Part shown: positions 1 to 43,987 of the stretch, piece by piece
Layout: the number at the start of each line of letters is the position of its first letter
Numbering within the stretch: position 1 is the first letter of the stretch
Assembly: GCA_030605565.1 (NCBI GenBank)
Contig: JAUWIB010000020.1
Location: 1-43,987, forward strand
Direction: 5' to 3'
DNA: 43,987 nucleotides
From: a bacterium
GTDB lineage: Bacteria; Zixibacteria; MSB-5A5; GN15; FEB-12
Notes under the pieces: model-generated
What the model saw: only the letters and a program-made list of their open reading frames with translations
Database searches by the model: none
What the model was told of the DNA's origin: nothing
Position numbers and translations under genes: made by a program

Positions 1-346
1 ATGACCTTTCGCATATCAAGGTTGCCAAGCCTGACGAACTCCCGTCGGGCTATGCCTTCCGTCCGTTCCCCAAGCTGCCAAAATAAACCAATCATCAGAA
101 CAATAAAGTCTCCAATGTCATTTGGCACAAATATAGGCGGGAACCCGCCACCATCGGCAGGTTTGAAGACAAATCTGCCCTACAAGACTTACTCATGCTG
201 GTTTCTCAATCACCACCGATGCTGTTAAGTGAATACAAAAATACACAAAACGAACCCATTTCCCCACCGTGCTTGCCACCCTTCAGCCGGGTGGCCCATC
301 CGCTTGCGGTGGGTTTCCAGAGTCCATGTTCGCTATGTCCTGCGGC
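1..346. other. Gene-free left edge with hairpin repeats
   Basis: I see no convincing gene here; the short open frames have no recognisable protein character. Two hairpins of the dispersed type are visible. One is at 156-179 (GGCAGGTTT, loop, AAATCTGCC), followed on the plus strand by CTAC, which is the GTAGG flank read from the minus strand. The other is at 275-295 (GCCACCC, 7-nt loop, GGGTGGC). This is downstream of the minus-strand barrel gene, so one hairpin might also act as a 3' processing or termination structure, but no T-run follows. Confidence 0.5.
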
Positions 347-1360
347 TCACCACCGATACTCCGCCGACAGGCGGAAGGTGGCATCAAGGTCGGAGTGATG
401 CAAGTAAGCGAAGTCAATCGCGAGGTTTTTGACATTCACCCCGCCGCCGGCTGTGAAGCGGCCGATGTCGAAACCGGCGCGTCCGAAAACTATCTCACGC
501 CAACCCAACTCCCAACCATAGTGAGCATCCAGCGAAAGCGAACCGCTCCAGTACTGGGAGGCATGTCTCAGGTTTTCAAACTTGATCTCGCTCGCGGCAG
601 CAAAACGACCCGTGAAATCGCGATACGAATGCTCAAGCAGGAACCCCGGCTTGACGGTAGGGTAGATCGATTCGACGTTAGCGCCGGTCTCGAACGTTTT
701 ACCGGTGTAACGAATGAAGCCGGAGGTTATGTCGGTTACCATCAGTCCCAGCCGAAGGAACGGGCGCCACTGGTACAGCATCCCGGCGTCCAGGGTCAGC
801 CCGGTGCCGGTTTCGGTGCCGATATCGCGATAGATGATTTTGCCGGTCAAGCCATACATGAGTCGCTCATTTAGCCGTCCCGCCACGGCTGCCGACAACA
901 GGATATCGCTGTGTGATTCCTCGCGCACGACGTACGGACGCTCGAATTCGTTCAATTGCGTAATCTTGATCCCACCGCCGCCGAGGTAGTATAGGTAGAA
1001 CCCAAAGGCCTGAACGGTCGAACCGGCGCGGTTGCGTCCGTCGGTGTAGGCGACGAAATCGTGATTGAGCAGCGCCCCGAAAGTTTCAGCGTGCATCCCG
1101 ATCAGCCGGCGATTGCTGAGCAAACTCATCCCGGCCGGGTTCCAGTAGGCGGCGCTGCCGTCGAACGGTCCGGCCACCACCGCGCCACCCATGGCCAGCC
1201 CTCGCGCTCCCACTCCGAGTGAAAACGGGTCGCCTGAGTACTTGGCGGCATGGAGCGATCCGCCGCCGGTGACAGCTACCAGTACAAGGGCCGCGAGTAG
1301 CGCGTGTATGATCCGGGATAATGTCGTGTTCTGTTTCATCGGTCGTCCAGCGCGTTTCAT
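347..1360 (-). CDS. PorV/PorQ-type outer-membrane beta-barrel protein
   Basis: A 337-residue protein with an N-terminal signal peptide (hydrophobic stretch at about residues 17-32, ending in a Ser-Leu-His-Ala-Ala region). The mature start resembles the PorV/PorQ (UPF0164) family: SLGVGARGLAMGGA followed by AAYWNPAG, the usual opening of these FadL-like barrels. The rest is rich in alternating aromatic/polar strands and ends in a C-terminal aromatic residue (EYRW), typical of outer-membrane proteins. In Bacteroidota and relatives such proteins are linked to type IX secretion or to general outer-membrane functions; no other secretion gene is nearby, so the role is open. Start: 1360 is used; an internal Met at 1339 gives an equally good signal peptide and neither has a strong ribosome site. 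It is transcribed away from the HMA gene after a terminator, so it is probably monocistronic here. Confidence 0.82.
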   Translation of the reverse strand: MKRAGRPMKQNTTLSRIIHALLAALVLVAVTGGGSLHAAKYSGDPFSLGVGARGLAMGGAVVAGPFDGSAAYWNPAGMSLLSNRRLIGMHAETFGALLNHDFVAYTDGRNRAGSTVQAFGFYLYYLGGGGIKITQLNEFERPYVVREESHSDILLSAAVAGRLNERLMYGLTGKIIYRDIGTETGTGLTLDAGMLYQWRPFLRLGLMVTDITSGFIRYTGKTFETGANVESIYPTVKPGFLLEHSYRDFTGRFAAASEIKFENLRHASQYWSGSLSLDAHYGWELGWREIVFGRAGFDIGRFTAGGGVNVKNLAIDFAYLHHSDLDATFRLSAEYRW

Positions 1361-1457
1361 TCATTCCGTTCGTCAGACAATAAGCAACACCCGCCTGCCG
1401 ATAGCAAGGCCAATGCTCGGCAGACCTGCTATCCATTAGTATCGGACCATCCAGCCA

Positions 1458-1488
1458 ACAAAAAAAGAGCGGGACCTCTGTCCCGCCC
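1458..1488 (-). terminator. Rho-independent terminator of the HMA gene
   Basis: On the minus strand a GC-rich stem (GCGGGAC, 4-nt loop, GTCCCGC; plus coordinates 1469-1486) is followed directly by a run of T (1460-1467 reads as A on the plus strand). It lies about 30 nt past the stop of the minus-strand HMA gene and before the barrel gene, so it should separate the two transcripts. Confidence 0.85.
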
Positions 1489-1516
1489 TGTTATCGCCTG
1501 CAAGGGTAGTTAGTAA

Positions 1517-2110
1517 TCAGCCCTCGTCGGATTTCTTGGTCGTGGTCTTGCCGCTGGGGCAGCCGGTGGTCTTCTGGAGAGTGGCACAGGTTTTGGCGCA
1601 AGTCGGACTACAGCCGATCTTGCCGGAGGCCGCTTTTGTCTTGGCCGGGGCATCCGAGGTCTTGGCCACAGTCGGTATGATCTCTGCCTGATAGCCTTTG
1701 TTGATCACCGCCGAGGTAAGCGCTTTGCCATCGACTTTGGTCGGATCGCAACATAGGAGAGCGAACCCTTCCTTGTGGTCGACCTTGATGACTTTATTGA
1801 CGCCTTCTATCGACGAGAGCGCCGTCGTGATGGTCGTTTCGCAGCCGCCGCAGGTCATACCCTTGATGGACATCCGGGTGAAGTCGCAGTTTGCATGACC
1901 TTCACACATTTTGGCGCATTGTTCAGGGGTCATGCCGCAGAGCTTGGCGCACTCTTCGGGGGACATGACTTTGCACCCGGGGTGTGTCGCCTTGGATTTT
2001 TCAGCCGAAACCTTATGCGCGCCACAGCCGGCGCCGGCCAGCGCCGACGACGAGACAAACGCCACCAATAGCAGGGCGCTCAAGCCAAAAACCATAATCT
2101 TCTTCACCAT
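1517..2110 (-). CDS. Secreted Cys-rich heavy-metal-associated (HMA) domain protein
   Basis: A 197-residue protein. The start at 2110 is chosen because AGAAGGAG lies 5 nt upstream and because it begins a clean signal peptide (MVKKIMVFGLSALLLVAFVSSSALAG); an in-frame upstream Met at 2152 lacks this site. Residues 78-150 form a ferredoxin-fold HMA domain with the metal motif GMTCGGC (C87, C90), as in MerP/CopZ-like proteins. Before it lies a Cys-rich stretch with two similar halves (SPEECAKLC and TPEQCAKMC, about residues 50-69) and a CxxxxxH-PGC start; the tail again carries several CxxxC groups (CSPTCAKTC). Such proteins bind Cu, Hg or similar soft metals outside the cytoplasm. The extra Cys clusters suggest a scavenger or sensor rather than a simple chaperone. 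No P-type ATPase or mer gene is adjacent, so the metal is unknown. Confidence 0.8.
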   Translation of the reverse strand: MVKKIMVFGLSALLLVAFVSSSALAGAGCGAHKVSAEKSKATHPGCKVMSPEECAKLCGMTPEQCAKMCEGHANCDFTRMSIKGMTCGGCETTITTALSSIEGVNKVIKVDHKEGFALLCCDPTKVDGKALTSAVINKGYQAEIIPTVAKTSDAPAKTKAASGKIGCSPTCAKTCATLQKTTGCPSGKTTTKKSDEG

Positions 2111-2154
2111 GATACTCCTTCTGTGGAATCGAGATAGTTTGCTTATTTCCATAC

Positions 2155-2182
2155 AAATTAGCAGAAATCCTGCTCAAGTCAA
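2155..2182 (-). promoter_or_regulatory. Candidate sigma70-type promoter of the HMA gene
   Basis: On the minus strand TTGACT (plus 2177-2182), a 16-nt spacer and TAATTT (plus 2155-2160) lie about 45 nt before the ATG at 2110, leaving a short leader that holds the AGAAGGAG ribosome site. The -10 box is imperfect. Confidence 0.45.
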
Positions 2183-2397
2183 TCTGTTTATCGACTATTT
2201 GGACCCTTGATCCCGGCCGATTCAGGTTACCTGCTTAGACAATTATGCTGCCATAAAGTTCCCCGCCGACGGAAAGTTCTTCTCCGAGACTGATCAAATT
2301 GCTAACTTGCGACCGGTCCTGACGTTATTAGATAGAAGATCATAATCGACCTACTCGGCGGGACGTTCGCCGTGCATATGATTACAGGAGAGTGCTG

Positions 2398-2493
2398 TTG
2401 TCTTCGAATCTGATTGACAAACTAAAGGCCGAAGGCTGGACGCAAGTGGCAAGCCACTCTTTCGCGCTACGCGCGCTTGAGGGTGGACCATAG
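2398..2493 (+). CDS. Short upstream ORF made by the insertion (31 codons)
   Basis: TTG at 2398 sits 5-6 nt after AGGAGAG, a better ribosome site than that of the following gene. It reads the 16 original residues and then 15 residues encoded by the hairpin insert (VASHSFALRALEGGP), ending in TAG at 2491-2493, three nt before the ATG of the 81-residue protein. I see it as the decapitated original start. If translated it may couple ribosomes to the downstream ATG; a stable product is unlikely. Confidence 0.45.
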   Translation: MSSNLIDKLKAEGWTQVASHSFALRALEGGP

Positions 2494-2544
2494 GCTATGT
2501 CTTCAAACCTGATTGACAAACTAAAGGCCGAAGGCTGGTCGCAA
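2398..2544 (+). repeat. 48-bp direct duplication of a gene start flanking a 51-bp hairpin insertion
   Basis: Bases 2398-2445 and 2497-2544 are near-identical 48-bp copies (about four differences) that both encode the first 16 residues of the CxxC protein (SSNLIDKLKAEGW). Between them sit 51 bp (2446-2496) beginning with the hairpin GTGGCAAGCCAC and a GCGC-rich arm. The first 30 bp of this insert recur at 37608-37637. The upstream copy keeps the good ribosome site (CAGGAGAG, 2385-2392) and a TTG start, but reads into the insert and stops at 2491-2493; the second copy supplies the ATG of the full gene. Confidence 0.85.
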
Positions 2545-2742
2545 CAGTTCACAGCCTCTGGAGTGCGGCTTCAGGAGGCGCTTGAGAATTACCGGATGCT
2601 TGGGTTTGAGGTTAAGACAATTCCGATCGGCGAACTTGGATGCGAGGGTTGCACGATCTGCTTCGAAGACGAAAGCGACGCCTCGGTGATGATCTTCACT
2701 CGCCCCACCAGCAAGCCACAGGACGACGATTTGGCCGACTAA
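2497..2742 (+). CDS. Small conserved-looking CxxC protein of unknown function
   Basis: An 81-residue acidic protein that I do not recognise. Visible features: an amphipathic N-terminal helix (LIDKLKAEGW), a second helix (RLQEALENYRMLGFEVK), and a CEGCTICFEDE motif (two Cys as CxxC plus a third, about residues 49-55) that could bind metal or be redox active. The C-terminus is polar and Pro/Asp rich. The ATG at 2497 is preceded by GAGGGTGGA at 2479-2487, contributed by the inserted hairpin element. The gene ends 72 nt before the alcohol dehydrogenase. Its stop codon is followed almost at once by a possible -35 box for that gene, so the two may be separately transcribed. A helper for CoA or redox enzymes is possible by position only. 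Confidence 0.6.
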   Translation: MSSNLIDKLKAEGWSQQFTASGVRLQEALENYRMLGFEVKTIPIGELGCEGCTICFEDESDASVMIFTRPTSKPQDDDLAD

Positions 2743-2743
2743 C

Positions 2744-2772
2744 TTGACAACCAAGCGGGATTGTCTTATCCA
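2744..2772 (+). promoter_or_regulatory. Possible promoter of the alcohol dehydrogenase gene
   Basis: TTGACA (2744-2749), 17-nt spacer, TATCCA (2767-2772). The -35 is perfect, the -10 is weak. The leader would be about 35 nt and contains AAAGGAGTG just before the ATG at 2815. Confidence 0.35.
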
Positions 2773-2814
2773 TGCCTTAGTTCCATATAAGTATGGCGAA
2801 CAAAGGAGTGTCCC

Positions 2815-3837
2815 ATGAAAGCAGCCATATTCAACGGTCCCAACCAACCGCTTGAACTGAAAGAAGTCCCCACCCCAACTCCCGGACCAGGTCAGCTTCT
2901 GATCAAAACCGCCGCCTGCGGTGTCTGCCACACCGACATCGGCTACATCAATCATGGCGTGCCGACGTTCAAGAAACCGCCGATTATTCTGGGGCATGAA
3001 CCTTCCGGAACCGTGGCCGAGCTTGGTGAAGGTGTGGAAGGTTTCAAAGAGGGAGATCGCATCCTGCTGCCGGCCGTGGTGACGTGCGGAAACTGTCGCG
3101 CCTGCCGTACCGGTCGTGAGAACATCTGCGAAAACATGGTGATGTTCGGCAACAACGTCGACGGTGCTTTCGCCGAGTATCTGCTGGCGCCGGCCAGGGA
3201 CACATTCCATCTGCCGGACGAGATTCCGCTTCAGGAAGGATGCATCATAGCCGATGCCATCTCGACCCCGTACCACGCTATCGTCAACCGCGCCCAGGTC
3301 AAGCCGGGTGACTCGGTCGTGGTGGTCGGATGCGGCGGCGTAGGTATTAATCTCGTCCAGATGACAGCGGCTGTCGGTGGCGCCGCAATTGCGGTGGATA
3401 TCTCCGAAGAAAAACTCGACTGGGCCAAAAAACTGGGCGCGGTGGCTACGATCAATCCCAAAGAGGATGAGAAGTGGCCCAAAACCGTCAAGAAGATGAC
3501 CGGTGGCGGCGCTGATATCGCCATCGAGGCAATCGGCAACCCGAATACAATTGAAACCGCATTCAGCAGTCTCCGTGTAGGCGGCAGATTAGTCGTGCTG
3601 GGTTACTCGGCCAAGAACATCTCACTCTTTGCCGGTAAGATCATGTTCCACGAGATGGAGATCGTCGGCTCGCTCGGATGTCGCCCGGTCGATTACCCCC
3701 CGCTGATCGAGATTTGTCGTCTGGGTAAGATCAAAGTCAAAGAGTTGGTCACGGCGAGATTTTCACTCGATGACATCAACGATGCCCTGGACACTCTGAG
3801 AGAAGGAAAGGGGCTGCGCTCGATTATCGCATTCTAA
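2815..3837 (+). CDS. Zinc-dependent medium-chain alcohol dehydrogenase
   Basis: A 340-residue MDR-superfamily dehydrogenase. The N-terminal GroES-like domain has the catalytic zinc region CGVCHTD (C38, H39 area) and [15 protein letters not shown], and the structural zinc loop with four Cys ([15 protein letters not shown]). The Rossmann domain follows with [11 protein letters not shown] and an acidic residue after beta-2 (AVDISEEKL), which favours NAD over NADP. It oxidises an alcohol to aldehyde or ketone, or the reverse. The next genes handle 3-hydroxyacyl-CoA and enoyl-CoA, and some MDR enzymes act on alicyclic hydroxyacyl-CoA (6-hydroxycyclohexene-carbonyl-CoA dehydrogenase type), so a CoA-ester substrate is possible. 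Simple fermentation alcohols are equally possible. Start fixed by AAAGGAG 7 nt upstream. Confidence 0.85.
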
Positions 3838-3992
3838 CGGCGTAGTGAGATTCGTTCGGCAGACAGAATGACCGAGAGCAATAGACACTGTGACAATTGT
3901 CAAGGCAAGAGACTGGTCCGTTCGGTCGACCGCGCGTTTGTGGACAAACCAGAGAATAACAGGAATTTCATTTGAATAAGAAGGGAAGTCTG

Positions 3993-4850
3993 ATGGAAAT
4001 CAAGAAAGTAGGAATCTGCGGGCTGGGGCTGATGGGCTCAGGTATTGCCGAAGTGTCCTCAAAGGCAGGGGTGGATGTCGTGGCGATGGAAGTCAATGAC
4101 GACTTTCTGAAAAAGGGCATGGGGCGAATCGACAAGTCGTTGTCGCGTGCCGTCTCCAAGGGCAAGCTTGACGAGGCCGGCAAGAAAGCGATCCTTGACA
4201 AGATCAAACCCACCACCGATCCAAAGGACCTGGCCGACTGCGATCTGATCGTCGAGGCGATCATCGAGAACTTCGACGACAAAGCCAAACTGTACAAGAC
4301 GCTGGACGGCATCGTGAAGAAAGAGGCTATCTTCGCCTCCAACACTTCGTCGTTGTCGATCACCGAGATGGGAGCCGTTACTCAGCGCGCCGATCAGTTC
4401 TGCGGACTGCATTTCTTCAACCCGGTGCCGGTGATGAAGCTGGTCGAAGTCGTGAGGACCGTAGTCACCAGCGATGCTACCTTCGACTCGGCCAAAGCGT
4501 TCGGCGAAAAGGTCGGTAAGGTTGTGGTGTCGTGCAAGGACACCCCGGGCTTCGTCGTCAACCGTCTGTTAGTACCGTACCTGCTGGATGCTATCCGCGC
4601 CCTTCAGGACGGCGTGGCGACAGCCAAGGATATCGACACCGCTATGAAACTGGGCTGCGGCCATCCGATGGGTCCGCTGGAGTTGACCGATTTCGTCGGT
4701 CTGGATACCACCTATTATATCGCTGAGATTCTGTTCGCCGAGTTCAAGCAGCACCACTACGCCGCCCCGCCACTGCTGAAGGCGATGGTCAAGGCCGGCT
4801 ACCACGGTCGCAAGACAGGGCGCGGCTTCTATGATTACGGCAAGAAGTAG
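3993..4850 (+). CDS. hbd: 3-hydroxyacyl-CoA (3-hydroxybutyryl-CoA) dehydrogenase
   Basis: A 285-residue enzyme of the short HBD type. N-terminal Rossmann fold with GLGLMGSGIAE; SNTSSLSITE; and the catalytic region HFFNPVPVMKLVEVV. The C-terminal helical domain has DTPGFVVNRLL and GHPMGPLELTDFVGLD, and ends in the family tail TGRGFYDYGKK. It interconverts 3-hydroxyacyl-CoA and 3-oxoacyl-CoA with NAD(H). I prefer the ATG at 3993 because homologues begin with Met-x-Ile-Lys-Lys-Val-Gly; a TTG 21 nt upstream (3972) after AGGAA is the alternative. Crotonase follows after 9 nt, so the two are almost surely cotranscribed. Confidence 0.93.
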   Translation: MEIKKVGICGLGLMGSGIAEVSSKAGVDVVAMEVNDDFLKKGMGRIDKSLSRAVSKGKLDEAGKKAILDKIKPTTDPKDLADCDLIVEAIIENFDDKAKLYKTLDGIVKKEAIFASNTSSLSITEMGAVTQRADQFCGLHFFNPVPVMKLVEVVRTVVTSDATFDSAKAFGEKVGKVVVSCKDTPGFVVNRLLVPYLLDAIRALQDGVATAKDIDTAMKLGCGHPMGPLELTDFVGLDTTYYIAEILFAEFKQHHYAAPPLLKAMVKAGYHGRKTGRGFYDYGKK

Positions 4851-4859
4851 GATGGCATA

Positions 4860-5639
4860 ATGGACTACAAGAATATCAAGTTCGAGAAAGAGGACGCCGT
4901 CGCCATCGTGACGATCAATCGCCCTAAGGCGATGAATGCCCTGAATGACGAGACTGTCGATGAACTTCACCACGTCTTTGATGCCATCGCCGTGGACGAA
5001 GAGGTCCGTTGCGTCATCCTGACGGGTGAAGGCAAAGCGTTCGTGGCCGGCGCCGATATCGGCGAGCTGGCCGAGTGCGATGTGCAGTCCGGTCATAAGA
5101 AGTGCAAGATCGGACAGGCGCTTATGTTCAAGATGGAGGCGTTGCCGAAAGCTATCATCGCCGCTGTGAACGGTTTTGCGCTCGGAGGCGGCTGCGAGAT
5201 AGCTATGGCGTGCGACATTCGTCTGGCCTCGGAAAAGGCCAGGTTCGGTCAGCCGGAATCGACGTTGGGTATCATTCCCGGTTACGGCGGCACCCAGCGG
5301 TTGGCGCGACTGGTCGGTTATGGTAAGGCCAAACAGTGGATCTTCACCGGCGATATCTATCCCGTGACCGAGGCCCTTCGTATCGGTTTGGTCGACGAGG
5401 TCTATCCCGTTGAGGAATTGATGCCCAAGGCCAAAGAGATGGCGGCCAAGATTGCCTCGCGCGGGCCGGTGGCCATTGCTTACGCCAAAGAGGCGGTTAA
5501 TCGTGGAATCAACACTACGCTTGACGCCGGATGTGAGCATGAAGCATCGTTGTTTGCAGGCATCTGTGCTTCGATGGACAAGAACGAAGGGACCAGGGCG
5601 TTTCTCGAAAAACGTCCGGCCAGGTTCGTAGGCAAATAG
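4860..5639 (+). CDS. crt: Enoyl-CoA hydratase (crotonase)
   Basis: A 259-residue crotonase-fold protein: oxyanion-hole segments AFVAGADIGEL and ALGGGCEIAMACD, then FGQPESTLGIIPGYGGTQRLARLVG, which carries the first catalytic Glu (in GQPE). The second catalytic Glu of the rat enzyme is a Gln here (GKAKQWIFTG). It hydrates 2-enoyl-CoA to 3-hydroxyacyl-CoA, the step before or after the dehydrogenase immediately upstream. The C-terminal trimerisation helix region is complete (EGTRAFLEKRPARFVG). Length is normal. It lies between hydroxyacyl-CoA dehydrogenase (9-nt gap) and acyl-CoA dehydrogenase (89-nt gap), giving three consecutive steps of beta-oxidation or butyryl-CoA formation. Confidence 0.93.
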   Translation: MDYKNIKFEKEDAVAIVTINRPKAMNALNDETVDELHHVFDAIAVDEEVRCVILTGEGKAFVAGADIGELAECDVQSGHKKCKIGQALMFKMEALPKAIIAAVNGFALGGGCEIAMACDIRLASEKARFGQPESTLGIIPGYGGTQRLARLVGYGKAKQWIFTGDIYPVTEALRIGLVDEVYPVEELMPKAKEMAAKIASRGPVAIAYAKEAVNRGINTTLDAGCEHEASLFAGICASMDKNEGTRAFLEKRPARFVGK

Positions 5640-5728
5640 AACGATTCGCCATGAGGATCGTATTAGATACAAGCGGGGGTCGATAGGCTCCCGCTTGGCG
5701 TGAAACCGCATAACGACAGGAAGACCGA

Positions 5729-6874
5729 ATGGACTTTGCATTATCAGAAGATCACCTGGCTGTCCAGGAAGTAGCCCGGGGCTTTGCCGAGAAGAAGCTC
5801 AAGCCGCGCGCCGAGGAGTTCGATGCTGAAGCCAAAATGGATCGCGACCTGATAAAGGAGATGGGTGATCTCGGTCTGATGGGTATCACCCTGCCCGAAC
5901 AGTACGGCGGCGGCGAGATGGATGCTGTATCCTACGTTCTTACTTGCGAAGAGTTGTCGCGCGGTTGCACCTCCCACTGCGGCATCGTTATGCTGCACAA
6001 CTCGCTCTACGGCTTTCCGCTGGTGAAGCACGGCACCGAAGAACAAAAGCAGAAGTACCTGCCGCCGATCTGCACGGGCGAGAATATCGGCGTGTTTGCG
6101 CTTAGCGAGCCGGGTGCAGGATCTGACGCCGCCTCGATCACGACTACCTACACCGAGACCGATGATGGGTATGTGATTAACGGCAACAAGATTTTCGTCA
6201 CCATGGGATCGATGTGCAACAACGCTCTAGTGTTTGCTATCAAGGAAAAAGGTGGTGGACCAAAGGCGATCAGCGCCTTCTTGATCGATCGGGATACCGA
6301 GGGTTTTGAAATCGGCGCCAACGAGAAGAAGATGGGCTTCAAGGCCTCACCGACGACGGAATTCGCGTTTATGGATTGCAAAGTGCCTAAGGGTGCCCTG
6401 CTCGGTGAGGAAGGTCAGGGTTTCAAAATTGCCATGTCGACCCTCGACGGCGGGCGGATCAGCGTCGGCGCTATGTCACTGGGGATAGCTCAGGAGGCGT
6501 TGGATATCGCCGTGAAATACTCGCAGGAGCGCGAGCAGTTCGGTAAACCGATTGCGGCCTTTCAGGCGATTCAGTTCCATCTGGCCGACATGTCGGTACA
6601 GCTTGAGGCGGCGCGCAACCTCGTTTACAAGGCGGCCTGGTTGAAAGACGTCGGTCAGCCGTACAGCATGGCGGCGGCTCAGGCCAAACTATTCGCATCG
6701 GAGATGGCCACCAGCGTGACGCATCACGCCGTGCAGGTGCTCGGAGGCTACGGTTATTGCAGCGAGTACCATGTCGAGCGGTTGTATCGGGACGCCCGTG
6801 TCACCGAACTGTTCGAGGGCACTTCGGAGATGCAGCGCATCGTGATCGCGAGGGGTCTCATGCCTCGGAAGTAA
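5729..6874 (+). CDS. Acyl-CoA (short-chain/butyryl-CoA) dehydrogenase
   Basis: A 381-residue FAD enzyme of the acyl-CoA dehydrogenase family, full length. Visible: N-terminal helical domain; FALSEPGAGSDAASITT and INGNKIFVTMGS of the middle beta-domain, which bind FAD and substrate; C-terminal four-helix domain with REQFGKPIAAFQAIQFHLADM; VQVLGGYGYCSEYHVERLYRDARV; and FEGTSEMQR, where E363 is the expected catalytic base. It makes trans-2-enoyl-CoA and passes electrons to electron-transfer flavoprotein; no etfAB is present in the window. It begins after AGGAAGACCG upstream of the ATG and closes the hbd-crt-acd set. Chain length cannot be read reliably from the sequence; the genomic company suggests short chains. 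Confidence 0.93.
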   Translation: MDFALSEDHLAVQEVARGFAEKKLKPRAEEFDAEAKMDRDLIKEMGDLGLMGITLPEQYGGGEMDAVSYVLTCEELSRGCTSHCGIVMLHNSLYGFPLVKHGTEEQKQKYLPPICTGENIGVFALSEPGAGSDAASITTTYTETDDGYVINGNKIFVTMGSMCNNALVFAIKEKGGGPKAISAFLIDRDTEGFEIGANEKKMGFKASPTTEFAFMDCKVPKGALLGEEGQGFKIAMSTLDGGRISVGAMSLGIAQEALDIAVKYSQEREQFGKPIAAFQAIQFHLADMSVQLEAARNLVYKAAWLKDVGQPYSMAAAQAKLFASEMATSVTHHAVQVLGGYGYCSEYHVERLYRDARVTELFEGTSEMQRIVIARGLMPRK

Positions 6875-7024
6875 TTCTTGTAGGTCGAAACCAAGCCTAC
6901 CCTGAGCGCAGCCGAAGGGTGGTTTCGACAGTGACAAGCATGTGTGCGCGGCAGGTACCCACATCTGCCGAGAAGAACCCGCCCCGGAAGCGTCGAGTGG
7001 GTTCTTTGCGTAGAACGACATCGT
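6875..7024. repeat. Dispersed hairpins behind the acyl-CoA dehydrogenase gene
   Basis: Right after the stop, GTAGG (6880-6884) opens a hairpin whose arms are GTCGAAACCA (6884-6893) and TGGTTTCGAC (6920-6929), with the motif TGAGCGCAGCCGAAGGGT in the loop. A second hairpin, GGCAGGT, loop, ACATCTGCC, lies at 6950-6969. Both match the dispersed hairpin family of this window. There is no gene here. Confidence 0.6.
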
Positions 7025-7222
7025 TATGAGACCCGGACGAACGGGCTTGTTGAAAAACCCCGAGAGCCGTCATTGCGAGGAGCGAAGACACTCGTGTCGT
7101 AGCGACGCGGCAATCTCAATTCGTTGGCAGACTTGACGTATGAGATTGCCGCGCTCCCTTCGGTCGCTCGCAATGACAACCAAAGGGACTTTATCAACAC
7201 TCCCGAACGTCTGGGCCACCCG
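7025..7222. mobile_element. MITE-like palindromic element, complete copy A
   Basis: The outer ends are inverted: CCGGACGAACGGGCTTGTTGAAAAAC on the left (7030-7057, split over a few mismatches) against TTATCAACACTCCCGAACGTCTGGG on the right. Inside, a second inverted pair is nearly perfect: TCATTGCGAG...GCGGCAATCTCA (7069-7118) against TGAGATTGCCGC...CTCGCAATGAC (7141-7177). It has no coding capacity. Similar copies lie at 19315-19489 (complete) and at 31935-32012 and 37819-37888 (left halves). Boundaries are approximate. Confidence 0.65.
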
Positions 7223-7338
7223 TCGCAGGAATGACTCAGCACCGCCATTCCAACATTACATCTACTTGCTTTGCCGGGGCGTTTTGCCTTAATTGAACCT
7301 GTCGTGCAATCCAGCACGCTGACAGGTGAGATGAGGCC

Positions 7339-7884
7339 ATGAAGGAAATCACGTTTTTCGGCCGAGGTGGACAAGGCGCGGTGGTAGCGTCGGAGATCCT
7401 GGCCGAGGCATATTTCCGGCAGGGCTTCCAGGTGCAAAGTTTCCCGTCGTTTGGTGTCGAGCGGCGCGGCGCCCCGGTGATGGCTTTTCTGCGCATCGAC
7501 AAGGAGTTCATCTACCTGCGCAGTATGATCTATCAGGCCCAGGCCGCGCTGGTGTTTGCACCGGATATCGTGAACAGCCCCACATTTAGGCCCTCACTGA
7601 AACCGGACGCCATGCTGTTGATGAATGCACCTGACAAACTCGAAAACCTGAACGGTTTCGACGTATCCTATATAGACGCAACATCGATTGCGCTGGAATG
7701 CGGTTTAGGCTCAACCGCCCAACCGTTGGTAAACACGGCCATGCTCGGAGCGTTTGCAAAAGTAGCCGGTGATCTGGAACTTGACCACCTGCTGGCTGTG
7801 GTCGAAAGCAAAGCGCCGCAGAAAACCGAGAAGAACATGGCGGCCGTAGAGAAAGCATTCAGTTCGGTAGTACGTTTTGAGTAA
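7339..7884 (+). CDS. porG: 2-oxoacid:ferredoxin oxidoreductase, gamma subunit
   Basis: A 181-residue protein of the POR gamma family. It opens with FFGRGGQGAVVASEILAEA, the hallmark of this subunit, followed by SFGVERRGAPVMAFLRI. In the heterotetrameric pyruvate or 2-oxoisovalerate synthases this subunit contributes to the CoA-binding side of the enzyme. Start at 7339 is supported by AGGTGAG 7 nt upstream. The next gene begins inside its stop codon region (TTG 7877, stop 7882-7884), so the four por genes form a tight operon. A repeat element ends about 120 nt before the start; any promoter must lie between or read through from upstream, and I did not find a convincing one. Confidence 0.92.
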   Translation: MKEITFFGRGGQGAVVASEILAEAYFRQGFQVQSFPSFGVERRGAPVMAFLRIDKEFIYLRSMIYQAQAALVFAPDIVNSPTFRPSLKPDAMLLMNAPDKLENLNGFDVSYIDATSIALECGLGSTAQPLVNTAMLGAFAKVAGDLELDHLLAVVESKAPQKTEKNMAAVEKAFSSVVRFE

Positions 7885-9526
7885 GTTTGTTGTTTTCAAC
7901 TCGCTCGATGAGATGCCGGAGTTGCCGGTCAGCCAGGCCAACATGACCTGGAACCTCACCGGCTCCTGGCGTTCGACGACGCCCGTTCATCGCGGCAAAC
8001 TGCCACCCTGCAATTTCAACTGTCCGGCTGGTGAAGATATTCGCGGGTATCTTGACCTGATGAAAAAGGGCAAGGTCGCCGAAGCGTTCGAGTTGCTGAC
8101 TCAAAAGAACCCACTGCCGGCGGTGTGCGGACGAGTTTGCTACCATCCCTGCCAAACCGACTGCAACCGCCACAGCTTCGATACCGAACTGCAGATTCGT
8201 TCGGTGGAAATGCTGATCGGGGACTGGGGTGTTGAGAACAAGCGCCGGGCTAAACTACCTGATCCCGGCCCAAAAAAAGTGGCCGTCGTCGGCGCCGGTC
8301 CGGCCGGTCTGGCCGCGGCTCACTATTTGCGCCGTGACGGCGTGAACGTGGTTATGTATGATGAGAACCATCACCCCGGTGGTATCCTTCACTACGGCAT
8401 CCCCGCCTACCGATTCAACAAAGAGATTCTCCAGGCCGAACTGAAACGTGTCCTCGACGGCGTTGACTTCAAAGCCAACATGCGCCTCGGGTCCGATTTC
8501 GACTTCGACAGTTTGGTCGAATTCGATGCTGTGTTCCTCGCTACTGGTGCGCACGTATCCAAGAGTATGCGAATCGACGGTGAGGACCTGGCCGGTGTCG
8601 AATCGGGGCTGGACTTTTTGAAGCGTGTCAACTCCGGTCAGAAGGTCACTCTTGACAGCAAGCAGGTAGTGGTGATCGGCGGCGGCAACACCGCCTGCGA
8701 CGTGGCGCGCACTGCTTACCGTTTGGGAGCATCCGTAACCGTCGCCTACCGACGCACCGAGAATGAGATGCCGGCCTTTGCCGAAGAGATCGAGCAGTTG
8801 AAGGCGGAACCGATAGAACTGGAATTACTTGTTGCTCCCGCACGAATACAGCAGGAGACCGACGGTCGCCTGAAAGTGATTTGTCACCGTATGGAACTGG
8901 GCGAGCCGGATGCTGATGACCGTCGTCGTCCGATGGTGATTGACGGCGCTGACTTCACAATGATGGCGGACGTTATCTTTGCTGCTATCGGTGAAGACCC
9001 GGACATGGATATCGCGCCCGGACTGACGTATGCGTCGGACGGCACGCTCGACCTCTCGCAGATCGATCAACGAATTCGCGACAAGCTTTTCCTCGGTGGT
9101 GATATCCTGCCCAACCCACGAACAGTGCCGCATGCGGTCGCATCCGGGCGGATGGCGGCAGAACAGATTGCAGCATTCCTCAAGGGCGTGCCGTATGAAC
9201 GCCCGGAGAAGCCGGCTGAGATGGCCGGAGCTGAGGATATCAACTTCAGCTACTTCGCGCGGATCAATACTGCCAAACGCGGTGCATCGTCGGACGCCAC
9301 TGAGGGTGTGTTGGATCAGGCAGGCGCGATTGATGAAGCCAACCGCTGCATGTCGTGCGGCGTCTGTTTTGAATGTGACACCTGCTACGATTTCTGTCCC
9401 GACCTCGCCATAGTGCGCACTCCCGGAGGATACCAGGCCAATCTCGACTACTGCAAGGGTTGCGGCATCTGCGCCCGTGAATGTCCCAGTGGCACGCTGG
9501 GGATGCAGGGAGGACGGGTAGCATGA
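7877..9526 (+). CDS. Fused GltD-like flavoprotein and PorD-like 2[4Fe-4S] ferredoxin
   Basis: A 549-residue fusion. Residues 45-96 hold a Fer4_20-type N-terminal cluster domain (C45, C49, C84, C88, C92, C96). Then follow a FAD-binding fold (GAGPAGLAAAHYL, 139-151) and an NAD(P)-binding fold (GGGNTACDVARTAYRLGA, about 271-288), as in the glutamate synthase small chain and NfnB. The C-terminal 60 residues are a two-cluster ferredoxin (C491, C494, C497, C500/C503, C507 and C526, C529, C532, C536), equivalent to the delta subunit PorD. Sitting between gamma and alpha, where porD normally is, it should connect the oxidoreductase's Fe-S chain to NAD(P)H. The TTG start at 7877 overlaps porG; an ATG at 7913 is an alternative, and the N-terminus is uncertain. 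Its stop overlaps the alpha-subunit start (ATGA). Confidence 0.88.
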   Translation: MSKFVVFNSLDEMPELPVSQANMTWNLTGSWRSTTPVHRGKLPPCNFNCPAGEDIRGYLDLMKKGKVAEAFELLTQKNPLPAVCGRVCYHPCQTDCNRHSFDTELQIRSVEMLIGDWGVENKRRAKLPDPGPKKVAVVGAGPAGLAAAHYLRRDGVNVVMYDENHHPGGILHYGIPAYRFNKEILQAELKRVLDGVDFKANMRLGSDFDFDSLVEFDAVFLATGAHVSKSMRIDGEDLAGVESGLDFLKRVNSGQKVTLDSKQVVVIGGGNTACDVARTAYRLGASVTVAYRRTENEMPAFAEEIEQLKAEPIELELLVAPARIQQETDGRLKVICHRMELGEPDADDRRRPMVIDGADFTMMADVIFAAIGEDPDMDIAPGLTYASDGTLDLSQIDQRIRDKLFLGGDILPNPRTVPHAVASGRMAAEQIAAFLKGVPYERPEKPAEMAGAEDINFSYFARINTAKRGASSDATEGVLDQAGAIDEANRCMSCGVCFECDTCYDFCPDLAIVRTPGGYQANLDYCKGCGICARECPSGTLGMQGGRVA

Positions 9527-10677
9527 ATCGTGTGATGTCCGGCAACGAGGCCGTGTCGCAGGCGGTCAAACTATCGCGCGTGCAGGTTATATCGGCCTAC
9601 CCGATCACGCCGCAGACAAGTATCTCCGAAAAGCTCTCGGAAATCTGCGGCTCGGGCGAGATGGACGCCAAGTTTGTCAAGGTCGAGTCGGAGCATTCGG
9701 CCATGGCGACGTTGATAGGGGCGTCATCGACCGGCGTGCGAACATTCACCGCCACTTCGTCGCAGGGATTGGCTTTGATGCAGGAACTGTTGTTCTGGGT
9801 CTCGGGCGCGCGGCTGCCGGTTGTGATGGTCAACGTTAACCGCGCTATGGCGGCGCCCTGGACTATCTGGTGTGACCAAACCGACTCTGTCTCCCAACGC
9901 GACACCGGCTGGTTGCAGTTTTACTGCTGGTCCAATCAGGAGATACTCGACAGCGTCATCTGCGCCTTCAGGATTGCCGAGGAACTGTTGATCCCGTGCA
10001 TGGTTTGCCACGACGGCTTTTTCATCTCTCACACCCACGAAGTTTTAGACATACCAGAACAGAATCAGGTCGACGCCTTTCTGCCGCCGCGCAAGGCCGA
10101 ATACAAACTCGACACCGCCAACCCGCGAACGTTCTCCGGCGGCACCATGCCGAGTATGTTCATGGAGTTCCGCTACAAGGTGCAAGCAGCCTTTGAACGT
10201 GCGCAAGGTGTCATCGACCAAACGTACGAACAGTTCGAGCAAGCCTTCGGCCGTGGCTACCATGCCGTCGAAGCATACTACACCGACGGTGCTGAAATCC
10301 TGCTGATAGCATCCGGCTCTGCGGCCTCGACCGTCTATCATACCGTGCGGCAAATGCGCGAGTCAGGACGCAAGGTCGGACTGCTGCGCATGCGGCAGTT
10401 GCGTCCGCTCCCGGTTGAGGGAGTGTTGAAGCATTTAACCGATGGAGCCGCTTTGGCCGTCATTGATCGGAACCTATCCCCCGGCACCGGCGGTGTGTTT
10501 ACGCAGGAGTTGAGGGCCGCGTTACATCGCAACGGTGTGGACTACCGTGTTCATGAGTTTGTCGGCGGGCTGGGAGGTCGCGACATAACTGCCGCCGATA
10601 TCGAGAAGATTTGCGACGATCTCGAAAACAAGACAGCCGATCCGGCTGGCATCAACTGGGTAGGATTGAACCGATGA
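9523..10677 (+). CDS. porA: 2-oxoacid (pyruvate):ferredoxin oxidoreductase, alpha subunit
   Basis: A 384-residue alpha chain. Characteristic segments: GNEAVSQAVKL, SAYPITPQTSISEKLSE, VESEHSAMATLIGASSTGVRTFTATSSQGLALMQE and a C-terminal transketolase-like domain ending in the FVGGLGGRDIT region. It carries the pyrimidine-side and substrate-binding part of the thiamine diphosphate enzyme. The ATG at 9523 overlaps the previous stop (ATGA) and follows AGGGAGGA; an upstream in-frame ATG at 9481 lies inside the ferredoxin domain and is rejected. In the sister gene porB the TPP and cluster motifs are pyruvate-type, so pyruvate is the likeliest substrate, with branched-chain 2-oxoacids possible because leu-like genes follow. 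Confidence 0.92.
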   Translation: MNRVMSGNEAVSQAVKLSRVQVISAYPITPQTSISEKLSEICGSGEMDAKFVKVESEHSAMATLIGASSTGVRTFTATSSQGLALMQELLFWVSGARLPVVMVNVNRAMAAPWTIWCDQTDSVSQRDTGWLQFYCWSNQEILDSVICAFRIAEELLIPCMVCHDGFFISHTHEVLDIPEQNQVDAFLPPRKAEYKLDTANPRTFSGGTMPSMFMEFRYKVQAAFERAQGVIDQTYEQFEQAFGRGYHAVEAYYTDGAEILLIASGSAASTVYHTVRQMRESGRKVGLLRMRQLRPLPVEGVLKHLTDGAALAVIDRNLSPGTGGVFTQELRAALHRNGVDYRVHEFVGGLGGRDITAADIEKICDDLENKTADPAGINWVGLNR

Positions 10678-10798
10678 CCAACAGTCTACGCGAATATTCG
10701 GGAGGATTTTTGTGGGCGGCAGACGTCCTCGTCTGCCCCAGTATCCACGTGGCGCACGAGGACGTACACCACGCACAACGATACTTGGGAGGCTTGCG
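10678..10798 (+). repeat. Hairpin insertion between porA and porB
   Basis: PorA ends with an ATGA overlap that opens a second frame (10674-10802, beginning MTNSLREYSGG), but this frame is not PorB. Within it lie hairpins GGCAGACG, TCCT, CGTCTGCC (10718-10737) and a GTGG...CCAC structure (10749-10774). The insert is bracketed by two similar ribosome-site stretches, CGGGAGGATTTTTG (10699-10712) and TGGGAGGCTTGCGTTG (10786-10801). The segment 10751-10766 recurs exactly, inverted, at 33897-33912. Confidence 0.65.
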
Positions 10799-11698
10799 TT
10801 GAGCGACCGACCAGATTACGACTTCTGCGCCAGCCATGATTTCTACGGCCACTCCGCCTGTCCCGGCTGTGGCGAGAAGATACTGTTCCGACACGTGCTC
10901 GATGTGCTTGGTCCCGAGACGGTGATAGTGGCTCCGGCCGGATGCGCCGCTGTGACCGACGGTGTCTTTCCGCACTCGCTTTCGCCGGTGCCGTATCTGC
11001 ACGTGGCCTTCGGCGCCACCGCATCGGCCGCCGCGGGCGTGCGCGCCGGACTGGACATGTCCGGCCGTGAAAACGTCACCGTGATGGCCTGGGCCGGCGA
11101 CGGCGCCACTTTCGACATCGGCATGGGCGCACTATCCGCCATTGCCGAGCGTAACGAAAATGTCCTCTATGTTTGCTACGACAACGAAGCATACATGAAC
11201 ACCGGCATGCAGCGAAGTTCCGCCACCCCACCCGGCTGCTGGACCACGACGACGCCAGCCTCGCGTCTCAAGAGCGAACCGAAAAAAGATATCGACGCCA
11301 TCATGGCGGCGCACCGTATTCCGTATGTCGCTACCGCGTCACCGGCCTTTCTCGATGACCTGAAAGCCAAGGTGGAGCGGGCCAAGGCAATCCGGGGATT
11401 ACGCTTTATGCACCTGTTCTCTCCCTGCCCACCGGGATGGAAATCCGACCCGGCCGACAGTATCGCCATCGCCCGGTTGGCGGTGGAGTCGAACGTCTTT
11501 CCACTATATGAGGTATACGAAGGCGAGCGACTTCGTCTGACCTGTCAGTCATCGTCCGTGCCGGTAGCGGATTACCTCAAGCTACAGGGACGATTCAAGT
11601 ACATGTCGGAACGGGAAGCTGAAGATATGCAGAGAGCAGTCGAGCGCTCGTATGCCGCCTTGAAGTTACGTCACGAAAAATCAAAAGTGTGCTTATAA
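10799..11698 (+). CDS. porB: 2-oxoacid (pyruvate):ferredoxin oxidoreductase, beta subunit
   Basis: A 299-residue beta chain that binds thiamine diphosphate and one [4Fe-4S] cluster. Cluster ligands: SACPGCGE (two Cys), VAPAGC and FSPCPPGW. TPP motif: AWAGDGATFDIGMGALSAIAERNENVLYVCYDNEAYMNTGMQRSSATP, in parts (GDG then NEAYMNTG), matching pyruvate synthases. The start is TTG at 10799, fixed by GGGAGG six nt upstream (10787-10792) and because the protein-like sequence begins just there. The reading frame extends upstream to 10712, but those residues are encoded by a hairpin repeat. The gene would therefore have been re-started after an insertion. A stop-to-ATG gap of 13 nt leads to the leuA-like gene, suggesting one transcript. 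Confidence 0.92.
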   Translation: MSDRPDYDFCASHDFYGHSACPGCGEKILFRHVLDVLGPETVIVAPAGCAAVTDGVFPHSLSPVPYLHVAFGATASAAAGVRAGLDMSGRENVTVMAWAGDGATFDIGMGALSAIAERNENVLYVCYDNEAYMNTGMQRSSATPPGCWTTTTPASRLKSEPKKDIDAIMAAHRIPYVATASPAFLDDLKAKVERAKAIRGLRFMHLFSPCPPGWKSDPADSIAIARLAVESNVFPLYEVYEGERLRLTCQSSSVPVADYLKLQGRFKYMSEREAEDMQRAVERSYAALKLRHEKSKVCL

Positions 11699-11711
11699 TG
11701 AGGATATATCC

Positions 11712-13037
11712 ATGCCGAACGAACTGTCGGAAGACAAACTGATATACGACTGGAATAGGCACGACAAGTTCCGGTTCCGCCATAAGAAAGATTTCGAACT
11801 CGATGATGAAACGTTGCGCGACGGGCTTCAGTCGCCGTCCATCACCGATCCCACTATCGAAGAGAAGATCGGATTTCTTGAGTTGATGGAGGAATTGGGA
11901 ATTCAGTGTGCTGATATCGGCCTGCCTCGTTCCGGCCCGCGGGCGCAGGCTGATATCACGGCTATGGTAAGACACATCGTCAAGAACAAGATGAAGCTTC
12001 GGCCCAACTGCGCGGTGCGAACGGTGAAGGCGGATATCACGCCGTTGATCGAAATCTCTCAGAAGACCGGATATCCTATCGAGGCCTGTGCGTTCATCGG
12101 TTCCTCGCCGATTCGTCAGTATGCCGAGGGGTGGACTATCGACAAGATGATTGAGTTGACCGAAGAGGCCGTCAGCTACGCGGTCGAGAACAAGCTTCCG
12201 GTCATGTACGTCACCGAGGATACCACACGGGCTGACCCTGAGACCTTGAAGAGCCTTTTTACGGCGGCCATCGATGCCGGAGCCGAGCGGGTATGTGTCT
12301 GTGATACCGCCGGTCACGCCACGCCGATCGGGGTGCATTATCTCATGAGGTACGTCATCAGACTGGTCAAGAAGATCAATCCGAAGGTTAAGGTCGACTG
12401 GCACGGTCATTCCGACCGTGGGTTAGCGCTGCCGAACACGATGATGGCTATCGCTCAGGGCGCCGATCGGGTGCACGCCACTGCCCTCGGGATCGGCGAA
12501 CGGGTCGGCAATACGGCCATGGACCTGTTGCTGATCAACCTGAGACTCGAGGGAATCATCGATAATGACCTGACCAACCTGGCCGAGTATTGCCAATTGG
12601 CCTCCACGGCCTGTGACGCTCCTATCGCCTGGAACTACCCGGCTATGGGGCGGGATGCCTTCCGCACCTCCACCGGTGTGCACGCCGCCGCCATCATCAA
12701 AGCCCAGAACAAAGGTCACGACTGGCTGGCCGATCGTGTCTACTCAGGTGTGCCGGCCGAGATGGTGGGGCTGAAACAAGTGATCGACATCGGCTTCATG
12801 TCGGGCGTTTCCAACATCGTATACTGGCTGAAGACGCGTGGCATCGAACCGGACAAGAAACTGGTCGACGAAATCTTCAAAGCGGCCAAACAGCACAATC
12901 GCGTGCTGACGGAGGAGGAGTTGGAAGAACTGGTGAAGTTCCACTCCTACGAACGCGATGAACCACCAGTCGATACCATCTCACAATGGGATCAGCAGAT
13001 CGCGTCGAAAGACAAGAGCACACCGGACAAGGAATAG
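11712..13037 (+). CDS. DRE-TIM metallolyase, 2-isopropylmalate/homocitrate synthase-like
   Basis: A 441-residue enzyme with a TIM-barrel HMGL-like domain (about 28-300). Metal and catalytic motifs: LDDETLRDGLQSP (R36, D37), the HGHSDRG pair (H231, H233) and GIGERVGNTAMD (262-270). The family condenses acetyl-CoA with a 2-oxoacid (2-isopropylmalate, homocitrate, citramalate, Re-citrate synthases). Two oddities: the motif reads RDGLQ as in HMG-CoA lyases rather than the RDGEQ usual in LeuA, and the C-terminal LeuA regulatory domain is absent, the rest being a helical communication region with a charged tail. The following leuC-, leuD- and leuB-like genes support 2-isopropylmalate synthesis, but citrate or another 2-oxoacid elongation route is possible. 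TGAGGA precedes the ATG. Confidence 0.78.
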   Translation: MPNELSEDKLIYDWNRHDKFRFRHKKDFELDDETLRDGLQSPSITDPTIEEKIGFLELMEELGIQCADIGLPRSGPRAQADITAMVRHIVKNKMKLRPNCAVRTVKADITPLIEISQKTGYPIEACAFIGSSPIRQYAEGWTIDKMIELTEEAVSYAVENKLPVMYVTEDTTRADPETLKSLFTAAIDAGAERVCVCDTAGHATPIGVHYLMRYVIRLVKKINPKVKVDWHGHSDRGLALPNTMMAIAQGADRVHATALGIGERVGNTAMDLLLINLRLEGIIDNDLTNLAEYCQLASTACDAPIAWNYPAMGRDAFRTSTGVHAAAIIKAQNKGHDWLADRVYSGVPAEMVGLKQVIDIGFMSGVSNIVYWLKTRGIEPDKKLVDEIFKAAKQHNRVLTEEELEELVKFHSYERDEPPVDTISQWDQQIASKDKSTPDKE

Positions 13038-13121
13038 TCGGATGCATGCAGGTTGTCTGCGAATACCCCGATCGTTAATGCATGGCAATCTCGGTGGCGA
13101 CGCCTGAATTATGGATAGAGT

Positions 13122-14393
13122 ATGGGTTACACAATAGCTGAAAAGATCCTGGCCGAGCACGCCGGGTGCGAGGTAACGCCGGGACAGATTGTCAACGTTC
13201 CGGTCGACATGGCCATGGCCAACGAACTGTCGGCCGCTCTGGCGATCAAGGAGTTGAATAACTGGGGTATCGACAAGCTGGCCGATCCCAACAAGGTTTG
13301 CCTGATTCCGGATCATTTCCAACCAGCTAAAGACATCAACGCCGCCGGGATCGCCAAAGTGGTGCGTGACTTTGCGCGCAAACACGACGTCAAATACTAC
13401 CTCGAGGTCGGTCGCGCCGGGATCGAACACGCCGTGATTCCGCTGGAGGGAATCGTCCTGCCGGGGCAGATCATGGTCGGCGGTGATTCGCACACTTGCA
13501 CGGCCGGTGCCATAAACAGTTTCGCCACCGGCGTCGGCTCCACCGACATCGCCGGCGCCTGGGCCACCGGCGAAGTTTGGCTGAAGGTCCCACAGTCGGC
13601 CCGGCTGACCTATACCGGCAAACTTCGTCCGCACGTCTACGGCAAGGATTTGATCCTTCACACCCTGAAGGACCTCGGTACCGCGGGGGCTACCTACATG
13701 GCAATCGAATACCAGGGTGACGTTTTCGAGCAACTGCCGATGTCGGATCGGTTCACCATGGCTAACATGGCAATCGAGGCCGGCGCGAAAGCCGGGCTGT
13801 TCCAGTTTGACGACAAAACACGTGAACTGGTTGAGTCGACACCGCGCTACAAGTCGGACAAACCGGATTATACCATCGCGTCGCCGGACGCTGACGCCGT
13901 CTATGCAATGGAGCGCACCTACGATGTTTCCGATCTGGAACCGCAGGTAGCCTGTCCCTTCTCGCCGGACAATGTCAAGAACCTTTCGGCTCTGCATAAT
14001 GTGAAGATCGACCAGGTCGTCATCGGTGCTTGCACTAACGGCTGGATCGAGGATCTGCAGCGCGCGGCAGATATTTTCAACGGACGCACCGCGCATCCCG
14101 ACGTGCGCGTGATCATCCTGCCCGGATCACAAATGATCGCCCGTCAGGCCTGCGACCTGGGATTGCCGCAGATATTCATCGACGCCGGGTGCGTCTTCTC
14201 CACGTCGACGTGCGGGCCGTGCATTGGCGGTCACATGGGCGTGCTGGGCGAGAAGGAAGTCTGCGTGTCGACCACCAATCGTAATTTCGCCGGTCGCATG
14301 GGTCATCTGAGTTCTGAGGTCTATCTGACCAACCCGGCCGTGGCGGCGGCATCGGCGGTGCTGGGTCGTATCGGATCACCGGACGAGTTGTAG
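13122..14393 (+). CDS. leuC: Aconitase-family large subunit (3-isopropylmalate dehydratase-like)
   Basis: A 423-residue LeuC/homoaconitase-type large subunit. Its [4Fe-4S] ligands are in GACTNGWIEDL (C304) and STCGPCIGGHMG (C364, C367); GGDSHTCTAGAINSFATGVGSTDIA is the substrate-site segment, here quoted only in part as GGDSHTC and GVGSTD. It pairs with the small subunit 8 nt downstream to isomerise a 2-hydroxy tricarboxylate or dicarboxylate by dehydration and rehydration. At 423 residues it is of the short, archaeal-type LeuC/HacA class, which is harder to assign to one substrate than the 465-residue enterobacterial LeuC. The ribosome site is weak (TGGATAGAG). Downstream spacing and order suggest cotranscription with the leuA-like gene. 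Confidence 0.88.
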   Translation: MGYTIAEKILAEHAGCEVTPGQIVNVPVDMAMANELSAALAIKELNNWGIDKLADPNKVCLIPDHFQPAKDINAAGIAKVVRDFARKHDVKYYLEVGRAGIEHAVIPLEGIVLPGQIMVGGDSHTCTAGAINSFATGVGSTDIAGAWATGEVWLKVPQSARLTYTGKLRPHVYGKDLILHTLKDLGTAGATYMAIEYQGDVFEQLPMSDRFTMANMAIEAGAKAGLFQFDDKTRELVESTPRYKSDKPDYTIASPDADAVYAMERTYDVSDLEPQVACPFSPDNVKNLSALHNVKIDQVVIGACTNGWIEDLQRAADIFNGRTAHPDVRVIILPGSQMIARQACDLGLPQIFIDAGCVFSTSTCGPCIGGHMGVLGEKEVCVSTTNRNFAGRMGHLSSEVYLTNPAVAAASAVLGRIGSPDEL

Positions 14394-14401
14394 GAGGTAT
14401 C

Positions 14402-14896
14402 ATGGAGATCAAAGGAAAAGTCTACCGCGTCGGTGAGAATATCAACACCGACGTTATCATGCCGGGACGATGGTGTCACCTGACCGACGATGCCGAACTG
14501 GCCAAACACTGCATGGAAGACCTCGACGCGGACTTCGCAAAGAAGATCAGCACGGGTGATATTATAGTGGCCGATGACAATTTCGGGTGTGGGTCCTCGC
14601 GCGAAGTTGCGCCGCTCTCGATGAAAGCGGTCGGGATCGACGCGGTCGTGGCCAAGTCGTTCGCACGGATTTTCTATCGCAACTCGATCAATATCGGTTT
14701 GCCGATTTTCGAGTCACCGGAATGCGTCGACGTCACCGAAGCCGGCGACGAACTTGAGATCGATATGTTCGGCGGCAAGATTATCAATCACACTAAGGGG
14801 AAAGAGTTCACCTTCGCTCCCTTCCCGCCTTTCATGAAAACGATCATCGAAAAAGGCGGCCTCAAAGGCTTGGTGCTGGAGAAGCTGGGGGAGTAG
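14402..14896 (+). CDS. leuD: Aconitase-family small subunit (3-isopropylmalate dehydratase-like)
   Basis: A 164-residue LeuD-type swivel domain. Recognisable are INTDVIMPGRW, the DNFGCGSSREVAPLSMKAVGIDAVVA active-site loop (given here as NFGCGSSRE) and SFARIFYRNSINIGLPI. GTAGGAGGT sits directly before the ATG and the gene is 8 nt behind leuC. The substrate-recognition loop between the first strand and helix reads CHLTDDAELAKHCMEDLD, which may tell isopropylmalate from homoaconitate or aconitate on comparison with characterised enzymes; I cannot decide it by eye. The leu-like run is then broken by an unrelated ATPase gene. Confidence 0.88.
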   Translation: MEIKGKVYRVGENINTDVIMPGRWCHLTDDAELAKHCMEDLDADFAKKISTGDIIVADDNFGCGSSREVAPLSMKAVGIDAVVAKSFARIFYRNSINIGLPIFESPECVDVTEAGDELEIDMFGGKIINHTKGKEFTFAPFPPFMKTIIEKGGLKGLVLEKLGE

Positions 14897-15013
14897 GGGA
14901 ATACTGTATTTGGGCGGGTTGTCAGAAAAACCGCCAGTTCGGCACTTACGGGACGGTTGTAACTTGCACAAACCTAACGACTTAAGTGCGCCTTGTCGAT
15001 TAAGATCAAAGGC

Positions 15014-15041
15014 TTGACTCTAATTGATATGTAGGTATATT
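15014..15041 (+). promoter_or_regulatory. Promoter of the AAA-DUF4143 gene
   Basis: TTGACT (15014-15019), 16-nt spacer, TATATT (15036-15041), in an AT-rich patch. Transcription should begin near 15048, giving a leader of about 14 nt without an evident ribosome site. Confidence 0.6.
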
Positions 15042-15061
15042 CTGTCATCACAAAGCAGTGA

Positions 15062-16513
15062 ATGGTTAGAATGCAAAAGATATCTTCCGAACAGATTCTC
15101 AAAAGAGTGAAGCAAGAAAACCCGTGGTGGGAAGCACCTCATTCTCTTCCAGAGGTATTTTCAAAGTGGACGCCCAGGCCATACTTGGATCTTCTGGCCC
15201 CGCTGGTCGAGCAGTCAGTTGTACGGCGTGCTGTGGTCCTAATGGGTCCGAGAAGAGTCGGCAAGACAGTAATGATCCACCATATGATTGATCGACTCTT
15301 GAGAGCTGGAGTCCAGGCCAAGCATATATGTTATATCTCAGTGGATCACCCGATCTACAACGGACTTGCCTTAGAAGATTTTCTCAGCTTTTACGCTTTG
15401 GCCACGTCAATCGACCCATCAAAGGATCCCTGCTACCTGTTCTTTGATGAGATTCAGTATTTGAGAGACTGGGAGAAGCATCTAAAGTCCCTTGTGGATT
15501 CATACACCAACCTGCAATGTCTCGTCTCTGGGTCTGCCGCGGCTGCCCTGCGTTTTGGAAGTACTGAGTCCGGGGCTGGACGCTTTACGGACTTTCTGTT
15601 GCCACCTTTAACCTTTCATGAATACTTGTTCTTGCTGAACCAGAATGATCTTGTCCGAGTCAAAGAAGGTAGCCTGTTGCCCACATTCGAGACGCAAAAC
15701 ATCTCGAAATTGAATGAACACTTTGTCAACTACCTAAATTTCGGAGGGTATCCAGAAGTGGTGTTCTCTGAAGAAATCAGGTCTGATCCCGGGCGCTTTA
15801 TTAAGAGCGACATTATTGATAAGGTACTGCTCCGTGACCTCCCACAGCTCTACGGCATTCAGGACATCCAGGAGTTGAACTACCTGTTTACGAACTTAGC
15901 CTTCAATAGTGCAGGAGAAGTTTCTCTGGAAGGACTCTCCAAGAATTCCGGAGTCGCTAAGAACACAATCAAGAAGTATATTCAGTATTTTGAAACAGCG
16001 TTCTTGATTAAGGTCGTGAATCGAGTTGATCGGTCTGCAAAACGTTTCAAACGCGCCAATTACTTCAAAGTGTATCTCACTAACCCCTCTATACGTGCTG
16101 CCCTATTCAGCCCCATTTCCAGCGATGACCCTGCTATGGGCTCGCTCGTGGAGACAGCTATCTTCTCTCAATGGTTTCATTCGAATACGGAATTGTACTA
16201 CGCACGATGGAAGAGTGGGGAAGTCGATATCGTTTCTCTAAACGAGAATATGAAACCAGGGTGGGCTGTTGAGGTAAAATGGTCGGACAGATACTACGAT
16301 CGGCCGGATGATCTCAATTCCCTTGGCAAGTTCTGTCGTACCCATGAGCTTTTCTACGCACTGGTTACAACACAGACAATAACCGGAAAGAAAGTCGTGG
16401 GCAATACGACGTACGAATACAAGCCTGCTAGTCTTTATTGCTACGCGCTTGGTTTCAACATGCTCACGAACAAGAAAGACCAGTCACGTAGACACACAGG
16501 TCTGATTTCCTGA
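15062..16513 (+). CDS. AAA ATPase with DUF4143 and nuclease-like C-terminus
   Basis: A 483-residue protein of the AAA_14/DUF4143 group. Walker A is GPRRVGKT (62-69) and Walker B LFFDEIQ (D129, E130), with LVSGSAAAAL behind it. The middle part has the winged-helix-like region of DUF4143 (LEGLSKNSGVAKNTIKKYIQYFE). The C-terminus ends in a PD-(D/E)XK-like pattern, GEVDIV (D389) and AVEVKW (E404, K406), usual for this family. The biological role of the family is not established; many members are scattered singly or near mobile genes. Base composition and codon use (AGA, ATA, many AT-rich codons) differ from the leu genes on either side, it has its own promoter, and it interrupts an otherwise logical leuCD-leuB order. 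This suggests late acquisition. ATG 15071 is an alternative start. Confidence 0.82.
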   Translation: MVRMQKISSEQILKRVKQENPWWEAPHSLPEVFSKWTPRPYLDLLAPLVEQSVVRRAVVLMGPRRVGKTVMIHHMIDRLLRAGVQAKHICYISVDHPIYNGLALEDFLSFYALATSIDPSKDPCYLFFDEIQYLRDWEKHLKSLVDSYTNLQCLVSGSAAAALRFGSTESGAGRFTDFLLPPLTFHEYLFLLNQNDLVRVKEGSLLPTFETQNISKLNEHFVNYLNFGGYPEVVFSEEIRSDPGRFIKSDIIDKVLLRDLPQLYGIQDIQELNYLFTNLAFNSAGEVSLEGLSKNSGVAKNTIKKYIQYFETAFLIKVVNRVDRSAKRFKRANYFKVYLTNPSIRAALFSPISSDDPAMGSLVETAIFSQWFHSNTELYYARWKSGEVDIVSLNENMKPGWAVEVKWSDRYYDRPDDLNSLGKFCRTHELFYALVTTQTITGKKVVGNTTYEYKPASLYCYALGFNMLTNKKDQSRRHTGLIS

Positions 16514-16834
16514 CGTTTGTCCCAAGGGTTCAGTCTTTCCGAACCAACTGGATTCCGGCTTTCGCCGGAATGACGTTCAAGTATCCCTCACGTGTTTTTA
16601 GATTCGTCCGGCACAACGCACGGTCAAGCCGCCCATAAATGGGTCTCTCTCGCTTCGCGCCTCGTTGCAGTCTGTCTTCCCCGTACAGCCGGGAATCCCT
16701 CCCGCTGCAGCATAGCACACAACCCCACTTTTCCGCTCCCGCCTACTTGCCCCAGTCCGGCCATTTTCCTATATTCCAGCCTATTGGCTGCTCGCGATGA
16801 GCGTGCGCTGACAAACAACGAGAGGAAATACAAT
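16514..16834. other. Repeat-bearing gap before leuB
   Basis: No gene seen. A sharp hairpin ATTCCGGC, TTTC, GCCGGAAT lies at 16552-16571, of a kind common as interspersed repeats in many bacteria. The open frame that runs through this gap into leuB gives low-complexity, non-conserved sequence and is rejected as coding. The ribosome site of leuB (AGAGGAAA) is at 16821-16828. Confidence 0.6.
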
Positions 16835-17911
16835 TTGTACAAGATAGCTGTGATCGGTGGTGACGGAATCGGACCGGAAGTGACGCGCGAAGCAATGAAA
16901 GTCCTCCAAGTGACTTCAGAGCTTTGTGGTTTCAAATACGAAACCACCGACTACCCATTCGGCTCGGAGCATTATCTCAAGACCGGTGAATTAGTGCCGG
17001 AGTCAGTCTACACTGAATATCGCGAGCATGACGCCATCTTCCTCGGCGCCATCGGTGATCCGCGCTGCGAAGTCGGACTCGTCGAGCGCGCCGTCATCGG
17101 CGGCATACGCTTCAAACTGGACCTCTATATCAATCTGCGCCCGATCAAGCTGTACTCCGAAGCGCTCTGCCCGATCAAGGACAAGAAGTGCGAAGATGTC
17201 GACATGGTGGTCGTGCGCGAGAACACCGAGGATGTTTACACCGGCCTGGGCGGTATTATGAAACAAGGCACGCCGGACGAAGTCGCTGTCGCCAACATGG
17301 TGTTCACCCGCAAGGGTTGCGAACGCGCCGTGCGGTACGCCTTCGAGTTGGCTAAAGCACGTAACAAAGACAACAAGGTAACGCTGATCGACAAAGCCAA
17401 CGCTATCCGCGCCCAGGATATCTGGACTCGCACGCTTGAAGAAGTCGGCGCCGAGTATCCCGACATCGAAAAAGACCACGCCTATATCGACGCCGCCTGC
17501 ATGTGGTTGGTGAAAAACCCGGAGTGGTTCGACGTGGTCGTGACCACGAATATCTTCGGCGACATCTTTACCGACCTCGGCGCGATGGTGCAGGGAGGAA
17601 TGGGGATCGCGGCGTCGGGAAATATCCATCCCGGACAGGTCTCGATGTTCGAGCCGATTCACGGTTCTGCGCCAAAGTACAAGGACAAGAATGTCGCCAG
17701 TCCGATCGCGGCAATCATGGCTGTACAAATGTTGTTGGAGTTCCTGGGTGAAGACAAGGGAGCCACCCATATCGAGGGCGCCGTGGCAACGCTCCTTAAG
17801 TCCGGCCGGCTGCCGTCTCTTGACGCGCGCTCCGGTTTCTCGACCACGCAGGTTGGCGGCATGGTGGTGGAAGAATTGAAGAAGAACAAGGTCAGCAAGA
17901 CGAGCTTGTAG
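16835..17911 (+). CDS. leuB: Isopropylmalate/isocitrate dehydrogenase family enzyme
   Basis: A 358-residue beta-decarboxylating dehydrogenase. [10 protein letters not shown] at the N-terminus, [37 protein letters not shown], the Mg-binding [12 protein letters not shown] and HGSAPKY near the NAD site are all in place. The combination [20 protein letters not shown] and a GLGG following the RENTE motif is closer to the actinobacterial type of LeuB than to classical isocitrate dehydrogenase, but tartrate dehydrogenase-like or isocitrate activity cannot be excluded. The start is TTG at 16835 with AGAGGAAA 6 nt upstream and the family's usual first residues ([11 protein letters not shown]); the longer open frame is spurious. 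Together with the leuA-, leuC- and leuD-like genes it would complete a 2-oxoacid elongation by one carbon. Confidence 0.82.
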
Positions 17912-17929
17912 GACCGACATCCTTTACCT

Positions 17930-17985
17930 CCGCGTAGGGTGGGGGCTTGTCTCCCACCGGCGGACACAAGGCCCGCCGCTACGCG
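17930..17985 (+). repeat. Two back-to-back dispersed hairpins
   Basis: GTAGG (17935-17939) opens the hairpin GGTGGG, loop, CCCACC (17938-17958), followed at once by GGCGG, loop, CCGCC (17959-17977) and GCTACGCG. It is in the gap between leuB and the thiolase gene and may help end the leuB transcript, though no T-run follows. Confidence 0.55.
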
Positions 17986-18049
17986 CTGACCGAGGAACTC
18001 GGACTAAGACAAAGATAGAGCAGGAAGCATTGCATTAAGGAGTAGAAAC

Positions 18050-19243
18050 ATGGCGTTTTCCAAATCGTACATTCCGTATGGCGGGTACTGGAGCAGCCCC
18101 TACGCCAAGTGGCAGGGAAGCTTCGCCGACCTCCATTCGATGAAACTGGCGGCGACCACGGCCCAGAAATTCTTTGAGGCTCGCAAGATCACTCCCGATC
18201 GCTTTGACAGCATGTATCTCGGCATGACCGTTCCACAGCAATCCAGTTTCTACGGTGGCCCCTGGATGGCCGGCATGTTCGGCAACGGTAATATCACCGG
18301 ACCGTGGGTCAATCAGGCCTGTATCACCGGTGCGGTTTGTATTAAGATGGCCTCGCAGGACGTTGAAGATGGACTTGTCAAATCCAGTTTGATAGTAGCG
18401 GCCGATCGTTGCTCCAACGGGCCGCATCTTTACTACCCAAGCCTGTCCGCTCCGGGCGGCACCGGCAAGGCGGAAAACTGGGTTTGGGACAATTTCAGCT
18501 TCGATCCCTGGGCCAAAGGCTCGATGATTCAGACGGCGGAGAACGTCGCCAAGGAATGTAACATTACCAAGGACGAGCAGGACGAACTGACGCAGCGCCG
18601 CTATGAACAGTACCAGATGGCGCTGGCCGACGACCAGGCCTTCCAGAAGAAGTACATGATTCCGGTCGAGGTTGGCAGGGGGAAAAGAGCCAAGTCGATC
18701 GAGGGTGATGAAGGTATCTTTCCGACCACACTCGATGGTTTGAAAGGTCTCAGGCCGATGTTGCCGGAAGGGACCGTGACCTTTGGATCGCAGACGCATC
18801 CGGCTGACGGCAACTCCGGCATGATCGTCACCACTAAGGAGATCGCCGCCGAACTGGCCACCGACTCCAGGATTGAGATTCGGTTTATCGGCTTCGGCAC
18901 GGCCCGGGCCAGGAAGGGTTACATGGCGATGGCAGTAGTGCCCGCGGCCAAGGCGGCGCTGACCGATGCCGGTATCGGCGTGGATGACTTGAAAGCCGTC
19001 CACACCCACAACCCATTCGCGGTGAACGACGTCTATCTTTCCCGTGAACTCGGCTATGACAAAGACGAAATGAACAACTACGGCAGCCCGCTCATCTGGG
19101 GTCACCCTCAGGGACCGACGGCGCTTCGCGTTATCATTGAGCTTATCGAGGAACTGGCCACCAAGGGCGGTGGCTATGGCCTCTTCGCTGGTTGTGCCGC
19201 CGGCGACACGGCGGCCGGCTGTGTGGTGAAGGTGTCAGGTTAA
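18050..19243 (+). CDS. Divergent thiolase-family acyltransferase
   Basis: A 397-residue thiolase-fold protein, full length. The nucleophile is C91 (NQACITGA), the second His H352 (LIWGHPQGPTALR) and the distal Cys C382 (FAGCAAGDTA). The usual NEAFA segment is replaced by HNPFAVND, and the loop between is rich in aromatic residues, so it falls outside the common acetyl-CoA acetyltransferase type. It should cleave or form a 3-oxoacyl-CoA bond and can serve with the hydroxyacyl-CoA dehydrogenase, crotonase and acyl-CoA dehydrogenase 12-14 kb upstream. AAGGAG lies 7 nt before the ATG. A hairpin at 19270-19294 follows the stop. Confidence 0.85.
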   Translation: MAFSKSYIPYGGYWSSPYAKWQGSFADLHSMKLAATTAQKFFEARKITPDRFDSMYLGMTVPQQSSFYGGPWMAGMFGNGNITGPWVNQACITGAVCIKMASQDVEDGLVKSSLIVAADRCSNGPHLYYPSLSAPGGTGKAENWVWDNFSFDPWAKGSMIQTAENVAKECNITKDEQDELTQRRYEQYQMALADDQAFQKKYMIPVEVGRGKRAKSIEGDEGIFPTTLDGLKGLRPMLPEGTVTFGSQTHPADGNSGMIVTTKEIAAELATDSRIEIRFIGFGTARARKGYMAMAVVPAAKAALTDAGIGVDDLKAVHTHNPFAVNDVYLSRELGYDKDEMNNYGSPLIWGHPQGPTALRVIIELIEELATKGGGYGLFAGCAAGDTAAGCVVKVSG

Positions 19244-19269
19244 TTCGACGAACAGGATCCATGAATGTC

Positions 19270-19300
19270 GGGCAGGTTCATCGTGGACCTGCCCGTTCTT
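19270..19300 (+). terminator. Possible terminator after the thiolase gene
   Basis: GGGCAGGT (19270-19277), 9-nt loop, ACCTGCCC (19287-19294), followed by GTTCTT. The stem is strong but the T-tract is poor; the stem also fits the dispersed hairpin family. Confidence 0.45.
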
Positions 19301-19314
19301 ATGTGGCGGTTGAA

Positions 19315-19489
19315 TCTGGGCGTGTTGAAAAACGTCGTTCTCTCGTTATTGCGAGCGACCGAAGACATTCGTGTCGTTGGGAGCGCGGCAATCTCTCGCT
19401 CGCTGTCTACCAACGAATTGAGATTGCCACAGCCACGCGAAACGCGTGGCTTCGCAATGACACATTCAAGGGTTTATCAACACTCCTAT
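19315..19489. mobile_element. MITE-like palindromic element, complete copy B
   Basis: It begins GGGCGTGTTGAAAAAC and ends GTTTATCAACACTCC, inverted repeats of each other. Inside, TTATTGCGAGCG...GCGGCAATCTC and GAGATTGCC...TCGCAATGAC form the second inverted pair, with the small hairpin CCACGCGAAACGCGTGG (19433-19449) in the right arm. It shares with copy A (7025-7222) the stretch GAAGAC, A(C/T)TCGTGTCGT before GCGGCAATCTC. It has no credible coding capacity. Confidence 0.7.
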
Positions 19490-19677
19490 CTGTGTTGGTC
19501 GCAAATCAGTACTCATGCTGTAACCGTTGCTCTGATGGACTATCATGATCGCTCATATCCTAATAAGTCCGTTTTGACGGAATGGTCGTTCATATACGGT
19601 GAATTCCCCTTGCGCCGTGGGAGCTTCTTGCCTTTATTCGGAGTCGATTTGGTAACGTTGTTATAGAGGTATAGAAG
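19490..19677. other. Leader region of the ADP-forming acyl-CoA synthetase gene
   Basis: Somewhat AT-rich, with no gene seen. GAGGT (19666-19670) provides a ribosome site for the ATG at 19678. TTGACG at 19574 could be a -35 box, but I see no good -10 at the right distance. Confidence 0.4.
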
Positions 19678-21789
19678 ATGACTCATGAACTAGACGGTAT
19701 ATTCAGACCCAAATCCATCGCGGTGATCGGGGCTTCGAGCAAGAAGGGCACCATTGGCCACAGCATACTCCACAACTTGATCGGCTACTCCTTCAACGGG
19801 AAGGTCTTTCCGGTTAATCCCAAAGCAGATGTTATTCATTCGATCAAGTGTTACCCCTCCATTCTGGAAGTTCCCGACGCTGTCGATCTGGCTATCATAA
19901 TTGTTGCCGTCGACCATGTCTTAGGTATAGTCGACCAGTGTGGCAGGAAAGGTGTCAAGGGAGTAGTTGTCATAACCTCCGGCTTCAAGGAGGTCGGCGA
20001 AGAGGGCGCCGCCAAGGAGTTGGAAGTTCTCAAGGTAGCGCGCAAGTATGGGATGCGGATGATCGGTCCCAACTGCTTCGGAGTGCTCAACACCGATCCG
20101 GAATACTCCATGAACGCCACCTTCTCCAAGGCGCAACCACTGCGGGGACATGTCGGTTTCATGTCGCAATCAGGCGCGCTTGGTGAGGCGATTCTGGGCC
20201 TGGCCTATGATCTCAACCTCGGGTTCTCACAGTTCGCCTCGGTGGGCAACAAGGCCGACATTTCCGGCAATGCCATCCTGGAATACTGGCGCGATGATCC
20301 GAATACCGATGTGATCCTGCTGTACCTTGAGAACTTCGGCGACCCCCGGAAATTCACCCGCATCGCGCGTGACATGGCGCGCAAGAAACCGATCGTGGCC
20401 GTGAAAGCCGGTCGGACTGCCGCCGGAGCACGGGCCATCAGTTCGCACACCGGCGTGCTGGCGGGGTTGGATGTCGGCACCGACGCTCTCTTTGAACAAT
20501 GTGGCGTTATCCGAGTAACCTCGATTGATGAACTGTTCGATATTGCCGTAGCGCTCTCCAATCAGCCGCTGCCGCGTGGAGACAGGATCGGGATAATAAC
20601 CAATGCCGGAGGTCCCGGTATCCTCGCTACCGACGCCGTGGTCAACTGCGGTCTGAAGATGGCGCAGTTTGAAGAGAAGACCATTAAGCGGCTCAGGGAT
20701 GAACTCCCAGCGGTGGCCGCGGTCAACAACCCGGTGGATGTTATCGCCGCCGGTGGACCGGACTCTTACCGTATCGCTATGGATGCCGTCCTGTCGGACA
20801 AGAATGTCGACGCCCTGATCTGCATATTCGTTCCCCCGGTGGTGGTCGATCACAAGGCGGTTATTAAGGCGATTATCGAGTCTGTCGACAAACACAAAAA
20901 CGACAAGACCGTCCTGGGATGTTTCATGGCGGCGGCCTCCGGCATAGCCGGTTCTGAAGCATTGGTGGAGCGCAAGATACCTATCTATACTTTCCCGGAG
21001 TCGGCGGCTAAAGCATTGGCTGCCATGGTGCGACATTACGAATGGATCAACCGACCGGAGAGCGAGGTTATCGCGTACAAGGATGTCGACCGCAACCGTG
21101 TCACCAAGATTGTCGATAAGGCGACCGCGGAGAAACGTCAGACGATTATGGGGGCTGAGGCGCTGGAGATACTGGACGCCTACGGTATCAACATCGCCCG
21201 CGCCGTCCATTGCGAGAATGTCGACGAGGCGCAGAAGGCCGCTTCCAGTCTACACCTTCCTGTTATCATGAAGGTCGACGCTCCGGAGATTGTTCACAAG
21301 ACCGACGTAGGTGGCGTTTCCGGATATCTGCGGACGGAGGCCGAGGTGAAAGAAGCATTCGAGACCATGAAAAACAAATTCGGCAAGACCGGGATCCCCG
21401 GTGGGGTCATCGTGCAGGAGTTGGTCTCCGGCGGTGTTGAGACGATCATCGGAATGAATCAGGATCCATCGTTCGGGCCGTTGATGATGTTCGGTTTGGG
21501 CGGCGTGTACGTGGAGGTAATGAAGGATGTTACCTTCAAGGTGCATCCCGTGACCGAGCGCGGCGCCAGGGTAATGATCGAGGATATCAAGGGATACCCG
21601 CTGCTATCAGGCTTCCGTGGCGCTGAGCCGATCGATTTCAAGTGTTTGCAGGAGACCATCCAGCGTCTGTCGCAGCTTGTCACCGACTTCCCGCAACTGG
21701 AATCTTTCGATGTTAACCCGTTCTTCGCGGCCGCTAAGCGCGAGAACTCCAAGGCGGTCGACGCGCGGTTCATGCTGCGAGGTGAGTGA
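19678..21789 (+). CDS. acd: ADP-forming acetyl/acyl-CoA synthetase, fused alpha-beta
   Basis: A 703-residue single-chain NDP-forming acyl-CoA synthetase. Residues about 8-130 are the CoA-binding Rossmann domain (IFRPKSIAVIGASSKKGTIGH, shown in part as IAVIGASSKKGTIGH); then the succinyl-CoA-ligase-like domains with the phosphohistidine loop SSHTGVLAG (H257). From about residue 480 on lies an ATP-grasp domain (EALEILDAYGI, PVIMKVDAPEIVHKTDVGGV, GGVIVQELVSGG, MMFGLGG). It converts acyl-CoA + ADP + Pi to acid + CoA + ATP, the substrate-level phosphorylation step of many peptide-fermenting anaerobes. It pairs logically with the 2-oxoacid:ferredoxin oxidoreductase 10 kb upstream. The acyl range is unknown. 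Confidence 0.93.
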   Translation: MTHELDGIFRPKSIAVIGASSKKGTIGHSILHNLIGYSFNGKVFPVNPKADVIHSIKCYPSILEVPDAVDLAIIIVAVDHVLGIVDQCGRKGVKGVVVITSGFKEVGEEGAAKELEVLKVARKYGMRMIGPNCFGVLNTDPEYSMNATFSKAQPLRGHVGFMSQSGALGEAILGLAYDLNLGFSQFASVGNKADISGNAILEYWRDDPNTDVILLYLENFGDPRKFTRIARDMARKKPIVAVKAGRTAAGARAISSHTGVLAGLDVGTDALFEQCGVIRVTSIDELFDIAVALSNQPLPRGDRIGIITNAGGPGILATDAVVNCGLKMAQFEEKTIKRLRDELPAVAAVNNPVDVIAAGGPDSYRIAMDAVLSDKNVDALICIFVPPVVVDHKAVIKAIIESVDKHKNDKTVLGCFMAAASGIAGSEALVERKIPIYTFPESAAKALAAMVRHYEWINRPESEVIAYKDVDRNRVTKIVDKATAEKRQTIMGAEALEILDAYGINIARAVHCENVDEAQKAASSLHLPVIMKVDAPEIVHKTDVGGVSGYLRTEAEVKEAFETMKNKFGKTGIPGGVIVQELVSGGVETIIGMNQDPSFGPLMMFGLGGVYVEVMKDVTFKVHPVTERGARVMIEDIKGYPLLSGFRGAEPIDFKCLQETIQRLSQLVTDFPQLESFDVNPFFAAAKRENSKAVDARFMLRGE

Positions 21790-21796
21790 AGGCAGC

Positions 21797-21876
21797 ACTG
21801 AATCGTCATTGTGAGATCACCGGCCAGAAGTGGCTCTTAAGGGCGACCGTGGCAATCCCCAATCGGCGTCCGTATT
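21797..21876. repeat. Degenerate member of the ATTGCGAG/GGCAATC repeat
   Basis: CGTCATTGTGAG (21803-21814) and GTGGCAATCCCC (21849-21860) match the inner motifs of the MITE-like copies, with mutations and without the outer ends. It is probably an old remnant. Confidence 0.45.
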
Positions 21877-21917
21877 ATAAACATCACACAAAAACACCGT
21901 AGTACACAAAAAACTAA

Positions 21918-21946
21918 TTGACAATACCTCAATATCCGTGTTTATC
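21918..21946 (+). promoter_or_regulatory. Promoter of the HTH-DUF2087 gene
   Basis: A perfect TTGACA (21918-21923), 17-nt spacer and TTTATC (21941-21946); transcription would start near 21953, giving a 30-nt leader with AAGGAGA. Confidence 0.5.
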
Positions 21947-21982
21947 GTGATCTATTAGCTGTCTTACCCAAGGAGACCACAA

Positions 21983-22462
21983 TTGAACAGCACGGAACCA
22001 TCGATTAGAGAGACGGAATTTTTCACTACCTCGGAACTTGCTCAGAAACTGAAGATGAATGTTCAGGTGATCACTCGCAAAGTCCAGGCCGGTGAAATCC
22101 AGGCCTACAAGATCGGCAAAGACTGGCGTATCCCGGAGCAATCGGTCCTGGACTGGCTGGAGAGTCAATCCAATCGCAACGGCAAGCCATCATCTCGGCG
22201 GTCGGTGTCGAAGAGCACGACCAGTAAACCGGCGGCGCAGACTTCGACGCATGAACCAAAGCGGGAGTTTCTGCTTGAGTATATCCTGGCTCAGTTTGAA
22301 CCGGATCGTGAGTACACAGAAAAGGAAGTTGATCGGATTATCGCTCGCTACCAGAACGATACAGATACGATCCGGCGCGAACTGGTGACCGCCAGGATGT
22401 TGACCGACAAAGGCGGCCGTTATCGCCGTCTGGCAGGCTTTCGGCTCGCCCAGGACGGTTGA
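21983..22462 (+). CDS. Excisionase-type HTH regulator with DUF2087 domain
   Basis: A 159-residue protein. Residues 12-62 are a MerR/excisionase-like helix-turn-helix (FFTTSELAQKLKMNVQVITRKV, given in part; then EIQAYKIGKDWRIPEQSVLDWL). A Ser/Thr/Lys-rich linker (66-90) leads to a DUF2087 domain (LLEYILAQFEPDREYTEKEV, RRELVTARMLTDKGGRYRRL), a small winged-helix fold often found at the end of regulators. TTG at 21983 is the start: AAGGAGA lies 7 nt upstream and no better codon exists. It is monocistronic with its own promoter; targets are unknown. The next gene is convergent and its terminator lies just past this stop. Confidence 0.82.
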   Translation: MNSTEPSIRETEFFTTSELAQKLKMNVQVITRKVQAGEIQAYKIGKDWRIPEQSVLDWLESQSNRNGKPSSRRSVSKSTTSKPAAQTSTHEPKREFLLEYILAQFEPDREYTEKEVDRIIARYQNDTDTIRRELVTARMLTDKGGRYRRLAGFRLAQDG

Positions 22463-22477
22463 GCCGACAGAAACCAT

Positions 22478-22512
22478 AAAAAAGCCCTTCGTATCGCAGG
22501 GACACGAAGGGC
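22478..22512 (-). terminator. Terminator of the DUF2723 transcript
   Basis: On the minus strand GCCCTTCGT (complement at 22504-22512), an 11-nt loop and ACGAAGGGC are followed by TTTTTT (A-run 22478-22483). It lies 22 nt past the stop of the minus-strand DUF2723 gene and, from the other side, 16 nt past the stop of the plus-strand regulator. Confidence 0.88.
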
Positions 22513-22533
22513 AAAACGATCCGGGTCTCAGTC

Positions 22534-25371
22534 TTACATTTGCGGTTGGCCCCTCGGTGTGGGCGGCGGCGCACCCCTGGTACCTTGGAGTGATTGCAGG
22601 AATGCGTCGCTCAGGTTGATCTTGTACTCAGTGAACTTTCTAACCGCTTTGTCAATTTCACCGGTGTGGCTGGTTCTGGCTAGTACCATCACCAGCTTGC
22701 GAAAGGCATAGCTTGAGTTGGCATTGGCATTGAAGGCATCCCAGACTAACTGCACACCTTCCTCCACCATCGCCGAGTCGCCGATCCGTTGTCCCAGTTG
22801 CACCTTGGTCAGTCCCAAATCCTGTTGGTAATAGAGGTTCTCCTTATTGGAGGCTCTGAAAGCAGCCAGGGAGTCGTGCATCATGTGCCAGAGTTGATCG
22901 GCGGCGGCGATGTCACCTTCCTTCTCATACAGATCCGCCAGGACCGCATGCGTCTGCCAGTACTCCGGATAGACTTCGATCATCTTCTTCATCAACGATA
23001 CCGCCATGTCGCGTTTGTCCGACTCGAAATTGCCGGCCAGGGTGTCCAATCGGTACTGCACCAACAGTTCGTCATAGACCCTGGACGCATTCGCACCCAT
23101 AGTGACAAACACGCCGGTGGCATTCTCCTCGCGATAAACTTTGGAGTCGGAGTAGCCATCGTAACGATAGGTATTCATGAACAGGTCATAACCCCTCTCG
23201 GCGTCAATCATCCGCTCGGGCGGGTCAAAACTCAGCTTGTAAAGCATACCGACGGCGTGGGCGCGATTACGCAGTTTCAAGGGAGACTCGGCGTAAGGCG
23301 GCGAACTGAAGTAAATCGGCTGCGTGAGCTTTAGTGAATCCCCCTCTTTGTACGTGCTTTCAAGCACGATCTCGTCCATCATCATTTCGGCCACCCTCAC
23401 GATCCGCCCTTTCACCGGAGCCGGTTCCAGATAGGCGGTTCGCTTGCGCGCCTTATCATAGAAGCGGGTGGTCGGCCGCCCGCGCTCAATACCGGGAGCT
23501 ACTTCGTAAGGCTCCCAGAGGATCTGCTCGTCGGTCAGTGAGATAGGTACGCCGTAGCGATTTTTCATCTGTTCCACGTACCAATCGGTGTTCAAGAGCG
23601 ACAGGTTGACCACCCGTACGTCGAGACGGTATCCGTAAACCTCCTGAATACACCATAAGGGGAAGGTGTCATTGTCTCCTGAAGTGAACAGGATGGCGTT
23701 CGGTTCGCAAGTATCCAGAATGTTTGCGGCGTAATTGTAAGGGATATTATTGCCTGAGCGATCGCTGGCATGGTAGTTGTGTGCCAACGATACTATGGGG
23801 GCCAGCGCCAGGACCGACGAGGCCAGTACCACCGTCCGCATCCTGGACGGGTTGGCTGCGGCCAGCCTGTTCTTTAGCCACATAACGACGGCCGAGATAC
23901 CGACTCCCATGGCAATACCAAAAAACACGAAAGCCGGCGTGAAAAAGTAGTCACGGTTGCGCACTTCCAAGTAGGCGTCGCCGGTGTTGAAATCGTACTT
24001 GGTGCCGTCAGCGAAATTCATGTACAGAATCAGGCCGACGGAGCAGACTAAGAAGAGGGTGAAGAAGGGCAGACCGATCTCAAGCCGCTTGCGGATGGCA
24101 GTGATCATACCGATCATCCCCAGCAGGAACCACGGTACGATGAACGACCAGCCGGTGCGTGAATACTGTTCTTCGAAATAGGACCAGAAACCCATGTGAG
24201 CGTGGCGCCCGAAATGGTTTTCCCAACTGCCGCGCCGTTTGAACATCCGGTCCAGCATCGAAATCTGCTGATACTGTTTGCGATCGAGAAAATTCTCAAA
24301 AGTGCGCCAATCGCGCGAGGGGTTGTTCTCGTCGATTCTTGGGTTCATTGACGACCGAACCGGAATGAAACCATGCACCGACATCCCCATGAACCCGATC
24401 ACCACGATCGCCAGGCCTGTTTTCCACTGCAAGTTCCAGCCGCGTTGCCTGGAGAGTACCCCCAGGATGGCCAAAACGACCAGGGCCACCACGGTCGTCT
24501 TCTCATAAGTCGTGAACTGAATCATAACCGAGCAAACCGAGCCGATGGCGATAACCAGCGCCCAGTTGATCTTTTTGTACAACAGCAACAGGAGCACAGC
24601 GCCCATGAAGGCCGAAACCGCATAGAATGCACTAACTCCGCCGCGGCCGTTGGAAAATACGATTATGAACAACAACTCAAGGATAATAAAACCGCACAAG
24701 ATCAGCCAGTCACGCGACGTGGCGTCTTTTTTCAAGACGAAGAAAACCGCACAGACCGGCAGCACCAAAAACACCGACATGTGAACGCTGATACCGAGCA
24801 TGGCCAGATAGAAAATCAGGATCAAAGTCCTCGATCCGGCCATTGTTCCGCGCTCCTCGAAGTAGCGCAAGGTCAGCCATACGATCCCCACCGACAGAGC
24901 CAGCGCCAGTCCGTACACCTCCGCCTCTACCGAATTGGCCCAGTTGGTGCGCGAGAAGGCAACGAAAAACCCGCCGGCGACACCACCGATATAGGCGATA
25001 GTCCGATTCAACCGTGACGAGCGCTCTTCGGGCGAGAAAAAATAGCCGACCAGGCGCACTGTCAGCAGGTAGGAGAACATAGCTGTCCCCGCTGATGAGA
25101 TCACCGAAAGGTAGTTTATCCGGTAAGAGATATCTTCCACGAACGGGATGAGCGCGGCCAGTCGTCCCAAAATAACAAACAGCGGCGTGCCGGGTGGGTG
25201 CGGAATACCGAGGCTGTAGGCGCAGGCGATAAATTCGCCGCAGTCCCAGAATGAAAAACCCCGCTGGACGGTAAGGGCATAAACTACAAACGAAACGACA
25301 AAAACGAAACCGGCCAGTACAGCATTGGTCCGGTCGAACTTCGGGCTGACGGCAGCGTTGCTTGCGATCAA
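22534..25371 (-). CDS. DUF2723 (GT117-type) polytopic membrane protein with TPR tail
   Basis: A 945-residue protein. The N-terminal half has many hydrophobic helices, and the family signature SFWDCGEFIACAYSLGIPHPPGTPLF (shown in part as FWDCGEFIACAYSLGIPHPP) occurs in the first loop, resembling the acidic first loop of C-type glycosyltransferases. DUF2723 proteins are thought to transfer sugars from a lipid carrier to exported proteins or other acceptors. The C-terminal 170 residues form TPR-like helices (YPEYWQTHAVLADLYEKEGD) and the end is Pro-rich. The start is TTG at 25371 with GGAGGA 6 nt upstream; the nearby ATG is followed at once by a stop. Its own terminator lies downstream. It may glycosylate surface proteins, including envelope proteins encoded nearby. 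Confidence 0.87.
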   Translation of the reverse strand: MIASNAAVSPKFDRTNAVLAGFVFVVSFVVYALTVQRGFSFWDCGEFIACAYSLGIPHPPGTPLFVILGRLAALIPFVEDISYRINYLSVISSAGTAMFSYLLTVRLVGYFFSPEERSSRLNRTIAYIGGVAGGFFVAFSRTNWANSVEAEVYGLALALSVGIVWLTLRYFEERGTMAGSRTLILIFYLAMLGISVHMSVFLVLPVCAVFFVLKKDATSRDWLILCGFIILELLFIIVFSNGRGGVSAFYAVSAFMGAVLLLLLYKKINWALVIAIGSVCSVMIQFTTYEKTTVVALVVLAILGVLSRQRGWNLQWKTGLAIVVIGFMGMSVHGFIPVRSSMNPRIDENNPSRDWRTFENFLDRKQYQQISMLDRMFKRRGSWENHFGRHAHMGFWSYFEEQYSRTGWSFIVPWFLLGMIGMITAIRKRLEIGLPFFTLFLVCSVGLILYMNFADGTKYDFNTGDAYLEVRNRDYFFTPAFVFFGIAMGVGISAVVMWLKNRLAAANPSRMRTVVLASSVLALAPIVSLAHNYHASDRSGNNIPYNYAANILDTCEPNAILFTSGDNDTFPLWCIQEVYGYRLDVRVVNLSLLNTDWYVEQMKNRYGVPISLTDEQILWEPYEVAPGIERGRPTTRFYDKARKRTAYLEPAPVKGRIVRVAEMMMDEIVLESTYKEGDSLKLTQPIYFSSPPYAESPLKLRNRAHAVGMLYKLSFDPPERMIDAERGYDLFMNTYRYDGYSDSKVYREENATGVFVTMGANASRVYDELLVQYRLDTLAGNFESDKRDMAVSLMKKMIEVYPEYWQTHAVLADLYEKEGDIAAADQLWHMMHDSLAAFRASNKENLYYQQDLGLTKVQLGQRIGDSAMVEEGVQLVWDAFNANANSSYAFRKLVMVLARTSHTGEIDKAVRKFTEYKINLSDAFLQSLQGTRGAPPPTPRGQPQM

Positions 25372-25528
25372 ATCATCCTCCTAAAGTCGTTGTCTCTTAT
25401 ACCGATAATCCAAAAAGAGGCCTTGGATTTCCGGGCCAACAGGCCTCAAATATAATGATAGTAAGGTAAATAACAACAGATTCTTTCAGTCGCGTCCAAC
25501 CGGGCGGCCATTGACCTGGAGGTCCGAT

Positions 25529-25777
25529 ATGTTTGTTTGGTGTGCCATTCTTTTTATCCTGGGCATTCTTGCCTTCGCCGACGCTATTTTCAACATGGGT
25601 GAGGTTTTCCGCCGCGCCAACTCGATCGTGTTTCTTCTGATCTCGTTGGGACTTCTGATTCGCACCTCTACCAAGAAGAAACTCGGTCTCTGGGAAGATC
25701 GCGAAAACAAAGTCTACGACCTGGAACGGCGAGTGCGACAGCTCGAAGCCGAGAAGGAAAGACAGCCGGACTTCTAA
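25529..25777 (+). CDS. Small two-helix membrane protein with coiled-coil tail
   Basis: An 82-residue protein, not recognised by family. Two hydrophobic segments (VWCAILFILGILAFADAIF and IVFLLISLGLLI) are followed by a basic stretch and a charged helix (DLERRVRQLEAEKERQ) likely to form a cytoplasmic coiled coil. The start at 25529 follows GGAGG (25518-25522). It is transcribed divergently from the DUF2723 gene and convergently with the TPR gene; its TAA shares bases with the minus-strand TAG (CTAA at 25774-25777). Confidence 0.65.
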   Translation: MFVWCAILFILGILAFADAIFNMGEVFRRANSIVFLLISLGLLIRTSTKKKLGLWEDRENKVYDLERRVRQLEAEKERQPDF

Positions 25778-27615
25778 CCAATCCTGTTGTCTTCCTCAAG
25801 TTCGCGCAAACGCTGACGCACCTCGGAAGCAAACGGGTAGTTGGGAAACTTCTCCAGCAACTGTCGGTAGATCTGTTTAGATTCATCGACTCTGCCAATG
25901 TCTAATCGGTAGAGATCGGCCCTGGCCTTCAGGCCAAACGGGTAGTAATACGACTCCGGGAACTCCTCCTCCAATCGCTGGACGCAGCTCAATATCCCGT
26001 CGTCATCATCCTCGGCCAGGCTCATGTTCAACAGTCGATAGAGAGCGAAATCAGCCAGGGACCGCGAAGGGGCGCCGGCGACAAACTCCAGGGCCGCCTT
26101 CAGGGAGTCCGGCATCCGCCGCAAGTCATACACCAAAACTTGGGCAAAGGCGGACATCAGCCCTTCATCCTGACCGATTCGATCCATCACCAGGAGCAGT
26201 TGCATAGCATCATTGACATAGTAACCGCGCGGGTAGTTGACCATCAGACGCTGCAAAGCCAACCCGGCTGAGTCATACTTGCCGTGACAGTATTCTATCA
26301 CCGCCAGATGGTAATCTATCTTCTCGGCGAGTTCTTCGTTCAGTTGCGCCTGAGCCAACGCCTGAAAGCCGGCTGCCGCCTGGTCCAGTCGACCGCGGCG
26401 TAAATCGCAGTAGGGCCGGGCTATGTGCGAGAGCACATATCCCAATCCTCGATGGTAGTTGGTCACTACCGAATCGAAATACCAACGGGCGGTTTGATAG
26501 TCGCCGAGGTGGTCAAGGTATATCATCCCGATATGATACAGCCCCTCACCCTTTTCCTGATCCCGTGGCGCCCAAGCCACCAGACTGTCGTAAACAGCGA
26601 TGGCCGCGTTATAGGCGCCCATCTGAGTGAGAGCATCGGCATAAACCAAATAGGCCTCGGTCCTGACCGCGCTTTCGCGGTAATGCTCAAAGAAGTGCTT
26701 CCCCATGCGCGTGGCCAGTTCGTAGCGGCGGCGTTCCCGGCAGTTTCGCATGAATCGAACCAGTGCCTGACCGTTGAGCCCCTGAAGTGAATCGAGTCGC
26801 AGTGTGTGCCTGTAGGCTTCATCAAGGCGGCCTGCTTTCAGGTAGAAACCGGTCAGGGTCTTGACCGCTCGAGCGCTTCCGAAATCGCTGATCCTCTCAA
26901 GAAGGATCGCCTCGACCTCCTCCGATGAGGATTGGAATTCAAGAAGGGCCAGCAACCGACGTTCGGCGTTGACGGCATCGCGGGTCGTGTCCTCCAGAAG
27001 CGGAAGGTACTCGATCACGGCGTCTGAGTAAAGGCTCTGAGCTTCCAGAAGCATACCACGCTGAAGCGCAAAAGCCGATGGATTCTCGATCCGTCCTCGC
27101 AGCGAGTCCATCAGAGCCAGAGCTTCGACAGCAAACCCGGCGTTCATCATGCCGGTGGTCACGCTGAGGTACTGCCCGTCGGACTGCGCCAGTAGGGCTG
27201 CCTCACGATATGAGGCCAAACCTTCCACGGGCTTCTCCAGACGAACCAGCACCCGGGCCAAGTCCAGGTGGTACCGGTAGTTGTTTGGCTGGCTCTCGAT
27301 CATGCGCCGGGCCAGATCCTCCAGCTTCGGTTGGTAGTCCAGCTTCTCGTAACACCTGCGCAGCAGATTGTAGATCATGGAGTGACTGGGATCAGTGGAC
27401 TCAAGCGATTCCAGCACGGCAACTGCGCCGTGGCAGTCATCATGCTTAATCAGTTGTCGGGCCAGTCTGACCTGAGCGTTGAACTCTTCCGAGATAGTCG
27501 GGACAGCCAGTACCTTGACTTCGGGTTTGGTTGTCCGGTCGGCCAGGGTCGGTGAAAGGCCCATCAACAGGAGACCGACGACTGCGATTAGTGAGCAGCG
27601 GAAGCACGCCATCAT
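25774..27615 (-). CDS. Periplasmic tetratricopeptide-repeat protein
   Basis: A 613-residue protein with a signal peptide (CSLIAVVGLLLMGLSPTLAD) and helical repeats over nearly its whole length. TPR-like pairs are visible, for example ARWYFDSVVTNYHRGLGYVL and ESKQIYRQLLEKFPNYPFA. The last repeat resembles those of BamD/YbgF-like proteins. It begins in an ATGA overlap with the upstream DUF4175 gene, so translation is coupled. TPR, DUF4175 and DUF4159 proteins occur together in FCB genomes, often near MoxR/BatA genes; those are absent here. A role in building or checking envelope complexes is inferred only. Confidence 0.8.
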   Translation of the reverse strand: MMACFRCSLIAVVGLLLMGLSPTLADRTTKPEVKVLAVPTISEEFNAQVRLARQLIKHDDCHGAVAVLESLESTDPSHSMIYNLLRRCYEKLDYQPKLEDLARRMIESQPNNYRYHLDLARVLVRLEKPVEGLASYREAALLAQSDGQYLSVTTGMMNAGFAVEALALMDSLRGRIENPSAFALQRGMLLEAQSLYSDAVIEYLPLLEDTTRDAVNAERRLLALLEFQSSSEEVEAILLERISDFGSARAVKTLTGFYLKAGRLDEAYRHTLRLDSLQGLNGQALVRFMRNCRERRRYELATRMGKHFFEHYRESAVRTEAYLVYADALTQMGAYNAAIAVYDSLVAWAPRDQEKGEGLYHIGMIYLDHLGDYQTARWYFDSVVTNYHRGLGYVLSHIARPYCDLRRGRLDQAAAGFQALAQAQLNEELAEKIDYHLAVIEYCHGKYDSAGLALQRLMVNYPRGYYVNDAMQLLLVMDRIGQDEGLMSAFAQVLVYDLRRMPDSLKAALEFVAGAPSRSLADFALYRLLNMSLAEDDDDGILSCVQRLEEEFPESYYYPFGLKARADLYRLDIGRVDESKQIYRQLLEKFPNYPFASEVRQRLRELEEDNRIG

Positions 27616-30600
27616 GGTTGCGTCGATTGTCCGTTGTTATCCGGGTTGATCAGTTCCGACTCGGCTTTCAGGAGCGCCTTGAAATACGCCTTAATCTGCT
27701 CTTCATACTGCGGCGGATAGTCGTCAGAGAGATAACGACGCAACCGATCCTCAAGGCTGACCCGATCATCGAGAATCCACGCCGGTAACTCCGGCGGCAG
27801 GTAGAACTCGTGCGACTCGACGCCGGAGGCGCGACGCTGCTCGGTGAAATCCTTTCGCTGCAGCGAACGACTGGCCTCGAGCAGCCGTGAGTATATCTTT
27901 ATCTGTCGTTCGGTCGTTTCCTGACCCACCTCGCCGGCAGCCAGTTCTTCCTCGACTTTCTTCATCTCACGGGCGATGTCGTCAAGGCGGCCGAGAATCT
28001 GGCGCGAGCCGCCTAACTCGCGATTGAGGTCTTGCAGCGACTTGCGAATAGCCGACTGCTCCGAGGCCAGTCGTTGCAGCGCCGGGCGTCCATTCTGATC
28101 AAAACGGGGGTTACCCTGTCCACCGGGTTTGGAGCACTGTTTCTGAGTCTGCTGGTTGAGTTGGCTTTGCTTATTGCACATACCCTGCAGCTTACTGATT
28201 TTCTTGTCGCACTGGCCGCCTTTGTTGCACTGTGACTGCTGCTGGATCGACTCGCGCAGCCTGATCGCGGCTCGATTCAGCTTAGTCATGGAATCGCGCT
28301 GCTCACTCAGCGCCTGACCGCGCTTCTTGGCCTCGAACCCATCGCAAGCAAGCTCCATGTGTTGCACGGCGCTGTTGACAAGGCTCTGAAGTTCTGCGGC
28401 GATAAATGGCGACTGCTTGCCCAACTCGGACAGCCGATTCTTTAGACCGGTGCAGGAACTGCGAAGATCCTGCTGTGTCGCGGCCATCTCTCGCAGCATG
28501 ATAGATCGTGAGCTAATCAATGCCGCCTCTTCGCGCAATAGCTCCTGTTTCCCGGACAGATGGTTGGCGTCATCGAGGGCCATGCGCATGGCTCGCTCCA
28601 GCGCGTCCTGGTCGCAACCTTTCATAGCCGCCATCTGCATCTGCATTTCGTTGAGCATCGAAAGCAACTTCGACAGCGCTTTCTTGCCCTCGCTGCCGGC
28701 TTCACTTTTCTGCTGAGACTTCAGCGCCTGCGACATGTTGGACATGTTCTCATCGGCGTCGGTTTTCTCGACCGCCTCACTGAATTTCTGGAACTCCGGC
28801 ATCTTGTCGACGCCCGCGTCTTTGGATAGCTGCTGCAAGTCGGCAACTTTGTCTTTCAGGTCGGCCAGCGACTGTCGGTTGGCGTTCTCGTCTTTGGCCA
28901 GACTGGGCAGTTTGTCACTGCTCGAGGAATCGGTGCGATTGTTGACCGCCTCCTGCTGCTTGGCCAGTTCCTCCGCCTGACGGATCAACGCCTCCATCGC
29001 CTGCTCCAATTGCAGTTTCTTCAGAAGGGCCAAAGTACGTTCCAGCCGTTCGAGCATCTCCTTCTGGGAGAGTTCGAAATTCTCAACCGCTTTCTCCAGC
29101 TCATCCGGATTCATACTCTTGAGCGCTTCCATAAGTTGCTTCTGGGCCTCTTTCATCTCCGGTGTAGCCACATCCTCAAACAGCTTCTGAATCTGAGCTA
29201 ACTTCTCCAGAATCTGCCGACTCAAGAAAGTGTTCTCAGACATTTTGTCCAGCGAGCGTTCCATCTGCTCGGCCGTCTTTTCGATATTCTCTAACAACTC
29301 GGCATTCTTGTCGGCGACATTGGAAAGTTCTTTCTGATGTTGCCAGTCGGCCTTGCGAGCATTCTTCTGCTGCGCCTGGAGTTTGCGGGCGACGTTCTTC
29401 ATGCGCTCGGCAATCTCTCGACCACTCTTGAGCAGATTCTCAGTACGGTTTATCCGTTGAGCGCTCTCGGCCTCGGTTTCGGCGATGATCTCCTCCAACG
29501 ACGGCAACCGCGCCACAAACTGGCGGGTGGCGGTCACTTTCGGTCCGGAAATGCGATCATTGTCGGCCACTTCAAAACGGTAGATGACGTAATCGCCGGG
29601 ATAGAGACTGAACTGGTCCATGTCCCAGTTGAACGAAACGTCTCCTTCCGTCTTGATGCGGTCGGAGAAGTGCAGCACGGCGACATGTTCATCGGATGTG
29701 CGATGTTGCGAGTACAGCGTATACTTCAGCACCAGCGAGGAGAACCCGAAGTCGTCGAAGATACGCACCTTCAGCGGCAGCAACATCTCGTCATTGAGGT
29801 TGACATCGAACCCCGGACTGAGCACATCGATTGAGGGATACTCGTCGGGGATAGCCGTCATGTAGTACTCGATCGGGTCAGGGTTCTCTTCACCAAGATG
29901 GTCGGTCAAGCGGACGTAGTAGGCCCGAGAACTGTCGACCCGCAACGCTGTCTCAGCAGATTTGCCGGTCACCTTCATCGGCGTCCGACTCGAGTCGGAA
30001 AAGACCAACTCGGCGGCTTGTACCGGCAGGTTGGTTTCAAGCTGCATGTTGACGCGGCTGCCGACCACAGCCGAGAACGAACCGTTGTTCTCATCAATTA
30101 CCGTCGGCGGCAGTTCGGTGTACTCAGGGTAGAATATCGAAAGCTTGATCCCTTCCACTCGCGGTCGATCGACCACATCGATTTTCTGAACATCGGTTTT
30201 CAGGCGCCCAGCCTCGACATAATAATCGAACGACCTGTTGATCTGCCGCAGCCGAGTGGCAACCCTGGTCGAGTCGCTCTGACCCCAGGTGGTACGATTG
30301 ACCTTGCCCAGATCGATCCTGGTTTGCTGCCAATTCCCACCGACCAGACGATAGTGAATCACCGCCTCATCAGGAAAACGGTCGCCGTACAGCACCGCTC
30401 CGATTTCAATATCACGATACTTGACCCACTCGACACTGCCCGGGAACGGCGCCAGACGGTAACCCAGGGGCGGCGCGATTTCCTCGGTGGGATGGGAATA
30501 GACTTCATACGAATAGGTGAACAGTCCCGGCGCCAACAAAAGCATAGCTACAGCCAGCACCGCCGCGACCACAAAGACTCGACCGGTACGCAACACATGG

Positions 30601-31040
30601 TGAAGACTGACGGCCTCACTGAAGTTGAGTCGGGTGGAACGAGCCAGCGCCTGCTGCTCGGTCATGGCCATCAGTTCGGCTGAGTAACCGGGTGATTTCC
30701 GCATCCGTGCGAACTGGATGGCGGCGATCAATCGCCCTTTCAGTTCCGGATGCTTCTCCTCCAGACGAACCGCCATACTATCGATATTTCCACGCCACAG
30801 TCTGATCAGCCCGTACCGCACGAACAGATATCCGGCCAGCCCCGAAGCCAACACCAGCAGTGAGACCTTCAACCAGACGGGAAGAACCATCAATCCGGCC
30901 AGGAGCGACAACAAAACCGATGTTACCACCAGCGCGATCAGGGTGGTGATTATTCCGCCGACCAGACCCACCAGCCTCTGTTTGTAGAGTGTCCCCTTCA
31001 GCCTGCTGATAAGTGTACAGCTTGACTTTGTGTCGCGCAT
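27612..31040 (-). CDS. DUF4175-type membrane protein with long coiled coil
   Basis: A 1142-residue protein. Two membrane helices lie close to the N-terminus (VGGIITTLIALVVTSVLLSL and WLKVSLLVLASGLAGYLFV) and a third at about residues 150-175. They are followed by an Ig-like beta region (residues about 185-510: SIFYPEYTELPP, DDFGFSSLVLKYTLYS) and then about 550 residues of charged, Gln/Glu/Lys-rich helix predicted to form coiled coils (for example KNVARKLQAQQKNARKADWQ). Cys pairs occur late (CNKGGQCDKK, CNKQSQLNQQTQKQCSK), which could form disulfides if periplasmic. The ATG at 31040 follows CGAGGT. It leads the TPR gene by an ATGA overlap. Function is unknown; a large envelope scaffold is the best reading. 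Confidence 0.8.
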   Translation of the reverse strand: MRDTKSSCTLISRLKGTLYKQRLVGLVGGIITTLIALVVTSVLLSLLAGLMVLPVWLKVSLLVLASGLAGYLFVRYGLIRLWRGNIDSMAVRLEEKHPELKGRLIAAIQFARMRKSPGYSAELMAMTEQQALARSTRLNFSEAVSLHHVLRTGRVFVVAAVLAVAMLLLAPGLFTYSYEVYSHPTEEIAPPLGYRLAPFPGSVEWVKYRDIEIGAVLYGDRFPDEAVIHYRLVGGNWQQTRIDLGKVNRTTWGQSDSTRVATRLRQINRSFDYYVEAGRLKTDVQKIDVVDRPRVEGIKLSIFYPEYTELPPTVIDENNGSFSAVVGSRVNMQLETNLPVQAAELVFSDSSRTPMKVTGKSAETALRVDSSRAYYVRLTDHLGEENPDPIEYYMTAIPDEYPSIDVLSPGFDVNLNDEMLLPLKVRIFDDFGFSSLVLKYTLYSQHRTSDEHVAVLHFSDRIKTEGDVSFNWDMDQFSLYPGDYVIYRFEVADNDRISGPKVTATRQFVARLPSLEEIIAETEAESAQRINRTENLLKSGREIAERMKNVARKLQAQQKNARKADWQHQKELSNVADKNAELLENIEKTAEQMERSLDKMSENTFLSRQILEKLAQIQKLFEDVATPEMKEAQKQLMEALKSMNPDELEKAVENFELSQKEMLERLERTLALLKKLQLEQAMEALIRQAEELAKQQEAVNNRTDSSSSDKLPSLAKDENANRQSLADLKDKVADLQQLSKDAGVDKMPEFQKFSEAVEKTDADENMSNMSQALKSQQKSEAGSEGKKALSKLLSMLNEMQMQMAAMKGCDQDALERAMRMALDDANHLSGKQELLREEAALISSRSIMLREMAATQQDLRSSCTGLKNRLSELGKQSPFIAAELQSLVNSAVQHMELACDGFEAKKRGQALSEQRDSMTKLNRAAIRLRESIQQQSQCNKGGQCDKKISKLQGMCNKQSQLNQQTQKQCSKPGGQGNPRFDQNGRPALQRLASEQSAIRKSLQDLNRELGGSRQILGRLDDIAREMKKVEEELAAGEVGQETTERQIKIYSRLLEASRSLQRKDFTEQRRASGVESHEFYLPPELPAWILDDRVSLEDRLRRYLSDDYPPQYEEQIKAYFKALLKAESELINPDNNGQSTQP

Positions 31041-31147
31041 GGTATTAACCTCGATAGATACCTAATATCGAGTTGCCGATCACCGGCAACCTGTCCTCAT
31101 GACCTAAGACGCAGGAACGGAAGTGACCGTTTGGGAGCTATTCACTA

Positions 31148-31888
31148 TCAGTATAACAACGCGTAGGTCAGTATATTTACGCCCATCCGAAAGGCTTCGT
31201 TTCGTTTCTCGGGCGGGTCGTTGTGCACCTGGGCATCTTCCCACCCATCTCCGATATCGGACTCGACCAGGAAATACAACACCACCCGACCGTTCAGAAT
31301 GACGGCATAACCGCGCGGCGGTTTGTTGTCGTGTTCATGGATCTTGGGGGGACCGTTGGGGAAATCGTAGAAACAATGGTACAGGGGATGGTCAAACGGA
31401 ACCTCCAGCACCTCTCGTTCCGGGAACAACTCAGCCATCTCTTTGCGAAACGCGCGGTCCATCCCGTACGAATCATTGACGAATAGAAAGCCGCCGCCGA
31501 CCAGGTACTGCCGCAGTCGTTCTTTCTCCTCAGTCGAAAAACTGATCATACCATGCCCGGTGGCGAACAGAAACGGATACCTGAACAACTCCGGATCCAT
31601 GATAGTGATCTCATGCTCCGATGTGTCCACCGGGTAGTCTGTATTTTCACGCAGATAGCCCAGGAAATTAGGAAGGGCCGAGGCCCCCCAGTACCAGTCG
31701 CCGCCACCGAAATAATGCAGCCGGGCCACCCGAAGCGCCGAAGGATTGGGGTTATCCGCCTGCGCCGCGTTAATGCGCGCCAGGTCCGGCATTCGTTGGC
31801 CTCTGGGGCGCTGGGCGTAGCTGCTCAACGGCAGTAACAAAAGGCCAAGGAGCATGACCGCGACGATTCTGGGCAGAGGGTTATACAT
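31148..31888 (-). CDS. Secreted DUF4159 protein
   Basis: A 246-residue protein with a signal peptide (PRIVAVMLLGLLLLPLSSYAQ). The DUF4159 core is clear: ARLHYFGGGDWYWGA, YPFLFATGHGMISFS, LRQYLVGGGFLFVNDSYG and PFDHPLYHCFYDFPNGPPKI, which resembles a glutamine-amidotransferase-like fold without an obvious catalytic triad. It lies upstream of DUF4175 and TPR genes on the same strand, separated by a 107-nt gap. No ribosome site is visible; TATATT (minus strand, plus coordinates 31895-31900) sits only 6 nt before the ATG with a poor -35, so a leaderless message is possible but weakly supported. Confidence 0.85.
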   Translation of the reverse strand: MYNPLPRIVAVMLLGLLLLPLSSYAQRPRGQRMPDLARINAAQADNPNPSALRVARLHYFGGGDWYWGASALPNFLGYLRENTDYPVDTSEHEITIMDPELFRYPFLFATGHGMISFSTEEKERLRQYLVGGGFLFVNDSYGMDRAFRKEMAELFPEREVLEVPFDHPLYHCFYDFPNGPPKIHEHDNKPPRGYAVILNGRVVLYFLVESDIGDGWEDAQVHNDPPEKRNEAFRMGVNILTYALLY

Positions 31889-31934
31889 CTATATAATATA
31901 CAGTGCAAATCCGGTTTTCGGTGAAAAATCTTCG

Positions 31935-32012
31935 TGGGTGGCCCGGACGTTCGTCCGGGTTGAAAAACCCCAGAAACCATCATTGCGAGGCCACGCGTCC
32001 TGCGTGGCTGTG
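31935..32012. mobile_element. MITE-like element, left half (copy C)
   Basis: It begins GGGTGGCCCGGACGTTCG, with the perfect hairpin CCCGGACG, TT, CGTCCGGG at 31942-31959, then GTTGAAAAACCCC, TCATTGCGAG and the hairpin CCACGCGTCCTGCGTGG (31991-32007). The right end is missing where the stop codon of the OLD-like gene begins (32016). The element may have supplied that gene's 3' end, and its hairpins could terminate the minus-strand transcript. Confidence 0.6.
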
Positions 32013-32015
32013 GTT

Positions 32016-33731
32016 CTATGCTGGTGAGGGTTGTCCCAACGCAGAAAGCTTCGAGAATAGTGCCAGCACATCCTCGTGGATTTCACTTTCCATCATCGAC
32101 AATGCGACGGCCTCGGACGTAGGGTGGGCATTCGTGAAATGCTGCGTAAGCTGTGTCGCCAGCGCATTGTCACCTGTGAATAGCAAGCTCTTGCCATCTA
32201 CAACCTTGAACACGTTGGCGGACAGGCTCTTCCAATTAGCCCCCTTTGGAAGCGTCAGGTTTTCTGCGGCGAAGTAGTCCATGATCATACTCTTAACCTC
32301 GGCGGCAAACAGATCGTCTTCTGCAAATTTCAGAAGCCGGTGGATGCACCTCATCCACGCGTCAGGGACCAACAGGTAATTCTCTATATTCCGCCTTGAC
32401 CACTCGAAAAGCGCAGGATTGTCCGGCTCGGGGTGGAAGTCCCGGTCGCCATCGAAGTCGAAGACAATGAACCTCTCCACTTTGGGGATGATCTCCTTCA
32501 CAGCCATATAGTGTTTCCCCGCCGCCTCCATCATTAGCTTCTTGTTCCCCCCATGCATGTAGTGGAAACAGAACCTTCCCAAAGACTCCTGTTCATGTAG
32601 CAACTGCGCCCATGCCCGTATCAATCGTGCATCGCTTTCACCTTCAACGTAGAGCAGGTACGCTGATTGACGTAATTGGGTTTCCTCCTGGTTGGACACA
32701 TCGGCCATCGCGGCCAGTACATGGTTGACCGGACGGTTTCTCGTCGGTTCACCGCTGTGCAACGATACTATCTGGTTACTGGCCACCCCGTTGACCAGTT
32801 CTTCAGAATGAGTCGCAATGAGGAATTGGGTTTGCCTTTCAACTGACTGCTGCTTGAAGAAATCCAGAACCTCGCGCTGCAGATTGACGTGCAGATGAGC
32901 GTCCGGCTCATCAAGTAGGATCGTCGTCGGGTTATAGCCGTAAAGGAATGCGAGCATCGTGAGTGTTTGGTGAAAGCCACTACCCCCCGCAATAATATCA
33001 TACGTTTTCTTGGCTTGCTCATATTCACACCTTATCAACGTGTCGACACCGCGTTCATACTGGGGCTCGAGCAGTTTAATGGAAAACCAGCGACTGACCT
33101 CAAGGGCGATTTCCCCCCAATCTCCGTGCGCAGCAGGCTTCTCCTTTACAAGTAAGAGCAGGTTCCGTAGTACGCTGCCAGGCTGCGCCTTACCAACCTG
33201 TTTCTTTATCACGGATGTGTCACGCCATTCCTCCGACGGTTCAAGTCCAGAAAACGGTGGGACGTATGCAATTCTGGGTAGGACTTTGTCATTGTCGTAC
33301 TGCCTGAACTGATTCCAGCCCTGGACGGGAATGGCGTAAATCGTTTGGGGCGAACCGTACCGCAGTTGAACGCCAAAGGAGCGTTCCTGCATGTCCGATT
33401 CCAACCATGTCAATTCGATATCTATAAGTATGTACTCTTGTCCTTTATTACCCTTCTTGGCTGGATAGCGTCTTTCGGTCCTGTCTTTCCACAGCAGACT
33501 GAATTCCGGTACCGGCAGCGCTGAGAAGTTGGGGAGCACTATCTGAATTCCACTCTTGCCTTTGCGCTTTGCTCGTTGGAACTCGTCAACACAGAACTGC
33601 CATATGGCTATAGCTTGAAGTATAGTACTCTTCCCTGTGTTGTTGCGCCCAACCAGCAAATCGAAGTTTGTGAACTCAAAAGTCTCTTCAGAAATCCTCT
33701 TGAAGTTCCGCAGTACAAGCTTAGTAATCAT
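32016..33731 (-). CDS. OLD/PARIS-like ABC-type ATPase fused to a TOPRIM (DUF4435-like) domain
   Basis: A 571-residue protein. Residues 1-340 form an SMC/ABC-type ATPase: ITKLVLRNFKRI, Walker A GRNNTGKST (28-36), signature GGSGFHQ (249-255), Walker B TILLDEPDAHLH (270-281), H-loop ATHSEE (306-311). Residues about 355-460 form a TOPRIM-like nuclease: YVEGESD (361-367), FDFDGDRDF (424-432) and IENYLLVP (449-456). OLD nucleases have this layout, and the IENYL motif is what I associate with DUF4435, the AriB effector of the PARIS anti-phage system, whose ATPase partner AriA is sometimes fused. Start at 33731 follows AGGAGAAC; the longer frame to 33776 is rejected. No helicase (Gabija) partner lies nearby. 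Defence is the likely role, by family only. Confidence 0.8.
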   Translation of the reverse strand: MITKLVLRNFKRISEETFEFTNFDLLVGRNNTGKSTILQAIAIWQFCVDEFQRAKRKGKSGIQIVLPNFSALPVPEFSLLWKDRTERRYPAKKGNKGQEYILIDIELTWLESDMQERSFGVQLRYGSPQTIYAIPVQGWNQFRQYDNDKVLPRIAYVPPFSGLEPSEEWRDTSVIKKQVGKAQPGSVLRNLLLLVKEKPAAHGDWGEIALEVSRWFSIKLLEPQYERGVDTLIRCEYEQAKKTYDIIAGGSGFHQTLTMLAFLYGYNPTTILLDEPDAHLHVNLQREVLDFFKQQSVERQTQFLIATHSEELVNGVASNQIVSLHSGEPTRNRPVNHVLAAMADVSNQEETQLRQSAYLLYVEGESDARLIRAWAQLLHEQESLGRFCFHYMHGGNKKLMMEAAGKHYMAVKEIIPKVERFIVFDFDGDRDFHPEPDNPALFEWSRRNIENYLLVPDAWMRCIHRLLKFAEDDLFAAEVKSMIMDYFAAENLTLPKGANWKSLSANVFKVVDGKSLLFTGDNALATQLTQHFTNAHPTSEAVALSMMESEIHEDVLALFSKLSALGQPSPA

Positions 33732-33776
33732 TTTCTCAGTTCTCCTGTTAGCCCCATCCACTCCACATATAAGCAC

Positions 33777-34270
33777 GCCATCAGGCTTCAGTCAAACAGA
33801 AAAAGTAGATTGATCAAACTTCGCAATGCCAACTCCTCGCCACCTTTGATATCCGCCTGCAGTTTGGCGCGTGGCCGGGACGTTTTGTGGTCGGCGTACG
33901 TCCTCGTGCGCCGACACCAGAGAAGGGCGAGGCCGCGTGGGCCGGACGTTCGCCCCTGGTCTCACAATCGTTCTTCGTGTAGGGCAGGATCCCTGTGATC
34001 CTGCCGAAACGTCTGAGCGGAGTCGAAGGGTGGCGTACCTTGTGGGCGGATACTTAGTGGGCGGCAGATGTCCACATCTGCCGATTCGTCTCATGACACA
34101 CCCCGGCCCACCTTCGGCGGGCCACCCCTCTCAAGAGAGGAACAAATCAGGAGGCCTGTCCTCATGGCGCCGAAAGAACAGCGCAAGGCGCTGTGTCATG
34201 AGCGCAGGGCTCCTGACCTACTGAACTGACCTACTGAACCTGCGGCGTTTTTCCCCGCCGGTTTTATATA
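33777..34270. repeat. Dense cluster of dispersed hairpins
   Basis: No gene is seen in this gap. At least five hairpins are stacked: TCGGCGTACG, TCCT, CGTGCGCCGA (33891-33914); GGCAGGAT, loop, ATCCTGCC (33983-34005) behind GTAGG; GGCAGATGT, CC, ACATCTGCC (34062-34081) behind GTGGGCGG-type flank; CAGCGC, AAG, GCGCTG (34179-34193); GTCATGAG, loop, CTCCTGAC (34195-34217) followed by CTAC. A piece of the MITE end (GGGCCGGACGTTCG, 33940-33953) and the motif TGAGCGGAGTCGAAGGGTGG (34012-34031) are also present. Confidence 0.7.
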
Positions 34271-34299
34271 TTGACCCCCCTCACCGCCCGGCCTAGATT
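34271..34299 (+). promoter_or_regulatory. Promoter of the HEAT-cyclophilin gene, apparently leaderless
   Basis: TTGACC (34271-34276), 17-nt spacer, TAGATT (34294-34299); the ATG at 34308 is 8 nt past the -10 box, at the expected transcription start. No Shine-Dalgarno sequence is present. Confidence 0.55.
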
Positions 34300-34307
34300 T
34301 TCGGTCT

Positions 34308-36299
34308 ATGAAGAGATTTTTCAGGACAATACTTGTTCTTATCGTCGTAGCTCTGTTCTCCGTGGTCGGCTACTACTTTTACGACCGCTTCAGAGAGCGA
34401 GGCATCGAGGAGCGGATGGCCGAGATCGTTCATGACGAAGATCGCCGTGTCCTTTCCGACAAGATCAAGGGCTACCTCAACGATCCCTCGCTGGAAGTAC
34501 GCGCGCGTGCCGCCTTAGCCGTTGGCCGTATCGGCGGCGAGAAGGCAGCCAAGCTGCTTTTTGCGATGCTGTCCGACGAATCGATCGACCTGGCTGCCAC
34601 CGCCAGCTTCGCCCTGGGTTTGACCGGGCAAGCGAAATACACCGGACCCTTGTTGGATGTTGCTTTTGACCTACCCTCCTCGGCCGCCGCCAGAGTGGTC
34701 GCGTCGGCGGGGCGACTAGCCGACAGCACCACGCCGCAAGTCCCCGAACGACTGGCGGAGTTTCTGGATCATCCGTCACCCGATGTTCGCCAGGCCGCCT
34801 GCTACGCGATTCACAATGCCGACGCTAAGTCCCAGGCACCCCAGCTTATCGCTCACTTGAGCAAGGAATCAGACGAACTGGTCCGAGCCGCCGGACTTTT
34901 TGCTCTGGCCCGTATGGAGGTCAAGCAGGCCACCGATCTCTTTGTCGACAACCTGGCCGACCCCGACCCGTTCGTGCGGGCGGTGTGCGTCCGAGGTCTG
35001 GGCCACTGCGAGTCCTCGAAAGTCCATCACCTTTTGCAGATGTCACTTAATGACGCTAACCACAATGTTGTCGCCCAGGCAATCGCCGAGTTGAGCCGGA
35101 AGAAGGACAAGAAGGCCCTGGCACAACTGGCTAAGAGAGTAGAAACCGAACAGGATGAGAAGCTGCTGGTGGCTCTGTTCAAAGGCTTGCAGGAGCAGGA
35201 CAACAGCCAGGCGGTTGACGCCACCTGGGATCTCCTCGAACGGCAACAGCCGGCTAATGTCGTAGCCGCTGCTGCTATCTATCTGGCTGCCGTGCGCAAG
35301 GACAAGGCGGTCAACCTGCTGGATTCGCTGGCGGCTGAACACGATCCATTTCTTCGTGCCTCCAGTGCCGAAGGGTATGCTCTGGTCGGCCACAAGAATG
35401 TTATCCCTCGGCTGGCCGGTTTGTTCAGCGACGACGATCCCATGGTGCGCGCCGCCGCCTTTGATGGCCTCGTAAGAGTCGACAAATCAAACCAGGACTA
35501 CTACCTCAAGAAAGCGTTGGCTGATCCCGATCGCGTCATTCAGGAACTGGCAGTTGATCACATTCAAAGCGAAAAACTGATCGCCTACCTGCCGCAACTG
35601 ACCGGCATGATGTCGACGGCGACAGTGGTTGATGTCGATCTGCGTCGCTCGCTGGTACAGACAGCCCGGACTTTTCTGGAGCACTCGCCGGAAGACCCGG
35701 ACGTCGCACTCATCCTGATCAACGCCCTGATGGATCCTGAATACATCGTCAGACGCGAGGCGGCAATAATCTACAAAGACCTGCTGGGAGAAGACCGCTT
35801 CCGCGTCGTGCCGCCTGCGCCCACTCGTATCAAAGTCAGGGACATCCAGGGTGGATTCGAGAAATACCAGCCCAACCCATACGCGATTATCACCACTAAC
35901 AAGGGTGAGGTTGAGATGGAGTTGTTCTTTGATGTCGCCCCGCTCACCGTGCTGAACTTCATCGAGCTCGCCGAGGACGGCTTTTACGAGGGGCTGGTAT
36001 TTCATCGTGTGGCGCCGAACTTCGTGGTGCAGGGTGGTGACCCCAGAGGCGATGGTTGTGGCGGTCCGCCGTACATGATCCGATGCGAGTATTCGTCCGA
36101 GCCGTATCTCCGCGGCACGGTCGGTGTGGCCACGTCCGGCAAGGACACCGGCGGCTCGCAGTTCTTCATCACGGTGTCACCGCAGCCTCACCTGAAAGCG
36201 CGCTACACTGTATTTGGCCAGGTGACGGCGGGAATGGAGGTCGTTGATCAGATAGTCCGAGGCGACGTCATTCAGAAAATCATAATCGAGGAAGGCTGA
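34308..36299 (+). CDS. Membrane-anchored HEAT-repeat protein fused to cyclophilin-type prolyl isomerase
   Basis: A 663-residue protein. Residues 5-25 are a single membrane anchor (ILVLIVVALFSVVGYYFY). From about 40 to 490 come HEAT/PBS-lyase-like helical repeats with the regular pattern LxDPxxxVRxxAxxAL (SLEVRARAALAVGRIGGE, DPFVRAVCVRGLGHCE). The last 140 residues are a complete cyclophilin domain: LFFDVAPLTVLNFIELAEDG, FHRVAPNFVVQGGDPRGDG, TGGSQFFITVSPQPHL. The catalytic Arg (in FHRV) and Gln/Phe motifs are kept, so peptidyl-prolyl isomerase activity is expected, outside the cytoplasm given the anchor. HEAT repeats would hold clients. It heads a row with a periplasmic protein 2 nt behind it. 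Confidence 0.87.
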   Translation: MKRFFRTILVLIVVALFSVVGYYFYDRFRERGIEERMAEIVHDEDRRVLSDKIKGYLNDPSLEVRARAALAVGRIGGEKAAKLLFAMLSDESIDLAATASFALGLTGQAKYTGPLLDVAFDLPSSAAARVVASAGRLADSTTPQVPERLAEFLDHPSPDVRQAACYAIHNADAKSQAPQLIAHLSKESDELVRAAGLFALARMEVKQATDLFVDNLADPDPFVRAVCVRGLGHCESSKVHHLLQMSLNDANHNVVAQAIAELSRKKDKKALAQLAKRVETEQDEKLLVALFKGLQEQDNSQAVDATWDLLERQQPANVVAAAAIYLAAVRKDKAVNLLDSLAAEHDPFLRASSAEGYALVGHKNVIPRLAGLFSDDDPMVRAAAFDGLVRVDKSNQDYYLKKALADPDRVIQELAVDHIQSEKLIAYLPQLTGMMSTATVVDVDLRRSLVQTARTFLEHSPEDPDVALILINALMDPEYIVRREAAIIYKDLLGEDRFRVVPPAPTRIKVRDIQGGFEKYQPNPYAIITTNKGEVEMELFFDVAPLTVLNFIELAEDGFYEGLVFHRVAPNFVVQGGDPRGDGCGGPPYMIRCEYSSEPYLRGTVGVATSGKDTGGSQFFITVSPQPHLKARYTVFGQVTAGMEVVDQIVRGDVIQKIIIEEG

Positions 36300-36301
36300 T
36301 C

Positions 36302-37114
36302 ATGAGACGTGTAACAGTGCCGGCGATCTGTGTGGCGGTCATGTGCGCTGCCGGTTCAGCCGCCGCCCAGTCCGATGCTATCGATCCGCAGGCGCTGGTT
36401 GAAACGATTCTCTCAGTCGACAATCGACAGCGCGAGCAGATACAGGATATAGTGTTCGACGCCGAGTACATCGAAGGCGAGACCGGGCGCGATGGTGAGT
36501 TCCACCAGAAGGTTCGGATCGTCAAGAAGGTCTATGTCAAGTATCTTCCCGACACGGTTCTCCTGCATGAAGAATACCTCGAGTTCTATGAGGACGGTGA
36601 GTTGCAGGACGCTGAGGCTACCGAGAAGGAAGCGGTGGAACGCAAGGAGAAGAAGATCAAGCGCAAGTCAAAAGATATCTCCTGGCCGATGTTGAACCCG
36701 TTTTACCCGGACCAGAGAGCGTCCTATGACATCATCTACGAGGGTGTGCCGGAGGATTCTATCGAAGGTCGCACCTGTCATCATTTCCGAGTGCGATCAA
36801 AGGAGAAGGATGCTCAGCGCATACACGGTGACTATTACTTCGATGCGGAGTCGTTCCATCTGGTGCGGGTTGACTTCACGCCGGCCAAGCTCACCAGCAG
36901 CATCATGTTCAAAATGAAGCAGTTGGACATGACGGTTCGGTTCGGTCCTACCCTCGACGGTTACTGGTTGCCGCGACAGTTTGACATCGCAGGCCGGGGC
37001 AAAACCTTGTTTCTTATCGGCGCGAAATTCGCCGGTACCGAGTACTACAGCAATCCGCAGATCAACACTGGTATCGATAGCGCCTTATTCGAGGAGAACC
37101 ATGGCGAACATTGA
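36302..37114 (+). CDS. Secreted LolA/LolB-like lipoprotein-sorting fold protein
   Basis: A 270-residue protein starting 2 nt after the previous stop. Signal peptide: [23 protein letters not shown]. The mature part shows alternating strands ([60 protein letters not shown]), a pattern typical of outer-membrane lipoprotein-sorting-like proteins (LolA fold). It has a charged helix in the middle ([18 protein letters not shown]). It may bind a hydrophobic ligand in the periplasm. The operon with an extracytoplasmic isomerase suggests envelope biogenesis. It overlaps the next gene by 14 nt. The family call is by pattern and moderately sure. Confidence 0.6.
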
Positions 37115-37604
37115 CGGCAATTTCAGGACCAAGGTGGTGCCGGTGGCGATTCCTTCCGACGCCAACGTGATATTCGGAATGACGCACTTTATCAAGACGG
37201 TCGAGGACCTCTACGAGGCTCTGGTGACATCATCGCCGACTTTGAAGTTCGGCATAGCTTTTTGTGAAGCATCCCAGCAACGGTTGATCCGCACCGATGG
37301 CAACGACGAGGATCTGATTGAGATGGCTGCCAAAGCGGCCTTCGATGTCGGTTGCGGACACAGTTTCTTCATCTACCTGCGCGAGGGCTTTCCGATCAAC
37401 GTCCTCAACCAAATCAAGAACGTGCCGGAGGTCTGCCGAATCTTCTGCGCCACGGCCAATCCGCTCCAAGTAATCGTGGCTGAAACACGGCAGGGCCGCG
37501 GTGTCATGGGTGTCATCGACGGCGAGACGCCTATGGGTGTCGAGACGGAAGACCACAAGAAGGAACGTATCGAGTTCCTGCGGAAGATCGGATACAAGCG
37601 GTAG
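37101..37604 (+). CDS. Adenosine-specific kinase (PF04008 family)
   Basis: A 167-residue cytosolic protein that matches the Adenosine_kin family along its length: [30 protein letters not shown] (given in part: [16 protein letters not shown]), [54 protein letters not shown]-type strand and GVMGVIDG. The family's archaeal member was shown to bind adenosine; the in vivo role is uncertain. The ATG at 37101 lies inside the end of the previous gene, with GAGGAG 4 nt upstream, so it is the third gene of a coupled operon. Followed by repeats. Confidence 0.88.
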
Positions 37605-37894
37605 GGGTGGCAAGCCACTCTTTCGCGCTTCGCGCGCTACTGATCTCACCTTGAGCGGAGCCGAAGCATGAGCGAGTTCCACGCTTTTGTCATGCCGGAC
37701 TTGATCCGGCATCCAGGTCTTGATCGGTCGAAACCCCTGCGGTCTCGACTTCTTCGTCAGGAGCACAGGGCTCCTGACCTACAGGACTAACTGGAACAAG
37801 ATCTGTCGACTGTTTCCCGGGTGGCATGGACGTTCGGGCGCGTTGAAGAAGCTCCTTTCCTCGTCATTGCGAGCGACACAGACTCTCAAATAAA
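37605..37894. repeat. Gap of mixed dispersed hairpins and MITE-like left half (copy D)
   Basis: No gene. In order: GTGGCAAGCCAC plus the TTTCGCGC arm (37608-37637), the same unit as the insert at 2446-2475; TGAGCGGAGCCGAAGCA (37653-37669); ATGCCGGA, CTTGA, TCCGGCAT (37692-37712); GGTCGAAACC, loop, GGTCTCGAC (37726-37749); GTCAGGAG, loop, CTCCTGAC followed by CTAC (37756-37782); then GGGTGGCATGGACGTTCGGGCGCGTTGA...TCATTGCGAGCGAC (37819-37877), the left half of the MITE-like element. Confidence 0.65.
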
Positions 37895-37923
37895 TTGACC
37901 CCGGCAGTTGTTTTGAATATCAT
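37895..37923 (+). promoter_or_regulatory. Promoter of xerC, apparently leaderless
   Basis: TTGACC (37895-37900), 17-nt spacer, TATCAT (37918-37923). The ATG at 37930 is 6 nt further on, where transcription should begin; CGGGGT lies between and is too close to serve as a normal ribosome site. Confidence 0.6.
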
Positions 37924-37929
37924 CGGGGT

Positions 37930-38844
37930 ATGTTGGCAAAAGCTCTGGACAACTATCTGAATGACCTGACCCGAAATCAGGGACGGTCCGAGCGCACGGT
38001 CGAGGCGTATCGTCGCGACCTGACGCCCTGGGTGCAATTCCTGCAAGAACAGCACAAGGCTATGCCCAGTGCGCCGCCGAATGATTCGCTGTTCCTGAGA
38101 GTATATCTGCGGGAACGCTCCGAGTCCGGCGTTTCCAATCGATCCCTGGCGCGGTTCCTGTCGGCGCTGTCATCGTTTCAGAAATACCTGTCACCTAAGA
38201 ACAAGTATCAGCAATACCTGTTCAAGATTCCGAAGATGAAATACCGCGCCGACATTCCCCGTTTCATTTCCCAGAAAGAGGCGGTCGCTCTCTTCGAACA
38301 TCGCAACGCCCGTGATGACAAACAGAGCTACCCCTACCACCGTGATTTCCTGATGGTGTCGCTTCTGTATGTCACCGGCATCCGTCGCGAGGAGTTGGCG
38401 CGGATCAACCTGTCCGACATCGATCACCGCCGTGGTTTGATCAGCGTTTTAGGTAAGGGTAACAAAGTGCGTCAGGTGCCACTGGGTGAGAAGACTCACG
38501 AGGATCTCCAGCGCTACCTCAAGCACCGCGCCGAGTTCGCCTCCGCCAAAGGAAGTTCGTCGCCGGCTTTGTTTCTCAATCGGAGCGGAGGACCGTTGAG
38601 CGTGCGTTCGATCAATCGTCTGGTCAAGAAGTACGCTCATAGCGAAGGGCTGGATTTCACCCCCCATACGTTGAGGCACTCGTTCGCCACCCACCTCCTG
38701 GAAAACGGAGCTGATTTGATGCTGATCAAAGAGATACTCGGCCACTCCTCGTTGTCGACCACCCAGAAATACACGCACGTAACCGCCGAGACGATGAAGA
38801 AAACATATCGCGCCGCCCATCCCAGGTCGGGCTCGACAAAATAA
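37930..38844 (+). CDS. xerC: Tyrosine recombinase XerC/XerD
   Basis: A 304-residue integrase-family recombinase. N-terminal SAM-like DNA-binding domain ([20 protein letters not shown]) and catalytic domain with the full set: R152 (TGIRREEL), K176 (GKGNK), H246 and R249 (HTLRH), H272 (LGHSS) and nucleophile Y281 (QKYTHV). Length and motifs fit the housekeeping XerC/D that resolves chromosome dimers rather than a phage integrase. The gene order xerC-hslV-hslU is a classic conserved cluster, which supports this. An alternative in-frame Met is not needed. Confidence 0.9.
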
Positions 38845-38854
38845 AGGACCATCT

Positions 38855-39391
38855 ATGCGCACACGTTCGACGACCATTCTCGGTCTCATTTACAAAGGGA
38901 AAGCCGCCATGGCGGGCGACGGTCAGGTTACCTTCGACGACACCGTTCTGAAAAACAAGGCCGTCAAGATACGCACCATGTTCGACGGCAAAATTCTGGC
39001 CGGATTCGCCGGCACCGCGGCCGACGCCTTGGCGCTATATGAACTGCTCGACAAAAAGATCGAAGAGTATTCCGGAAACCTCCCGCGCGCTGCCGTGGAG
39101 TTGGCCAAGGAGTGGCGTACCGACAAGATGCTGCAGAAGCTGGAAGCGGTCATCGCGGTGACCGACAAGAAACATATCTTTTTGCTCAGCGGTACCGGCG
39201 ACGTGATCGAACCGGACGACGGCATTATCGCTATCGGTTCCGGCGGTCCCTACGCCCTGGCGGCGGCACGGGCGTTGCTTAAGGCCAACCCGAAACTGAC
39301 GGCGGAAAAGGTGGTCCGTCAGGCGATGGAGATTGCGGCCGATATCTGCATCTTTACTAACCATAAGATCACAGTGGAAACAATAAAATGA
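38855..39391 (+). CDS. hslV: HslV peptidase subunit of the HslUV protease
   Basis: A 178-residue proteasome-like peptidase. The N-terminus [11 protein letters not shown] implies that a five-residue propeptide is removed to free the catalytic Thr of [76 protein letters not shown] (in part) and ADICIFTNH are family-wide segments. It forms a double hexamer capped by HslU and degrades misfolded and regulatory proteins. AAAGGA lies before the ATG; the gene ends in an ATGA overlap with hslU, giving coupled translation. Confidence 0.96.
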
Positions 39392-40737
39392 ACAACAACT
39401 TTCCAACGCCGCGAGAGATCGTCGAACATCTTGACAAGTACATCATTGGACAAAACAACGCCAAGAAGTCAGTCGGTATCGCTCTGCGCAACCGGTGGCG
39501 GCGGCAGCAGGCCGACGAAGAACTGCGCGCCGAGATCATGCCGAACAACATTATCATGATCGGTCCCACCGGTGTCGGCAAAACCGAGATCGCCCGGCGT
39601 CTCTCTGAGATGTCGCGTGCGCCCTTTATCAAAGTGGAAGCGTCCAAGTTCACCGAGGTGGGATACGTCGGCCGCGATGTAGAGTCGATGGCTCGCGACC
39701 TGGTCGATATCAGTGTCAATATGGTCAAAATCGAGAAGTCCCAGGAATTCACGGCGCAGGCAGAGGTGCACGCGGTGGAACGGGTTCTCGATCTGCTCCT
39801 GGGCCCGGCGCCGCAACCGACCCCAGGTGCCAAGGCAGTGCCCGCTGCTGCGGATTCCCGCGCTCGCACCAAGGAGAAACTGCGGAATTTACTTCTGGCC
39901 GGCGAACTTGATGACCGCACGGTCGAGCTCGATGCCCCCAGCAAGCAGTTCCCGGTGGTGGAAGTATTCTCGCCGATGGGTATGGAAGAACTGGGCGTCA
40001 ACTTCCAGGACATGCTCTCCGGTCTCATGCCGCAGAAAACCAAGCGCCGCAAAATGACCGTGCGCGAGGCGCGACGTTTTCTCACCAATGAAGAACTGGA
40101 CAAGCTGATCAATATGGATGATGTGATCGCCGAAGCCCTCGAACGGGTGGAGGAGGCCGGAATCATATTCATCGACGAGCTCGACAAGATCGTCGGCGAC
40201 GGCAACAAGACCGGCCCCGACGTCAGCCGCGAGGGTGTCCAGCGCGATATCCTGCCGATCGTCGAGGGCTGCTCGGTGATGACCAAGTACGGCATGGTAC
40301 ACACCGACCATGTCCTGTTCATCGCCGCCGGCGCCTTTCACGCCGCCAAGCCGTCGGACCTGATTCCCGAACTGCAGGGACGCTTTCCCATCCGGGTGGA
40401 ACTGGATTCGCTGAGCGCGGAAGACTTCGTACGCATCCTGACCGAACCGAAAGCAGCGTTGGTAACACAGTACAAGGCGCTACTGCAAGCTGAAGGCGTC
40501 AAACTTGAGTTCAACAAGCGCGCCATCAAGAAAATCGCCGAGTACGCCGAACGGGTCAACACGGAAGCCGAGAATATCGGAGCGCGACGCTTGCACACGG
40601 TCATGACAACCCTGCTTGAGGATCTCCTCTTCGAACCCCCCACCGACAAGAAGAAGGTCACGATCACGGAAAAGATGGTCGAGGAAGCCCTGGCCGACAT
40701 CGTCGAAAACGAGGATTTGAGCAGGTATATTTTGTAG
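39388..40737 (+). CDS. hslU: HslU ATPase subunit of the HslUV protease
   Basis: A 449-residue AAA+ unfoldase. Walker [14 protein letters not shown] (59-71), pore loop GYVG (92-95), the I-domain from about 110 to 230, Walker [11 protein letters not shown], then [16 protein letters not shown], the sensor and arginine-finger region [12 protein letters not shown], and the C-terminal [19 protein letters not shown] and the tail EDLSRYIL, which docks into HslV. It unfolds substrates and activates HslV. Length is normal. It is the last gene of the xerC-hslVU operon, followed by an AT-rich stretch and a promoter for the toxin-antitoxin pair. Confidence 0.97.
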
Positions 40738-40814
40738 GCGGTGAGTCATTCATTAGCATAACGATAGACAACAGTGGGGGCAAGAATGACATAAATTAGG
40801 CACAAAAAAAGGAC

Positions 40815-40843
40815 TTGACTGTTATTAATTAGTAGTATATATT
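40815..40843 (+). promoter_or_regulatory. Promoter of the toxin-antitoxin operon, apparently leaderless
   Basis: TTGACT (40815-40820), 17-nt spacer, TATATT (40838-40843). The ATG at 40848 lies only 4 nt downstream, so the message would start at or just inside the first codon unless the TTG at 40842 or a distal start site is used. Surroundings are AT-rich and could be an operator for the antitoxin. Confidence 0.65.
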
Positions 40844-40847
40844 GCCG

Positions 40848-41219
40848 ATGACGGATGTAGCGAGCAAAGAGCATGTAGAAGCGTTTCTTGCGAAAGTTGT
40901 GGAATGTGTGGAGAAAGGCCAGTTCCTGCGTGTGGATCGCCCGAAGAACCTGCAAACCTGCGCAGACCTGGACATCAGCCCAGCCGAACAAATAGAGCAC
41001 ATAATCCGACTTACTTGTTCGAACTACTACCGCGGTCCAAAGCCCGACAGGTCGAGTCCGTATCGGACGGCATGCGAGTTTGGAAAGATGATTAATGATC
41101 GGGAGATATACATCAAACTGGTCGTCGGTGAGAGATCTGGATTGATGAATGCGAGGTGTATCTCGTTTCACACCCCAGAGCAGCGGATTGATTATCCATT
41201 GAGGGAAAGTGAGGATTGA
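40848..41219 (+). CDS. MqsR-like (RelE-fold) toxin
   Basis: A 123-residue protein. By eye it follows the MqsR layout: N-terminal helix AKVVECVEKGQFLRV, a middle LDISPAEQIEHIIRLTCSNYYRGP that corresponds to the helix followed by SDFYKS in MqsR, then EFGKMINDREIYIKLVVGE and a last strand ARCISFHTP. MqsR is an RNase that cleaves mRNA at GCU. Here the residues known from E. coli MqsR are not all matched, so the activity is inferred from fold pattern and partner. The partner, 1 nt downstream, has the MqsA-like zinc finger. The toxin-before-antitoxin order is that of mqsRA. Composition is AT-richer than the hsl genes. Confidence 0.65.
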   Translation: MTDVASKEHVEAFLAKVVECVEKGQFLRVDRPKNLQTCADLDISPAEQIEHIIRLTCSNYYRGPKPDRSSPYRTACEFGKMINDREIYIKLVVGERSGLMNARCISFHTPEQRIDYPLRESED

Positions 41220-41220
41220 A

Positions 41221-42231
41221 ATGCCGGAAAGCCTCTGTCCCCATTGCGACGAAGTAGTTGAGTTTGAGAGCATATCTCAAAACGAGGAGTACCCACTCAA
41301 GAAAGGTCGTGTTGAAATATCTGCTCAACTCTCTAAGTGTCCGGCATGCGGTGGTACTTTTACGGATATGATGCAGGAGGAGTTTAATTACGGTCTTGCG
41401 GTCGAACTATTTCGTAAACAGAATAACCTTCTATTCCCACATGAGATTGCGAGTATCCGCAAAAAGTACGGCCTTTCACAAAGGCAGCTTTGCGCTCTAC
41501 TTGGATGGTCACCCGCAACTCTCTCTTCATACGAGAACAACAAAATCCAAGAGCAAGCCCACAATCAAGTGCTACTGTTCCTTCGCGAAGCATGGAATAT
41601 GAAGAGACTTCTCGAGGTCCAGCGCAAGAACCTGTACGACAAGGTTGCTGCAAAACTCGAAAAGCGTGTCGAAGAACTGATAGTTGAAGAACGAGAGTCG
41701 CTTGAACGTCACCAGTTGAATTCAATTTACGAAGACATTCCTGTAGGAATAATGACAGGCAACCGGTCTTTTGATCTGCGTCGTTTTGTGCAGGCTGCTG
41801 TCTACATGCTGAAACGCTCTGGTCCTGAATTCAAAACCAAATTCCTCAAATTGCCGTTCTATGCAGATTTTCTGTCGTTCAAACGTTACAACAATTCGAT
41901 TACGGGGGCGGTGTACGCACATCTACTGCATGGCCCTGTGCCGGATCAGTTCTTGTGCCTGATCGACTTCTTGGAGCGAGAAGGACACGTAGAGGTTTCT
42001 GTCAGGGAGTTCGAGGGTGGCGGGGGTGAAGTACTAACCGCGATCACCACACCGGACACAGATTGCTTTTCCAGAGAAGAGATTCGCATCCTAGACAAGG
42101 TTGCGGATAAGTTCAAGGGCCGTTCGGCGAAATGGACTAGAGACTACTCACATGACGAGGTCGCTTACAAAGAGACCGAACTTTCTGAGAAGATCAGCTA
42201 CGAGTTTGCCAAGGAACTGAGGATCGACTGA
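41221..42231 (+). CDS. Antitoxin with MqsA-like zinc finger, HTH and Panacea (DUF4065) domain
   Basis: A 336-residue protein. Residues 6-43 carry two zinc-ligand pairs (CPHC, C6/C9; CPAC, C40/C43), as in MqsA/YgiT. Residues about 80-125 are a Cro-type helix-turn-helix (ASIRKKYGLSQRQLCALLGW, PATLSSYENNKIQ). A coiled linker follows, and from about 190 to the end lies a SocA-like Panacea/DUF4065 domain (DLRRFVQAAVYMLKRSG, LLHGPVPDQFLCLIDFLEREG, FSREEIRILDKV). Panacea is a chaperone-like antitoxin domain that neutralises many unrelated toxins; the HTH likely represses the shared promoter at 40815-40843. GTGAGGA precedes the ATG, just behind the toxin stop. It is convergent with the LiaF-like gene. 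Confidence 0.82.
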   Translation: MPESLCPHCDEVVEFESISQNEEYPLKKGRVEISAQLSKCPACGGTFTDMMQEEFNYGLAVELFRKQNNLLFPHEIASIRKKYGLSQRQLCALLGWSPATLSSYENNKIQEQAHNQVLLFLREAWNMKRLLEVQRKNLYDKVAAKLEKRVEELIVEERESLERHQLNSIYEDIPVGIMTGNRSFDLRRFVQAAVYMLKRSGPEFKTKFLKLPFYADFLSFKRYNNSITGAVYAHLLHGPVPDQFLCLIDFLEREGHVEVSVREFEGGGGEVLTAITTPDTDCFSREEIRILDKVADKFKGRSAKWTRDYSHDEVAYKETELSEKISYEFAKELRID

Positions 42232-42237
42232 CCCCCC

Positions 42238-42969
42238 CTACACCTTGTGCACTTTGATGTCGCCGATGAAGTTGTGAGCGGCAATATACAGCTTGCGCTC
42301 GGCTGAAGAATAATCATCGGTCTGAAAATCGATGTTGTTGCCGAAACCGGAGGTGCGACGGTCGGTCAATTCGAGATCACCGATGAAGTTGGAGCAACTG
42401 GCAAAGAACGGCATATCCATCGGTACGAAGACACGAATGTCGCCGATGAAACCGGAAATGATCAGGCGGTTCAGACCCGGACCCAACTGCGCACCATGCA
42501 ACTTGATTTCGACATCACCGATCCCCGACGACATTTCGACACTGACGAGACTGCGACCGTTGAGATCGATCACCATGTCACCCAGGAGCTTGCTGTACTT
42601 CAGCTTGCCCGGCGTCTCGGTGTGCGGTGCTTCGGAAACGCTAGGTCCGGCATCACCGACAAATCCGCTGGCGGCAGCGTCGGCCTGACGGTCAGCAAAC
42701 CTGCCCGGATCATCGGAAGAGGAAGAGGACGTCCAGGTTGAACTCCTGGCGCCGCTGCTCGTGTCGACATGAATGTGGATATCGCCGACCCCAAACGCCT
42801 GACGGCGGCGGCGCAGGATGAGCCAGATGCCTATTCCAATCAAGGCAAAGGGGAGAACAAAGCGCACCAAATCCACGAAGCCGAACACGAAGATACTCAT
42901 CGTCTGGCCCAGAAAGAACATTCCGAGCAAAATCAATATGACGCCCAGGACTATCTTCCTACCGCTCAT
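42238..42969 (-). CDS. LiaF-like membrane protein
   Basis: A 243-residue protein. Two hydrophobic helices at the N-terminus (VLGVILILLGMFFLGQTM and LVRFVLPFALIGIGIWLIL) end in RRRR. A low-complexity Ser/Asp linker (about 70-110) leads to a beta-helical C-terminal domain with repeated F/LxGDxxI units (KLLGDMVIDL, SGIGDVEIKL, SGFIGDIRVFV, SNFIGDLELT, HNFIGDIKVH), as in LiaF/DUF2154. In Firmicutes LiaF restrains the LiaRS envelope-stress system; no LiaRS is in the window. GGAAGGTG lies 4 nt before the ATG. It ends 6 nt from the antitoxin's stop without a visible shared terminator. Confidence 0.8.
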   Translation of the reverse strand: MSGRKIVLGVILILLGMFFLGQTMSIFVFGFVDLVRFVLPFALIGIGIWLILRRRRQAFGVGDIHIHVDTSSGARSSTWTSSSSSDDPGRFADRQADAAASGFVGDAGPSVSEAPHTETPGKLKYSKLLGDMVIDLNGRSLVSVEMSSGIGDVEIKLHGAQLGPGLNRLIISGFIGDIRVFVPMDMPFFASCSNFIGDLELTDRRTSGFGNNIDFQTDDYSSAERKLYIAAHNFIGDIKVHKV

Positions 42970-43197
42970 AAAACACCTTCCACAGAGCTTTCATCTCCTG
43001 TAAGATACGTAATATCCGTCGTGCTGTTGCTTGAGGCAAGGATTTATCTGTTTGCTCCGAACTCCAGACAAGGATGGCGGCGACCGGCTTGGCATTACGA
43101 GTAGCCGGGGAAATTGGGGTGACCCGGATTGCACCACAAATCAGATGTGAGTGACGTTTTTGGTTGATTCTTGCCGCCTGAAGTCGATCCATACATT

Positions 43198-43737
43198 ATG
43201 GCGCGTGTGATGGAACCAGTTCCGGGACGGTTGATACTGTCGATAATCTACTCTTCGATGGATGCTCTGGCCGACTGTCTCCAGACACTGGAGCGGCGGT
43301 TCGGCCGGGTCCAGTTTGAGACGGCTGAGATCGCCTGTGCCAGGGCGGAACGTTATCGTGAAGAGATGGGTGCGAACATCTACCGCCGTTTCCTCTCTTT
43401 TGAGCAGCCGGTCGCGAGGTCGTCACTGGCATCCATAAAAGCGATCTGCCACAAGATCGAACCGAACTTCGCCGACCACGTCGACGACTACCATTTCCGC
43501 ACCGTCAACATCGATCCCGGCATTATGACACCTCACAACCTGGTGATGGCCTCGCACCACGAGTACGGTCACAGTGTCTATCTTACCAACGGTGTCTTCA
43601 GTGAACTGACGCTGGTCTGGTCGCAGGGCCGGTTTGTGCGATTGCCGTGGACCAATCCTGACTTCTTTGATGACGAAGCGGTGGATCTTTTCGAGCGAGT
43701 GCGCGCCTGCTTTGAAATGGTCAGCGATCCGGTTTAG
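43198..43737 (+). CDS. DUF4416 family protein
   Basis: A 179-residue cytosolic protein of unknown function. Family segments: MARVMEPVPGRLILSIIYSS at the start, LERRFGRVQFE, REEMGANIYRRFLSFEQP, LASIKAICHKIE, FRTVNIDPGIMTPHNLVMASHHE, HSVYLTNGVFSELTLVW and RLPWTNPDFF (spoken of as GRFVRLPWTNPDFFDDEA). The ATG at 43198 matches the usual first residues of the family; the TTG at 43171 would add nine unconserved residues. No ribosome site is evident at either. It stands alone before the edge of the window. Confidence 0.8.
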   Translation: MARVMEPVPGRLILSIIYSSMDALADCLQTLERRFGRVQFETAEIACARAERYREEMGANIYRRFLSFEQPVARSSLASIKAICHKIEPNFADHVDDYHFRTVNIDPGIMTPHNLVMASHHEYGHSVYLTNGVFSELTLVWSQGRFVRLPWTNPDFFDDEAVDLFERVRACFEMVSDPV

Positions 43738-43987
43738 CAGCAGTTTTCCCCGGCAACCTTGATCTGTTTGTGTACGGCAGATGTCCAGAGGCTGTCCGCT
43801 ACGATAAAAGTCAAGGGTGATTTTGTATGAGGCAGTCCTTTTTCACAATTATCGTTTTGTAGAGTTTCGGATAGGAATTTCGATAGATGTCTTTACAATC
43901 TGCTATTCGTGGTTCTTCCACATGTTACCCATTCGGAAAGTCGGACGTGAAGATATTTTCTGAATGCTCAATCCAAGCTCTGCTCCT
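43738..43987. other. Right edge, no gene seen
   Basis: After the DUF4416 stop there is a degenerate hairpin unit, GTGTACGGCAGATGTCC (43770-43786) with a mutated partner arm, related to the GGCAGATGTCC family, and then AT-richer sequence without a recognisable start, promoter or protein. Confidence 0.4.

Follow-up and report, generated by a model that had tools for sequence, protein, structure and literature searches.

How a gene comes to carry its own first codons twice is the question raised by a small gene in a 43,987-nucleotide contig (JAUWIB010000020.1, assembly GCA_030605565.1) of a bacterium from the phylum Zixibacteria. We refer to this whole stretch of DNA as the window and to the genome it belongs to as G000. 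A first-pass annotation of the window explained the doubled gene start by a small element that had entered it with a 48-bp target duplication. Here we compare the locus with related genomes and describe the repeat that lies between the two copies, which we designate E.

The doubled gene start

The gene in question (2497..2742, + strand) is intact and encodes a CxxC protein of 81 aa. No Pfam or NCBIfam family matched this protein, and its relatives were found in 13 of the 61 genomes searched, its own genome included. The gene adjoins a GltD-like gene in loci L013, L015, and L050 and an alcohol dehydrogenase gene in loci L013, L048, and L050.

The presence of the gene's first 16 codons on both sides of a 51-bp segment, reported in the first-pass annotation, was confirmed. 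Copy 2 (2497-2544) opens the intact gene, copy 1 (2398-2445, + strand) starts with TTG, and the spacer occupies positions 2446-2496; the overall layout amounts to about 1.5 units of a repeat with a period of 99. The two 48-bp copies have indeed diverged slightly: 44 of 48 bases agree, with mismatches at copy positions 1, 9, 12, and 43 (BLAST E-value of about 1e-14). The duplication is beyond chance, since the flanking-repeat score at this site is 37, far above that of any other copy of E (24 for the next one) and of the controls (maximum of 18), when the 109 repeat copies listed are compared with 109 random positions.

It was also claimed that the beginning of the spacer recurs in the window. 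This is true of its initial 31 bases, with one base different. The second copy starts at 37607, not at 37608 as first given, because the spacer match runs from 37607 (37607-37637; 97% identity over 37607-37638). The 31 bases constitute E (2446..2476, + strand), which is predicted to fold into a double hairpin: hairpin 1 at 2445-2458, a T-rich link, and hairpin 2 at about 2463-2475. The rest of the spacer (2477..2496, + strand) contains GAGGGTGGA at 2480-2488 and is diverged. It occupies the same place as ...GGACAGCGAATAAC-ATG in G005 and ...GACAGCGAAAAAC-ATG in G006, two other genomes of the genus. The similarity is weak, and this segment between E and copy 2 is probably the CxxC gene's own upstream sequence.

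The TTG of copy 1 opens an ORF of 31 codons (2398..2493, + strand), the TAG of which ends 3 nt before the CxxC ATG at 2497, in agreement with the earlier description. The window copy of E is read in frame inside this small ORF.

The junction in related genomes

The HMA-domain (heavy-metal-associated) gene at 1517..2152 (- strand; Pfam PF00403) was used as the marker of the locus. It adjoins the start of arsC in relatives, and the same gene is found in G003 (L047), G005 (L049), G006 (L048), and G001 (L046). In G001 an intact arsenate-reductase-like gene (PF01451) is divergent from the HMA gene; its protein scores 158.5 bits with TIGR02691, under the cut-off of 174.3. The arsC-like gene of G003, also divergent from the HMA gene, is 3'-truncated. 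In G005 arsC is reduced to its first 20 codons, ending with CGGTCGCAA (GGTCGCAA at the E junction); it is followed at once by an identical 31-bp E, then by 22 bp and the CxxC ATG, and there is no 48-bp copy. The G006 locus has no E and no arsC stretch beyond a few bases.

A remnant of the start of the same arsC/LMW-phosphatase-like gene can be recognized in the window at 2378..2397 (+ strand). None of 5000 shuffles was as similar to the G005 arsC start as these final 20 bases before the TTG are, while 199 of 5000 shuffles reached their similarity to the pre-ATG sequence of the E-free G006. By this comparison the left flank of copy 1 appears to be the start of arsC and not sequence that originally preceded the CxxC gene. 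Divergence is higher around 2360-2377 than in the adjoining parts of the window, and the site may thus have gone through more than one event.

Copy 1 ends with GGACGCAA and is followed by E, and the arsC of G005 (GGTCGCAA) meets E at exactly that place. The same motif, GGWCGCAA, directly before E ends both the 48-bp copy in the window and the arsC stretch in G005. Since G005 has the order arsC-E-CxxC without the copy, E most likely already preceded the CxxC gene when the 48-bp copy arose. The state with E and without the copy is represented by one genome (G005), as is the state without E (G006); the two assemblies are fragmented drafts with a completeness of 84% and 69%, respectively.

The copying itself occurred in the G000 line, because both 48-bp copies carry TCT at codon 2 and CTA, which are absent from G005 and G006 (ACT/ACA and CTG). 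Copy 1 retains AAT and ACG of the relatives and has changed ATG to TTG; in the intact gene AAT and ACG were altered. With 4 differences per 48 bases the copying event is not especially young, although numbers this small do not permit dating.

A dispersed repeat within a segment flanked by two near-identical 48-bp copies is what one would expect if E had transposed into the CxxC gene start, generating a 48-bp target-site duplication with copy 2 as the new start. We consider such an insertion very unlikely. When the locus was aligned with that of relatives, as the first-pass annotation had proposed, G005 turned out to have E at the same site without the duplication; arsC rather than CxxC upstream sequence lies to the left of copy 1, and some 20 bp of the spacer seem to derive from the region that originally preceded the CxxC gene. 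Duplications of 40-50 bp were also sought around other copies of E, and a comparable one was found at none of the 108 other listed copies. The annotation had itself allowed that its model would weaken if the match near 37608 proved to be common, and this match belongs to a repeat that is widespread in the genus. Hardly credible at all is an assembly artefact: the genome is a 152-contig draft, but the copies are not identical (4 mismatches in 48 bp) and sit in the interior of a 44-kb contig, and the separately assembled G005 repeats the junction of E with GGWCGCAA. Judging from the aligned sequences, the history that most likely takes the place of a fresh insertion involves an older repeat, a decayed arsC gene, and a short copied patch.

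Repeat E as a family

The 31-bp E occurs at 17 sites in G000 with at most three mismatches and its reversed pattern at none, so the 30-mer that the first-pass annotation regarded as a dispersed repeat is one and not a background match. With the same threshold E was detected in five of the seven genomes of the genus, and a search of 54 further genomes from the family and order gave no match; with the reversed pattern there was none in any genome. The 16-base core of E is found in G000 40 times exactly and 90 times with at most one mismatch. Exact counts in the rest of the genus are 40 (G001), 22 (G006), 18 (G005), 15 (G003), 2 (G004), and 0 (G002). No description of an E-type repeat in Zixibacteria was found in the open-licence literature searched, and E seems to be an undescribed, genus-restricted family of double-hairpin repeats.

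We studied 109 copies, taken from the retrieved loci among the matches listed, each with at least 150 bp on either side, no adjacent N, and a core with at most two mismatches. The set includes orthologous copies, and therefore the counts obtained from it are not independent. Comparison of contexts delimits the E unit as a variable 14-base palindrome followed by a T-run and by a CGCGCTNCGCGCG stem that hardly varies. The first stem has at least five of its six pairs in 83 of the 109 listed copies and exists in 17 distinct versions. Covariation in this stem was assessed on 81 distinct 31-mers: 359 of 486 cells are Watson-Crick pairs, and 2000 shuffles, in which kinship between copies remains, gave 233 on average and never more than 262. 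The hairpins are short. All five copies that were folded are predicted to form two separate hairpins, with weak z-scores against shuffles (-0.8 to -2.1).

The stop codon of an ORF of at least 200 codons abuts the 5' edge of the E hairpin (offsets from -5 to +1), with the T-run after the hairpin, in 15 of 83 listed copies. The corresponding numbers are 0 of 83 for the other end of E and 10 of 1660 for control positions. The 26 of 109 copies with fewer than five of six stem pairs were left out of this test, and its rows include at least one orthologous pair (L002 and L054). Such placement and orientation are those of a candidate terminator or mRNA-end element. Most likely, E acts as a terminator-type gene-end stem-loop, composed of a covarying hairpin, a T-run, and a second GC hairpin. 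A simple terminator scan covering 2100-2900 did not pick out the window copy of E, so the case for this role is made by the placement of the family only. Rfam gave no matches at the gathering score in the whole window.

The second copy in the window (37607..37637, + strand) is located just 3' of the stop of an adenosine-specific-kinase gene. E follows the same stop in G005; G006, G001, G004, and G002 have other sequence there, and the 37607 site thus offers neither a clean empty site nor a readable target duplication. In G003 (L055) no match to the end of the kinase gene was obtained. Several further short repeat modules (e.g. TGTCATGCCGGACTTGATCCGGCATCCA) follow this element at 37680-37880, and the intergenic space of the genus is a mosaic of palindromic modules.

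Several known repeat systems are worth comparing with E. As described in PMC3049150, SPRITE of Streptococcus pneumoniae is an AT-rich repeat that resembles a Rho-independent terminator and has one 18-bp duplex. SPRITE as described there has in common with E that both are short dispersed repeats with a hairpin and a T-rich tract near the 3' ends of coding sequences; both are also confined to close relatives, with no target-site duplication established for either. The strand-specific placement at gene 3' ends that characterizes SPRITE-like repeats was observed for E. Relative to SPRITE as outlined in PMC3049150, E differs in its covarying stem of 5-6 bp, its short T-run, its second, nearly constant GC stem, and its frequent contact with a stop codon.

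REP and REPIN sequences, as described in PMC2817692 and PMC8049555, resemble E as dispersed short palindromes with preserved complementarity, and E does keep its palindrome by complementary changes. RAYT genes are described as always flanked by their REPs (PMC2817692, PMC8049555). In the genus a Y1-type (REP-like) transposase gave 23 matches in six of the seven genomes (L138-L157 and L160-L162), and the E core was located within 300 bp of none of the 23, several of which are near contig ends with a short or missing flank. We thus do not regard E as a REP/RAYT system. G002 is the sole genome of the genus without a Y1 match; it also has no exact E core.

Rickettsia palindromic elements and MITEs, taken for comparison from PMC10969869, are small repeats as well, and the window E is in frame in a small ORF. 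In relation to these elements, E is distinguished by the absence of a unit-spanning inverted repeat, by no target-site duplication having been found, and by the many copies that abut gene ends. Among the 109 listed copies, examined with 100-bp flanks, the window copy alone has a long flanking duplication, which the relatives explain otherwise. The next-longest ones are 24, 16, 16, and 14 nt against the control maximum of 18, and those below about 10 nt are indistinguishable from chance. Nor were terminal inverted repeats seen: in the five folded copies the hairpins are separate and the ends of the unit do not pair with each other. A MITE-like nature of E was rejected on both counts. One copy in G001 (L064:1502-1532, - strand) has a 24-nt hairpin-like module (GGCGGGTCCGTCTTCGAACCCGCC) on both sides, touching E on its left and separated from it by 41 nt on its right.

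Three facts together, namely that the copy at 37607 is shared with G005, that no comparable flanking duplications are present at the listed copies, and that the Y1 genes have no flanking E, point to E as an old, partly inherited repeat population.

A proposed history of the locus and a possible role of E

The zinc alcohol dehydrogenase (ADH) gene (2815..3837, + strand; assigned with Pfam) is an old neighbour of the CxxC gene, being found 3' of it in L013, L048, and L050. In G001 and G002 the order is a GltD-like oxidoreductase gene (designated X), the CxxC gene, and the alcohol dehydrogenase gene. In G003 the HMA/arsC pair adjoins a hemerythrin-PAS gene and a DUF1858 gene (families assigned from the G000 copies). 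These neighbourhoods are exchanged in G000: the DUF1858 gene faces X in contig C141, and the HMA gene with the arsC remnant faces the CxxC and ADH genes in the window. The identity of the HMA region to that of the window is about 90% in G005 and G006, 81% in G003, and 69% in G001; the lower values fit a position of G003 and G001 outside the derived group. The junctions with X and with the DUF1858 gene were not found in G005, which leaves G000 as the one genome that shows the whole rearrangement.

Recombination between copies of E might lie behind the rearrangement by which the CxxC gene reached the arsC locus; we regard this as a tentative proposal, somewhat short of probable. In G000 each of the two derived junctions contains E, as does the sequence following X in G006, and no core is listed in the loci of the ancestral type (L047 with arsC of G003, L013 of G001, and L012 with X-CxxC of G002). 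However, E is common at gene ends, where later insertion or chance placement could have put it, and the contigs do not let the exchange be traced. Besides, E shares the X/DUF1858 junction of G000 with another dispersed repeat, about 70 bp long (L002, about 1405-1475), and is thus not the sole candidate there. The latter repeat occurs in the window at 10708-10778 (- strand) and has many matches in G000, G001, G003, G005, and G006 and fewer in G004.

We think it likely that the doubled gene start is a rearrangement scar, produced by gene decay and short-patch copying beside an older dispersed hairpin repeat, and not by a fresh jump of an element. Ancestrally, the CxxC gene would have stood between X and the alcohol dehydrogenase gene, and the arsC-like gene elsewhere, divergent from the HMA gene, as is seen in relatives. 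A rearrangement, possibly mediated by E, then brought the HMA/arsC side next to the CxxC/ADH side. The common line of G000 and G005 would have had the first 20 codons of arsC ending with GGTCGCAA, E, about 20 nt, and the CxxC ATG, the state kept by G005. Finally, in the G000 line the arsC stretch from ...GTGCTG to GGWCGCAA would have been replaced by the CxxC gene's first 16 codons.

Microhomology-mediated template switching and small tandem duplication in bacteria yield short non-reciprocal copies with microhomology at the join. The window case resembles them in both respects and differs in that it is deduced from sequence alone and that its left join is almost blunt, with about 3 nt of possible microhomology; the shared GGWCGCAA is at the right join only. 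At this motif, template switching or a minor unequal exchange would account for the right join. The copying could thus have proceeded by a template switch, or by a 99-bp unequal duplication and a small deletion, at the 8-nt microhomology. In the latter, two-step version an unequal crossover at GGWCGCAA would give a full 99-bp tandem unit (E, spacer, and CxxC start), and a deletion would then remove the first E and the arsC remnant, leaving the same end product as a template switch. The period-99 structure and the presence of GGWCGCAA in both partners speak for this version, but it requires two events and a deletion whose end coincides exactly with the start codon, and no intermediate has been seen; we hold it to be possible and rather unlikely. 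By either route the TTG ORF would be a by-product of the copying, which ribosomes may read. That it is a selected, translationally coupled leader of the CxxC gene, as suggested earlier, we find quite improbable. ORFs do reach the CxxC start in the three clade members that were compared (a stop 3 nt before the ATG in G000, an ATGA overlap in G005, and a 20-nt overlap in G006), and in G002 the CxxC gene is close behind X. Yet the upstream-ORF peptides of G000, G005, and G006 are dissimilar, and with three genomes and such short distances the ORF ends near the CxxC start may be due to chance.

On a bolder and doubtful view, E would be a strand-specific module of gene ends, so far undescribed and confined to the genus. 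Its hairpin 2 would be constant and its hairpin 1 exchangeable and self-complementary, and it would settle exactly at stop codons and re-wire operon neighbours by recombination between copies, as when the CxxC gene left X.

What looked like an insertion with a target duplication has, on comparison with relatives, been given another history. Of the results, the double-hairpin repeat family itself is likely to last longest. The family was uncovered in a little-studied phylum; its first stem varies freely yet stays self-complementary, and it often lies at a stop codon. Should E terminate transcription or set off rearrangements, the family would offer a simple natural example of how a dispersed repeat can shape operons.

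What the first reader, a model, noticed from the sequence alone, without database searches (positions are those of the whole stretch)
33891..34223. Family of hairpins with shared flanks but different, self-complementary stems
At least ten intergenic hairpins in this window share a left flank (GTAGG or GTGGGCGG) and size, yet their stems differ and each stem still pairs: GGCAGGAT/ATCCTGCC (33983), GGCAGATGT/ACATCTGCC (34062), GTCAGGAG/CTCCTGAC (37756, and with one change 34195), GGCAGACG/CGTCTGCC (10718), GGTGGG/CCCACC (17938), GTCGAAACCA/TGGTTTCGAC (6884), GGCAGGTTT/AAATCTGCC (156), TCGGCGTACG/CGTGCGCCGA (33891). Point mutation alone would break pairing, so either the structure is selected or the elements are written by a mechanism that copies one arm from the other. 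This goes beyond a normal REP family, where stems are conserved.
Basis: seen in the sequence. Interest (0 to 1): 0.68.

Follow-up and report, generated by a model that had tools for sequence, protein, structure and literature searches.

The report
REP hairpins mobilised by RAYT transposases
The scattered hairpins are ordinary REP elements, tiny sequences copied around the genome by resident 'RAYT' transposases that appear to read the GTAG/GTGG tag, the loop and the folded shape, so the stem letters can differ while both arms still pair.

Summary
All ten hairpins are in the window, and the genome (a Candidatus Zixiibacteriota MAG) holds hundreds more. In one family selected only by head, first stem bases and loop (GTAG, GKC, YYTGY), 74 of 89 copies pair perfectly across 11 stems. 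Covariation far exceeds shuffles (0.375 against 0.146, 0/500).

These are GTAG/GTGG-tagged REPs. The genome carries four RAYT transposases; at least three sit among REPs with their own stem. Across 115 RAYT loci from many phyla, tagged hairpins are about 33 times denser next to the gene than 0.5-1.5 kb away, and head type follows RAYT lineage. Alternative complementary stem residues inside REP families are already published (PMC3733652), and published biochemistry explains them: RAYTs read the tag and loop bases but mainly require the stem to be paired (PMC8266576). So this does not go beyond a normal REP family.

The 'one arm copied from the other' idea was tested at sites shared with two sister species: 17 one-sided pair changes, 0 compensated. 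Resident copies decay one arm at a time, so matched stems arise through new copies. New phylum, new member of a known kind.

The parts
33887..33914 (+). REP, GTGG head, stem TCGGCGTACG/CGTGCGCCGA, loop TCCT, one mismatch
33979..34005 (+). REP, GTAG head, stem GGCAGGATC/GATCCTGCC, loop CCTGT
34057..34083 (+). REP, GTGG head, stem GGCAGATGT/ACATCTGCC, loop CC; same stem as the REPs flanking the C93 RAYT
34146..34165 (+). degenerate REP of the GTCAGGAGG type (head lost), facing the 34195 copy as an inverted pair
   Evidence: sequence; family
34195..34221 (-). REP, GTAG head on minus strand, stem GTCAGGAGC with one mismatch, loop CCTGC
37756..37782 (-). REP, GTAG head on minus strand, stem GTCAGGAGC/GCTCCTGAC, loop CCTGT
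10712..10737 (+). REP, GTGG head, stem GGCAGACG/CGTCTGCC, loop TCCT
6880..6929 (+). REP, GTAG head, stem GTCGAAACCA/TGGTTTCGAC with a 26-nt structured loop (complex-loop form)
6944..6969 (+). degenerate REP, GTGC head, GGCAGGT...ACATCTGCC (changes on one arm)
17934..17958 (+). short hairpin GTAG-GGTGGG...CCCACC, 6 bp; weak member
156..183 (-). REP, GTAG head on minus strand, GGCAGATTTG-TCTT-CAAACCTGCC, one mismatch
   Evidence: perfect family copies
31938..31959 (+).

Best explanation
These are REP (repetitive extragenic palindrome) elements of several GTAG/GTGG-tagged families: non-autonomous DNA mobilised as single strands by the RAYT (TnpA-REP, HUH tyrosine) transposases of the same genomes. 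The RAYT reads the tetranucleotide head and loop bases by sequence but mainly requires the stem to be base-paired, so stem pairs may change as long as both arms match. New matched stems arise rarely, in copies that serve as donors such as those beside a RAYT gene, and then spread by copying. Once inserted, a copy is no longer held to the rule and decays one arm at a time. Shown here: covariation, RAYT linkage, head type tracking RAYT lineage, insertion polymorphism, one-sided decay. Inferred from published biochemistry and not tested here: single-strand recognition and cleavage, and selection at the moment of mobilisation.
For: Covariation with fixed head and loop. Four proteins over the NCBIfam cut-off for REP-associated tyrosine transposase. 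REPs beside RAYTs with RAYT-specific stems: GGCAGATGT (C93), GAGTCT (C87), GTCGGAACCC on both sides of the C62/C17 gene, GGCAGGATC/GGCGGGATC (G005 C141), CCCACCGT/CCCACCAT (G006 C109). Tagged hairpins 1.37 per kb within 250 bp of RAYTs against 0.042 per kb at 0.5-1.5 kb; GTAG against GTGG/GTGC heads split by RAYT lineage 17:1 and 1:23. A RAYT unit in G005 where G000 has a lone REP; a REPIN present/absent polymorphism. In-situ changes 17 one-sided, 0 compensated. Literature: PMC3733652 (alternative complementary stem residues), PMC8266576 (tag and loop read by sequence, stem mismatch harmful, stem letters largely replaceable).
Against: No biochemistry exists for RAYTs of this phylum. For several stems (GGCAGGATC, GTCAGGATC, GTCAGGAGC, GTCGAAACC) no RAYT with that stem was found in G000 itself, although the assembly is 96% complete; they may be orphans of lost RAYTs or served in trans. 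How a double change passes through a mismatched state is not shown; stem swaps are about two thirds transversions, so G.T intermediates are not the main route.
Confidence: 0.9

Rival explanations
1. Arm copying: resident hairpins are rewritten by intramolecular template switching or quasipalindrome correction, so that one mutation is copied to the other arm in a single event, and this drives stem diversity.
For: The mechanism is established elsewhere (PMC8794818; quasipalindrome mutations, PMC7202029). Many rare stems are perfectly paired and swaps are not enriched for transitions. One shared site outside the strict filter shows a matched pair difference (L218 against L063:9848).
Against: At 29 orthologous comparisons 17 pair changes were one-sided and none compensated. 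The single exception also has a mismatch and a non-homologous upstream flank, so it looks like exchange with another copy.
Confidence: 0.06
2. In-place selection: each hairpin is kept paired where it sits because the structure works there, for example as a transcription terminator or mRNA stabiliser.
For: Most copies are perfectly paired; arms differ somewhat less between species than flanks do, though detection required one perfect copy. RNA roles for REPs have been proposed (PMC3733652).
Against: Shared copies change one-sidedly and stay mismatched; presence varies between sister species; head, which is unpaired, is as conserved as the stem.
Confidence: 0.03
3. Chance: unrelated hairpins that happen to share short flanks.
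For: The shared flank is only 4-8 nt and some listed copies are weak (17934).
Against: Hundreds of genome-wide copies with exact head and loop and essentially no control matches.
Confidence: 0.01

Closest known systems
GTAG-tagged REP super-family (Di Nocera et al. 2013, PMC3733652), including S. maltophilia SMAG repeats
   Same: GTAG or GTGG tag at one end, 8-10 bp stem directly after it, short loop, hundreds of copies, inverted dimers with mixed stems, sub-families with alternative complementary stem residues
   Different: Host phylum: the paper lists Proteobacteria, Cyanobacteria, Chloroflexi and the PVC group, not Zixiibacteriota. The stem and loop consensus sequences were not compared with its Figure 1, which is not held
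RAYT / REPtron systems (Nunvar et al. 2010 and 2013, PMC2817692, PMC3686654; Corneloup et al. 2021, PMC8266576)
   Same: HUH-type tyrosine transposase gene flanked by REPs; several RAYTs per genome, each with its own REP class; RAYT-linked variants spread while others decay
   Different: Activity not tested here; one RAYT often has two different perfect stems at its two ends (for example L126, L129, L131, L304, L323)
Template-switch maintained hairpins (PMC8794818)
   Same: Perfect stems with matched double substitutions
   Different: Tested at orthologous sites here and not seen in resident copies

Membership tests
REP (GTRG-tagged) | Conserved GT(A/G)G tetranucleotide at the 5' end | tested here: met
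   GTAG and GTGG heads enriched before hairpins; GTGC also frequent, which is a deviation in part of the copies
REP (GTRG-tagged) | 20-40 bp palindrome following the tag | tested here: met
   26-28 nt elements with 8-11 bp stems
REP (GTRG-tagged) | High copy number | tested here: met
   118 and 58 copies of two families in G000; 125 of the GTAG/CYTGY pattern
REP (GTRG-tagged) | Extragenic location | tested here: inconclusive
   Window copies lie in gaps between long frames, but the 10712 copy overlaps a mechanical ORF start and no gene annotation was made genome-wide
REP (GTRG-tagged) | Inverted pairs (REPIN/BIME) | tested here: met
   31 heads-out pairs within 120 bp, one type five times with a 31-nt spacer
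RAYT / REPtron | Transposase of the RAYT family | tested here: met
   Four proteins over the NF047646 cut-off
RAYT / REPtron | Gene flanked by its own REPs | tested here: met
   C93, C87 and C62/C17 in G000; C141 and C225 in G005; C109 in G006. For C7 in G000 only a bulged hairpin is visible by eye
RAYT / REPtron | Single-strand REP cleavage by the transposase | not testable with these tools
   Needs purified protein
Template-switch (arm-copied) hairpins | Matched double changes at orthologous resident copies | tested here: not met
   0 compensated against 17 one-sided; one chimeric exception outside the strict filter

The most novel reading that the evidence does not exclude
Matched stems are written during transposition itself: the excised or copied single strand folds, a mismatch in the folded stem is corrected from one arm, and the corrected copy is inserted. 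One mutation would then give a new perfect stem in one step while resident copies still decay one-sidedly. This would fit the many rare perfect stems and the absence of in-situ compensation.
Probability: 0.08. Interest if true: 0.7.

Novelty: new member of a known kind. Interest (0 to 1): 0.34.

Why it matters
It places RAYT/REP systems in Zixiibacteriota, a phylum for which the library search found no paper linking it to REP or RAYT, with several RAYTs per genome and a RAYT-to-stem map across sister species. That makes this clade a natural test bed for how a single-strand transposase tolerates stem sequence and for where matched stems come from. The orthology result separates two ideas that covariation alone cannot: selection or correction at copying, against constraint on resident copies.

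Tried and rejected
Rfam scan of the window: nothing at gathering threshold. Reverse transcriptase: one RVT_1 gene on C139; nothing linked it to the repeats and it was not pursued. The L012 (C62:48428) Y1_Tnp match has a stop inside and was not among the NF047646 matches listed for G000. Transition/transversion counts do not discriminate well: two thirds transversions is the unbiased expectation. The 'further pair types' measure was not above shuffles (353/500); the evidence rests on the other measures. R-scape and a covariance model were not run; pattern searches with reversed controls and pair counting were used instead.

Full report
WHAT WAS CHECKED. Read on the correct strand they share a GTAG or GTGG head, but they fall into several families. 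Three are imperfect and one (17934) has only six base pairs. Genome-wide, one family gives 118 matches and another 58 within a few mismatches, with no match to the reversed control pattern. Two sister species hold 64 and 71 copies and 164 and 98 copies of the corresponding families.

COVARIATION IS REAL. A search for GTAG-N9-YYTGY-N9, blind to pairing, found 142 sites in 1.44 Mb: 74 paired at 9 of 9 positions, 9 at 8 of 9, and nearly all the rest were background at 0 to 5. Selecting by head, first stem bases and loop only gave 89 sites, 74 perfect, with 11 different stems. On 37 unique sequences the covariation score is 0.375 against 0.146 +/- 0.018 in shuffles (0 of 500), and at most 0.144 when the arms are slid. 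In 13 further relatives 150 listed copies show 21 perfect stems with the same head and loop, paired fraction 0.917 against a permuted mean of 0.523.

WHAT THEY ARE. The nearest named relatives of the C93 RAYT protein are mostly Zixiibacteriota MAGs. The genome encodes four proteins above the curated cut-off for 'REP-associated tyrosine transposase', and relatives at order level have up to 13 matches each. REPs sit next to these genes with different stems: GGCAGATGT (C93), GAGTCT (C87), and GTCGGAACCC at both ends of the gene that appears split between contigs C62 and C17. In sister species, GGCAGGATC and GGCGGGATC flank the C141 gene of G005, and CCCACCGT and CCCACCAT flank the C109 gene of G006. 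For the C7 gene only a bulged GTGG-CCC-type hairpin is visible by eye; the automatic scan did not call it. Over 115 RAYT loci from many phyla, tagged hairpins occur at 1.37 per kb beside the gene and 0.042 per kb at 0.5-1.5 kb. GTAG heads accompany C62/C141-like RAYTs and GTGG/GTGC heads accompany C93-like RAYTs (17:1 and 1:23, p = 1e-9, loci not fully independent).

MOBILITY. The G005 RAYT unit on C141 occupies a site that in G000 holds only a single REP. A REPIN at L064 is absent from G005 at an aligned junction. One REPIN type, GTGG-GGCAGACG facing GTGC-GGCAGACC with a 31-nt spacer, recurs five times, and its two stems are those of the REPs on the right and left of one RAYT in G046 (L323).

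MECHANISM. Published biochemistry (PMC8266576) shows that S. maltophilia TnpA-REP needs the GTAG head for cleavage and a specific loop base. Block replacement of stem letters has modest effects, while a stem mismatch impairs or nearly abolishes cleavage. That is the rule that would give covarying stems with fixed head and loop. PMC3733652 already reports that most GTAG families contain units with alternative complementary stem residues, and PMC3686654 defines REPs by GT(A/G)G plus a palindrome of variable base composition and describes new RAYT-linked variants spreading while old ones decay. The finding is therefore a member of that kind.

THE ARM-COPYING QUESTION. At sites where G000, G005 and G006 share the same REP with alignable flanks, 231 stem pairs were unchanged, 17 changed on one side only and none changed on both sides (the 29 comparisons include three hairpins that are probably inside genes and a few sites seen more than once). 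A compensated change would not have been filtered out. With 17 changes and none compensated, the true share is probably below about 17%. One site outside the filter (L218 against L063:9848) has a matched difference, but also a mismatch and a non-homologous upstream flank, so it looks like exchange with another copy. Resident copies thus decay like ordinary sequence. New matched stems must arise in copies that are being propagated; how the double change arises there is not shown.

A VARIANT WORTH NOTING. The GTCGAAACC family has a complex form in which the loop carries two further small stems (for example GTCGAAACC-CCTGGTCCGAAGGACCGCCGAAGGCG-GGTTTCGAC), and the inner stems also show matched changes (GATCC/GGATC, CCCC/GGGG, TCGC/GCGA). 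Folding gives a three-way junction for several of 18 copies. The window copy at 6880-6929 shares the outer stem and a long structured loop. Complex loops are known in E. coli and Bradyrhizobium REPs (PMC3733652); the terms three-way and cloverleaf do not occur in that paper.

LIMITS. The census covers 43% of the genome, the orthology test a few dozen comparisons, and no biochemistry exists for this phylum. What is new is limited to the host phylum, the RAYT-to-stem map and the orthology test.

Noticed in passing
window 6880-6929; L032:12125, L072:15051, L084:11758, L090:9106 (0-based starts): Complex-loop form of the GTCGAAACC REP: outer stem plus two inner stems, each with matched changes; several copies fold as a three-way junction. 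18 copies in the loci held.
   Followed up: partly
window about 7070-7180, 16542-16570, 31980, 37690-37716, 37860: Other dispersed palindromes coexist: CGTCATTGCGAG (56 in the 1.44 Mb sample), CGTC...GGAATCCA and GTCATGCCGGAC...TCCGGCATCCAG; they resemble the CGTC-tagged REPs of PMC3733652, which have no known transposase.
   Followed up: partly
L058:15752, L044:2869, L053:1331: Chimeric hairpins with the left arm of one REP family and the right arm of another or of a different repeat, suggesting exchange between copies at the loop.
   Followed up: no
window 43770-43786: Half REP: head GTGT and left arm CGGCAGATGTCC without the right arm.
   Followed up: no
window 2399-2445 and 2498-2544; 2446-2477 and 37607-37638: A 47-nt near-exact direct repeat 99 bp apart, and a 32-nt repeat (GTGGCAAGCCACTCTTTCGCGCTWCGCGCGCT) shared by two distant sites.
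   Followed up: no
L014 (C139:951-1613): One reverse transcriptase gene in the genome (RVT_1, E 3e-41, 439 aa open frame), not linked to the repeats by anything seen here.
   Followed up: no
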